Virus record (IMG/VR): IMGVR_UViG_3300002460_000085
Location: 1-39,035 of that record
Source of the DNA: a virus
Length of the DNA stretch: 39,035 nt
Direction: 5' to 3' (one strand)
Positions 1 to 39,035 of this stretch are shown here, one piece after another. Below the pieces are notes generated by a model, which was given only the letters and a program-made list of their open reading frames with translations, did no database searches and was not told the origin of the DNA. Every line of letters starts with the position of its first letter. Within the stretch, counting starts at the first letter, position 1. A program made the position numbers and the translations under genes.

Positions 1-54
1 TGTGGGGGGGAGGGGGGGGCTTTATCCGAAACTCTTAAGAAAGCGAGCTATAAC

Positions 55-276
55 ATGGACAAATGGGAAGAGATCGCCGCTAAAAGGCTGCCGTGTATAT
101 GTGCCGGCGATGCTAGTCATTTCTCGATTTGCCCAGCATATTATCGCCTGGTTTTTGCTATTGCCCTCCGCCAAGCCGACGCAGAGGCCTACAAGCGGGG
201 ATTACAGCAAGCGGCAGGCGATATCCGCGGAAATCCTAGCATGGAACAAGCCGGGAAAGAGACGGGCAGGGGATGA
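55..276 (+). CDS. Small hypothetical phage protein
   Basis: I do not recognise this 73-residue protein. It has three cysteines in its first half (CIC, then SIC) and an alanine-rich helical middle. Its stop overlaps the next start by four bases, which supports it over a longer overlapping frame beginning at position 2. It is the first of a run of small co-directional genes. Confidence 0.5.
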   Translation: MDKWEEIAAKRLPCICAGDASHFSICPAYYRLVFAIALRQADAEAYKRGLQQAAGDIRGNPSMEQAGKETGRG

Positions 277-542
277 GCGTTAAATCCCCCCACCGCTGCT
301 GCTGGTGCCACGGCCCAACGGGCAACAAATCGGGGATTTGCGGCACGTGTTGGGATTTATCCGCCGTCCTGCGGGAGAATACAGACCGGGGAGCTCAGGC
401 TTGGGCGGTCAGGAAGCGGGCAGAGATGGGTAAGGGGCCGAGTGAGGCAAAAAAATTGTCAGGACAAAAGCTGGCTGCCTCGAATTTTGCCGATTCTATC
501 AACAAAAGTACCCCCTACACGGGCTTTTCAGGCAGTGGGTAA
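273..542 (+). CDS. Small zinc-ribbon-like protein
   Basis: An 89-residue protein whose first 30 residues hold two cysteine knuckles (CCWC, then CGTC about 12 residues later). This spacing suits a single zinc ribbon. The rest is basic and probably disordered. It overlaps the preceding gene in ATGA style. Metal binding is inferred from spacing alone and the function is unknown. Confidence 0.6.
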   Translation: MSVKSPHRCCWCHGPTGNKSGICGTCWDLSAVLRENTDRGAQAWAVRKRAEMGKGPSEAKKLSGQKLAASNFADSINKSTPYTGFSGSG

Positions 543-568
543 GGGGTAAGCAAGGGAGGAACAAGACA

Positions 569-925
569 ATGGCTTATGAGAGAATAGAGGAATTTAACTG
601 CGTCTTCAAAAAATGCACAGCAAAAACGCGGCGTTGGTTTTATGATGGGTGGGCGATAACGGGACTGAATAACAGCCAAGTGATTGATATGAAAAACGAT
701 AAACCAAGAGAACCGTTCTTCGAGACAGATTTTGCGCGGCGGCTTCTTGAAGATGGCAAGTTGATAAACAAACAGATCAATAGCGCAGTTTTGGTTTGCC
801 CGCAACATAGGGAAAACCTAAAAGCTGATGCCGATCGCTTACGAGCAGAGCATAGGAATCGTCATAAAAAACTAGCAGATGGCTGTCTCTTCTGCCAATG
901 GGAAGCGAATAGAGGCGGAATGTAA
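569..925 (+). CDS. Hypothetical protein with paired cysteines
   Basis: A 118-residue protein preceded by an AGGGAGGA-like ribosome binding site. Cysteines occur at the N-terminus (CVFKKC), in the middle (VCPQH) and near the C-terminus (CLFC), so it may bind zinc. The charged C-terminal half, rich in Arg, His and Lys, looks helical. It ends two bases before the start of the DUF1064 gene. Function unknown. Confidence 0.6.
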   Translation: MAYERIEEFNCVFKKCTAKTRRWFYDGWAITGLNNSQVIDMKNDKPREPFFETDFARRLLEDGKLINKQINSAVLVCPQHRENLKADADRLRAEHRNRHKKLADGCLFCQWEANRGGM

Positions 926-926
926 A

Positions 927-1376
927 ATGAGATTCCAGCGCCGGTCAAAATATAATGCGGTTAAGGTGGAGATCGACGGGTATATCTTCGATTCGAAACT
1001 AGAGGCGCGACGATTTGAAGAATTGAAACTTCTACGATCAGCCGGCGAGATTGAAAGCCTGGAAGTTCATCCCGAGTTTGGTATACCGCCTAAAGATCGA
1101 CACCGTTTTGATCGTTGGGGCCACATTTGTAAGGTCGTGCTGGATTTTGGCTATTGGAGCCACGGCCGGCAATGTCAAGTGTATGAGGATGTCAAAGGCA
1201 AAGACAACGCGCTCAGCCGGCTCAAAAGAAAATTGGTTCAAGCGTTTTACGGGTTTGAGGTTGAAGTTGTGAAACCGTACGAAGATCGGTGGCTTAATCG
1301 GAAACGCATAGCACGTAACCGGCCAGCCCCCGAGCGGAAGGAGAATAAGGAGAACCATGAGCGAAGAAAACATTGA
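927..1376 (+). CDS. DUF1064 family nuclease-like protein
   Basis: A 149-residue match by eye to the phage DUF1064 family, small proteins thought to resemble PD-(D/E)XK or Holliday-junction-type nucleases. The family landmarks are present in order: basic start with SKYN, then the FDSKLEARRF segment (D22, E26), an acidic beta segment ending VLDF (D73), and YEDVKG (E87, D88, K90). A helical part ending in the VEVVKPY strand follows. I start it at ATG 927, one base after the previous stop, because the extension upstream to 879 only reads through the previous gene. In phages such proteins are usually placed in replication or recombination. Nuclease activity is inferred, not shown. Confidence 0.75.
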   Translation: MRFQRRSKYNAVKVEIDGYIFDSKLEARRFEELKLLRSAGEIESLEVHPEFGIPPKDRHRFDRWGHICKVVLDFGYWSHGRQCQVYEDVKGKDNALSRLKRKLVQAFYGFEVEVVKPYEDRWLNRKRIARNRPAPERKENKENHERRKH

Positions 1377-1445
1377 GCTGATCAAAGCGATGGCATTGAT
1401 GAGCTGCTGAGCGAAGTACAAAGACTGGACGGCAAATCGACGTGA
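1357..1445 (+). pseudogene. Tiny ORF broken by an apparent frameshift
   Basis: An ATG at 1357 sits behind a strong AAGGAG site and opens a 17-codon frame that stops at about 1410. In the next frame, from about 1387, an acidic helical stretch (ending EVQRLDGKST) runs to a stop at 1443-1445 that overlaps the following GTG start in GTGA style. Joining the two frames with one base shift gives a normal gene of about 29 codons linked to both neighbours. It may be a sequencing indel, a decayed gene, or real recoding. I see no classic slippery heptamer. Confidence 0.4.
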
Positions 1446-1669
1446 CTATTATCGAACGGCTGGAACGCGCAAAGAATGCAGCGGGGGCAAGCTCGGATAC
1501 TCGGCTTGCGATTGTCGATAAATCCGACCTTGCGGCGTTACTGGAATGCGTGAAAGCGGCAAACGAATGGCGCGATGGGCCAACCATCATGACCGACGAG
1601 ACGGTCGCGCTAAATCAAGCGTTATGGGATCATTGGACAAAGGCGCGGAAGAAAGTGGGGCTGGGATGA
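1442..1669 (+). CDS. Small hypothetical protein, GTG start
   Basis: A 75-residue, mostly helical protein with a GTG start. Its start overlaps the upstream stop and its stop overlaps the next ATG. The middle segment DLAALLECVKAANEW resembles a motif often seen in short phage ORFs of unknown function. No catalytic residues can be pointed to. Confidence 0.6.
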   Translation: MTIIERLERAKNAAGASSDTRLAIVDKSDLAALLECVKAANEWRDGPTIMTDETVALNQALWDHWTKARKKVGLG

Positions 1670-1920
1670 TTGACTCAAAAATCGGTGAATACTGGACAGC
1701 GATCCACGACGAAGACGATAGTATTTCGCATACCGGATTTGTTGCCGCATGTTGTGAAATAATTCACCAAGTCATCGAAGAACGAGCACACCTTAACAGC
1801 AATGGACCACATGGAATGCATCGTTTTCATAGCGACAGTTGCGATTGTATCGAACGCACCTTAACTCAGTTTGGGATTCCGTTTAAACAATGGAAGGAGC
1901 ATGAGAAGGTGAACCCATGA
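1666..1920 (+). CDS. Small hypothetical protein, Cys/His-rich
   Basis: The gene is taken from ATG 1666, which overlaps the previous stop, giving 84 residues. An upstream extension in the same frame only covers the previous gene. It contains ACCEIIH, HGMHRFH and DSCDC, enough cysteine and histidine for a metal site. Its stop overlaps the next start. Function unknown. Confidence 0.6.
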   Translation: MIDSKIGEYWTAIHDEDDSISHTGFVAACCEIIHQVIEERAHLNSNGPHGMHRFHSDSCDCIERTLTQFGIPFKQWKEHEKVNP

Positions 1921-2210
1921 CCAATCCTATCCCCATAGAGATGCGACGGCTATATGTGGAGTGCCGGGACATACAGCCGCTTGCCGAACAATACAAAATC
2001 ACCCCTCTCTGCGACGCGCTGCAAGAGATGACGGCGGGGGCGTTGGAGTGGAAATTTAAAAACTTTCATGCTTCAAGCGTACCAGGCGAGCAGTGCCTTT
2101 TCTGCGGATTACGGGGGGAAATCGATCCGGGGCATAAGCGGACTCCCGCCGACTGGCGCGCAGAGGCAGACAAACTGCTGAGAGATTTGGAGGTGGGTGA
2201 AGATGTCTAG
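1917..2210 (+). CDS. Small hypothetical protein with CxxC knuckle
   Basis: A 97-residue protein. The C-terminal third has CLFCG followed by a GHKRTPADW stretch and a helix rich in Ala, Asp and Leu. This layout is common in small phage proteins where one zinc knuckle precedes an A-x-x-L-L helix, though the second Cys pair is missing. It is translationally coupled on both sides. Confidence 0.6.
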   Translation: MTNPIPIEMRRLYVECRDIQPLAEQYKITPLCDALQEMTAGALEWKFKNFHASSVPGEQCLFCGLRGEIDPGHKRTPADWRAEADKLLRDLEVGEDV

Positions 2211-2589
2211 CTATCATTGTCCATGTTGCGGCTTGTTCCATACGGAGGGAAAGGGGGAGATCGCCCGGTTACGCGCCGAGGTTGCCGGATTCCAATCTAT
2301 CCGCGATCTCTTGGTTAAGTCCCTGGTTAAAGCAACAGGACGGATAAAAGAGGATGTTGATCTTGCCGCCATGGCTGCCGAGCTTGAGCGCGAACGAGAC
2401 GAAGCCGAGGAAAATTTTCGCATCGCCAGCGCCGAGTGGAGCCACGCGCAACAACTGGTGATGAACCTCGAGCGCAGGCTTGCCGAGGCCCAGGCGGAGA
2501 TTGCTAAACTGAAAACCATGAACGATACTCTGTGGCGTGCGCTGTCGCCAGAGAGGCGCCACGAGTTGAACCTCAAGGAGAACCCATGA
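2203..2589 (+). CDS. Zinc-knuckle plus coiled-coil protein
   Basis: A 128-residue protein starting at ATG 2203, spaced correctly behind a GGAGGTGG site. A GTG two codons upstream is an alternative. It begins with CPCCGLFH, then a long charged coiled coil of Glu/Arg/Ala heptads to about residue 115. No membrane segment is present, so it is not an Rz-type spanin despite the lipoprotein gene just downstream. Role unknown. Confidence 0.65.
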   Translation: MSSYHCPCCGLFHTEGKGEIARLRAEVAGFQSIRDLLVKSLVKATGRIKEDVDLAAMAAELERERDEAEENFRIASAEWSHAQQLVMNLERRLAEAQAEIAKLKTMNDTLWRALSPERRHELNLKENP

Positions 2590-2852
2590 AAAAATTTCTG
2601 ATGGTTACTTTATTGTTTTTGGCTGCCTGCAATACGCCCCCAAAACGAAGCTCGGCCCAGGAAATTGAGGACGTAGGCGCTAGAACCCGGAACGCTTTTT
2701 ATGATTTAGGTGCTCAATATGGAGCCCGGTGCGCACTAGAATATGCAACGAAATTATTGACGGGCAAAGCTGCAACGCCGATCCAGGATTGCATAAAAGC
2801 AAGCAAAAAACGCTATTGGGAGGAACACGGGCTGGAGGACGGCAAGCCATGA
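2586..2852 (+). CDS. Small lipoprotein
   Basis: An 88-residue protein with a lipoprotein signal: MKK, then a hydrophobic run, then the lipobox LAAC with Cys18 as lipidation site. The mature part is short and has two more cysteines (CALEY, DCIKA). The start at ATG 2586 overlaps the previous stop. Small phage lipoproteins can be outer spanins or superinfection-exclusion proteins. No partner inner spanin is visible, so the role is open. Confidence 0.75.
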   Translation: MKKFLMVTLLFLAACNTPPKRSSAQEIEDVGARTRNAFYDLGAQYGARCALEYATKLLTGKAATPIQDCIKASKKRYWEEHGLEDGKP

Positions 2853-3322
2853 CCGACGACGAATTTAAAGAGCTGGCACATAAAATCGAGGAAATATGGA
2901 AGATGGTCACGGCGCCTTATATCGTTTTAATCGCTGCCGTCATTCTTATGCTGTTCCTGTTTTTCTTCGGCTGCTCTCCTGCCGCAGCGGGTGGCTTTCT
3001 CGTAATTGAAAACAACCTTTTTGAGTGCTCGGTTGAGGGTTGTCCGACTATCACGTTCGCTGAACCTGGTGCAATTATCTATGGCAATGTTTTCGAGCAC
3101 ACCGCCGAGATACAGCCGGTCGGAGTTAGGAAATTGGTTCTTGTTGGCGTTCAAATATTATTGATAGTTTGCTTTATAGCGCTCTTGTTTTTAGGTGGGA
3201 AATATTCGATTCCGTGGTTTTCGAGTCCATGGTTGTGGATACTCATAATTCCGGCATGTTGCCTGCTGGCGATATGGATAATGGAGTTGATATCGCTTTT
3301 GCAGGTCAGTACTATTCCTTAG
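2849..3322 (+). CDS. Multi-pass membrane protein
   Basis: A 157-residue protein starting at ATG 2849, overlapping the upstream stop. It has three hydrophobic segments at about residues 23-42, 96-116 and 126-150. Between the first two lies a loop of about 50 residues with two cysteines, probably outside the cytoplasm. The first segment ends FFFGC, which loosely resembles a lipobox. Its place after a lipoprotein gene suggests an envelope function such as exclusion or lysis, which is inference. Confidence 0.6.
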   Translation: MTDDEFKELAHKIEEIWKMVTAPYIVLIAAVILMLFLFFFGCSPAAAGGFLVIENNLFECSVEGCPTITFAEPGAIIYGNVFEHTAEIQPVGVRKLVLVGVQILLIVCFIALLFLGGKYSIPWFSSPWLWILIIPACCLLAIWIMELISLLQVSTIP

Positions 3323-3668
3323 AGTGTTGCTGTCCGAAATGAATAAGTGAAACTTTTAGCCATTCCAGGTCCGAGGGCATATTGACAAACCATTAGATAG
3401 TTTATTAAACTTAACGCGCTACCAACACTGGTCGTCGTTCCGGAAGGAACGAACCGATCTTAGGGGGGGGTCATGTACAAGGGGTTTCCTAGTTTAGGCT
3501 AAGTTAGTCTTCTCATCTGGCCACCCCCTTCCCGCGTTTGGTTGCATGCCGGGTCTACTTCTTGAGGGTCGGCCCGGCAGCAACATCAATGCCCTGGATT
3601 ATCGCCCCAGGGCGCGGCGGGTGACTGGTCCGCCTGGCGTCGCCTCGGCCCGGAGTGGGCCTAGGAAA
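3323..3668 (+). other. Non-coding, hairpin-rich gap between convergent operons
   Basis: No gene is supportable here. The stretch holds a TTGACA at 3382-3387 with only weak -10 options, and a perfect 7-bp hairpin with a GGAA loop (TCGTTCC/GGAACGA, 3435-3452). It also has a run of eight G at 3463-3470, a TGCCGGG/CCCGGCA pairing near 3547-3577, and a GCCCTGG/CCAGGGC hairpin near 3591-3613. The right half is visibly more GC-rich than its surroundings. None of the hairpins has a T tract. Confidence 0.5.
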
Positions 3669-4505
3669 TTAAGCGGCGTCCTTTTCTTGCCCTGGAAGTT
3701 CTCCATCCCCGCCAATCTGATTGAGCTTGGCGAGAAGATCCGCTCTCTTGAATCGAATGTGCATGTTTCTGTTTCCGTAGCACTTGCACTCGAAATATTC
3801 ATCCTCGAATTTATCACCCGCCGGCTTGTCTTTGAAGTATTCATTGAACCGCGTGTAGAAGTCATTCGGATACTTGACCACGCCTTTACCATCGAGCAAA
3901 GAGAAGACGTTGCCGAGCGCCCTAAACTTTGCGTCGTCGCGATAGTTGATATGAAACCCGCCGCCGTAATTGCGCTCCACGGCCCAGCCGACGATTGCTT
4001 TCTCGCCAACATAAAACTTGTGGTTAGTCTTGAGCGCGCCGGTTCCCCATTGGCTTTGTGGTCGTAGCCAGTCGAAAACCTCTTTAATCGATTCGCAGAG
4101 CAACGTATTGACGCGCCCGGCAAGGCCGCCCAATGTGTTCATGATGTTTTCCACGGTCAGCGCCGGCAGCTCGTTGTCTTCAATTTGTTTGTGCAATTCA
4201 TTTTTGCGCCTTTCCGTCATGTAAGCGTTTAGCCCAGTCTGCGCGAGGATATAGCGCCAAGCGTTTTGAGTGATCATGACGTGAGCCGGTTCGACTTTCT
4301 CAAAGACGCTGTCCCCATAATGATTGCCATGCGGCACAATCTGATTATAGGAGCCGCTGCCGATACCGCCGAGGGCAGCATCAAGACGGGTTTTAGCTGT
4401 GGCGAGCAAGGCAAACGCTTGGCTGACTTCTAGTTTGGCCTGCTCGACGTTCTCGACGATTGCCGTTATGGTTTGGTGCTCTATGAGTTCGTTTTCTGTG
4501 TCCAT
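3669..4505 (-). CDS. DUF4942 family protein
   Basis: A 278-residue protein whose second half matches the DUF4942 pattern found in phages and plasmids. The segments, in order, are a TGLNAYM motif, an acidic segment followed by TVENI, a conserved VFDWL, a KTNHKF stretch, LLDGKG, then EYFECKCYGNRN and MHIRFKRADL. The start is ATG at 4503-4505 with AGGAGG behind it; an upstream extension lacks a site. The first 80 residues are helical. It is the last gene of a left-going operon. DUF4942 has no settled function, although members often sit beside DNA methyltransferases; none is present here. Confidence 0.75.
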   Translation of the reverse strand: MDTENELIEHQTITAIVENVEQAKLEVSQAFALLATAKTRLDAALGGIGSGSYNQIVPHGNHYGDSVFEKVEPAHVMITQNAWRYILAQTGLNAYMTERRKNELHKQIEDNELPALTVENIMNTLGGLAGRVNTLLCESIKEVFDWLRPQSQWGTGALKTNHKFYVGEKAIVGWAVERNYGGGFHINYRDDAKFRALGNVFSLLDGKGVVKYPNDFYTRFNEYFKDKPAGDKFEDEYFECKCYGNRNMHIRFKRADLLAKLNQIGGDGELPGQEKDAA

Positions 4506-4518
4506 GTTCTTTCCTCCT

Positions 4519-4535
4519 GCCCGGTGTCGCCGGGC
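4519..4535 (-). promoter_or_regulatory. GC-rich hairpin abutting the DUF4942 ribosome binding site
   Basis: GCCCGG (4519-4524) pairs with CCGGGC (4530-4535) around a 5-base loop. On the minus strand the 3' arm runs straight into AGGAGG of the DUF4942 gene, and five A precede the 5' arm. It could modulate translation or mRNA stability. In the plus direction a T5 follows, so it also has terminator form there. Confidence 0.55.
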
Positions 4536-4566
4536 TTTTTGGCTCACTGGAGAGCGATATGGCTAG

Positions 4567-4773
4567 TCAGTCGAATGATACGACTTTACGACCTAGGCCA
4601 ATTCCAGATAACCCATTATCCCCTTCGGGATATGCGCGAACCGATGACCACGAACCGCGGTCAAGCGCGAAAATATGGGGACGGTCAATCGGATAACCCG
4701 TACCGTAATAAATGGTCAATTCGGGGTATGCCTCCGTGGCGAGGTGAATTTTTTCCTGAAATTTATTTGCCAT
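4567..4773 (-). CDS. Small hypothetical protein
   Basis: A 68-residue protein starting at ATG 4771-4773 behind GGAGGGG. The sequence mixes aromatic and charged residues (a TIYYGTGYP stretch) and shows no known motif. It is the second-last gene of the left-going operon. Confidence 0.6.
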   Translation of the reverse strand: MANKFQEKIHLATEAYPELTIYYGTGYPIDRPHIFALDRGSWSSVRAYPEGDNGLSGIGLGRKVVSFD

Positions 4774-4795
4774 GTTCCCCTCCGGTTGCGCACGC

Positions 4796-4919
4796 CTAGT
4801 CGTTGTCCTGCTCTGCCTTCATCTCGATCCGCAAAATCCAGGCGCTTAACGGACGCCCTGTGCGCGGCGACTAGCCGCAGCCGCTCCCCTCGGACGAGGA
4901 ATCGCCCGTTGGGAGTCAA
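4796..4919 (-). pseudogene. Frameshifted Arc-type ribbon-helix-helix gene
   Basis: Read from a TTG at 4917-4919, which overlaps the upstream stop, the frame encodes NGRFLVRGERLRLVAAHRA, the strand and first helix of an Arc-like fold. The expected second helix, RPLSAWILRIEMKAEQDND, is present in another frame and ends with TAG at 4796-4798. The two halves join near 4855-4862 by a one-base shift. The intact gene would be about 40 residues. This is either a true pseudogene or a sequencing indel. Confidence 0.45.
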
Positions 4920-5137
4920 TCCTGCTGGTCGTTGGCGCCTGTAATCCATTCGCTGCGGGCCGCGTACCGCCCGTTGCTCTCGGTCGCTCGGGTCGCACCG
5001 CACGCGCACGTAGATACGTGTATTACACCGCCATGCGGGCGACCATCACAATTTTCGTTTGCCGCCACACAACAATTCCATCCCCATGTTTTATCTAGTT
5101 TTTCGACAGCTCTGTGGATATGTCTGTTAGTTTTCAC
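4916..5137 (-). CDS. Small hypothetical protein, GTG start
   Basis: A 73-residue protein starting at GTG 5135-5137, four bases after an AGGAGGAG site. It has a central Cys/His-containing region (CCVAANENC, then CACG) that might bind metal. A longer in-frame reading upstream lacks a site and overlaps the RHH gene. Function unknown. Confidence 0.6.
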   Translation of the reverse strand: MKTNRHIHRAVEKLDKTWGWNCCVAANENCDGRPHGGVIHVSTCACGATRATESNGRYAARSEWITGANDQQD

Positions 5138-5148
5138 GTCTCCTCCTC

Positions 5149-5166
5149 GCCCCGGGTCAGCGGGGC
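5149..5166 (-). promoter_or_regulatory. Second GC-rich hairpin abutting a ribosome binding site
   Basis: GCCCCG (5149-5154) pairs with CGGGGC (5161-5166). On the minus strand the hairpin ends within one base of the AGGAGG that serves the GTG at 5137. The arrangement repeats that seen upstream of the DUF4942 gene. Confidence 0.5.
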
Positions 5167-5181
5167 TTTGGTCGCGCACGC

Positions 5182-5349
5182 CTATCTTTCCTCCTGCTCC
5201 TGCTCTTGTCCACCCTCGATCTCCCTGCGCAAGATCCGTACTATCTGCGCGTTGAGGGATCGGTCCTGGAGATCCGCCAGCGCGACTAGGGCGTCCCATA
5301 CGTCGAGCGGCAGTCTCAGTGAGATTGTTTTGTGTTCGGTTTCAGTCAT
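5182..5349 (-). CDS. Arc-family ribbon-helix-helix DNA-binding protein
   Basis: A 55-residue protein with a clear Arc/MetJ layout: a beta strand TISLRLP (residues 8-14), helix A over VWDALVALADL, then RSLNAQIVRILRREI (residues 30-44) as helix B. A short acidic Gln/Glu tail follows. Such proteins dimerise and bind tandem operators through the strand. The start ATG 5347-5349 overlaps the stop of the upstream gene. With an operator cluster just upstream it is a good candidate repressor of this operon. Confidence 0.8.
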   Translation of the reverse strand: MTETEHKTISLRLPLDVWDALVALADLQDRSLNAQIVRILRREIEGGQEQEQEER

Positions 5350-5513
5350 GGTTGCACCGTGACAGAGATATTGATCGGTGTCCCGCTGTACGGGATAGCC
5401 GCCATGGCCAGCTGGTGCGCCGCTCGCTTCGCCGCTTGCTCCGAGGCAGCCGCTATTAGCTGTTCCCATTTTTCCCCGCAGATGAAAACGACGGTCGCGT
5501 TCCAGGTTTTCAT
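5346..5513 (-). CDS. Small hypothetical protein, first gene of left operon
   Basis: A 55-residue protein starting at ATG 5511-5513 behind GGGAGG, which decides this start over an upstream in-frame one. The middle is alanine-rich and helical and the end is strand-like (INISVTVQP). It overlaps the RHH gene by four bases, so the two are probably made together. Confidence 0.6.
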   Translation of the reverse strand: MKTWNATVVFICGEKWEQLIAAASEQAAKRAAHQLAMAAIPYSGTPINISVTVQP

Positions 5514-5729
5514 GTTTTTTGCCTCCCTGCTACCGAAGTGATGCCAGAATGATGCCAAATCAATCTTTTCAAGGAATCAAGGCGCTACCGCCCGAATATC
5601 TTCCGATTTCTTAGAATCGCCCGAACGGGCAGAGATGCGAAAGTGGCGATATGATTGAGGATTTCTCACTTCGGGCATTTCAGTTCTAGGAACGGGCAGA
5701 AATGACATGTGTCGATTTGTGACGCAGGT

Positions 5730-5746
5730 GTGCATGATGTATGCAG
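5730..5746. promoter_or_regulatory. Operator-like site 1
   Basis: GTGCATGATGTATGCAG is an inverted repeat with arms TGCAT/ATGCA. Its core is identical to site 2, which lies 41 bases downstream. Confidence 0.55.
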
Positions 5747-5770
5747 GGTCTCAGCGATGCCCGAAATTGC

Positions 5771-5787
5771 GTGCATGATGTATGCAC
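5771..5787. promoter_or_regulatory. Operator-like site 2
   Basis: GTGCATGATGTATGCAC is a perfect 6-bp inverted repeat around a 5-base centre. It is the best-matched member of the three-site array. Confidence 0.6.
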
Positions 5788-5799
5788 GGAGTAGCGGTG

Positions 5800-5816
5800 G
5801 TGCGCATATTGTGCAC
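5800..5816. promoter_or_regulatory. Operator-like site 3
   Basis: GTGCGCATATTGTGCAC keeps the 17-bp length and the GTGC/GCAC outer arms of sites 1 and 2, with a diverged centre. It starts 29 bases after the start of site 2. Confidence 0.5.
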
Positions 5817-5848
5817 GGAAGAGGCAAGATTGACCGGCAATCGAGGCT

Positions 5849-5881
5849 CTTATAGGTCTATGATTGTTGCATTTTGCAACA
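5849..5881 (-). promoter_or_regulatory. Possible left-operon promoter overlapped by a palindrome
   Basis: On the minus strand TTGCAA (5879-5874) and TATAAG (5854-5849) are separated by 19 bases, longer than ideal. The -35 lies inside TGTTGCATTTTGCAACA (5865-5881), a perfect 7-bp inverted repeat, as expected for a repressed promoter. The assignment is tentative. Confidence 0.3.
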
Positions 5882-5988
5882 GTGGGTAAATACGCTGCTC
5901 TATAAGCGGAATGAAAATAATTGTGCCCGGCTCTTGACAGGTTCTCCAAAATGCTCTCTTAAGGGGATAAGAGGGGATTAGGATATCC

Positions 5989-6006
5989 GTCAACGTCCGC
6001 GTTGAC
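5989..6006. repeat. Inverted repeat GTCAACG/CGTTGAC
   Basis: Two perfect 7-bp arms are separated by four bases. It is the first of four palindromic elements in 110 bases upstream of the regulator gene. Confidence 0.55.
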
Positions 6007-6020
6007 ACCTTGAGAGATAG

Positions 6021-6048
6021 CCATCGCAATCAATCCTGATTGCGATGG
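6021..6048. repeat. 12-bp perfect inverted repeat
   Basis: CCATCGCAATCA pairs perfectly with TGATTGCGATGG around a 4-base loop. It is the strongest hairpin in the control region. No T tract follows, so an operator, origin or recombination element is more likely than a terminator. Confidence 0.65.
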
Positions 6049-6050
6049 CG

Positions 6051-6062
6051 TAGGCTAGCCTA
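6051..6062. repeat. Perfect 12-bp palindrome TAGGCTAGCCTA
   Basis: A self-complementary dodecamer lying three bases after the 12-bp inverted repeat. Confidence 0.5.
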
Positions 6063-6087
6063 GCGACGATTGAGCGATGCTCATGGG

Positions 6088-6100
6088 ATCTACTGTAGAT
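6088..6100. repeat. 13-bp palindrome ATCTACTGTAGAT
   Basis: Two 6-base arms flank a single central T. It lies about 30 bases upstream of the -35 of the regulator promoter, a usual position for an operator. Confidence 0.5.
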
Positions 6101-6129
6101 GCAATTGACCTGGGCTCAACCTGCTGCTC

Positions 6130-6159
6130 TTGTCAAGTACCCGCCAACCGCGGTAATAT
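6130..6159 (+). promoter_or_regulatory. Sigma70-like promoter of the HTH regulator
   Basis: TTGTCA (6130-6135) and TAATAT (6154-6159) are separated by 18 bases. The predicted transcription start falls on or next to the ATG at 6166, and no Shine-Dalgarno is present. The transcript would therefore be leaderless. Confidence 0.55.
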
Positions 6160-6165
6160 AGTTGC

Positions 6166-6516
6166 ATGGTAGTTAGCCGAGAAGATTATGTGCCGGGATG
6201 CCCAGTGTTTTTCAAGCCTGGGGAGATTGCGGCAAGGTTGGGAGTGCGATTAGAAACGGTCTACAAGTGGATGACATCGGGTCAACTAGGGTATCGATTA
6301 TGGTATAGAGGCAAGCTGCAAAGGACCATACGCATAGTTGATTCAGATGCCCTAGCCGTGTTTATAGACAGCTATTTCCCTAAATATGAGGCTGGAAGCA
6401 ACTCGATCCACGTCAAAATGTATGATCAGTACTTGGCGTCACGAAGGAAAGGACAGCAAGCTGCTCTAGCGGTCAAGTTAGCGAAGAAAGCGGCACAGAT
6501 GGGCAAGGCAGCTTAG
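6166..6516 (+). CDS. Helix-turn-helix (MerR/excisionase-like) regulator
   Basis: A 116-residue protein. Residues 16-38 (a KPGEIAARLGV stretch, then TVYKWMTSG) form a helix-turn-helix of the HTH_17/excisionase type. Residues 42-58 give a basic wing ending RTIRIVD, and DALAVFI completes the fold. The C-terminal 30 residues are Lys/Ala-rich and helical. It stands alone on the plus strand between two left-going operons, as expected of a switch regulator. It could be a repressor, an activator or an Xis-like DNA-bending protein; no integrase is seen to pair with it. Confidence 0.7.
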   Translation: MVVSREDYVPGCPVFFKPGEIAARLGVRLETVYKWMTSGQLGYRLWYRGKLQRTIRIVDSDALAVFIDSYFPKYEAGSNSIHVKMYDQYLASRRKGQQAALAVKLAKKAAQMGKAA

Positions 6517-6788
6517 AGCCGCCTCATGGCGCTTCATTTTTCATTCCCTCTCATCCCCTCGTGGTTCAACATTAACATGCCCTCGAAATTGAGTAGTATC
6601 CAAGTCCAAGCCACGCAGCGCCGGCGCCAGTTCCGCTCTCCCATCACACCATTCTAGTCGTTCTACTCTCTCAACCGTTGTCACATAGTCACATAAACGC
6701 TGTCCATAATCGCTAGTGTAGGAAATACCGGCTGAATAGCTCAACGTTATAGCATAGTTGCAAAACGATGTCTGATAAGGCGTCTTCG

Positions 6789-6831
6789 GTTAACTCGGCA
6801 CATAACTTGACGTGCAAGTTAGTGAGTTAAC
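6789..6831. repeat. Nested inverted repeats
   Basis: The outer arms GTTAACTC (6789-6796) and GAGTTAAC (6824-6831) enclose the inner arms AACTTG (6804-6809) and CAAGTT (6815-6820). Both pairs share nearly the same centre. This could form a cruciform or be a protein-binding array. Confidence 0.6.
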
Positions 6832-7039
6832 TAGCTATTTACTAATCTATCAACAGAAATAGCGTGGATTATGCGGTGTGCAGCGCAGCTCAATATGGCT
6901 GCGTGTTGGTGGAGCTTTGGCCGGCGTGTCGTGGGCTGTATTCAGGCCTGGGATAGGCTATCGCGGAGGGGGTACGGCATTTAAAGATTGGGTTTTTGCT
7001 TCCATTACCATCGCTTGGACCCCACAATCAAAAATTACC

Positions 7040-7073
7040 CAAAAATTTTCCAAAAGTTTTCCACAGAAAATTC
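7040..7073. repeat. AT-rich tandem 11-mers
   Basis: CAAAAATTTTC (7040-7050) and CAAAAGTTTTC (7051-7061) are adjacent, followed by the weaker CACAGAAAATTC (7062-7073). The second junction reads TTTTCCACA, close to a DnaA box. Iteron or duplex-unwinding function is inferred. Confidence 0.4.
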
Positions 7074-7083
7074 CTCAAGCTCC

Positions 7084-7350
7084 TTATCGTTTCCAGAGAT
7101 GTTCTCTGTCGGGGTCGATATAAACCCGAGTGTTGCCCGGTTCGTGATGGGAAACAATGTAATTGCCGCTGATGGGGTCTTGATGACATTTCCAGGCACC
7201 CCAAGCCGATCCTATCTGTGAGGATAAAAAAGCTTGGCTATAAGTACGATAAATAGTCGGCCACCCACAGGGGAATTCATCCTGAAAGATTTCACGAGCG
7301 ATTTCTACCCGTTCACCTACTTTCATGTGCCTGCATAGTTCTCGAATCAT
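7084..7350 (-). CDS. Small hypothetical protein
   Basis: An 88-residue protein starting at ATG 7348-7350 behind AGGAGG with good spacing. It is helical at first, with an aromatic C-terminal half containing YIDPDREHLW. It is the last gene of the second left-going operon. No family recognised. Confidence 0.65.
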   Translation of the reverse strand: MIRELCRHMKVGERVEIAREIFQDEFPCGWPTIYRTYSQAFLSSQIGSAWGAWKCHQDPISGNYIVSHHEPGNTRVYIDPDREHLWKR

Positions 7351-7368
7351 CTGAGTCCTCCTTTTTAT

Positions 7369-7551
7369 TCATTTCACGCGCCGTTCTTTTTCCCTTCCTT
7401 TACGATCAACCTTAATATCCTCAGTATTCAGCAAGACCAATCTAAGGATTTCAATAGCATCTCTAAGAACTTCAGCATCAACCCCTCGATTAAATAGTCT
7501 AACCACATGCCAACCTGCAACCTTTATCAGCTCATCCTCAACTTGATCCAT
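7369..7551 (-). CDS. Small charged helical protein
   Basis: A 60-residue protein taken from ATG 7549-7551 because a perfect AAGGAGG lies six bases upstream. A TTG at 7596 is an alternative that adds a basic N-terminus. The protein is almost all helix (EVLRDAIEILRLVLL) with a basic tail. It overlaps the end of the zinc-ribbon gene upstream. Confidence 0.6.
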   Translation of the reverse strand: MDQVEDELIKVAGWHVVRLFNRGVDAEVLRDAIEILRLVLLNTEDIKVDRKGREKERRVK

Positions 7552-7696
7552 CTTGCGCCTCCTTCCCGGTTTCTTCCTTTCCTTGCTTTCTTCCAATCAC
7601 CTCCGCGCACCACAGGCAGACTTGATACACCCGTTCATAGGCGCTCAGTCTGGAGCCGCAGAGGTTGCAGTAGGAGGGTGGGCAGGTGAAGGTCAT
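7538..7696 (-). CDS. Short zinc-ribbon protein
   Basis: A 52-residue gene with TCPPSYCNLCG and, 13 residues on, VCLWC, the two knuckles of a zinc ribbon, then a charged tail. Its ATG (7694-7696) overlaps the previous stop in ATGA style, and its end overlaps the next gene. This coupling supports it even though it is short. Confidence 0.6.
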   Translation of the reverse strand: MTFTCPPSYCNLCGSRLSAYERVYQVCLWCAEVIGRKQGKEETGKEAQDGSS

Positions 7697-7950
7697 GGTT
7701 CAACCACCACTAGTTCCCAAGTTTCGATGAATTCATTTTCGATAATTAGTATTCCATGAAATGTGGGTTCGTCTTGCCAGCTTCGCATTCCATTTTCGCG
7801 CAGAAATTCCGTTTCGCTTTTGAGGCCTCTGAAGGTGTCCGGGTGCATCAACAGACGCATTAAGGGCGCATTAGGGCTGACTTGTAGATATTTCTGCCTT
7901 GTGAGCGAACACTTTTTACTGATTGCTTCGCTTAAAGTTTTTGAATTCAT
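7693..7950 (-). CDS. Small hypothetical protein
   Basis: An 85-residue protein with ATG at 7948-7950 overlapping the upstream stop. The C-terminal half (a GILIIENEFIETWEL stretch) looks like beta strands. No known motif. Confidence 0.6.
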   Translation of the reverse strand: MNSKTLSEAISKKCSLTRQKYLQVSPNAPLMRLLMHPDTFRGLKSETEFLRENGMRSWQDEPTFHGILIIENEFIETWELVVVEP

Positions 7951-8162
7951 GGTTTCCAGCTTTCCAGCGGGATGGCGAAACTTCTCAACACTTCAACATG
8001 CAATTCCTCCGTAGTCCCGCACCAGTGCTCGCTGAGACCGGACTTGCGCTCCTCGACAAGCTTGCGGATCGAGTCTAAAATATCTTCACGCCGTGCTGGG
8101 GCGTATTCTTGTTTGACTTGTGTCTGTTCTCGCCACAATTCCCCGATTTCTTTGTCAGTCAT
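7947..8162 (-). CDS. Small hypothetical protein, first gene of operon
   Basis: A 71-residue helical, charged protein starting at ATG 8160-8162 behind a weak TAGGA site. It opens the five-gene left-going operon and is coupled to the next gene. Function unknown. Confidence 0.55.
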   Translation of the reverse strand: MTDKEIGELWREQTQVKQEYAPARREDILDSIRKLVEERKSGLSEHWCGTTEELHVEVLRSFAIPLESWKP

Positions 8163-8207
8163 ATCCTATTTCTACACCTTCGTATACGATTTGGCAAATA
8201 GTTTTCC

Positions 8208-8236
8208 TTGCAAACCTGGGCAAAACCGTCTAAAAG
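8208..8236 (+). promoter_or_regulatory. Candidate rightward promoter before the virion block
   Basis: TTGCAA (8208-8213), 17 bases, then TAAAAG (8231-8236), followed closely by TATATAAA. It lies in the 233-base divergent gap (8163-8395) ahead of the adaptor gene. The gap also holds a CGTATACG palindrome near 8180 and two TTTTTGCCCA repeats near 8300-8320. Strength is uncertain. Confidence 0.35.
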
Positions 8237-8348
8237 GGAATATATAAACTAGCGTTCTATTTGGGGGCACGACGTATGTGTATGTCAGATCGGCAATTAT
8301 TTTTGCCCAATATCTTTTTGCCCATTCTTTTCTTTTTTCGGGGTGAAG

Positions 8349-8399
8349 ATGGACATATGTTTTGGCGTACTCTCGGCGTTGTTTAAGGTGTTCATTTGA
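8349..8399 (+). CDS. Possible 16-codon leader peptide
   Basis: An ATG at 8349 behind GGGTGAAG encodes a 16-residue hydrophobic peptide. Its TGA overlaps the TTG start of the adaptor gene. It may couple translation to that weak start. It is too short to be certain. Confidence 0.25.
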   Translation: MDICFGVLSALFKVFI

Positions 8400-9313
8400 G
8401 TTCGTTTGCCCAGATGACTTCTCGCGTCCAATCTCTCGTTGGATCGCATGCTTTAGCTATAACCGCCATTGTCGGCGGGTTTGTCAACAGCCGACACCGC
8501 GACTTACTTGAAAGCTACGACTGGTCCAGACGTAAAAACGACATTCTAATTGCCACAGAGGTCGATAAGACCGCTGGCACCATCGATGTCACCAACGCCA
8601 GCGCCGCAGTGGTTGGCACCACGACGGCTTTTGCCTCGACCGATGTCAACCGGTCTCTCAAGATCGGCAGCAACACAGATTCAATCTGGACCGTAAATAC
8701 CTTCACGGACACTACCCATATCAGTCTCGGTGATGCCAACGGGACGGCGGTTGTTTTTCCCGGCACTACGGCTACCGGGCAGACCTACACGATGTTCACG
8801 CAGCGCTATTCACTAGGGACCGCCATCGAGCAAATCATCAGCGTCAAATACAAGCGCCCTCTTACCGAGACATCGGAAGAGTTTTTGGACAGGCTTGATC
8901 CATCGCGTACCGCCACCGGAGATCCTAAATACTTCGCCCGAGCCTCGCGCGATCTGAGCAGCACGAATGATCTGGTGAGGATTGAAATTTATCCTCGACC
9001 CACATCGGCCGTAGTCATCAACGTCAAGATCCAAAAAGCTCATACCGACCTGACCTCGACGCAGAACCCCATTGTGCCCAGCGGGCCTTTGCAGTGGTAC
9101 GCCGCGATCGACACCTGTTTTTACCTTGCCGCCAAAACGAAGGACGAAATATGGCTGGCACTTGCCGCCAAATACGAGAGCCAAGCCGCCAGAGCGTTGG
9201 AATTCGAGTTGGCCCAGGACGCGCGCAAGGAAGGCGTGATCCAAACCGTCCAGGATGTTGTTGGCGGCGTTCCACTTGGAAATACCGATTGGGCTTTGGA
9301 CCACGACGTTTGA
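8396..9313 (+). CDS. Head-to-tail adaptor (P22 gp4-like)
   Basis: A 305-residue protein with the layout of podovirus adaptor proteins. A helical start contains FVNSRHRDLLESYDWS. A beta insertion follows (about residues 58-140: a GTIDVTNASA stretch, a threonine-rich stretch, then a THISLGDANG motif). A helical body ends in EFELAQDARKEG. Adaptors of this kind seat under the portal ring and seal packaged DNA. The start is TTG 8396 behind AAGGTG. It opens the tail/ejection block. Confidence 0.65.
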   Translation: MSSFAQMTSRVQSLVGSHALAITAIVGGFVNSRHRDLLESYDWSRRKNDILIATEVDKTAGTIDVTNASAAVVGTTTAFASTDVNRSLKIGSNTDSIWTVNTFTDTTHISLGDANGTAVVFPGTTATGQTYTMFTQRYSLGTAIEQIISVKYKRPLTETSEEFLDRLDPSRTATGDPKYFARASRDLSSTNDLVRIEIYPRPTSAVVINVKIQKAHTDLTSTQNPIVPSGPLQWYAAIDTCFYLAAKTKDEIWLALAAKYESQAARALEFELAQDARKEGVIQTVQDVVGGVPLGNTDWALDHDV

Positions 9314-9324
9314 GGTAATTCACT

Positions 9325-10323
9325 ATGAGCCTCCCTACTACCATTGATACCAGCGCCCCCACAGGATCTACATCCCCCGGTCTCGGCGACAACGAAATAG
9401 TCGCCCTGAAAAACGCCCTGCTCGATCTCTTCGGCTTAGGCGCATCCCCGGCGACGATCACGGGCGCGTTGTTCAGCGTGACCACGGGCGGCGCGATTAC
9501 GGTCTCTCAGACGCCCTTCACGGTCAAGCGTCTCGTCGGCACTCAGGGAACGATCACCGACGTTGCGGCGGTTGTCGATCTGACAACGACCTGGAACGAT
9601 GCCGCCGATACGTTCACCGCCATCAAACTCGATGTCACCGATACCGCATCGGCGGCAGCCTCTAAGCTGCTTGAGTTGTTCGTTGGCGGTGTGTCGAAGT
9701 TCGCCCTGACTAAGGCCGGCGCGCTTACCTTGGCTGGATCATTGACCGGACCAGCCAGCGTCTCACTCACGGGCTACAACATCGCCGTGCCGGTCAAGAT
9801 TTGGATTCCAGCCGCTGGCGCCAACGGGACTTCGGCATCGGCAATCTATGATCTACCCGAAGCCAACGCTCCCGTTGCTACGGCCTACGGCACTTCACCG
9901 AACAAGTTCGGCGCCTTGGATTTTGCCGATGGGGCGACTGCGCTTACCGCTCAGTTCAATCTAATGCTGCCCTCCGACTGGACGGCGACCGGCGGCATTG
10001 ATATCAAGTTTGTTTTTTTCTCGGCAACCGCTGACGCCACAAAGAATATCGTGTTGACCTGCGCGACCAAGAGCATAGCGGATACGGAGGACGTTTTAGC
10101 CCCTACTTTTAACACGGCGGATTCGGTTACGGTAGCCAACCTCGCCACAGCGAACACGCGCAATAGCGCGACTATTACCGGCGTCGCTACGACCGGGATG
10201 GCCGCTGGGGAACTTGCGACTTTCAGGGTGGCCCGCAATCTTGCCGATGCGGCTGACACATTGGCGGCTACCATGATGCTTATCGGCTGCGAGGTCACGT
10301 ATCGCCGCCTGATTGCCATCTAG
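9325..10323 (+). CDS. Tail fibre-like virion protein
   Basis: A 332-residue protein rich in Ala, Thr and Gly. Residues around 120-135 carry KFALTKAGALTLAG, a repeat signature of fibre shafts. The C-terminal 150 residues form a beta domain (LPSDWTATGGIDIKF and later FRVARNLADAADTL) that I recall at the ends of many phage surface proteins. It probably forms an appendage or decoration that contacts the host. Assignment by motif resemblance only. Confidence 0.6.
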   Translation: MSLPTTIDTSAPTGSTSPGLGDNEIVALKNALLDLFGLGASPATITGALFSVTTGGAITVSQTPFTVKRLVGTQGTITDVAAVVDLTTTWNDAADTFTAIKLDVTDTASAAASKLLELFVGGVSKFALTKAGALTLAGSLTGPASVSLTGYNIAVPVKIWIPAAGANGTSASAIYDLPEANAPVATAYGTSPNKFGALDFADGATALTAQFNLMLPSDWTATGGIDIKFVFFSATADATKNIVLTCATKSIADTEDVLAPTFNTADSVTVANLATANTRNSATITGVATTGMAAGELATFRVARNLADAADTLAATMMLIGCEVTYRRLIAI

Positions 10324-10338
10324 GAGCATCGTTTTACA

Positions 10339-11010
10339 ATGGGATTCCCCCAAGTAATAGATGGGCCTCAATCGCAAGAAACCGCCGATACAACATCTCA
10401 TACAATTGCATTGGGGCATCTAGTCGTCGGCGATCTACGTTTCTCTGGTCCTGGAATAATTTTGTTTAGCTGTGATTTTGATCCTGGATCTGTGTCTATA
10501 TCGGCTGGGGTTTCTCTTGGTTCAATTGCGGGCGCTAGTTCCCATCTCGAAGTTTTTTATCTTGCCGATGGCGTCGGTGGGCCAAATCCGGCAGTTGTCG
10601 TAACTACTGGAAACGCGCAAAAATCTGCGTCTCAATCGTTCGAATTTACCGGGACTAATAAATTAGTCCAGCCGCAGTTAGATTTTGCGACCGGCACAGA
10701 CACGGCGGCAGACCCGCCATCGCTTGTTCCAACCTGGGGTACTCAACAGATTCTATGGATTATCGCTGCCGCCAGCGATGCCAACGTGATATTCAGCGCC
10801 GATCCGGCCAACTATACCGATCCGATCGAAAACGATTCCGGGGGGACTACGACGGGAACAAAAGTGCGTACTTTACGGCGTGAGTTAGTTGCATTGAGCG
10901 AAGACCCTGCTGCATTCACAAATACAAGCCGTCAATGGAATACGGTTACGATTGCGGTGGCGCCGCAATTCGGCGGTTTCGGTCGCAGGCCGTTTCGTGG
11001 AGGTCCATAA
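10339..11010 (+). CDS. Beta-rich virion protein
   Basis: A 223-residue all-beta protein whose features (a QILWIIAAASDAN segment and a C-terminal NTVTIAVAP strand) resemble jelly-roll modules of phage tails. The glycine/arginine end (GGFGRRPFRGGP) looks disordered. Position between fibre-like and hub genes supports a structural role. Not assignable to a named gene. Confidence 0.5.
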   Translation: MGFPQVIDGPQSQETADTTSHTIALGHLVVGDLRFSGPGIILFSCDFDPGSVSISAGVSLGSIAGASSHLEVFYLADGVGGPNPAVVVTTGNAQKSASQSFEFTGTNKLVQPQLDFATGTDTAADPPSLVPTWGTQQILWIIAAASDANVIFSADPANYTDPIENDSGGTTTGTKVRTLRRELVALSEDPAAFTNTSRQWNTVTIAVAPQFGGFGRRPFRGGP

Positions 11011-11220
11011 TTATTCGGTTTTGAAATAACAAGGAACAACGACAATAGCTGGCTTCTTTACGGTTGCTGCGACTTCTTCGCAGCTCGTAACCGGCTCACA
11101 GGCAAGACACGGATGAATGTCGAGAGTCAACTTTAAGAACGGCCCAATCTCAAGAAGATCGCCGCCTTTGCCTGAAGCAATGACGAACCACCAGAACAGA
11201 ACGATAGCAAGTTTTTTCAT
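11011..11220 (-). CDS. Reversed small secreted protein (moron-like)
   Basis: A 69-residue protein on the opposite strand to all its neighbours. It starts at ATG 11218-11220 behind a textbook GGAGGTG site. The N-terminus (MKKLAIVLFWWFVIAS) is a signal or anchor segment, and the remainder has four cysteines (CLAC, SCEE, VPCY). On the minus strand a possible promoter lies just upstream: TTGCAA (11268-11263), 17 bases, then TATACG (11245-11240). An independently expressed reversed gene in a virion operon is typical of a moron, often a host-envelope or exclusion factor. Its function is not readable. Confidence 0.6.
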   Translation of the reverse strand: MKKLAIVLFWWFVIASGKGGDLLEIGPFLKLTLDIHPCLACEPVTSCEEVAATVKKPAIVVVPCYFKTE

Positions 11221-11232
11221 GGTTCACCTCCG

Positions 11233-11248
11233 ACGTATACGTATACGT
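11233..11248. repeat. 16-bp perfect palindrome ACGTATACGTATACGT
   Basis: The palindrome lies between the divergently arranged moron-like gene and the tail hub gene and overlaps the putative moron promoter. It probably binds a dimeric regulator. Related CGTATAC words occur in the gaps near 8180 and 19860. Confidence 0.55.
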
Positions 11249-11268
11249 TATAGCTAGACTGATTGCAA

Positions 11269-12825
11269 ATGGAATTCCCCTTTGACGTGCCATTTCTCGG
11301 AGAGCGCAAGGATCTTACGGACAGAGAATTGCCGATAGGCAGTTTGCGCTTGTGCTCCAATATGATGCGCTCCGAGAAAGGCCGCCTTACTATTCGTCCC
11401 GGTCACGTCTTGCTGACTTCAACCAATCCGACTGATCGTGTCATGGGCATTGGGGGATTTTCCACCGCTGCTGGGGTGAACAAGCAAGTTGCGTCTACAC
11501 TGACGAAGGTTTGGCAGTACGCCAGCTCTATTTGGAACGATATTACGGGCACGGCTTTGAGCGGTGGCAGCACCGACCATATCCGATCCGCCGTCATGGC
11601 ATTATCCGGGGTTTATAATGTGATCCTGATGAACGGTGTCAATCCGCCTAAGAGTTGGGACGGAGCGGCGGCGACATGCTCTGCTCTCGGCGGCTCGCCG
11701 GGAACTTTTATTGACGGTATGGTGCTCGCCAATCGTTTACTGGGACTCGTGGCTCCCGAGACCGTATGGACTAGCGATTTCAATAATCCGGCTGTGTGGC
11801 CGACCGGCGCCGGCTTTCGCGTGCACCTCGTCGATTCCGGCGATCTGATGATCGGCATGGGAAGGTTGACGCGGATGTCGGGTGCTATCCTTGGAGAAGA
11901 AAGCCAATGGGTGGCACGGGCGCAAAACGGCAGTAGCCCATTTCGGTATGAGCAGATATCCAACAGACCCGGCCCGTTGTCATCTGCCTGTATCATCAGT
12001 GCAGGTGAATCGAAACTCTACTGGCTGGCAAAAGACTACAATGTTTATCTGTTTGATGGCGTGCAATGCGTACCTATCGGCTGGGCCATGAAACCCTTTG
12101 TAAAAGACACCATCGACCCCAGCAACGAGAAAATGGCGCATGGCGAATTTATCGACGAACTGAATAAGATCGTCTGGCTGTTCCCCGATCAAATTAGCGC
12201 CGCTCTGGGGCCGAACCGTGGTATCTTTTTGGATGTCAGGACAGGTGAGATGGGTAGGCTTTATTATCCGAGTCCGATCACGGCTATGGGCCGTATCAAG
12301 ACAACCTACGGAATCACCTGGGGCGATTTGGCAAGTTTCACTTGGGATAATCTAGCCGCCACATACCCGACCTGGGACAGTTTTGGCTTGCTCTCGGCTC
12401 AACGTAAAGTTGCCTTGGGCAACGCGGCCGGTCAAGTCTTCTTGATGGGCGATGGTGATGGTTCAGATAACGGATCGCCGATCGAATGGGGCTTTGAGTT
12501 GCCCTTACGCAGTTGGGCCGGCTGGGCCTCCAACTTTGTGCCTTCGACTTTTGAAACTTTCTTTAAGCAGACGGCCAATAGTACTACCCTTAACACGTCA
12601 CTTGGCTATTCAGATACATTGATGAGTGACCCCGCATATGCGGTGATGGCTACCGTTGACTTAGCCACGGATCAGCGCAATGATCTTGATGTATCAAGCC
12701 TAGGCGAAAAACGATTTGTCAGCCTGAAGCACTACGGTTCCGCGTCGCGAGGGCAGATAGAATGGAATGGTGGCATGTTCCGCGGCGAAGAGGCCAAGAT
12801 AGCAAGCGGGCCTACGGGAGGATAG
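11269..12825 (+). CDS. Tail hub / packaged-DNA stabilisation protein (P22 gp10-like)
   Basis: A 518-residue protein resembling the beta-propeller hubs of podovirus tails. The N-terminus (PFLGERKDLTDRELPIGS, then CSNMMRSEKGRL) matches the entry region of such proteins, followed by repeated Trp/Gly beta blades (WDGA, WTSDFNNPAVWP, ITWGDLASFTWDNLA). It would plug the adaptor and carry fibres. I choose ATG 11269; neither it nor the TTG at 11263 has a clear binding site. Confidence 0.65.
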   Translation: MEFPFDVPFLGERKDLTDRELPIGSLRLCSNMMRSEKGRLTIRPGHVLLTSTNPTDRVMGIGGFSTAAGVNKQVASTLTKVWQYASSIWNDITGTALSGGSTDHIRSAVMALSGVYNVILMNGVNPPKSWDGAAATCSALGGSPGTFIDGMVLANRLLGLVAPETVWTSDFNNPAVWPTGAGFRVHLVDSGDLMIGMGRLTRMSGAILGEESQWVARAQNGSSPFRYEQISNRPGPLSSACIISAGESKLYWLAKDYNVYLFDGVQCVPIGWAMKPFVKDTIDPSNEKMAHGEFIDELNKIVWLFPDQISAALGPNRGIFLDVRTGEMGRLYYPSPITAMGRIKTTYGITWGDLASFTWDNLAATYPTWDSFGLLSAQRKVALGNAAGQVFLMGDGDGSDNGSPIEWGFELPLRSWAGWASNFVPSTFETFFKQTANSTTLNTSLGYSDTLMSDPAYAVMATVDLATDQRNDLDVSSLGEKRFVSLKHYGSASRGQIEWNGGMFRGEEAKIASGPTGG

Positions 12826-12826
12826 A

Positions 12827-13414
12827 GTGCCGGAGCAGGGCGGAATTGACAGACAGATAATCCTTCCCGAATTCAGGCGCCGGGAGTTTCGTCCCTTGCA
12901 GCGCGGACGCGAGATGGAAGGCATCGCGAACCTGCACAAGGCGCAGGATGATCACGAACGCTATCACGAACAGGAGCGCACTGCGATTGCGGCCGGCCAT
13001 GACGATCTCGCACGTAGACTCAATGAGCTGTGCGAGTTCCACCAGTTTTCATTCTATGCTGATAATGTAGCCGCTTCGCAAACCGATGTCGCCCTACTGG
13101 GCCCGCCCTCGACGCGGGGCTACGTGGCTGGCGAGGATGGATCGATTTGCACGATCGCAATACGGTGTAACGACGCGCGCACGGCGGGGAGTTTTACGGT
13201 GACGCCTCGCGTAAACGGCGTGAAGGCCGCTTTTTCGCTAACCATCGACGCCACGAATACGACGGTCAATTACGACCGGCAAAATCAGGGCATCGATACG
13301 TTTGTTGCCGGAGATTTGATCGATTGCGTAATTTCCAGTACGAGCGCATGGCTCCCGGTCACAGCGGATATCGACGTTTCAGTTGGCGTTGTACTTTTTG
13401 CCGGGGTAAGATAA
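12827..13414 (+). CDS. Virion-associated protein
   Basis: A 195-residue protein, GTG start after GGGAGG. Residues 1-70 are charged and helical. The rest is a beta domain (a RGYVAGEDGSICTIAIR stretch and a C-terminal VSVGVVLFAG strand) similar in style to the small virion proteins at 35310-36855. Probably a tail accessory or fibre attachment protein. Confidence 0.5.
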   Translation: MPEQGGIDRQIILPEFRRREFRPLQRGREMEGIANLHKAQDDHERYHEQERTAIAAGHDDLARRLNELCEFHQFSFYADNVAASQTDVALLGPPSTRGYVAGEDGSICTIAIRCNDARTAGSFTVTPRVNGVKAAFSLTIDATNTTVNYDRQNQGIDTFVAGDLIDCVISSTSAWLPVTADIDVSVGVVLFAGVR

Positions 13415-13419
13415 AATCC

Positions 13420-13629
13420 ATGAAACGGGCATTAAGAAGACATCAAGCTACCGTTCATATGCTTAGACGACTGAAAAGTTGTTCATGCGAGAGATGTCGG
13501 GAATTTCTAGCTGATCCAAGGCGGCGTGCTAGATTCAAAGAGCAACCGCAAGTTTGTAGCTGTGCGGGTTGCGGCAATCAACGCAAGTACGACGGCCCGA
13601 CTATTCAAGAATTGAGAATGTCGCAGTAA
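13420..13629 (+). CDS. Small CSCxxC zinc protein
   Basis: A 69-residue basic protein with two CxCxxC motifs (CSCERC and CSCAGCGN), the second followed by QRKYDGPTIQE. The end matches a widespread uncharacterised bacterial and phage family recognised by CSCxxCGNPR and a following T-x-Q-E. It probably binds zinc and RNA or protein. Its presence among tail genes is unusual. Confidence 0.65.
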   Translation: MKRALRRHQATVHMLRRLKSCSCERCREFLADPRRRARFKEQPQVCSCAGCGNQRKYDGPTIQELRMSQ

Positions 13630-13658
13630 GATTTCGAGGACTCAAGAAATGCCGCAAA

Positions 13659-14198
13659 TTGAAAGTAGAGATTGAACAACCCGTACCGACCGTTGAGTTC
13701 AGATTCAATGGCCATCCCGTTCCCATCGAAACCCCGGCTCCAAGCGCTTACACGATTATTCGCTTAGTTCCAACCGATCCCACGCACCGCGATCTTTTCC
13801 CAAAGGTCGTTGATCGTGCCATCGGGTTCATCGATCGCTTAACTTCAAACACCGACAAAATCTGGCTCGGCAATCTTCTATATTCGAATTTCTATCAAGC
13901 CACGAATCTTGTCCAGGTACTCGTCGCGCTCGATGGCGACAATAAGATAGTTGCCCATTCCGTCGCTTACATCGAGTCCCGTCCGAGATTAGGAAATGTG
14001 GTCATCCTGGGTCAAATTGAAAAGGATGAGGGCGGGCCCGACATAATTAAGCTAGGCTTCGAATTGATCAAAGCCTGGAGTTTGTCGCTTGGGATTAAAA
14101 TTATCCTCAATGAATCGGATTGTCGGGCAAAGGCGAGACTGTGGAGCCGGCATGGTTGGTATGAATACCGGATCACGTCGCGCTTCGACATAGAGTGA
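13659..14198 (+). CDS. GNAT acetyltransferase-like protein
   Basis: A protein of about 179 residues whose second half has the order of a GNAT fold: strand VLVALDGDNKIVAHSVAYIE, strand GNVVILGQIEKDEGG, helix IIKLGFELIKAWSLSLG, then a SDCRAKARLWSRHGW stretch. The pyrophosphate-binding loop (Q/RxxGxG/A) is not evident, so activity is doubtful. The start is uncertain: a well-placed GAGG serves ATG 13649, but that frame stops after eight codons. TTG 13659 is the first usable start in this frame. A lost or extra base here would fuse the two. Confidence 0.5.
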   Translation: MKVEIEQPVPTVEFRFNGHPVPIETPAPSAYTIIRLVPTDPTHRDLFPKVVDRAIGFIDRLTSNTDKIWLGNLLYSNFYQATNLVQVLVALDGDNKIVAHSVAYIESRPRLGNVVILGQIEKDEGGPDIIKLGFELIKAWSLSLGIKIILNESDCRAKARLWSRHGWYEYRITSRFDIE

Positions 14199-14205
14199 GG
14201 TTCGG

Positions 14206-14979
14206 ATGACAAAAATTCATCGTCGTATCGTCATTGAGATAGAATCCGATCGCGTCATCGAGAAAGATTCTTATGAACACGATGGTCCTATTTCTCTGTG
14301 CAAGGGCGGTGGCGGCGGATCAAGCACAACACAGGCAAGTATTCCAAAGGAATTGAGACCGCTCTATACGCAAACCGCCGAAGGAATCATGAATCTGCAA
14401 CCTCAGATCATGGGTCAGTTCGATCAATTCTTTGGCAATCAGACTCAACAAATTCCCGGTCTCACTCAAGGCCAGCAGGACATCGGCGCCTTTCAGCGTA
14501 TGCGAGCCTTCGATCCCAACATACTCAACACGTCCGAACAGGCCGCCCAACGTCAACTCTTGGATCTCATAAACGCTCCGGTCGGTTCAGCTCCTGGTAC
14601 GATTGCCGCTATGGCGGCGGCCCGCGATCCCGCGCTCAACGATTTGGCTATGGCAGGACTAGGCAATTCGGATGCCGTAGGAACGAGCCTCATCGGGGCT
14701 TACGCGCCCTTTCTCCTCCAAGAACAACAACTCCGTGCTCAGGCAATACCGCAACTCCAGAACTTGGGCGCTACCGAAGCCAACCGTCAATCTCAATTTT
14801 TGAATGAGTTTGGGATGACCGAAGAGAAGGGCAGGGCAATTGAGGAAGCCCGCGGTCAGGCCACACTTGCGGACTTGCTGCGCAGGCAGGGATTGGGCAG
14901 CGAATTTACAACTGGAATACTTTCCGGTATGCCCTCGATAACCGGTTCGACAACGACATCGAAGCAATCGGGGAAATAA
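14206..14979 (+). CDS. Ejection-type internal virion protein
   Basis: A 257-residue protein with a GGGGGSSTTQ linker near residue 38, then a long Gln/Ala-rich helical body (repeated QTQQ, QEQQLRAQA). It lies at the head of four genes whose size and composition match podovirus ejection proteins (the P22 gp7/gp20/gp16 class), which leave the virion and form a channel through the envelope. Class assignment rests on position and composition. Confidence 0.55.
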   Translation: MTKIHRRIVIEIESDRVIEKDSYEHDGPISLCKGGGGGSSTTQASIPKELRPLYTQTAEGIMNLQPQIMGQFDQFFGNQTQQIPGLTQGQQDIGAFQRMRAFDPNILNTSEQAAQRQLLDLINAPVGSAPGTIAAMAAARDPALNDLAMAGLGNSDAVGTSLIGAYAPFLLQEQQLRAQAIPQLQNLGATEANRQSQFLNEFGMTEEKGRAIEEARGQATLADLLRRQGLGSEFTTGILSGMPSITGSTTTSKQSGK

Positions 14980-15636
14980 ATGGACTTTGGCATAGGTGAA
15001 GCCGCCCTACTTGGCGCGGCCCTTGGTGGCGGGATTGGTGGTGCTACCGGCGGCGGCAAGGGCGCATTGATGGGGGCCGGAATGGGCGGGCTTACTGGTG
15101 GCCTTGGAGGCGCTGCTGGCGGTTTAGGTGCCGGAACGATTGGCAGTAGTCTTGGCATTGGCGCAGCAGGGAGCGGGAGTGCCGGATCAGTAATCGGGCC
15201 ACTCCTAGAGAACGGTGCATTTCTTTCCAGCGAAGCCGGATTAGGTGCTTTAACCGGTCCTTTGATGTCGAGCGGCGCTTTTTTATCAAGTAGTGCTCCA
15301 GGTGCGGTCGGCGGTGGGCTTACGGGCGCAGGACTGCTTAAAGGAATTGATACGGGCACAAAGGCGCTTGGAACCGCTACGACACTGAATTCACTTCTTG
15401 GCGGCGACGATAGACCGAAAGTGACTCCTCCTCCACCAAACGCCTTTGCGGCTTCTCCAGGCATGAATACGCAACGTGGCACGGCGAATCCTGCGATCTT
15501 TTTAGTATCTTCCGCTAAAACTCCATCGCCAGGCACGGTAGCGGGAACTACTCCGATGGCCCCGCCGGTGATGGGCGGTGGCCCAATGACACCGGAACAG
15601 ATTGCTTTGCTTCGAAAATATTTCGGTATTGGATAG
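14980..15636 (+). CDS. Glycine-zipper internal virion protein
   Basis: A 218-residue protein. Residues 5-75 are nearly all Gly, Ala and Leu with GxxxG spacing (ALGGGIGGATGGGKGA), a glycine zipper able to pack in membranes. A proline-rich linker follows and the end is TPEQIALLRKYFGIG. It starts one base after the previous stop. Most likely an ejection protein that enters the host membrane. Confidence 0.6.
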   Translation: MDFGIGEAALLGAALGGGIGGATGGGKGALMGAGMGGLTGGLGGAAGGLGAGTIGSSLGIGAAGSGSAGSVIGPLLENGAFLSSEAGLGALTGPLMSSGAFLSSSAPGAVGGGLTGAGLLKGIDTGTKALGTATTLNSLLGGDDRPKVTPPPPNAFAASPGMNTQRGTANPAIFLVSSAKTPSPGTVAGTTPMAPPVMGGGPMTPEQIALLRKYFGIG

Positions 15637-15652
15637 TGAGATAGGTATAGTT

Positions 15653-15835
15653 ATGGCAAAGCGCTATAGAAAATTCTGTGATCGCCGTTGGCATGTTCTT
15701 TCTCTTAGGATGCCAGAGATCGTTAAGATGAGACTATCTGATGAGCAAAAAGTTTCATGTCTTTGCGGCGGAGTAAAATATAAGGTCGCAAAGTTAAAAA
15801 AATTTCATGGAGCTGAGAAATGGCTTAAGGCATAA
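15653..15835 (+). CDS. Small basic Cys-containing protein
   Basis: A 60-residue basic protein starting at ATG 15653. It has FCDRRWH at the start and SCLCGG in the second half, a possible single metal site. It sits between two ejection-type genes. Function unknown. Confidence 0.5.
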   Translation: MAKRYRKFCDRRWHVLSLRMPEIVKMRLSDEQKVSCLCGGVKYKVAKLKKFHGAEKWLKA

Positions 15836-15837
15836 CG

Positions 15838-17469
15838 ATGGGTCTATTCGATTTTCTTTTTACTGATTCGAGCATGGGTGGTATGAACGGAATGAGTAGT
15901 TCTTTAATGCCGCAACCAAGCACGGCAGAGATTCTGTTCAAACTCGCTTCGCTCTTGGGTCCATTGGCGCCGTTCATCGGTGGCACACGGACACCGCTGG
16001 GGCGTACTCTTGGCGCCAGCTCTGCCCTTGCCGGTGGTGTCGGCAATGTGTTTTCCGATTTACTTGAAGCCCAGAGAAAAGACCCGATGGCCATGCAGCT
16101 TGCGTTGAACAAAAAGATCGCTCAAGCCGCGCAAGGTATTACGGTGCCAGTGCCGGGAACGCCGGAACAGAACGTACCGCTGAGACCTATTGCGGCCGAG
16201 GATTTTGGCGCGCAAGAGGAAGGCACTCAGCCGCCTACATTGACAATACCTGCGACACCGGGAACGACTAGGCGAGCCGAAAATCCCGCTGAACTACTTG
16301 CTAACGCTCGTAGCCCTGAAGAAGCCGCCTTGCTCATGCTTGGCAAACCGGAATGGCTTGTCAATGAGCCGAAATATGCCGTTTCCGGGAATCGCGTAAT
16401 ACAAACTAATGCTCCTGGCGGACCACGAATCACATCCACTCTACCTGAAACGCCATTGCAAACGGCTCAGCTTGAGGAAACAAAGGCTCAAACTAAAGAA
16501 CGATTAGCAAAGGTTGCTGAACAGGAGAGAAAGACTGCTCAACAGGCTGCGATGGCGACGTATCTGAGCAAACAGTTGCAGGTGGGAGTCGCCAACGGAT
16601 CGGTTCGAGAGGAATCGGCGGTTATGGCGCTGGCGGAAGTTGGTAAGGGGAAATATACTGCTGCAATGAAACTCATCTCGCCGGCTGTTCCGGTTCCACT
16701 ATGGGATGCCGCAATGTCGGGTAAGCCGCTTACTCAAGATCAAAAGAAATCTCTTAACAACCTAGACGATCCTGATCGTAACAAGGTCATTGATGTCTGG
16801 CAGTCTGCACGGCACGCCAATCAATCCGCAACGGTAACGGCAGAAGGCAATAGGATAGCGGCGGAACGCAACAAGCTTACGGTTCTCCCCGGAGTCTTTG
16901 CCAATAAAACGACCGGCGAAGTGATGCAGATCACCAAAGGGGACCATGAGGCGAACCCAAAGAATTACAAACGCATCTCGGCTCAAGAGGCGATGACCGT
17001 TGATTTACTCAGGACTTCATTCCCCATGATGGATCGCATGACGGAACTAGTTCCGAAGGTCTTGGCCAAATATCCAAGCCAGCAACTTGGAACATTGATG
17101 AAAAATTATGCGGTAGGGAAGTATGGGTCCGATCCAGACTTGCAGGAACTTTCATCTTTGGGTGCCTCACTGTCGATCGAGCAGGCCCGCGCGTTGTCAG
17201 GTTCGAGTCGGGTTTTAGGGTCGATCTTTGCTGAAGTCAAAGGCCAGATTGTCCCGGGAATAAGGGTTACTGCCGACACCGCCATTCGCCAGCTCAAGGT
17301 TGGCCGTAGGGAAATGGAAAACCGAGTCAATTCGATTACTGGCGGAGAAATTAAACCGTTCGAATCTTTGGGTGCGCCGCCCAGGACTCCCGGTGCGCCT
17401 CAACAGTCCCCATCTGTTCAACAATGGCGTCGTAACCCGCAAACTGGCCAACCCGAACCAGTACCATGA
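15838..17469 (+). CDS. Large internal virion / ejection protein
   Basis: A 543-residue, mainly helical, Ala/Gln/Lys-rich protein. The N-terminus is hydrophobic and glycine-rich (a PLAPFIGGTRTPLGRTLG stretch), the middle has long helices, and the C-terminal 30 residues are Pro/Gln-rich and disordered. It overlaps the next gene by four bases. Position and composition fit a P22 gp20-like ejection protein. Confidence 0.55.
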   Translation: MGLFDFLFTDSSMGGMNGMSSSLMPQPSTAEILFKLASLLGPLAPFIGGTRTPLGRTLGASSALAGGVGNVFSDLLEAQRKDPMAMQLALNKKIAQAAQGITVPVPGTPEQNVPLRPIAAEDFGAQEEGTQPPTLTIPATPGTTRRAENPAELLANARSPEEAALLMLGKPEWLVNEPKYAVSGNRVIQTNAPGGPRITSTLPETPLQTAQLEETKAQTKERLAKVAEQERKTAQQAAMATYLSKQLQVGVANGSVREESAVMALAEVGKGKYTAAMKLISPAVPVPLWDAAMSGKPLTQDQKKSLNNLDDPDRNKVIDVWQSARHANQSATVTAEGNRIAAERNKLTVLPGVFANKTTGEVMQITKGDHEANPKNYKRISAQEAMTVDLLRTSFPMMDRMTELVPKVLAKYPSQQLGTLMKNYAVGKYGSDPDLQELSSLGASLSIEQARALSGSSRVLGSIFAEVKGQIVPGIRVTADTAIRQLKVGRREMENRVNSITGGEIKPFESLGAPPRTPGAPQQSPSVQQWRRNPQTGQPEPVP

Positions 17470-19823
17470 AACAAATCGCCCTGGATGGCGTTATACATGA
17501 ATTTCCCGATGATTTTTCCGATCGGGAGATCCAGGCGGCGTTAGCGCAAGTTCCGCCTCAGCAATCTAGCGCATCCCCAGGATTCCTCGCTCAAATTGGC
17601 GATAGTTTAGCTAAAGCTATCGGTACGACAACTACGGAATTCACAAGCGGCATGTCCGATGTTTTCGATCCTTACGGTCCCGATAAACCCGGCAATCTCA
17701 TACCTCCCAGTAAAGGCGGGCCGATTTTACCACCGCAAGTGACGGGGCTTATGCGCGCGGCTTTTTCTCCTATTACTGGATTTGTTTATAACCCCATTAA
17801 GGAAAGCGGAATAGCCGGCGAGATAATGGTGCCCTTCTTACCGCCTTTCTTGCGAGGCGGAAAAACAGAGGAAGCCGTAAGACAAGTGGCGAATGAAATT
17901 GCCGCATTGGGTGGAGCTATGGTTGTGCCTGATCCCATTTCCGCATTGCGCGGTATGGGCAGTAAGGCCATCTCGAAGCTCGCGCGAAAAGAGGGAACAC
18001 GAGGGCTTATTGCCTCAGAACAAGCCGCAAGGGAAGCTGCTGTTCAGGACATAGCATCGAAACTTGATACGACTCAGGGGGCGGCTCAGAATGTAGCCGG
18101 GCAGGCGAATACTGCCTTGCAAAAATTAGAATCGAGTCAAGCCGACGTGTTAAGGGCTAAGGAATTACTAAGGCAACAACGGAGATCGCCTATTCCCTCA
18201 CCGCCTCCTATCGTTGAGCCGCAGACGGCGATAGCAACCGCAAAGCTGGAACATTTTCCTCTCAGAGTCGCGCCGACGGAGAGCAGTTTGGTTGAGGCCG
18301 GCCAACGTTTTATTGGGACTCAGGCAACGTCAGAAATTGCCGGTACACCTGGATTGTTCCGTACTGCTGCCAAGGGCGTCAAAAGCGCGCTATCGGAACG
18401 CTTAACTAAGATCATGCCTCCTGGCTTAATGACTACAACTGTAGACCCGATTATGGAAGCGGCGCAGAAACTCATGCCTGGACGAACCGTATCGGGACTT
18501 CAAACCCGACCGCAAAACATCGCTTCCGAGATCGACGACATTATCAGTTCTAAAATGGGCCAATTGGATAAGGGCGAAGCGATCGCTCTGGCTACGAATA
18601 AGGCCTTACTAGACATTCCATTCGATCAGAGACGAACCGCGTCGATTAACGATCTGCTCGATACTACCAAAGCCGCTGTTACCGGAAGGGTCTTTATTGA
18701 GAAGGGTCTTGGAGCGCCGGAAGGAGCCGGATTGCCGGCATTAGCGAATATTCACGGCGATCGAGTGTTACTCCGATCAATGAAGCGGGCTGCTGAAAAA
18801 GCAGGTGCATCCTTAATCAGAAATCAATTGCAAGTTTTGGAGGATGGTTACACTAAGGCTATCAATCAAAGCCTCGGCGAAGAAGGAGCAAAACAACTAG
18901 CCGGGTGGGATAAGGATTACGGATATGCGGTGCGAAATCTTTTTGGTTTCGATTCGCTGCCTTATAAACTGTCTGGCAAGAAAGCTGAAGACTTTGCTGC
19001 GTCATTGTTCAAGACAAGCGGCGAAGGTCAGATTGAACGAGTCCAAAAGACAATGGAACTTCTTGGCCCGCAACAAAAGTCACAGATGGGCGAGACGTTT
19101 CTTCAGGTGGTTAGCAAGAAATCTCAAACGCCGGAAATGCCATTTGATCCAATTGCTTGGGGAAAAGAATACCTCTCGTATAAAAATGGCGTCAAACGGC
19201 AAGTGCTTAGCCCACAGCATAAAGCCGATCTCGATGAAATCGCGCGGACATTTGTTCAGACCCCCTTGAGAGAACAGCAAGCTGCCATTGCGAGAGAAGC
19301 GCAGATTGCGGCACGAATTGAACGAATCAAGCAATCGAGCCAGGCAGTTCAAGATATTACGACTTTAGCTCAGAGGGCAAAATCTCAGAGTGCGAATTTA
19401 GAACAACAGCTTTCCGAATTGCAATCTTATGGTGGTGAGTTAGGACAGGAGATATCCCAACTAGGAAAACCTTCTATTGTTGAAAAGCAAGCCCTGGAGC
19501 ACTTGAAGGGTCTTGAAAAACCCGGAGCTTTCCGAAAGTTTCTGAGCTCGACTGGAACTTATGGACAGCATCGATTGATGTGGGGCATGGGTGCTCTTGG
19601 TGTTGGCTATGGTTCTGGACACACGATTGAAGCCGGAGTTATGATTTTAGGGGCAGAAGGTTTATCCGCCCTTCTTGCCAATGATCGCGGTGCCAGACTC
19701 GTAAGATTGCTTTCTAAGGAAAGACCTGGAACTGAAAACGCGATGCGCCTTGGTGCTGCCGCCACTCAATTATTGAGACAATTACCCGGCGGGACTACTC
19801 CCGCCGATCAACAGACGCCTTGA
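17466..19823 (+). CDS. Largest ejection protein
   Basis: A 785-residue protein opening with VIHEFPDDFSDREIQAAL, a short N-terminal motif I recall at the start of many podovirus DNA-transfer proteins. Long helical, Gln-rich stretches follow. Near the C-terminus (about 700-740) is a glycine-rich hydrophobic segment (a MWGMGALGVGYGSGH stretch) that could enter a membrane. It closes the ejection block. No lytic transglycosylase motif is apparent. Confidence 0.6.
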   Translation: MKQIALDGVIHEFPDDFSDREIQAALAQVPPQQSSASPGFLAQIGDSLAKAIGTTTTEFTSGMSDVFDPYGPDKPGNLIPPSKGGPILPPQVTGLMRAAFSPITGFVYNPIKESGIAGEIMVPFLPPFLRGGKTEEAVRQVANEIAALGGAMVVPDPISALRGMGSKAISKLARKEGTRGLIASEQAAREAAVQDIASKLDTTQGAAQNVAGQANTALQKLESSQADVLRAKELLRQQRRSPIPSPPPIVEPQTAIATAKLEHFPLRVAPTESSLVEAGQRFIGTQATSEIAGTPGLFRTAAKGVKSALSERLTKIMPPGLMTTTVDPIMEAAQKLMPGRTVSGLQTRPQNIASEIDDIISSKMGQLDKGEAIALATNKALLDIPFDQRRTASINDLLDTTKAAVTGRVFIEKGLGAPEGAGLPALANIHGDRVLLRSMKRAAEKAGASLIRNQLQVLEDGYTKAINQSLGEEGAKQLAGWDKDYGYAVRNLFGFDSLPYKLSGKKAEDFAASLFKTSGEGQIERVQKTMELLGPQQKSQMGETFLQVVSKKSQTPEMPFDPIAWGKEYLSYKNGVKRQVLSPQHKADLDEIARTFVQTPLREQQAAIAREAQIAARIERIKQSSQAVQDITTLAQRAKSQSANLEQQLSELQSYGGELGQEISQLGKPSIVEKQALEHLKGLEKPGAFRKFLSSTGTYGQHRLMWGMGALGVGYGSGHTIEAGVMILGAEGLSALLANDRGARLVRLLSKERPGTENAMRLGAAATQLLRQLPGGTTPADQQTP
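19787..19806 (+). other. Strong hairpin at the end of the ejection block
   Basis: CGGCGGGA (19787-19794) and TCCCGCCG (19799-19806) form an 8-bp stem with a CTAC loop inside the last codons of the ejection gene. No T tract follows. It may protect the 3' end or aid factor-dependent termination. Confidence 0.4.
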
Positions 19824-19876
19824 AACAGTCCAGATAGCGCTTGATTCTTTTGGTCTAATCGTATACATTCGTTTAC

Positions 19877-20092
19877 GTGAAGCCAAAGCAGAAGGTAAAA
19901 CAGTCTTTATCGACGGCACCGGGCGAAGAGACCTCGATAAATGCTACTTGTTGTTCACATGAACACTGGGAAGTCTTTGCAGACGATACAATAGGATTTG
20001 GGCATTGTCACGATTGCAATCGTAGTATTCCATTGTGCGAGTTGTTCAATGCTTTAAAGACGCGGATGCAAGGTGGAATCAAATTATCCTGA
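19877..20092 (+). CDS. Small Cys/His-rich protein, GTG start
   Basis: A 71-residue protein with CCSHEHWE, then GFGHCHDCNRS and PLCELF. The spacing suits a zinc site. It is the first gene of the small-gene region and follows a gap with a CGTATAC word. The GTG start has no clear ribosome binding site. Confidence 0.5.
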   Translation: MKPKQKVKQSLSTAPGEETSINATCCSHEHWEVFADDTIGFGHCHDCNRSIPLCELFNALKTRMQGGIKLS

Positions 20093-20172
20093 AAATGCTG
20101 CCCCTCTGTGTTTTGGGATGAAAGTTTGAAAGTTTGGTTCCCGTGAAGCTAAAGAAGGGGGTTTAGATTCAA

Positions 20173-20394
20173 ATGATACGAATATCCAAAAAGTATAATC
20201 AGCCCTTTTTTGTTGAGGAAACACCAGATGATCAAGTTGTGGGGAAAGATGATTTTAATCTGGGTTACAAGCGTCAAATATCATCGGTATTCAACCTAAA
20301 AGAGATGATCTATATTTTGAAACGCCATTATGGCGATCAATTGCCGGAAAGTGGTCGTGCGGGGATTGACAATCAGCCTATAGGGAGTGATTGA
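20173..20394 (+). CDS. Small hypothetical protein
   Basis: A 73-residue protein preceded by GGGGG eleven bases upstream. The stop overlaps the next start by one base. No motif recognised. Confidence 0.5.
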   Translation: MIRISKKYNQPFFVEETPDDQVVGKDDFNLGYKRQISSVFNLKEMIYILKRHYGDQLPESGRAGIDNQPIGSD

Positions 20395-20570
20395 TGTTCG
20401 GTTATGACGAAAATTCATGGGCACCTTTTTTAATAGTCATAGGAGTCGCGTTAGTTCTGATGATTGCCGATGAAATTTTAGCGATGGTTATTCACAATAT
20501 GCAGATTGATCAAGAGAATCAAAAAGTAATGCGGGAAAACTTAGGTATGGGTCCAAGGTTGAAATTGTAA
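20394..20570 (+). CDS. Single-pass membrane peptide
   Basis: A 58-residue protein whose ATG overlaps the previous stop. One hydrophobic segment (PFLIVIGVALVLMIA, residues 11-25) is followed by a charged helix. It could be holin-like or an envelope modifier. There is no lysis gene nearby to support either. Confidence 0.55.
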   Translation: MFGYDENSWAPFLIVIGVALVLMIADEILAMVIHNMQIDQENQKVMRENLGMGPRLKL

Positions 20571-20601
20571 ATCTCGATTTCCCCCCTGGATAAAATAAAT
20601 C

Positions 20602-20757
20602 GTGAAGCCGAAAGAAGTTCTTAGCCTGAGACTCGACCCCATCACGAAACGACGCTTGAAGCTCATGGCGAAGTCCCAAAATAAGACGCTTTCTGATCTT
20701 TGCCAGAGCCTATTGAAAATCGTCGCTGAAGCGGAAAAGCCGGAGTCGGAAAAATAA
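20602..20757 (+). CDS. Ribbon-helix-helix (CopG/Arc-like) protein
   Basis: A 51-residue gene with GTG start. The strand EVLSLRLDP (residues 5-13), helix TKRRLKLMAKSQN and helix TLSDLCQSLLKIVAEAE match a ribbon-helix-helix fold. Probably a DNA-binding regulator for the small-gene region. Confidence 0.7.
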   Translation: MKPKEVLSLRLDPITKRRLKLMAKSQNKTLSDLCQSLLKIVAEAEKPESEK

Positions 20758-20766
20758 GGGCACATT

Positions 20767-20970
20767 GTGGCTAAATTTAAGATTTTTATAAGGCCACTTC
20801 CTTCTTATAACCCAGACGTTGAAATCATAGAAGCTGATAGTATTGTTTTCCCTAATGGTGCAATAGCTTTTTATGGTCCACAGACTTCATTAGGGGAAAC
20901 CGGTCTTATTAAGGCTTTCGCTGCCGGTTACTGGAAAACGGTAACGAGAATCTCGGAGTCGGAAAAATAG
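20767..20970 (+). CDS. Small hypothetical protein
   Basis: A 67-residue protein, GTG start, mainly beta-like. Its last 16 coding bases (20954-20969) repeat the end of the RHH gene just upstream (20741-20756), so both proteins end in ESEK. Confidence 0.5.
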   Translation: MAKFKIFIRPLPSYNPDVEIIEADSIVFPNGAIAFYGPQTSLGETGLIKAFAAGYWKTVTRISESEK

Positions 20971-20980
20971 GGCCGAGCCA

Positions 20981-21262
20981 ATGAAAGACGAAAAATGGGC
21001 AACCGACATTCCGACGATTGATTTCACGCCCACAGAGGTTGTCTCACTGAGCTATGATCTCAAATTTGATCTACTCGAACGTCTCATCGGTCTTGCGCAC
21101 AAACCGCACAACAGTTGTGAAGACGCTTGGTATAGCTGTCCCAAGTCGCCCGAAGGCTGTAACAATGATGCCTTTGAAGACGGCCTTTGTAACTGTGGTG
21201 CCGATGATCACAACAATCTCGTGGATCAGATCGCGGAAGAACTGAGGAAGTTGTTGGAATGA
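20981..21262 (+). CDS. Small Cys-rich acidic protein
   Basis: A 93-residue acidic protein with six cysteines in the second half (CEDAWYSC, EGCNND, LCNCG), then an acidic helix. Metal binding is possible. The stop overlaps the next ATG in ATGA style. Confidence 0.55.
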   Translation: MKDEKWATDIPTIDFTPTEVVSLSYDLKFDLLERLIGLAHKPHNSCEDAWYSCPKSPEGCNNDAFEDGLCNCGADDHNNLVDQIAEELRKLLE

Positions 21263-21420
21263 AGAAGTTAGAAATCAAGATATGGAATGCTGCGTTGGAA
21301 AAAGCAGCAAAAATGATCCAGGCTCATCGCGTAATAGAAGGAGAGCGGGAAGAGATTCGAGAAACAGTGGATGAGGTAAAGGCGCAGTTTATACAGGTCA
21401 TTCTAGCACTGAGGAAATGA
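21259..21420 (+). CDS. Small helical protein
   Basis: A 53-residue, fully helical and highly charged protein. The ATG overlaps the previous stop. It probably forms a coiled coil. Function unknown. Confidence 0.5.
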   Translation: MKKLEIKIWNAALEKAAKMIQAHRVIEGEREEIRETVDEVKAQFIQVILALRK

Positions 21421-21444
21421 CTAAAGCGCAGTGAAGGAGAAAAC

Positions 21445-21693
21445 ATGGACAATCGCCCTTATGGATTTGTACAAGATGCTTCTGTTAGGCTGCACGGCAG
21501 AATGGTTGATTCTCACCATTTCAAACTGGATTGCGGATTCGAGATTCCGCTAGGGCAAATGGAGTGGTTGTCAAAAATGTTTGGTCGGACATCTCCGCTC
21601 AGACTAAATGATGAGGTGTCGTTTACGATCAAATATTTAGATGTTACCAGTCACGTTCATCGTTATAAATGCGAATGTGGGCAGGCACAATAA
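21445..21693 (+). CDS. Small hypothetical protein
   Basis: An 82-residue protein with a strong GAAGGAGA site. It is beta-like, with a C-terminal YKCECGQ pair of cysteines and an earlier DCGFE. No family recognised. Confidence 0.55.
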   Translation: MDNRPYGFVQDASVRLHGRMVDSHHFKLDCGFEIPLGQMEWLSKMFGRTSPLRLNDEVSFTIKYLDVTSHVHRYKCECGQAQ

Positions 21694-21719
21694 TTAGGCG
21701 TTGAAACCAAGGAGGACTT

Positions 21720-22004
21720 ATGGACGTTAATTTCAAGTTTAAAATCAGTCAGATCGTAACGACGAAGGAATCGTATTTCGTTCATCAGGCGATAGAGGCA
21801 AGGCGCGATCCGAAGGACGCTTGGATGAAAAAAGAGTCTATACCACTAACATTGCAGGTAAGGTCTCGACTCATGGAGGAGTGTATGGGCGGGATTCAAC
21901 TACATTATTTATGTTCCTATTACATGCCCAATGGATACAGGGTTGATAGATTCAGCGAAGACCTGCTCATGCCACATCCCGACGCGGTGAGCAAGTCAGT
22001 TTGA
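21720..22004 (+). CDS. Small hypothetical protein
   Basis: A 94-residue protein preceded by AAGGAGG. It has the aspect of a small beta-barrel (FKISQIVTTKESYF, then LHYLCSYYMPNGYRVDRF), reminiscent of small SH3-like phage proteins. Role unknown. Confidence 0.55.
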   Translation: MDVNFKFKISQIVTTKESYFVHQAIEARRDPKDAWMKKESIPLTLQVRSRLMEECMGGIQLHYLCSYYMPNGYRVDRFSEDLLMPHPDAVSKSV

Positions 22005-22038
22005 CATCTTCCGTCAGTTAGGACGATAATCGATTCAA

Positions 22039-22395
22039 ATGAGCAAGCGTGACCAACGGGACTACGAACAAACCAAAGCGATGCTCGCTGTCAGCGAACC
22101 CAACATCGTCCGCATCAATGAGATCGTGAACAACGGTCTCCAGTTTCACCATGATCTATGGTCGGAGAACGAAGAGGTTCGAGCGGCGTTCCGCGCCTAC
22201 ATGGAAGAGCATCCCGCCGAGTTCAAAGCTAGGTTCGGCAGTTCCATGTTCTTCTTAAGAATCCTTGCCTCGCATCAATCCAAAGAACCGCCTCCACCGT
22301 CTCCGAGACCGGTATTCAGCGTTGAGGATTTGGAGAAGATGGGGCTGACTGACGAGCAGATTGAAAAGTTGGCCGGGGTGAACGATGAAGGGTAA
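22039..22395 (+). CDS. Hypothetical helical protein
   Basis: A 118-residue helical protein with a proline-rich linker (EPPPPSPRPV) before a short C-terminal helix pair (VEDLEKMGLTDEQIEKLAG). The two-part layout could suit a small terminase subunit or an adaptor, but no DNA-binding motif is clear. It overlaps the next gene by 11 bases. Confidence 0.5.
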   Translation: MSKRDQRDYEQTKAMLAVSEPNIVRINEIVNNGLQFHHDLWSENEEVRAAFRAYMEEHPAEFKARFGSSMFFLRILASHQSKEPPPPSPRPVFSVEDLEKMGLTDEQIEKLAGVNDEG

Positions 22396-22576
22396 GATTC
22401 CGTTTACCATAATCGCGAAATATCCGGGCGGAAGATATTTTTATCACTATGATTTCAAGGCAGACGGTACATGTATAAGTTGCAGAGCGCCTTGGGAAAT
22501 TGATCCTGCTGGTTTTATCTTTACTAAGTGCTCACATTGTGTGATTCTGACCGACGAGAAGGTGCGTTGGAATTGA
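22385..22576 (+). CDS. Zinc-ribbon protein
   Basis: A 63-residue protein with CISC and, 18 residues later, CSHC, a canonical two-knuckle zinc ribbon between aromatic strands. Its start lies in a 14-base sequence (22378-22391) repeated at 22741-22754. Confidence 0.6.
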   Translation: MKGKIPFTIIAKYPGGRYFYHYDFKADGTCISCRAPWEIDPAGFIFTKCSHCVILTDEKVRWN

Positions 22577-22761
22577 TGAAGGAACGTAGTGGGGTTTTTG
22601 ATGTAGGTGAGTATGTGGTTGGCTTTGATCTTTCTGATGGTGAAGATTATTCTTGTTTTGTTGTGATGAACAAAAACGGTAGAGTCGTTGAGTCGATTAT
22701 TTTCCCTGATGAAGAAGAGCGCTTCCGCAAGACGCGAGTCGTGAACGATGAAGGAACGTAG
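22576..22761 (+). CDS. Small hypothetical protein
   Basis: A 61-residue protein whose ATG overlaps the previous stop by one base. YVVGFDLSDGEDYSCFVVM resembles the first strand of an RNase-H-like fold (a D after hydrophobic residues), but the protein is far too short for that enzyme class. It could be a remnant. Confidence 0.5.
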   Translation: MKERSGVFDVGEYVVGFDLSDGEDYSCFVVMNKNGRVVESIIFPDEEERFRKTRVVNDEGT

Positions 22762-22912
22762 CCCAGTCAGCAAAAAGATTTCCATGTTGCGGCATGAAGG
22801 GAAAAGTCAGGACCAAGCGGTCGCCGAATCTCTATCAATGGAGAGGGCGGGAAGATTGACAAAAGAAGGGCGTTATATTCGAGTCAAAAGAAAGGTGAGG
22901 TCGAAGCGATGA
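22748..22912 (+). CDS. Small basic phage protein
   Basis: A 54-residue gene. MLRHEGKSQDQAVAESLS followed by GRLTKEGRYIRV matches a type of small basic protein frequent beside phage head genes. It overlaps its neighbours on both sides. Nucleic-acid or virion association is inferred from charge. Confidence 0.55.
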   Translation: MKERSPVSKKISMLRHEGKSQDQAVAESLSMERAGRLTKEGRYIRVKRKVRSKR

Positions 22913-23034
22913 AACATAAGGGTGATAGTCACATGATGGACATGGCGAAACACGAAAAGGGCGAATCGATGTCGATGATGAGAAAAGAGGACTACAAGGT
23001 CAAGCCGAAGCGCAAAATGAAATCGAAGCGGTGA
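22909..23034 (+). CDS. Very small Met/Lys-rich protein
   Basis: A 41-residue protein with nine Met and thirteen Lys/Arg. Both ends overlap neighbouring genes (ATGA and GTGA), which supports translation. It may be related in character to the basic protein just upstream. Confidence 0.5.
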   Translation: MKHKGDSHMMDMAKHEKGESMSMMRKEDYKVKPKRKMKSKR

Positions 23035-23225
23035 CAAGAACTGCGGTCATTCATTGTTACCAATGGACTCTCAAAGCCGCGGTATGTCCTATTTGCCGCA
23101 CAAAACTGTATCCTCTGATGTCACTTCAAAGTCATTTAGATGAGCACAGACTGAGAGCCGAAGCATTTAGAAAATCGCCGATGCTGAGAATCTTGCAGAA
23201 GACGTTGAGGAGCATGAGGACATGA
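23031..23225 (+). CDS. Classical C2H2 zinc-finger protein
   Basis: A 64-residue protein with GTG start overlapping the previous stop. C19 and C22, H35 and H39 give C-x2-C-x12-H-x3-H. L26 and L32 fill the two hydrophobic positions of a classical C2H2 finger. A basic helix follows. Single C2H2 fingers are uncommon in bacteria and their phages. It may bind DNA. Confidence 0.65.
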   Translation: MTRTAVIHCYQWTLKAAVCPICRTKLYPLMSLQSHLDEHRLRAEAFRKSPMLRILQKTLRSMRT

Positions 23226-23506
23226 ACTTTTTTAAAAAAGTGGAAAAATCGGCATCGTCAAACGATTATCAAATTGGCGTGGACAAGTTTAAGTCATTCC
23301 GAGATATAGGACAGAAATTCAATTATCTTGGAATCGAAATGATTGTCGTGTCTCATTCTAAATGGCTTCCAACTATTTCAACTGCTGAACGAATTCCATG
23401 TTTAGTGGCTGAATATGTCGGTTTGAAGAAGGAAATAGTTAGTGTTTATTTTCACTTGGCCATGTTGCCAGTGCTATTGGCAGAGAATCCTATAAAAAGA
23501 GCATGA
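23222..23506 (+). CDS. Small hypothetical protein
   Basis: A 94-residue beta-like protein without known motif. Its start is in the second CATGA of a repeated junction sequence. Confidence 0.5.
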   Translation: MNFFKKVEKSASSNDYQIGVDKFKSFRDIGQKFNYLGIEMIVVSHSKWLPTISTAERIPCLVAEYVGLKKEIVSVYFHLAMLPVLLAENPIKRA

Positions 23507-23510
23507 GAGC

Positions 23511-23810
23511 ATGATAATTATTTACACGCGCATCGAGGGTGGCGAGTGGATACCTTTCAATACGCCGTATGCCGAAAGCGAAATTCGCAGCATGCTCGAA
23601 GATGACAGTGCGGAATGTCTGCTATCGAACTATCGCTTGCCTGCCCGGTTCCATTCTATTCTGTTGCCGAGTGGCTATCGTTGGTACGTTACCACAATGA
23701 AGTGGTCGCGTTATATTTTCGACGATATGTTTGCTGAGTTTTTAGCGCAATATTTCGATAATTGCGCTAAGCATCTGATATCCGAAATAGGAAAAGACAT
23801 GAGGGCATGA
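23511..23810 (+). CDS. Small hypothetical protein
   Basis: A 99-residue protein with a beta-like N-terminus (MIIIYTRIEGGEW) and an aromatic helical C-terminus. It starts within the same type of junction repeat and overlaps the next gene by four bases. Confidence 0.5.
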   Translation: MIIIYTRIEGGEWIPFNTPYAESEIRSMLEDDSAECLLSNYRLPARFHSILLPSGYRWYVTTMKWSRYIFDDMFAEFLAQYFDNCAKHLISEIGKDMRA

Positions 23811-24061
23811 TGACTTCAGCCACTTCTATAGATTTCCTTTTTGTTCTCGCCGTGATTCTTGGTTACGTCGGCCTAATAGGCGCCTGTGTCATGGGGTTGG
23901 TTCTTATCATCCAAGCCCGCCATCTCCTACGTCAATTCCGAAAGTTCGCTTCTCAATTCCCGCCGTATCCCATCTATGAGGATGAAGAAGGTAATTCAAA
24001 AGATGCCACGCACGTAAAGATCAGCGAGCAATGGAACGACGAGAGACAGGGGAGAGATTAG
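23807..24061 (+). CDS. Small membrane protein
   Basis: An 84-residue protein with a hydrophobic segment over residues 8-36 (a FVLAVILGYVGLIGACVMGL stretch), then a basic and an acidic tail. A hairpin of two short helices or one long helix is possible. Holin-like in size, unproven. Confidence 0.55.
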   Translation: MMTSATSIDFLFVLAVILGYVGLIGACVMGLVLIIQARHLLRQFRKFASQFPPYPIYEDEEGNSKDATHVKISEQWNDERQGRD

Positions 24062-24063
24062 GT

Positions 24064-24207
24064 ATGATTTTCTGGTTTTTGAATCGCGAAAAATGGAAAC
24101 TTAACCCGATTGATTTTAACGGTGCAATCGGAGCTGGCATGATTGGGGCCGCTATAGATTGCGCGGTGTTGATCCCAATAGTTTTATTGATTCTATTTTT
24201 TAGTTGA
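24064..24207 (+). CDS. Small membrane peptide
   Basis: A 47-residue protein starting two bases after the previous stop. A charged N-terminus is followed by a glycine-rich then fully hydrophobic C-terminus (AVLIPIVLLILFF). It pairs with the upstream membrane gene and directly precedes terL. The two could be a holin pair, which is inference. Confidence 0.5.
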   Translation: MIFWFLNREKWKLNPIDFNGAIGAGMIGAAIDCAVLIPIVLLILFFS

Positions 24208-24227
24208 GGACTCAGAAATCATCATGA

Positions 24228-26021
24228 GTGTTCCAAGATAGCCTGCCTATCGCCACAAGCGACGAGACCCGCACTAATGCCAAGCGGGTTCTTTACCGTC
24301 GCAACATCAATCGGTTCTTTTCCGAACAACTCGTAATCAGCACCAAAGGCATCGGCTATCAGCCCTTTACGCTGAATCCTGTTCAAATTCCAATCGCAGA
24401 AGCGGTCAATAAGCAGATCAAAGAGACCGGCAAGATACGCCAGCTCTGGTTCAAGTGCCGGCAGGCCGGCGGCTCCACGCTCGCTTCCGGCTTTATCTGG
24501 AACAAAACTTCGTTATTCTCCGGTGTCAATGCTTTTATTGTTGCCCAAGATAAAACCACAGTTAAGCGCATCTTTAACATGCATGATCTGTTCTATCGCA
24601 ACATGGACAAGGACATTCGCCCACTGCGCCAGTATTTCACCAAGGGCACAGAGATTGTCTTGGGTTCTGATTCTACGAGCTATGACAATTCCGGTATCGC
24701 CTCGAACCTTCTCGTCGGCGAGGCTAAAAACATCAATCTTGGCGTCGGCTCGACGATTCACTGTCTCCACCTTTCCGAGATCGCACGATATCCCAGCGAG
24801 TCGCCATTGACTGAATCCTTATTTCCCGCCTGCTCCGATTTTCCCGGCACGATCCGCATTATCGAATCCACGGCTCACTTCGGAGGCTGCGCCGACTATT
24901 TCCGCGATCAATGCCAGCGGGCAATGTCTGGTCGCGGTGAGTACCAGTTTCATTTCATGCAGTGGTGGAAACTGCCGGAGTATTCGATCCCTTTGCTCAA
25001 GCGCGAGAAGATCAAACTCGACTACAGTGGTGACTATCCCAACGAGAAGCACCTTGTCAAAAAGATCGGCTTGACGCACGAAAACATCAAGTGGCGGCGC
25101 TCCAAGATCGATGAATACAAGGGCGATGTCGATTTGTTCTATCTTAGCTATCCCACCGACTTCGATGAAGCCTGGATAACGAAGGACGCCTCAGCGTTCC
25201 CTTACGGTCGTTTAACCGAGATGCAGTCACAGCTCAGACCGCCCAAAAAGCGTTTCAGCGTTGCTGATGGCAAACTCCATGAAGACCCCGAGGGATTGCT
25301 CTACGTCTGGCGATTGCCAGAAAAAGATAAAGTTTATGATATCGGTGCCGACATAGCCGGCGGTGATGGCAGTTCTACCGATGGTGCCGATGGGGCGAAG
25401 TTCGGCGATTACTCCGTGGCCGAAATTGTTTCACGTGGAACATTAGAACAGTGTGCTGAATGGCGGGGTCATATCCTTCCGCGTGCCTTCGGAGATGTTT
25501 TAGCCGCAGTGGGCAGATTCTACAATAATGCCCAAGTCGCTCCCGAACTTAACACCTTTGGCATGAGCACTTTGGAACGGCTCCGGGAAACCTACAGCAA
25601 CATCTACATTTGGCGCAAACGTGACGGCATATCGATGGATTTCACTAAGAAATTAGGGTGGGTAACGGGATACGAGAGCAAGAACGTCTTGGTGAATACA
25701 ATGCGCGAAAAGCTCTATTATCGCCAGACCGTGATTCATAGCAAGACGCTTTGGGACGAAATGCGCAATTTCGTCAAGGACTTGACGCCAACTGGCATGA
25801 TAACCTATCATGCTGCCACGGGCTATGATGATTGTTGCATGGGCTATTTGATCGCCGTTCAGACCTCAGAAGATGAGAATTTCGAACGCTTTTATAAAAC
25901 GTCCGTATCTGATACGACTGCGGAGAAGCCGAAGGCGGCGATTGATGCGGCTTATTTTGACAGCGAGGGCCTGCATCCGGTGGGGGATGACACCTTGAAC
26001 GTGGATACGGGGAGCTGGTGA
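24228..26021 (+). CDS. terL: Terminase large subunit
   Basis: A 597-residue packaging motor. The ATPase half has a deviant Walker A at residues 76-84 (KCRQAGGST), a Walker B ending HLSE (E184) and a coupling motif IIESTAHF (212-219). The nuclease half has an RNase-H-like fold with DIGADIAGGDG (D371/D375), VAPELN (E440) and TGYDDCC (D534/D535). Length and motif order fit the family. The start is GTG 24228; an ATG at 24224 in another frame stops after five codons, so the first residues are uncertain. No small subunit was recognised. Confidence 0.9.
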   Translation: MFQDSLPIATSDETRTNAKRVLYRRNINRFFSEQLVISTKGIGYQPFTLNPVQIPIAEAVNKQIKETGKIRQLWFKCRQAGGSTLASGFIWNKTSLFSGVNAFIVAQDKTTVKRIFNMHDLFYRNMDKDIRPLRQYFTKGTEIVLGSDSTSYDNSGIASNLLVGEAKNINLGVGSTIHCLHLSEIARYPSESPLTESLFPACSDFPGTIRIIESTAHFGGCADYFRDQCQRAMSGRGEYQFHFMQWWKLPEYSIPLLKREKIKLDYSGDYPNEKHLVKKIGLTHENIKWRRSKIDEYKGDVDLFYLSYPTDFDEAWITKDASAFPYGRLTEMQSQLRPPKKRFSVADGKLHEDPEGLLYVWRLPEKDKVYDIGADIAGGDGSSTDGADGAKFGDYSVAEIVSRGTLEQCAEWRGHILPRAFGDVLAAVGRFYNNAQVAPELNTFGMSTLERLRETYSNIYIWRKRDGISMDFTKKLGWVTGYESKNVLVNTMREKLYYRQTVIHSKTLWDEMRNFVKDLTPTGMITYHAATGYDDCCMGYLIAVQTSEDENFERFYKTSVSDTTAEKPKAAIDAAYFDSEGLHPVGDDTLNVDTGSW

Positions 26022-26119
26022 AAGTCTTTATAGGAAACGACGCGAGTGCTCCTGCTCTCATTGGAAAAGGTCCGGCCTTAAGGACTAGAGCTAAGAGAAG
26101 GCAGCGTCGTTTCCTATAA
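26018..26119 (+). CDS. Possible 33-residue basic peptide
   Basis: A GTG at 26018 overlaps the terL stop in GTGA style and opens a 33-codon frame ending in a very basic tail (KRRQRRFL). The frame spans a 94-base inverted-repeat element, so it may be incidental. Confidence 0.3.
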   Translation: MKVFIGNDASAPALIGKGPALRTRAKRRQRRFL

Positions 26120-26120
26120 A
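26027..26120. repeat. 17-bp perfect inverted repeat element after terL
   Basis: TTTATAGGAAACGACGC (26027-26043) pairs perfectly with GCGTCGTTTCCTATAAA (26104-26120) around 60 bases. The interior can form a GTCC/GGAC hairpin (about 26070-26085) and weaker TGCTCTC/AGAG-type pairings. The right arm lies just before the AAGGAG of the next gene. It may be an RNA structure or a very small mobile element; no target-site duplication is visible. Confidence 0.6.
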
Positions 26121-26134
26121 AACAAGGAGACCCA

Positions 26135-26620
26135 ATGGCAAACGAATCCATAAAGGGACAAAAGATTTCTCCCGCCGAGATTTTTAATCCCAAAGCCAAA
26201 ACGAGTCTGTTGGAGGATGCCATCGGCGTTATCAAGGATGCCGTTGAGAACGGCCATCTGTTCAACAGCGAGCACATGGATGTGTTCATTGACGCCATGC
26301 TGCACGTTCTACCTGAAGGCGAGCGCCCCTGGTTCCGAGAAGTCGCCGAAATGAACGGTGTGCCGAAGTGGCAAGCCTTGTGGGCCCAATGGCGGCGCGT
26401 CCAGGAGTACGGGGTTGCGCCGGCTCTGCTCCTTGACCCTAACTGGGAATCCATCGATAAGCCACGCCAAGTAGTTACTGTCTGTGAATGGTGCCATGAG
26501 GATTTCAAGCCTGATCATGAGGGGCAGCGGTTTTGCACTAACCGCTGCGGGGGTCAAGCCGAGTTGGCGGCGAAGCAGGTAAAGACGGAGGTTGCGGATG
26601 TCGCCCCCATTCCAGTCTGA
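26135..26620 (+). CDS. Hypothetical protein with CxxC...FCxxxC zinc motif
   Basis: A 161-residue protein with strong AAGGAGA site. The helical N-terminal 110 residues precede CEWCHEDFKPDHEGQRFCTN, a common short zinc motif seen in many phage and host proteins. Position between terL and portal suggests a packaging or head role, possibly as an unusual terminase partner. Its end overlaps the portal start. Confidence 0.6.
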   Translation: MANESIKGQKISPAEIFNPKAKTSLLEDAIGVIKDAVENGHLFNSEHMDVFIDAMLHVLPEGERPWFREVAEMNGVPKWQALWAQWRRVQEYGVAPALLLDPNWESIDKPRQVVTVCEWCHEDFKPDHEGQRFCTNRCGGQAELAAKQVKTEVADVAPIPV

Positions 26621-28367
26621 ATCCGATCTCATAAAATTTCTTGATTCCGTTGATGACGAGATTAAGAACTCCAGAGGTGATCTTGACCGTCGCGTCAGTG
26701 AGAATTTGGACCTATATAGGGGCAAGCAGTGGAAGGGCAAAGCCGCTCCTAGTTTTATGTTTAACGTAATCGAGGCGTCGATCGAAGACAAAAACGGCAA
26801 ACTTTCTGAAACCAAGCCTGAAATTATGGTCTTGCCGAGTTCTAACGGTCTCGGTCCCGTCGCTGATCTTTTAACCCAAGTCGTAACAAGTATATGGGAC
26901 AAGAATAAGGTCGAGTACAAAACTGAGCGCTTGGCTCTGATGGGCGCTATTTGCGGTGCCGCCTTTGTAGGGACTCCGTTCAATCGCAGATTAGCCAACG
27001 GTGTCGGTGATATCGATGTTGTGGTGAAAGATCCCCGTTGCTGCGGGATAGATATGTGCGTAACGGCAGCCGAGGATGCCGACCTTGGCGAATACGTGAC
27101 CTGCGAAGATTATGTAGCCTTGGATCTGATCAAATCTGAATTTCCCGGTCGCGGTGCCCAAGTCGAACGCGATGAGCGGATTTCGGGATACAACGTCAGC
27201 CAGCCCCAGACGACAACGGCAAAAATCAGCGGTGCTTTTAGTAGGCTTGTCCAAGGCAAGAAACCTCAGCAGCAAAGCGCAATTCCTAAAGGCATAGTCA
27301 GGGAATATTTTATTCAGGATCGCCGCCAGAGCATTGAGGACGATGGCGTTGTGCCGATCGTGGAGAATGTGACGACGTGGGCTGAAGATGGCATTCCGTT
27401 TCCCGGTGGTCGCCGTATCATCAGAGGCGGCGCGAAGATTATCCTCGAAGACAGTTTCAATCCCTATTGGGATGGCGCTTATCCACTGGATATGATGTCT
27501 TGGAAATTCGACATGGAATCGGCTTGGGGGCCGGATGAGATCCAATCAGTGAAGCGGATGCAGGAAGCGATCAACAGAATCGGCGATGCTTACACCAAGA
27601 CGACAATCATGAATGCGGTCGCGCGTATCGTGATGGACTCTAATGCGCTCTCACCTACTGAGCGCAACAAACTTTCCAATGATGTTGCGCAAATAATTGA
27701 AAAAGCTCCTGGGCGATCTTTTGAATATCAGGTTCCGCCGGTGCTACCCGTTGATACGATCAATTTTGTGACCACGCTCATGGAATGGGTGCGGCAAAAG
27801 ATTGGTGTTACCCAGGCTCCGACGCAGAAACGGGTGCCGTCGATAATCACTGGCCCAGCAATTGAAGGCTTGCAGTTGATGATCGAGACACCGATCCGCA
27901 CCGCAGCCCGACGCATTGAGGAGTTCTACCAGCGCATCGGACAGAAGCTTATCAGCCGTATCTTCCAATTCTATACGAGCGATAGATTACTCCACATGGT
28001 CGGCCGCGAAATGAAATGGATCAAGTTTGAATTCAACCGGCTCAAAATTTTGCAGGACGCCAAAGGCAAGCCGCGCTCAGCCGAGGACATTCGCAAGGCC
28101 GCCCAGGATTTCTATTTCACGATTGCGCCAGGTAGCTCCTTGGCTATTACACGCACGCAGCGCGCCATGATGAAGTTCCAGTTGGCGAGCGTTGGATGGT
28201 TGCACCCCAAAGAGGTTCTTGCGGAGCTTGGTGTCATGAATCCAGAGGAAAAATTAAAAGAGGCGGCAAAGGCGAAGGATAGCGGCTTATTTGATGCCGT
28301 GCTAGGTAAAGGCGGAGGGATGCCGACGAGTTCTGGCAGCATGGGTGGCGGACAACTGGCGGCATAA
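26598..28367 (+). CDS. Portal protein
   Basis: A 589-residue protein with P22/podovirus portal features. These are an early RRVSENLDLYRGKQW, a FMFNVIEASIEDKNGKL segment, a wing region, a MMSWKFDMESAWGPDEIQ motif, a long stem helix around residues 380-440, and a Gly/Met-rich C-terminus. It forms the dodecameric ring through which DNA is packaged. ATG 26598 has a GGAGG site; TTG 26592 is an alternative. It follows terL by one gene. Confidence 0.85.
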   Translation: MSPPFQSESDLIKFLDSVDDEIKNSRGDLDRRVSENLDLYRGKQWKGKAAPSFMFNVIEASIEDKNGKLSETKPEIMVLPSSNGLGPVADLLTQVVTSIWDKNKVEYKTERLALMGAICGAAFVGTPFNRRLANGVGDIDVVVKDPRCCGIDMCVTAAEDADLGEYVTCEDYVALDLIKSEFPGRGAQVERDERISGYNVSQPQTTTAKISGAFSRLVQGKKPQQQSAIPKGIVREYFIQDRRQSIEDDGVVPIVENVTTWAEDGIPFPGGRRIIRGGAKIILEDSFNPYWDGAYPLDMMSWKFDMESAWGPDEIQSVKRMQEAINRIGDAYTKTTIMNAVARIVMDSNALSPTERNKLSNDVAQIIEKAPGRSFEYQVPPVLPVDTINFVTTLMEWVRQKIGVTQAPTQKRVPSIITGPAIEGLQLMIETPIRTAARRIEEFYQRIGQKLISRIFQFYTSDRLLHMVGREMKWIKFEFNRLKILQDAKGKPRSAEDIRKAAQDFYFTIAPGSSLAITRTQRAMMKFQLASVGWLHPKEVLAELGVMNPEEKLKEAAKAKDSGLFDAVLGKGGGMPTSSGSMGGGQLAA

Positions 28368-28555
28368 TGGAACGCGATAGTTTCGGAAGAGAAATCCCTG
28401 ACGACTTTAGACGTGATAGTTTTGGCCGTTTAACCCTGAAGGACATTAAGCGCAACTTTTGGGGGAAAATCATTGTTACTGGCATAGATATCCCGAAAGG
28501 CATGCGAATTGATAATTCCGGGAGAGTAGTGCCGGTTACTAAGAGAGGAGATTAA
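28367..28555 (+). CDS. Small hypothetical protein
   Basis: A 62-residue basic protein overlapping the portal stop by one base. Internal repeats of RDSFGR (residues 3-8 and 16-21) suggest a short duplicated motif. Function unknown. Confidence 0.55.
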   Translation: MERDSFGREIPDDFRRDSFGRLTLKDIKRNFWGKIIVTGIDIPKGMRIDNSGRVVPVTKRGD

Positions 28556-28557
28556 AT

Positions 28558-28725
28558 ATGGTTATTTTGATCCTTCTTGCTTCGACTGTATTGGTTTATT
28601 TCATCTGGGGCTTCCCCGGACTCATTATTGCCTCTATCGTCTGGTTATTGGATCGTATCCTTGCATATGCTGGGTATCGACAAAAGAAGCAACGCGGCTA
28701 TCGCAAGCCTGAAATAGCCGCTTGA
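28558..28725 (+). CDS. Small membrane protein
   Basis: A 55-residue protein with hydrophobic residues 2-36 (a MVILILLASTVLVYF run, then GLIIASIVWLL) and a basic tail. One long or two short membrane helices. It ends within the TTGACA of the following promoter. Confidence 0.55.
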   Translation: MVILILLASTVLVYFIWGFPGLIIASIVWLLDRILAYAGYRQKKQRGYRKPEIAA

Positions 28726-28751
28726 CAAAGATTCTGATAATAGCTTATTCT
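28722..28751 (+). promoter_or_regulatory. Promoter with consensus -35
   Basis: TTGACA (28722-28727) is followed after 17-18 bases by TTATTC/TATTCT (28745-28751). A 13-bp palindrome CTGTTTGAAACAG (28752-28764) lies across the expected start, as an operator would. Confidence 0.45.
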
Positions 28752-28756
28752 CTGTT

Positions 28757-28839
28757 TGAAACAGCGTTCTAACGATTGACCGATTCGCGCCCGGTTGATC
28801 AAGCAAAAGGGGGACTCACTTTGGTGGTTCCCCTTTTTT
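28757..28839 (+). ncRNA. Candidate small RNA between promoter and terminator
   Basis: The promoter at 28722 and the strong terminator at 28805-28839 delimit a transcript of about 80 bases without a supportable ORF. It may be a phage small RNA, or a late-promoter leader whose terminator is overcome by an antiterminator before the head genes. The exact 5' end is estimated. Confidence 0.4.
28805..28839 (+). terminator. Intrinsic terminator
   Basis: AAAAGGGGGAC (28805-28815) pairs with GTTCCCCTTTT (28827-28837) with one G-U pair, followed by further T. This is the best intrinsic terminator in the window. Confidence 0.85.
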
Positions 28840-28919
28840 ATGTCCGGCTAGAGAGCGGAGCTTTTGGAACTGAGTCCTCCTCTGAGTTTCGCTCCTAGCC
28901 AGGCAGTTGTGAATAAAAA

Positions 28920-29330
28920 ATGCCACTGATGCCGCAAGGCCAACCGCAAGCCGGACAAGGCGGGAACATCGTCCAGTTGATGATGAGTCTTGCCGCCGGC
29001 GCCGGATTCAAAAATGTTACAGAAGGTATGAAAAAGATGGCCGAGTCCGGCAGTAGTGGCCAGCAATTATTTCAGCTTCCCAATATGCCTTTGTTTTTAG
29101 CCGGTGCTGGAGTTCGCGATATGGCCAACAGTATGGAACTCCTTGGACCGCTTTTGAAAATGATGGAACCGCCCGCACCTCCTGAACAGGAAACTGATCC
29201 CCAGGAACTTCAAGCAGCGATGCAAATGTTATCGGCCCGACTTGGCGGCGGACTTTCTGGAATCCAGGCTCCGGGAATGGGTGGACCTCAGGGGATGTCA
29301 ATGGGCGGCACTCCGGGGATGATGCGTTAG
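28920..29330 (+). CDS. Gly/Met-rich head-region protein
   Basis: A 136-residue protein with a Gln/Gly start, a helical middle (a MKKMAESGSSGQQLFQL stretch) and a GGPQGMSMGGTPGM end. The C-terminus resembles that of the portal protein and the composition suits a minor head or scaffold-associated protein. The ribosome binding site is poor. Confidence 0.5.
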   Translation: MPLMPQGQPQAGQGGNIVQLMMSLAAGAGFKNVTEGMKKMAESGSSGQQLFQLPNMPLFLAGAGVRDMANSMELLGPLLKMMEPPAPPEQETDPQELQAAMQMLSARLGGGLSGIQAPGMGGPQGMSMGGTPGMMR

Positions 29331-29360
29331 AACGATTCTAAATTTAGAAAGGGGTTTTAT

Positions 29361-29498
29361 ATGGCAAAGGATCTTTTAGAGGGTGGCGGGCGCAAGGGCA
29401 AGGGTTCAGTGGTCATGGCGTCGTCGGTGAAGACTGGCAAGTCGATGAAAAGCGCCGGCGCCATGATGCCGAAGCGCAAAGTGCGCGGCAAAAGGTAA
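29361..29498 (+). CDS. Very small basic protein
   Basis: A 45-residue protein starting at ATG 29361 behind AAAGGGG. Lysine, glycine and methionine dominate (GGGRKGKG, PKRKVRGKR). It could neutralise DNA in the head, which is speculation from charge. Confidence 0.55.
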   Translation: MAKDLLEGGGRKGKGSVVMASSVKTGKSMKSAGAMMPKRKVRGKR

Positions 29499-29507
29499 AG
29501 CAAGTTG

Positions 29508-29777
29508 ATGATGCCGATTCCCGGACAACCGGCTCAGCCTTCATCGGATCTGAGTCCGCTATTCGCCATGATGTCCAGCCTTGCGCAGAAACCGCGCGAG
29601 ACCCCGAAGGATAAGGTGAAGCGGGCGATCGATATCCTCGATGAAGTCAGAGACATGGACCCGAAAATCAGTGCGAACGCCAGTATGGCAATTCATTTAT
29701 TGCGGAATGGACCCGATGGGCTTGAGAAGTTCACTGGGAGCCAGCCGCTAATAATGAATAGGGGTTCGAAATATTAA
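29508..29777 (+). CDS. Small hypothetical head-region protein
   Basis: An 89-residue protein (ATG 29508, with a TTG one codon upstream and an ATG one codon downstream as alternatives). A Pro/Gln-rich start is followed by a helical KVKRAIDILDEVRDMDPKI. It resembles in style the protein at 28920. Function unknown. Confidence 0.5.
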   Translation: MMPIPGQPAQPSSDLSPLFAMMSSLAQKPRETPKDKVKRAIDILDEVRDMDPKISANASMAIHLLRNGPDGLEKFTGSQPLIMNRGSKY

Positions 29778-29792
29778 CGGCGGATGGAGTCT

Positions 29793-29855
29793 ATGAAGAC
29801 CAACCACAAGCCCAAAGCCTCTAAGGAGTCCAGTAGGAGTCGAAAGACCAACTGA
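29793..29855 (+). CDS. Possible 20-residue basic peptide
   Basis: An ATG at 29793 follows GGATGGAG and opens a frame encoding 20 residues, almost all Lys, Arg, Ser, Asn and Thr. It lies in the gap before the scaffold gene. Doubtful. Confidence 0.25.
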   Translation: MKTNHKPKASKESSRSRKTN

Positions 29856-29877
29856 ACGACCAACCGAAGGAGATTTT

Positions 29878-30786
29878 ATGCCAGATCCAGTAGCAAATCC
29901 AAACGGAAATGGCGGCCAACCCCCAGCGGGAGCCGGCAATAATCCAGGCGGACAGCAAAGTCAGCAGGGCCAAGAACCGGCATGGTTAAATGCCGTACCG
30001 GAACAGTTCAGAGAAGAGGCGAAGAAGAGTTACCTTCTCCAGAGCGATTATACCAAAAAGACTTCCGAGTTAGCAGGGGAACGGAAGTCCTGGGAGGAGA
30101 AGGAAAAAGGTTGGGCGGCCAAGGAAAAGCAGTGGAACGATTTCAATGCTCGGTATCAGCCGTTTCAACAGCAACTTCAAAAGCATTGGGACAAGATTGC
30201 ACCTATCTTGAATGGCGCCGCAGAGGCGGCCCATCTAAAGGCGCAGCAGAACGCGAATACGAATCCCGCGAATCCCGATCCGTTTGAAGAATTCGATCTT
30301 CTTCCCGCCAAAGAACAGGCCAAGCGACTTGCTGAGTACACGACGCAACAACAGCAGAGCGTCTTTCAAGACGCATTAGGGAAACTAGAGCAAAAGTTCA
30401 ACCAAACGATCGCCGATCATGCGCAGGCATTTAAGAACTACCTCGCGATTCAGACCGATGCGTACGATCGTAAGTTCCAAAACCCGGAACTGAATCTTGC
30501 TGAGTATCTGAAAACGGCACTTGAATTTCAAAATGGGCAAGTCAACCCCCTGGAGGCTGCTTATAACAAAGTGACTTCCGAGGCGACGATGAAGAAGATG
30601 CAAGAGGAGTGGCTTAAAAAGGGCAGGGAAGAGGCGCTATTGGAAATGAAAAATCAGCAGATCACCAATGGCGGCCTACGAAACCCTGCTCCGATTCCCA
30701 CTTTTGGCGCTCAACCCATGACCCGTGCTCAAGTAGCCGAAGCGGTACGCAACGAACAGATCAAGGCCGGTCGTAGTTGGACATAG
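29878..30786 (+). CDS. Scaffold-like protein
   Basis: A 302-residue protein. A Pro/Gly/Gln-rich start precedes long charged coiled coils (ERKSWEEKEKGWAAKEKQW, residues about 67-85, and later LGKLEQKFNQTI). It ends in a basic helix VAEAVRNEQIKAGRSW of the kind that docks on coat protein. Position immediately before the capsid gene is the classic scaffold position. It starts behind GAAGGAGA. Confidence 0.75.
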   Translation: MPDPVANPNGNGGQPPAGAGNNPGGQQSQQGQEPAWLNAVPEQFREEAKKSYLLQSDYTKKTSELAGERKSWEEKEKGWAAKEKQWNDFNARYQPFQQQLQKHWDKIAPILNGAAEAAHLKAQQNANTNPANPDPFEEFDLLPAKEQAKRLAEYTTQQQQSVFQDALGKLEQKFNQTIADHAQAFKNYLAIQTDAYDRKFQNPELNLAEYLKTALEFQNGQVNPLEAAYNKVTSEATMKKMQEEWLKKGREEALLEMKNQQITNGGLRNPAPIPTFGAQPMTRAQVAEAVRNEQIKAGRSWT

Positions 30787-30844
30787 TTTCAGCGGGCGGT
30801 AGGCCAACCGACGCACGAGATTCCGCTCTCGTGTCCCGCTGAAA
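30787..30844 (+). ncRNA. Three-way-junction RNA element before the capsid gene
   Basis: TTTCAGCGGG (30787-30796) pairs perfectly with CCCGCTGAAA (30835-30844). Inside it, CGGT/ACCG (30797-30810) and GCACGAGA/TCTCGTGT (30813-30834, one G-U) form two further helices. The result is a compact three-helix junction in the leader between scaffold and capsid. There is no T tract. Suggested roles are mRNA processing, 5' stabilisation or translational control of the capsid. Confidence 0.6.
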
Positions 30845-30898
30845 ACAAAAGACGGTGCGGCAGTCCACTGGCGGAGTGGTCGAAGATGAGGGAATTTT

Positions 30899-31870
30899 AT
30901 GGCACCGCCTAGCCTGACTTATATCCTCGATAACGTCGGTACGAGCACGATCGAGAAACGACTGCAAGGACTGATCGACGGTTTCTACAAATCTAACCCG
31001 CTCGCTATGCGCCTGTTGCAGCAGGACCGTATCCTAGCCGACGGCGGCAAAGATGTCCGCCAACGCATCATCTATACCCGGAAACCGGGTGGCTCCTATG
31101 CAGGTAGCGATACCTTCGACACGTCGAAGAAGGAAAGCCGCACCGAGATGGTATTCAACTGGAAGCAGTACTACGTCGATATTTCCCTTGACGGCATCGA
31201 TCTCCTAAAGAATGCCGGGGAGTCTCAGATCAGCGATCTCGTCCAAGACGAGATGGACGAGGCGCAGATGACTGCGCCGGATCTGATCGGTGATGATGTG
31301 TTCTTGGACGGCACCGGCAACGGCGGCAAGGCGATCACTGGACTGCGTGCTGCCTTTGATGATGGCACGACCTACACCACCTACGGCGGAATCACTCGAT
31401 CTTCGACTGCGAACACGCCGGGTAAGGCTGTCAGCGGCAACGTGACCACGACTGCGACTACCTTCAGCTTGTCGCAGATGAACACATTCATGGGCACGGC
31501 GACCATCAGCAACCACAAGCCGAACCTGATTATCACTACGCAAGCGCTTTGGAATAAATGGTGGGAACGCGCGCAGCCGGCGCAACGGTTCGGGCCTGGC
31601 GATGCCCGTGGCGCTTTGGCCGCGGTGGGCTTCTCAAGCATCGAATTCAACGGTGCCGAAGTGGTAGTCGATGGGCATTGCCCTTCGGGGAATATCTTTT
31701 TCATCAACACCAACTTCGTCAAGATGGTGATCCACAGTAAGCGCATGTGGGAGCCGACAGGATGGAAGTACCCCACAAATTCGGACCAGGCCATTCAACA
31801 GTTGCTTTGGGCCGGTGAGCTGGTTGTGCAAAGTCCGCGATTGCAGAATCTGGCAACGAACGTGAGCTAA
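30899..31870 (+). CDS. Major capsid protein
   Basis: A 323-residue HK97-fold-like coat protein. It has a helical N-terminus, an RIIYTRKPGGSYAG loop (the E-loop region), a DLIGDDVFLDGTGNGGKAIT spine, a NLIITTQALWNKWW A-domain strand-helix, and a C-terminus reading AGELVVQSPRLQNLATNV. Start ATG 30899 has GAGGGA behind it. The preceding scaffold and the leader RNA element fit high expression of the shell. Confidence 0.8.
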   Translation: MAPPSLTYILDNVGTSTIEKRLQGLIDGFYKSNPLAMRLLQQDRILADGGKDVRQRIIYTRKPGGSYAGSDTFDTSKKESRTEMVFNWKQYYVDISLDGIDLLKNAGESQISDLVQDEMDEAQMTAPDLIGDDVFLDGTGNGGKAITGLRAAFDDGTTYTTYGGITRSSTANTPGKAVSGNVTTTATTFSLSQMNTFMGTATISNHKPNLIITTQALWNKWWERAQPAQRFGPGDARGALAAVGFSSIEFNGAEVVVDGHCPSGNIFFINTNFVKMVIHSKRMWEPTGWKYPTNSDQAIQQLLWAGELVVQSPRLQNLATNVS

Positions 31871-31873
31871 CGC

Positions 31874-32284
31874 ATGCCGGTACTCGAACCCAAAAAGCCT
31901 GAGCGGGTTGCAGCCGCACAACACGTCCCTCCGGGTCTGCGTCATATGATGCCGATCAAAGGAGAGGCGGCGACGCTTAAGGTTGGCAACGATCGCGTGT
32001 TATACGTTGACGGTATACCACCAAAAGTTAGCTGTCATGTCGCCGCTCGGTACGTGTTGCATGCCGCGCAGGATGGTGGGTTTGGAGTGATCTGTGTTCT
32101 AAAGGGTCCGAACCACAAGCATGAGTTTAAGGTATTGGACCTCGTTCGGCGAGTTAAAAAGTGGTCTGGGCCATCACTCGTTGGGCTGACGAGATTCCGA
32201 GACGATTGCTGGCTCGATACAAGGAAGAAACTCTGGGTTGTCGGAGCAAGACCCAACCCGGAAGCAACGATCTCTTCGCCTTAA
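31874..32284 (+). CDS. Hypothetical head-region protein
   Basis: A 136-residue basic protein starting three bases after the capsid stop. Two beta-like parts (ATLKVGNDRVLYVDGIPPKV and a KKLWVVGARP end) are joined by a loop rich in His and Lys. It may be a head completion or neck protein by position; no motif proves it. A TTCGCC/GGCGAA hairpin (32275-32294) overlaps its end. Confidence 0.5.
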   Translation: MPVLEPKKPERVAAAQHVPPGLRHMMPIKGEAATLKVGNDRVLYVDGIPPKVSCHVAARYVLHAAQDGGFGVICVLKGPNHKHEFKVLDLVRRVKKWSGPSLVGLTRFRDDCWLDTRKKLWVVGARPNPEATISSP

Positions 32285-32314
32285 TTTTGGCGAATTTGAG
32301 ATAAGGAGAAAATC

Positions 32315-33088
32315 ATGGCTCTTACAACCGCTGCTGCGTTCTTGCATCTGGGCAATATTTTGTCCATCGGGGGCAATGACGTTACGGAAACGAGCACGAC
32401 CCCGAAAGTCAAATTGGGGATGCTCAGCATTGTGGTCGATGCCTTTGGCTATCATCGCATCTTCCGATATTGCAGGCTGATGGCAGCCGGAGCCCCTGGC
32501 CTCGTGTTTGACCGCGTGGCTCTAGTGACGGGAACTGTAACTGCGGTTGCCGGGGAACTCAACGACACCACGCATCTTGCCGACACGACAAACTTTACCG
32601 CCGGGGATGAAGAAGGCAAGATTTGCCAGATCAACGTTGCCGGCGGTGCGGCTCCCGAAGGTGAAACCGCCTTGATCACGGATAGTACGACTACCCAGTT
32701 AACTTTTGATCCGGGTTATCCGCTTTCGGCGGCTCCTGCATCTGGCGATACCTACTCCGATTGGGGCGTGCAGCATTTCGATGCTGGCGCTCTGGCTTCC
32801 AATAACATCAACTGCGCGGGCATTTTGATGGGCACTCCGGCCGCGAAGGATTACGGATGGTGCCAAATTCACGGTTTCCATCCTGCGGTTCAAGTCGATC
32901 CCAACAGCGCCGCGATTACCGCCGACGCTGCCGGTCAGATGGGGGCGACATCGTATGTCGTGCTATTGAGCACCGGCGCTTCACAGCAGCAGGACTATAT
33001 CGGCTGGTTCCCGATGGCGACCTCGACGACTGCCGTACAGGCAGCGTTCGTGATCGACGTGTTTGGCCAGGCGCAGCCGGTTAGTTAA
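32315..33088 (+). CDS. Virion structural protein
   Basis: A 257-residue beta-rich protein with TAAGGAG site. Segments such as VTGTVTAVAGELNDTT and QLTFDPGYPLSAAPASGDTY indicate an inserted Ig-like or barrel module. It shares an LxLGN start region with the next gene. Probably a decoration or head-surface protein. Confidence 0.55.
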   Translation: MALTTAAAFLHLGNILSIGGNDVTETSTTPKVKLGMLSIVVDAFGYHRIFRYCRLMAAGAPGLVFDRVALVTGTVTAVAGELNDTTHLADTTNFTAGDEEGKICQINVAGGAAPEGETALITDSTTTQLTFDPGYPLSAAPASGDTYSDWGVQHFDAGALASNNINCAGILMGTPAAKDYGWCQIHGFHPAVQVDPNSAAITADAAGQMGATSYVVLLSTGASQQQDYIGWFPMATSTTAVQAAFVIDVFGQAQPVS

Positions 33089-33098
33089 GGAGAAGCAA

Positions 33099-33521
33099 AT
33101 GGCACTCACAGTAAGCATTACCGAGCTTTTGAGCTTGGGCAACATGGTTGCCTCGGTCGGAACCATAGCCTTCGATTCGAGCTATCCCACCGGCGGCGAA
33201 ACCTTAGCGGCGGCCACGATCGGTTTGCAATCGATCAAATTCGTCATCTTCGAACCGACGGGCGGGATCGTCTTTGAATACGACCACACCAATGCGAAGG
33301 TCAAGGCTTACGGTCAGGGCGTGACGGTAGGTGCGGCGGGCAGCGCGACCATCGACGATTTCGCGGTTTCTGCCGGTCCTGGAGCTGCCACAAGCAGCGT
33401 CCTCGGTTTGGGCAGCACTCTAGGATCGAGCACGTTGAGTCTCGGTGCTCTGACGGAATGTCCGAGCACGAACGACTTGAGCACGATTACCGGAGTGAAT
33501 TACTTCGCTATCGGATACTAG
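33099..33521 (+). CDS. Small decoration-like protein
   Basis: A 140-residue protein behind AAGGAG. The first 71 residues (with IAFDSSYPTGGE and FEYDHTN) and the last 25 (GALTECPSTNDLSTITGV) align to the two ends of the next, larger protein. Small proteins of this composition next to capsid genes are often head decorations. Confidence 0.6.
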   Translation: MALTVSITELLSLGNMVASVGTIAFDSSYPTGGETLAAATIGLQSIKFVIFEPTGGIVFEYDHTNAKVKAYGQGVTVGAAGSATIDDFAVSAGPGAATSSVLGLGSTLGSSTLSLGALTECPSTNDLSTITGVNYFAIGY

Positions 33522-33532
33522 GGAGATCGGTT

Positions 33533-34639
33533 ATGGCTCTAACGATCAGCAGCATTGCTGCCGATATTGTGGGGCAGCATGTGAGAACGCAGGGATTGAT
33601 TGCGTTCGATTCGAGTTACCCGACTGGCGGGGAATCGCTGGTTGCGACGAATATAGGGCTGAGCGTCATAGATGACATCGTGGTAAAATCCAAAAGCGGG
33701 TACGTTTTTGAGTATGATCATACCAATAAAAAGGTATTGGCCTATATTTACGGCGGAGGTACACCGTCCGGCACAATCTCTACTCCGACATTCACCGGCG
33801 ATGCTCTAGGCACTCACGTCCATGCGGCTACCGGGTTAACCTATACGGCGACTGACGGTAGTTTGATTTACAACTATGTTCCCGGTGGCGGCGATATCAA
33901 GGGTTCGGCAACCGTAGATGTAGGTATCGCTGCTGGTACACTCCAAACCAATGGCCAGTTGATTTCCAATCTTGAAGCCGCCGACAACACGAATGTCTTT
34001 ACCTTGGCTCTTCAACCGGACGTTCCACGAGCCGTTGGCATCGCGTTCAAGAATACTAACGCCGGGGCCAGTACGGGGAACGCCGTTGACGTGACCATCG
34101 TGGGCACATTTAGAGGCGCGGCGCAGAGTGAAATTGTTTCGTTTACCGCTCTTGAATTAACCTCTACGGCTCAGAACGAAGTTGCAACCAAGTACGGATC
34201 GGAGCCGTTCGATAGTATTACGTCCATCACGCCATCCGCCGCACAGCCCGCCAACTGGCAGCATGCAGCAGGACCGGGATCTAAGCTTGGACTTCCAATT
34301 GACCCGGATACCAATGCTGAGGCCGACATTCTCAAGCTCACGAAGAATGCGGCGAATCTCGCCATTACGGGTTTGTACGATTCAACTAATAAGACCGTGA
34401 ACTTTGGCGTCCTAGCTGACGGCGATGATGTTGCCGTAATCTACAAGATTGATTTTGACGGCGCTGCCGGAACGCTTGGCGGCAGTACGGCAGCGACGGG
34501 TGGTGGAACTCCAGCAGGAACAATATCAACACCCACGTTTACCGGGGACGCAGTCGCGGCCGGAGCGTTGACCGAGGTTGCGGCGGCAACCGATTTATCC
34601 ACTCTGACCGGAGTTCGGTTCGAGGCACTTGGCGTATAG
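33533..34639 (+). CDS. Enlarged decoration-like paralogue
   Basis: A 368-residue protein. Residues 1-71 and 344-368 match the 140-residue neighbour. Between them lies an inserted region of about 230 residues, flanked at both ends by the same 18-residue motif GGGTP(S/A)GTISTPTFTGDA (residues 74-91 and 323-340). The first copy continues GTHVHA, a motif typical of trimeric phage surface proteins. It probably displays an extra domain on the shell. Confidence 0.65.
   Translation: MALTISSIAADIVGQHVRTQGLIAFDSSYPTGGESLVATNIGLSVIDDIVVKSKSGYVFEYDHTNKKVLAYIYGGGTPSGTISTPTFTGDALGTHVHAATGLTYTATDGSLIYNYVPGGGDIKGSATVDVGIAAGTLQTNGQLISNLEAADNTNVFTLALQPDVPRAVGIAFKNTNAGASTGNAVDVTIVGTFRGAAQSEIVSFTALELTSTAQNEVATKYGSEPFDSITSITPSAAQPANWQHAAGPGSKLGLPIDPDTNAEADILKLTKNAANLAITGLYDSTNKTVNFGVLADGDDVAVIYKIDFDGAAGTLGGSTAATGGGTPAGTISTPTFTGDAVAAGALTEVAAATDLSTLTGVRFEALGV
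33752..33805 (+). repeat. Protein-level repeat, copy 1
   Basis: This encodes GGGTPSGTISTPTFTGDA at the start of the inserted region. Its DNA differs from copy 2 mostly at synonymous positions. Confidence 0.7.
34499..34552 (+). repeat. Protein-level repeat, copy 2
   Basis: This encodes GGGTPAGTISTPTFTGDA at the end of the inserted region, 747 bases after copy 1. Confidence 0.7.
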
Positions 34640-34665
34640 CGGCTGTAGGCGCCAAGATTGTTGAC

Positions 34666-34704
34666 AGGGCGTGTGGGTGCCCAAAGCGCCCCGCGCCCTT
34701 TTTT
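34666..34704 (+). terminator. Intrinsic terminator after the decoration genes
   Basis: AGGGCGTG (34666-34673) pairs with CGCGCCCT (34692-34699), one T-G pair, followed by TTTTTT. It would end the capsid/decoration transcript or attenuate it before the next genes. Confidence 0.75.
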
Positions 34705-34715
34705 ATGAGACAAGG

Positions 34716-34940
34716 ATGAACGATCTCTATATTTTACTGGCGATCTTTGCGGTTATTATTTTCATCGTTCTATTTGGTCTGTGGGCCTATCGCAGATCAT
34801 TTGGCAGAGCAGTTCCCATACCCGAAACGGTTATCATCGAGATGCCAAAGCCTCCGCCAAAAACGGAGGGTGCCGACAGAGACCGCAGGGCGCGGGTTGC
34901 TAGGATGAGTTCAATCGGTGGAGACAGCAGAAGGCGTTAA
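34716..34940 (+). CDS. Single-pass membrane protein
   Basis: A 74-residue protein taken from ATG 34716, just after the terminator. A hydrophobic segment (a YILLAIFAVIIFIVLFGLW stretch, residues 4-22) is followed by a Pro-rich and strongly basic tail. The topology could be holin- or spanin-like. Its ribosome binding site is weak. Confidence 0.5.
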   Translation: MNDLYILLAIFAVIIFIVLFGLWAYRRSFGRAVPIPETVIIEMPKPPPKTEGADRDRRARVARMSSIGGDSRRR

Positions 34941-35297
34941 ATGGCTCACATAGACGACTGGAGAGTTGACCGCATTTTTAACGGTTGGACTCTTACGGAT
35001 GAATCGCCTGCGGATACTGAGTTGAGTTTGGTCAAGATTGGAGAAGCGAGACGCCATCATGTGATTGAGAAAATCGATGCCTCCTATTCAGATGTCCTTG
35101 TCTCGGGATTATTGACGGTGAAGTTTGGAAAAAAGGTAATCGCTAAAAAATATATCCACGGTGCCGGCGCTTTGGATTTTCCAGGATTTGGTCTCAAGAC
35201 CATGAACGCTAATGAACCGGTTGTTGTTGTTTTGGCCGCTGGAACAGGCGGTGCAACCGCAGTTCTTACGGTTGCCGGTTATACCAGTTGTCCATAA
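34941..35297 (+). CDS. Small virion-like protein
   Basis: A 118-residue protein starting directly after the previous stop. Ends in a beta-rich, alanine/glycine half (VVVLAAGTGGATAVLTVAGY). Probably a small structural component of the same class as the next two genes. Confidence 0.5.
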   Translation: MAHIDDWRVDRIFNGWTLTDESPADTELSLVKIGEARRHHVIEKIDASYSDVLVSGLLTVKFGKKVIAKKYIHGAGALDFPGFGLKTMNANEPVVVVLAAGTGGATAVLTVAGYTSCP

Positions 35298-35309
35298 AGG
35301 AGATTTGAA

Positions 35310-35681
35310 ATGCCAGGAACAGAAGCATCCTATGCGGATCAGATAGATACCATAACGGCGACGATTGCCATCAGCACCTCGGTCTCAAATGAGATCGATC
35401 TGAGCAATCATCGAATGATGACAATCTTTATGCCGGCGGCTTGGGATGCGGCTAACCTGACGTTCCAGGTCGCTACTGCTCCAGGAGGAACGTATCAAGA
35501 TTTATACGATGATGGCGGAACCGAGGTCAACGTGGTTGCCGCTGCGAGCCGCGCCATCGGCGTGGATCTTCATGCCGGCCCATTGGCATCTGCTAGATTC
35601 ATTAAGATTCGTAGCGGTACTACGGCAACCCCGGTAACGCAGACTGCGGCACGGTCAATCGTGCTGGTGATAAAACGATAA
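35310..35681 (+). CDS. Beta-rich virion protein
   Basis: A 123-residue protein behind AAAGGAGA. EIDLSNHRMMTIFMPAAW followed by an NLTFQVA strand and a C-terminal SARFIKIRSGT matches a frequent small jelly-roll type in phage particles. Likely tail or head surface. Confidence 0.6.
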   Translation: MPGTEASYADQIDTITATIAISTSVSNEIDLSNHRMMTIFMPAAWDAANLTFQVATAPGGTYQDLYDDGGTEVNVVAAASRAIGVDLHAGPLASARFIKIRSGTTATPVTQTAARSIVLVIKR

Positions 35682-35697
35682 AAGGAGCGATGGGCCA

Positions 35698-36270
35698 ATG
35701 GCATATCTCACTCAGATCGACACTCAGACATCAACGGATGTCAATTTAGCTACCGTATTATTGGTCTCGACTTTTACGAACACGACCAGGATTCGCGAAG
35801 TGTTTGTGAACGTCTTTGCCGATCAACTTGCTGGTGGCGGGGCTTATATCTGCACCGTCAAAGTTCAAAGAGCCGGTGCCGGCACGGCCTATACGATTAA
35901 ATCGGAATCGAGGACGCTTAGCGCGGAAACCGAGGTAGGCTTCGCTTTTGGCCCCATCACGATCAACGCGACCGACGTTCTGACTGTTTACCTATTGGGA
36001 CAGGCAGGTGACACCACAACCCCTGACGTGATTGTGGACGTGAACGAGGAATTGCCGACAGAATTAAGTACCGTCGCAACAGAGGCCTACGCAGCAGACG
36101 GTGCAGCGGCGACTCCTGTTCAACTGCTCTACATGATCTGGGCTATGTTGGCCGAAGCGAATGCCAGCGGAACCACGATTACGGTAAAAAAAATAGATGG
36201 TAGCACCACGGCGATGACTTTCACCATCGATAGCGCAACGGCGCCTGCGACGATTACGAGGGCATCATGA
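35698..36270 (+). CDS. Virion-associated protein
   Basis: A 190-residue protein, AAAGGAG site. Residues 1-120 form a beta sandwich-like region (FTNTTRIREVFVNVFADQ, then ADVLTVYL-like strands). The C-terminal TTITVKKIDGSTTAMTFTID is a hairpin module often at the base of phage fibres. Structural role by context. Confidence 0.5.
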   Translation: MAYLTQIDTQTSTDVNLATVLLVSTFTNTTRIREVFVNVFADQLAGGGAYICTVKVQRAGAGTAYTIKSESRTLSAETEVGFAFGPITINATDVLTVYLLGQAGDTTTPDVIVDVNEELPTELSTVATEAYAADGAAATPVQLLYMIWAMLAEANASGTTITVKKIDGSTTAMTFTIDSATAPATITRAS

Positions 36271-36407
36271 TCAGCGGGCTTATCGTGAGATCGCTTGGTG
36301 GGTTCAATATTTCCGCACTGATTACCCATGGACTAGCTAGTTTGGACGTGGGTGAATCAATAGGACGGCGGACAATGCGCAGACTGCTTTTGTTGTTGAG
36401 CGATTGA
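36267..36407 (+). CDS. Small hypothetical protein
   Basis: A 46-residue protein whose ATG overlaps the previous stop in ATGA style. It ends in a leucine-rich basic helix (RTMRRLLLLLSD). Function unknown. Confidence 0.45.
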   Translation: MISGLIVRSLGGFNISALITHGLASLDVGESIGRRTMRRLLLLLSD

Positions 36408-36429
36408 CAATCGGGAGAGATTAAACCTT

Positions 36430-36855
36430 ATGGCCAATGCAGTAAGTCGAGTTACGTCCGTGCGCTCGGGGGTAACAGCGAACGGCGGCTCCTGGGAGCT
36501 TTATAAAATCTTTGACAGCGAACTCGTGAATGGAACGGCAGATGTAGACTCACTGTTCGACCCCGGCGCAGTAGGTTTCGAGTTGAGCCAATTCATGACC
36601 TTCGGGCTATATGTCGTGCTCACCGGAACGACCCCTGATGTCGCGTTCCAAATACTGCAATCCTTTGACAATACGGCCGCAAATTATGCCGTGCCTGATA
36701 TCGATGGAACGATCATAACGGTGACTGATACCAACATTCATATCGTTACGGTCAGCCCGACCCCGATGCCGTTTTTCCGTATCAGGGCCAATGGGCAAGG
36801 CTCTAATGGGAGTAACGTTACGGCAACGGCTTATATTTGGATGCAGACGAGTTGA
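36430..36855 (+). CDS. Jelly-roll-like virion protein
   Basis: A 141-residue protein. A WELYKIFDSEL start, TFGLYVVLTGTTPDV and the closing FFRIRANG then ATAYIWMQT are strands of a jelly roll. Directly upstream of the spike gene, so it may be an attachment or fibre-base component. Confidence 0.55.
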   Translation: MANAVSRVTSVRSGVTANGGSWELYKIFDSELVNGTADVDSLFDPGAVGFELSQFMTFGLYVVLTGTTPDVAFQILQSFDNTAANYAVPDIDGTIITVTDTNIHIVTVSPTPMPFFRIRANGQGSNGSNVTATAYIWMQTS

Positions 36856-36862
36856 GACAGAA

Positions 36863-39007
36863 ATGAAAAAGATTTTTTTCGCTTTAGCTTTTCTACTTTT
36901 TCCCATCAATCTTTATGCAGCTACCTTTACTGGCCCAGTAGTCGCCAACGGTATCAGGGAAGCGACAGTAGCGACGCTGCCTACTTCTGGTCTGAATACC
37001 ACTTCGGTACGAATCGTTACGGATGGCAATACCGCTGGTGATTGTACGGTGGGCGGTGGATCGACTCGGGTTCTATGTAATTGGAACGGTAGCGCGTGGA
37101 CTGTTTTTCCAAGTGGCGGCGTCGGCTCCTTTGACCCCCTCATCATCCCCGGCAAGGCCACTCCTGCCACAGCCGCTGGCTCACTGACGCGGGATACCGA
37201 CAACGGTATCCTCTTCATGGGCGACGGCACAAACGCGAAGTGTCCCGAAGAGAAGTCTCAGGGAATTTTGATCGATAAATGCTGGGGGGCCGCGGCCAAC
37301 GGAACAACCGACGATAGTACAGCCTGGCAGTCCATGCTGACCGCACTGGAGACCACGGGCGGCACCATCATCAGCACGGGGCAGTCTCTGATTACTACCA
37401 CGCTCACCTGGCACGGTACGGACCTTGGCAATCTTTATATCAAAGGAGTTGCGCAGAACTCTGGCTTTAAATGGGGTGGCACGCTCGGCGGCACCATTTT
37501 TCACAACTCGTTACTGGCCGAGACCAAAGGCACAATCCACATTTTTAACATGCGTTGGACCAGCACGGGCGCCGGCAACCGCGCAGGCGAAGCAATCCGG
37601 CTCACATCATCGGGCAGCGACGAAATTTATCACAACAAATTTGACGACGTGACGGATGCCATCGTGCTTAACGGCGTCCTCTTATCCAAGATTGATTTTA
37701 ACCGCTTCGATGCCGTGAAGCAGGACGCCGTTGTCCTGACGTGTGAGAGCTGCGACCGGGGAAATAATCAGATTTGGATTAGGAACAATGAGTTCTCATA
37801 CTGCGGTCAATACTGCATCCACCCAAAAGGTCTCAGCACAGTTGACACGCTAACCATCACAGAAAACAGCTTCGAGGGGCACATCGCGGGTGTGAGCCTT
37901 GGAACCATCCGGCTCTACAAAGTTCTCGGCGCAATCGTAGAGAAAAACAGGTTCGAGGATACCTGCGGCGGCTATGGCGCGGATTTCCGGTCGATCTTTA
38001 TCGAGAGCACAGCTCAGGCCACCATCTCGCAAAACAGCTTCGGCCACTGCGGGACGGGCGCAGACTACTACATCGAGTTTGTCAACGGAACAGATGCCAG
38101 CTCTGGTATCAGGTTCATCGGAAATATGTATATCAACACGGGGCTGCTGGGTAACATCAAAGTCAACGCTGGCGTTGGCCAAGGCGAGGGTTTTTACAGT
38201 ATTGGCGATGATTTAAATCGTGATGTTAACGCAGCGATCCAAGGCGACACGGCACAAGAGTTTGTGGTGATTGGCTATAACAACACGATCATCGACGCGC
38301 ATAATATCAGATTACTACGGCCCGCCGCCGCGAATAATCTTACAGGGCTTCACGTTTTTGAACTGAGCAGCAAGCATTTCGCAGTGAAGCCTAATGAGGT
38401 GGTGCCGACTTCTGGTACATGGCGCAAGGGCGACTTTGTTTATTCTACTCTTTCGAGTCTTGCTCCCGGTACGATCGTTGATGAGCCTCTTATGTGGTGG
38501 GTCGTGACCGCCGGCACAATGGGCACCCTTGGCGCGGAGACCGGCGGTATCACCACGGGCACCACAACTCTGACGATGGACGCGCCTTCGAGCCTGGCGG
38601 TCGGGGATATGATCACCATTGCCGGTGTGAGCGGCGTAAAAACCATCACGGTAAAAACTTCCACGACCGTTTTCACGATTGATTCAGCCGCCAACGCCAC
38701 AGTCTCCGGTGCCGCAGTAGCCTATAGTGCCGCAGTGTGGGAACCGATCTATCCGGTCTTTCGCGCCACCCCTGCCAGCGCGGGAGCTACCGGTGCAGTC
38801 GGCATGCAGGCCATCGACGACAATTATCACTACTGGTACACGGGGTCGGCATGGAAACGGGCGCCCAATATATGGAACCTAACCGCCTCCAAATGCGTCG
38901 AGACAGACGGGAGCGGAAATCTAGTCAGCGCTGCTGATGTTTGCGGTTCTGGCGGCAGCGGTCTGACCCATCCACAGGTAATGGGTCGAATATCAATCGG
39001 ATTCTAG
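36863..39007 (+). CDS. Tail spike with pectate-lyase-like beta helix and a signal peptide
   Basis: A 714-residue protein. Residues 1-19 (MKKIFFALAFLLFPINLYA) read as a cleavable signal peptide with cleavage after LYA. This is odd for a phage particle protein. A small N-terminal domain follows. From about residue 135, WGAAANGTTDDSTAWQSMLT is the entry motif of the pectate-lyase/beta-helix family, and further asparagine-rich turns (NEFSYCGQYC, ENSFEGH, NRFEDTCG) continue the helix to about residue 470. The C-terminal part is a beta domain ending in a glycine-rich tail. Such spikes bind or cleave surface polysaccharide. Confidence 0.7.
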   Translation: MKKIFFALAFLLFPINLYAATFTGPVVANGIREATVATLPTSGLNTTSVRIVTDGNTAGDCTVGGGSTRVLCNWNGSAWTVFPSGGVGSFDPLIIPGKATPATAAGSLTRDTDNGILFMGDGTNAKCPEEKSQGILIDKCWGAAANGTTDDSTAWQSMLTALETTGGTIISTGQSLITTTLTWHGTDLGNLYIKGVAQNSGFKWGGTLGGTIFHNSLLAETKGTIHIFNMRWTSTGAGNRAGEAIRLTSSGSDEIYHNKFDDVTDAIVLNGVLLSKIDFNRFDAVKQDAVVLTCESCDRGNNQIWIRNNEFSYCGQYCIHPKGLSTVDTLTITENSFEGHIAGVSLGTIRLYKVLGAIVEKNRFEDTCGGYGADFRSIFIESTAQATISQNSFGHCGTGADYYIEFVNGTDASSGIRFIGNMYINTGLLGNIKVNAGVGQGEGFYSIGDDLNRDVNAAIQGDTAQEFVVIGYNNTIIDAHNIRLLRPAAANNLTGLHVFELSSKHFAVKPNEVVPTSGTWRKGDFVYSTLSSLAPGTIVDEPLMWWVVTAGTMGTLGAETGGITTGTTTLTMDAPSSLAVGDMITIAGVSGVKTITVKTSTTVFTIDSAANATVSGAAVAYSAAVWEPIYPVFRATPASAGATGAVGMQAIDDNYHYWYTGSAWKRAPNIWNLTASKCVETDGSGNLVSAADVCGSGGSGLTHPQVMGRISIGF

Positions 39008-39019
39008 GAGGGCATATTA

Positions 39020-39035
39020 ATGCGGATACGAACCT
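39020..39035 (+). CDS. Start of a further gene, cut by the window end
   Basis: An ATG at 39020 follows AGGAGGG at a usable distance. Only five codons (MRIRT) are visible before the window ends. Confidence 0.45.

Follow-up and report, generated by a model that had tools for sequence, protein, structure and literature searches.

What is the role of a strongly folded RNA segment that lies in the gap between the scaffold and major capsid genes of a phage? The question arose from a viral record 39,035 bases long (the whole stretch analyzed, hereafter the window), derived from a group of uncultured podophages and encoding a P22-like portal. The scaffold gene (29878–30786, plus strand) was assigned from its position together with a weak match to the head scaffolding family phrog_3927 (E = 1e-4). 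The major capsid gene (30899–31870, plus strand), which is the presumed target of the RNA, was identified by its match to phrog_9953 (E = 4e-57). The intervening gap (30787–30898) is 112 nt long, and a scan of this region found no consensus promoter or terminator.

The folded leader of the capsid gene

The initial annotation, made from the window alone, had placed a three-way junction at 30787–30844, and our prediction returned exactly this fold with the same coordinates. The 5' strand of the closing stem P1 (TTTCAGCGGG, 30787–30796) lies directly 3' of the scaffold stop codon and forms 10 bp with the 3' strand (CCCGCTGAAA, 30835–30844). Enclosed by this stem are the predicted hairpin P2 (CGGT-AGGCCA-ACCG, 30797–30810; 4 bp with a 6-nt loop), the 2-nt junction strand J23 (AC, 30811–30812), and the hairpin P3 (GCACGAGA-TTCCGC-TCTCGTGT, 30813–30834; 8 bp with a 6-nt loop), which is supported by both folding and covariation and has a G-U as its outermost pair in the window; these features and those described below are on the plus strand. 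The junction possessed a minimum free energy (MFE) of -29.7 kcal/mol (z = -4.5), which was equaled by none of 200 shuffled sequences. When stability was compared over 58 nt on both strands, about nine other sites in the window folded better and the junction ranked approximately tenth; stability thus did not single it out, and conservation had to decide.

The junction stands as it had been described, but the element continues past 30844 to approximately 30891, taking in a conserved pair of GCGG sites that are complementary to the loop of P3 (L3), the CCGC core of which (30823–30826) was found in all five capsid leaders that we compared. The first site, S1 (30857–30860), corresponds in two relatives (L018 and L020) to the 3' end of the Rfam model discussed below. 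The second, S2 (30871–30874), was recognized by complementarity and lies inside the loop of a candidate hairpin, P4 (CCAC-TGGCGGA-GTGG, 30865–30879). P4 is weak, was placed by hand, and is absent from the predicted MFE structure of the window, although the position of its loop is common to the five leaders. Farther 3' is the sequence ATGAGG (30886–30891), identical in the five leaders, in which GAGG (30888–30891) is the likely capsid Shine-Dalgarno sequence. ATGAGG is located 13 or 16 nt 5' of the capsid start in every leader, always in the same other frame, and a Shine-Dalgarno role gives no reason for the conservation of its AT. We considered a leader peptide initiated at this AUG and rejected it, as the frames span 8–32 codons and have no evident common sequence. 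An intrinsic terminator was likewise dismissed, in agreement with the earlier description, since a T tract 3' of P1 is lacking in all five leaders and the scan detected no terminator in the gap. The window gap also matched no ribozyme, riboswitch, or other Rfam family at E values up to 10, consistent with the earlier failure to recognize a known ribozyme core.

Other folds were noted in the window. A second conserved RNA directly precedes the scaffold gene (29786–29872 in the window; 1909–1990 in L001, 1930–2006 in L018, 2870–2950 in L019, and 2895–2975 in L020); it forms a long nested hairpin, clear in these four relatives, in which an internal-loop motif (GGAG / CCAAC) is repeated, and it yielded no credible Rfam match. 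The gap after the terminase gene (26022–26134) contains 20-nt inverted arms spaced 60 nt apart in a fold that ends just before the ribosome-binding site of the next gene, and the matching gap of contig L029 is without such a fold. The region at 28722–28905 comprises a promoter-like site, a G+C-rich hairpin followed by a T run, and then another strong fold ahead of the 28920 gene; in the matching gaps of L001 and L029, too, a hairpin is accompanied by a long T run.

Conservation and linkage to the int-alpA RNA

Searches of viral contigs with the capsid and neighboring genes provided four relatives, L001, L018, L019, and L020, with capsid identities to the window of 74%, 55%, 57%, and 58%, respectively, and scaffold-capsid gaps of 102–118 nt. 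In all five members of this clade the three-way junction was the predicted MFE structure of the isolated element, and in the relatives its start coincides with the scaffold stop codon or lies close to it. L001 retains the same 22-pair fold as the window with four double compensatory changes, two of them in P1, and the loss of one terminal wobble. These double changes account for 8 of the 13 substitutions that separate the two sequences; at least four doubles are expected from 13 randomly placed substitutions with P = 1.75e-4. In a four-sequence alignment that had been fitted to the model, 95.5% of pair cells held and 11 of the 22 pairs were changed on both sides, compared to 39–49% of cells and 0–2 double-changed pairs when the partners were slid by 1–3 columns. 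The initial annotation had proposed covariation as the check on its fold, and the compensatory changes in the stems bear it out. A covariance model built from only the window and L001 (R1) located the element at the correct place in L019 (31.8 bits, E = 1.2e-6) and L020 (26.9 bits, E = 3.5e-5) within 92 kb, whereas a sequence-only HMM gave 3.1 and 7.1 bits (E = 10 and 0.55) at the same loci. The signal is therefore carried by structure and not by sequence similarity alone.

The conservation is uneven. P2 differs in sequence and length among the relatives, the MFE structures of L019 and L020 have some of the L3 core base-paired within P3, and R1 gave only 6.6 bits for L018 in a restricted search; P1 of L018 is mostly different in sequence and overlaps its stop codon. 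A structure common to all capsid homologues was rejected because a similar junction was lacking in the distant homologues that we read (22–37% identity); in most of these the gap is short, and in BUCT555 and Mx9, where it is longer, it adopts a different fold. When viral contigs were scanned for DNA motifs, only L001 and otherwise unrelated matches were returned, and scans of genome contigs for the element found no relatives.

The int-alpA RNA family (Rfam RF02996) matched three of the leaders over the full length of the model (1–71) and at the orthologous place: L018 with 33.2 bits (E per genome = 1.2e-6), L019 with 31.2 bits (5.5e-7), and L020 with 29.2 bits (1.3e-5), all of which fall below the gathering cut-off of 35.8 bits. 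Three such matches in orthologous gaps are unlikely to be due to chance, and none of 14 control genomes contained an RF02996 match over the cut-off. The window and L001 showed no match to this model even at E values up to 10, so their membership in the family is by linkage, R1 connecting them to L019 and L020 and these to RF02996. A second covariance model derived from six island and Vibrio sequences (R2) detected L001 only at E = 0.14 and did not separate the window from noise, which is too weak for direct placement. A junction of P1 with two hairpins is present in all five capsid leaders, as is a 3' tail site complementary to L3 (CCGC/GCGG); in L018 and L020 this site is aligned with the model's 3' end. 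The consensus junction bases, UA in J12 and GAAAA in J23, both occur in L018; L020 keeps the UA with an altered J23, and neither is found in L001 or in the window, where J12 is 0 nt and J23 is AC. The location between integrase and alpA genes that gave the family its name does not apply here, the RNA being situated between scaffold and capsid. The earlier view of a functional leader RNA that is neither a terminator nor a known ribozyme is supported, with the amendment that it has known relatives.

The chance that the fold is accidental or a functionless remnant may be weighed at this point. In its favor, some nine other window sites are at least as stable; compensatory change, the detection of relatives by structure, and Rfam matches at orthologous places all speak against it. 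Covariation strongly disfavors this explanation, which we regard as scarcely credible.

The third loop, its two candidate partners, and the probable role of the leader

Using the consensus as the probe, we read int-alpA members in islands of E. coli and Klebsiella and in Vibrio phages. True int-alpA RNAs proved to be short leaders that end at a start codon, the same layout as in the capsid leaders. The island RNAs are found between the stop codon of the integrase gene and the start of an ORF of ∼280–320 residues, with a small helix-turn-helix gene following in the E. coli islands (an AlpA match, Pfam PF05930, in L035). In the Vibrio phages the RNA is located elsewhere, 5' of ORFs such as one encoding a T5orf172/MUG113 protein. 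Examples of int-alpA RNAs before endonuclease-like ORFs were seen in the Vibrio phages W08 (MG592671.1; 118113–118182 and 230060–230124) and W07 (OZ196828.1; 59946–60011), and one of these RNAs exceeds the Rfam cut-off with 42.3 bits. The common arrangement is the junction, then S1, and then S2, which precedes the start codon and often occupies the loop of a P4 hairpin. S2 in the islands and in the Vibrio leaders L046 and L051 is itself a Shine-Dalgarno sequence of the AAGG, AGGG, or CAGG type situated 6–10 nt from the start, and in L045 the complementary site nearest the start overlaps the Shine-Dalgarno sequence. In the capsid leaders S2 precedes the start codon by 23–27 nt; it also precedes the likely Shine-Dalgarno sequence, without overlapping it.

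At least two tail sites complementary to L3 over 4 nt or more were present in all 15 leaders from islands, Vibrio phages, and capsid genes, compared to a mean of 2.6 and a maximum of 7 leaders for shuffled tails; for the five capsid leaders alone, the full count was equaled in 3 of 20000 shuffles. These counts refer to loops, sites, and tails placed by hand and to a null that preserves base composition only and ignores relatedness, the island leaders being close kin. The L3/site cores, 4–5 bp in the capsid leaders, were CCGC/GCGG (capsid), CCUU/AAGG, CCCU/AGGG, AGUC/GACU, and CCUG/CAGG. Compensatory change occurs at each of the four core positions, with L3, S1, and S2 varying together.

This joint change suggests a mechanism with two alternative states, a pseudoknot between L3 and S1 and a pairing of L3 with S2. 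In island leaders and in the majority of those from Vibrio, the Shine-Dalgarno sequence would be closed to ribosomes by L3-S2 pairing and made accessible by L3-S1 pairing. For the capsid gene, L3-S2 pairing would bring a folded domain close to where the ribosome lands and so may lower or gate capsid translation; because S2 there is apart from the Shine-Dalgarno sequence, masking would be indirect, and this is the weakest link of the mechanism. A possible trigger is the ribosome finishing the scaffold gene, which could melt P1 next to the stop codon. Such a trigger would not be general, since the preceding annotated gene in the Vibrio leader L045 is on the other strand. Judged from sequence and predicted structure, the leader probably controls translation of the downstream gene. 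On balance, we lean toward the window RNA being a cis-acting capsid leader, a diverged member of the int-alpA lineage that uses alternative L3-S1 and L3-S2 pairing. We offer only tentatively the wider proposal that the int-alpA family as a whole acts in cis as a bistable switch of translation, with L3 engaging either a decoy (S1) or the region of ribosome binding (S2); the switch would be common to island, homing-endonuclease-like, and capsid genes and responsive to a common infection or host-state signal.

The main rival to translational control is RNA processing or stabilization, in which the junction would be cut by, or would shield the transcript from, a host nuclease (e.g., RNase III, RNase E, or RNase J) to leave more capsid than scaffold mRNA. 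Intergenic processing sites are well known in phages, as in phage T7, and this precedent, together with a stable junction at or near the upstream stop codon between operon genes needing unequal amounts of product, speaks for this reading; we nevertheless consider it unlikely. It leaves the joint change of L3, S1, and S2 unexplained, and it gives no reason why relatives whose S2 is at the Shine-Dalgarno sequence precede endonuclease-like and integrase-adjacent genes, so that translational control fits the anatomy better. The same relatives, standing before integrase-adjacent and homing-endonuclease-like genes, argue against the capsid-specific role proposed in the initial annotation, namely a device for producing capsid in excess over scaffold.

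They also bear on a protein operator, by which scaffold, capsid, or another protein would bind the junction and repress or activate capsid translation as feedback. The P22 scaffold regulates its own synthesis post-transcriptionally, and the P22-like portal and the second conserved RNA 5' of the scaffold gene fit this idea; RNA relatives preceding quite different genes exclude scaffold or capsid protein as a ligand for the whole family. An operator of this kind appears quite improbable, and it is not exclusive of alternative pairing, as both could hold. A trans-acting small RNA is suggested by the Rfam type label of int-alpA (Gene; sRNA). The members that we read sit in a short gap ending at a start codon, with S2 at or near the ribosome-binding site, and the gap in the window contains neither promoter nor terminator by the scan, making a trans-acting role very unlikely. 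Our literature search on phage capsid-leader RNAs and int-alpA function found nothing useful; the single paper that mentioned int-alpA by name (PMC12370729) only lists it, among the putative small RNAs of some STEC genomes.

Under translational control, an orphan RNA family would gain a testable function, with the joint change of L3, S1, and S2 supplying an exact mutational prediction. The position before a phage capsid gene is unexpected for int-alpA, and here a known orphan family appears in a new genomic setting with diverged sequence and a new functional hypothesis. If the proposal is true, one RNA control device is common to mobile islands and a phage structural operon.

Comparison with known systems

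Exonuclease-resistant RNAs combine a three-way junction with a downstream pseudoknot. The capsid leader resembles them in overall layout only, a third loop pairing downstream (here predicted from complementarity); it has no sequence link to them, and the downstream partner in the int-alpA relatives coincides with the ribosome-binding site. Riboswitch-type translational control works by sequestration of the Shine-Dalgarno sequence. The leader shares with it one loop having two possible partners, of which one coincides in the relatives with the ribosome-binding site, and differs in that no ligand is assigned here and the int-alpA consensus junction bases are not kept in the window. Compared to the int-alpA RNA itself, the capsid leaders score 29–33 bits against a cut-off of 35.8, with the window and L001 unmatched; their pairing core is GCGG rather than AAGG or AGGG, their S2 lies off the likely Shine-Dalgarno sequence, and the next gene is that for the major capsid protein. 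What they share with it is the P1/P2/P3 three-way junction, including in L018 the UA of J12 and the GAAAA of J23, an L3 with complementarity to a conserved site on the 3' side of P1, and a short gap to the start codon.
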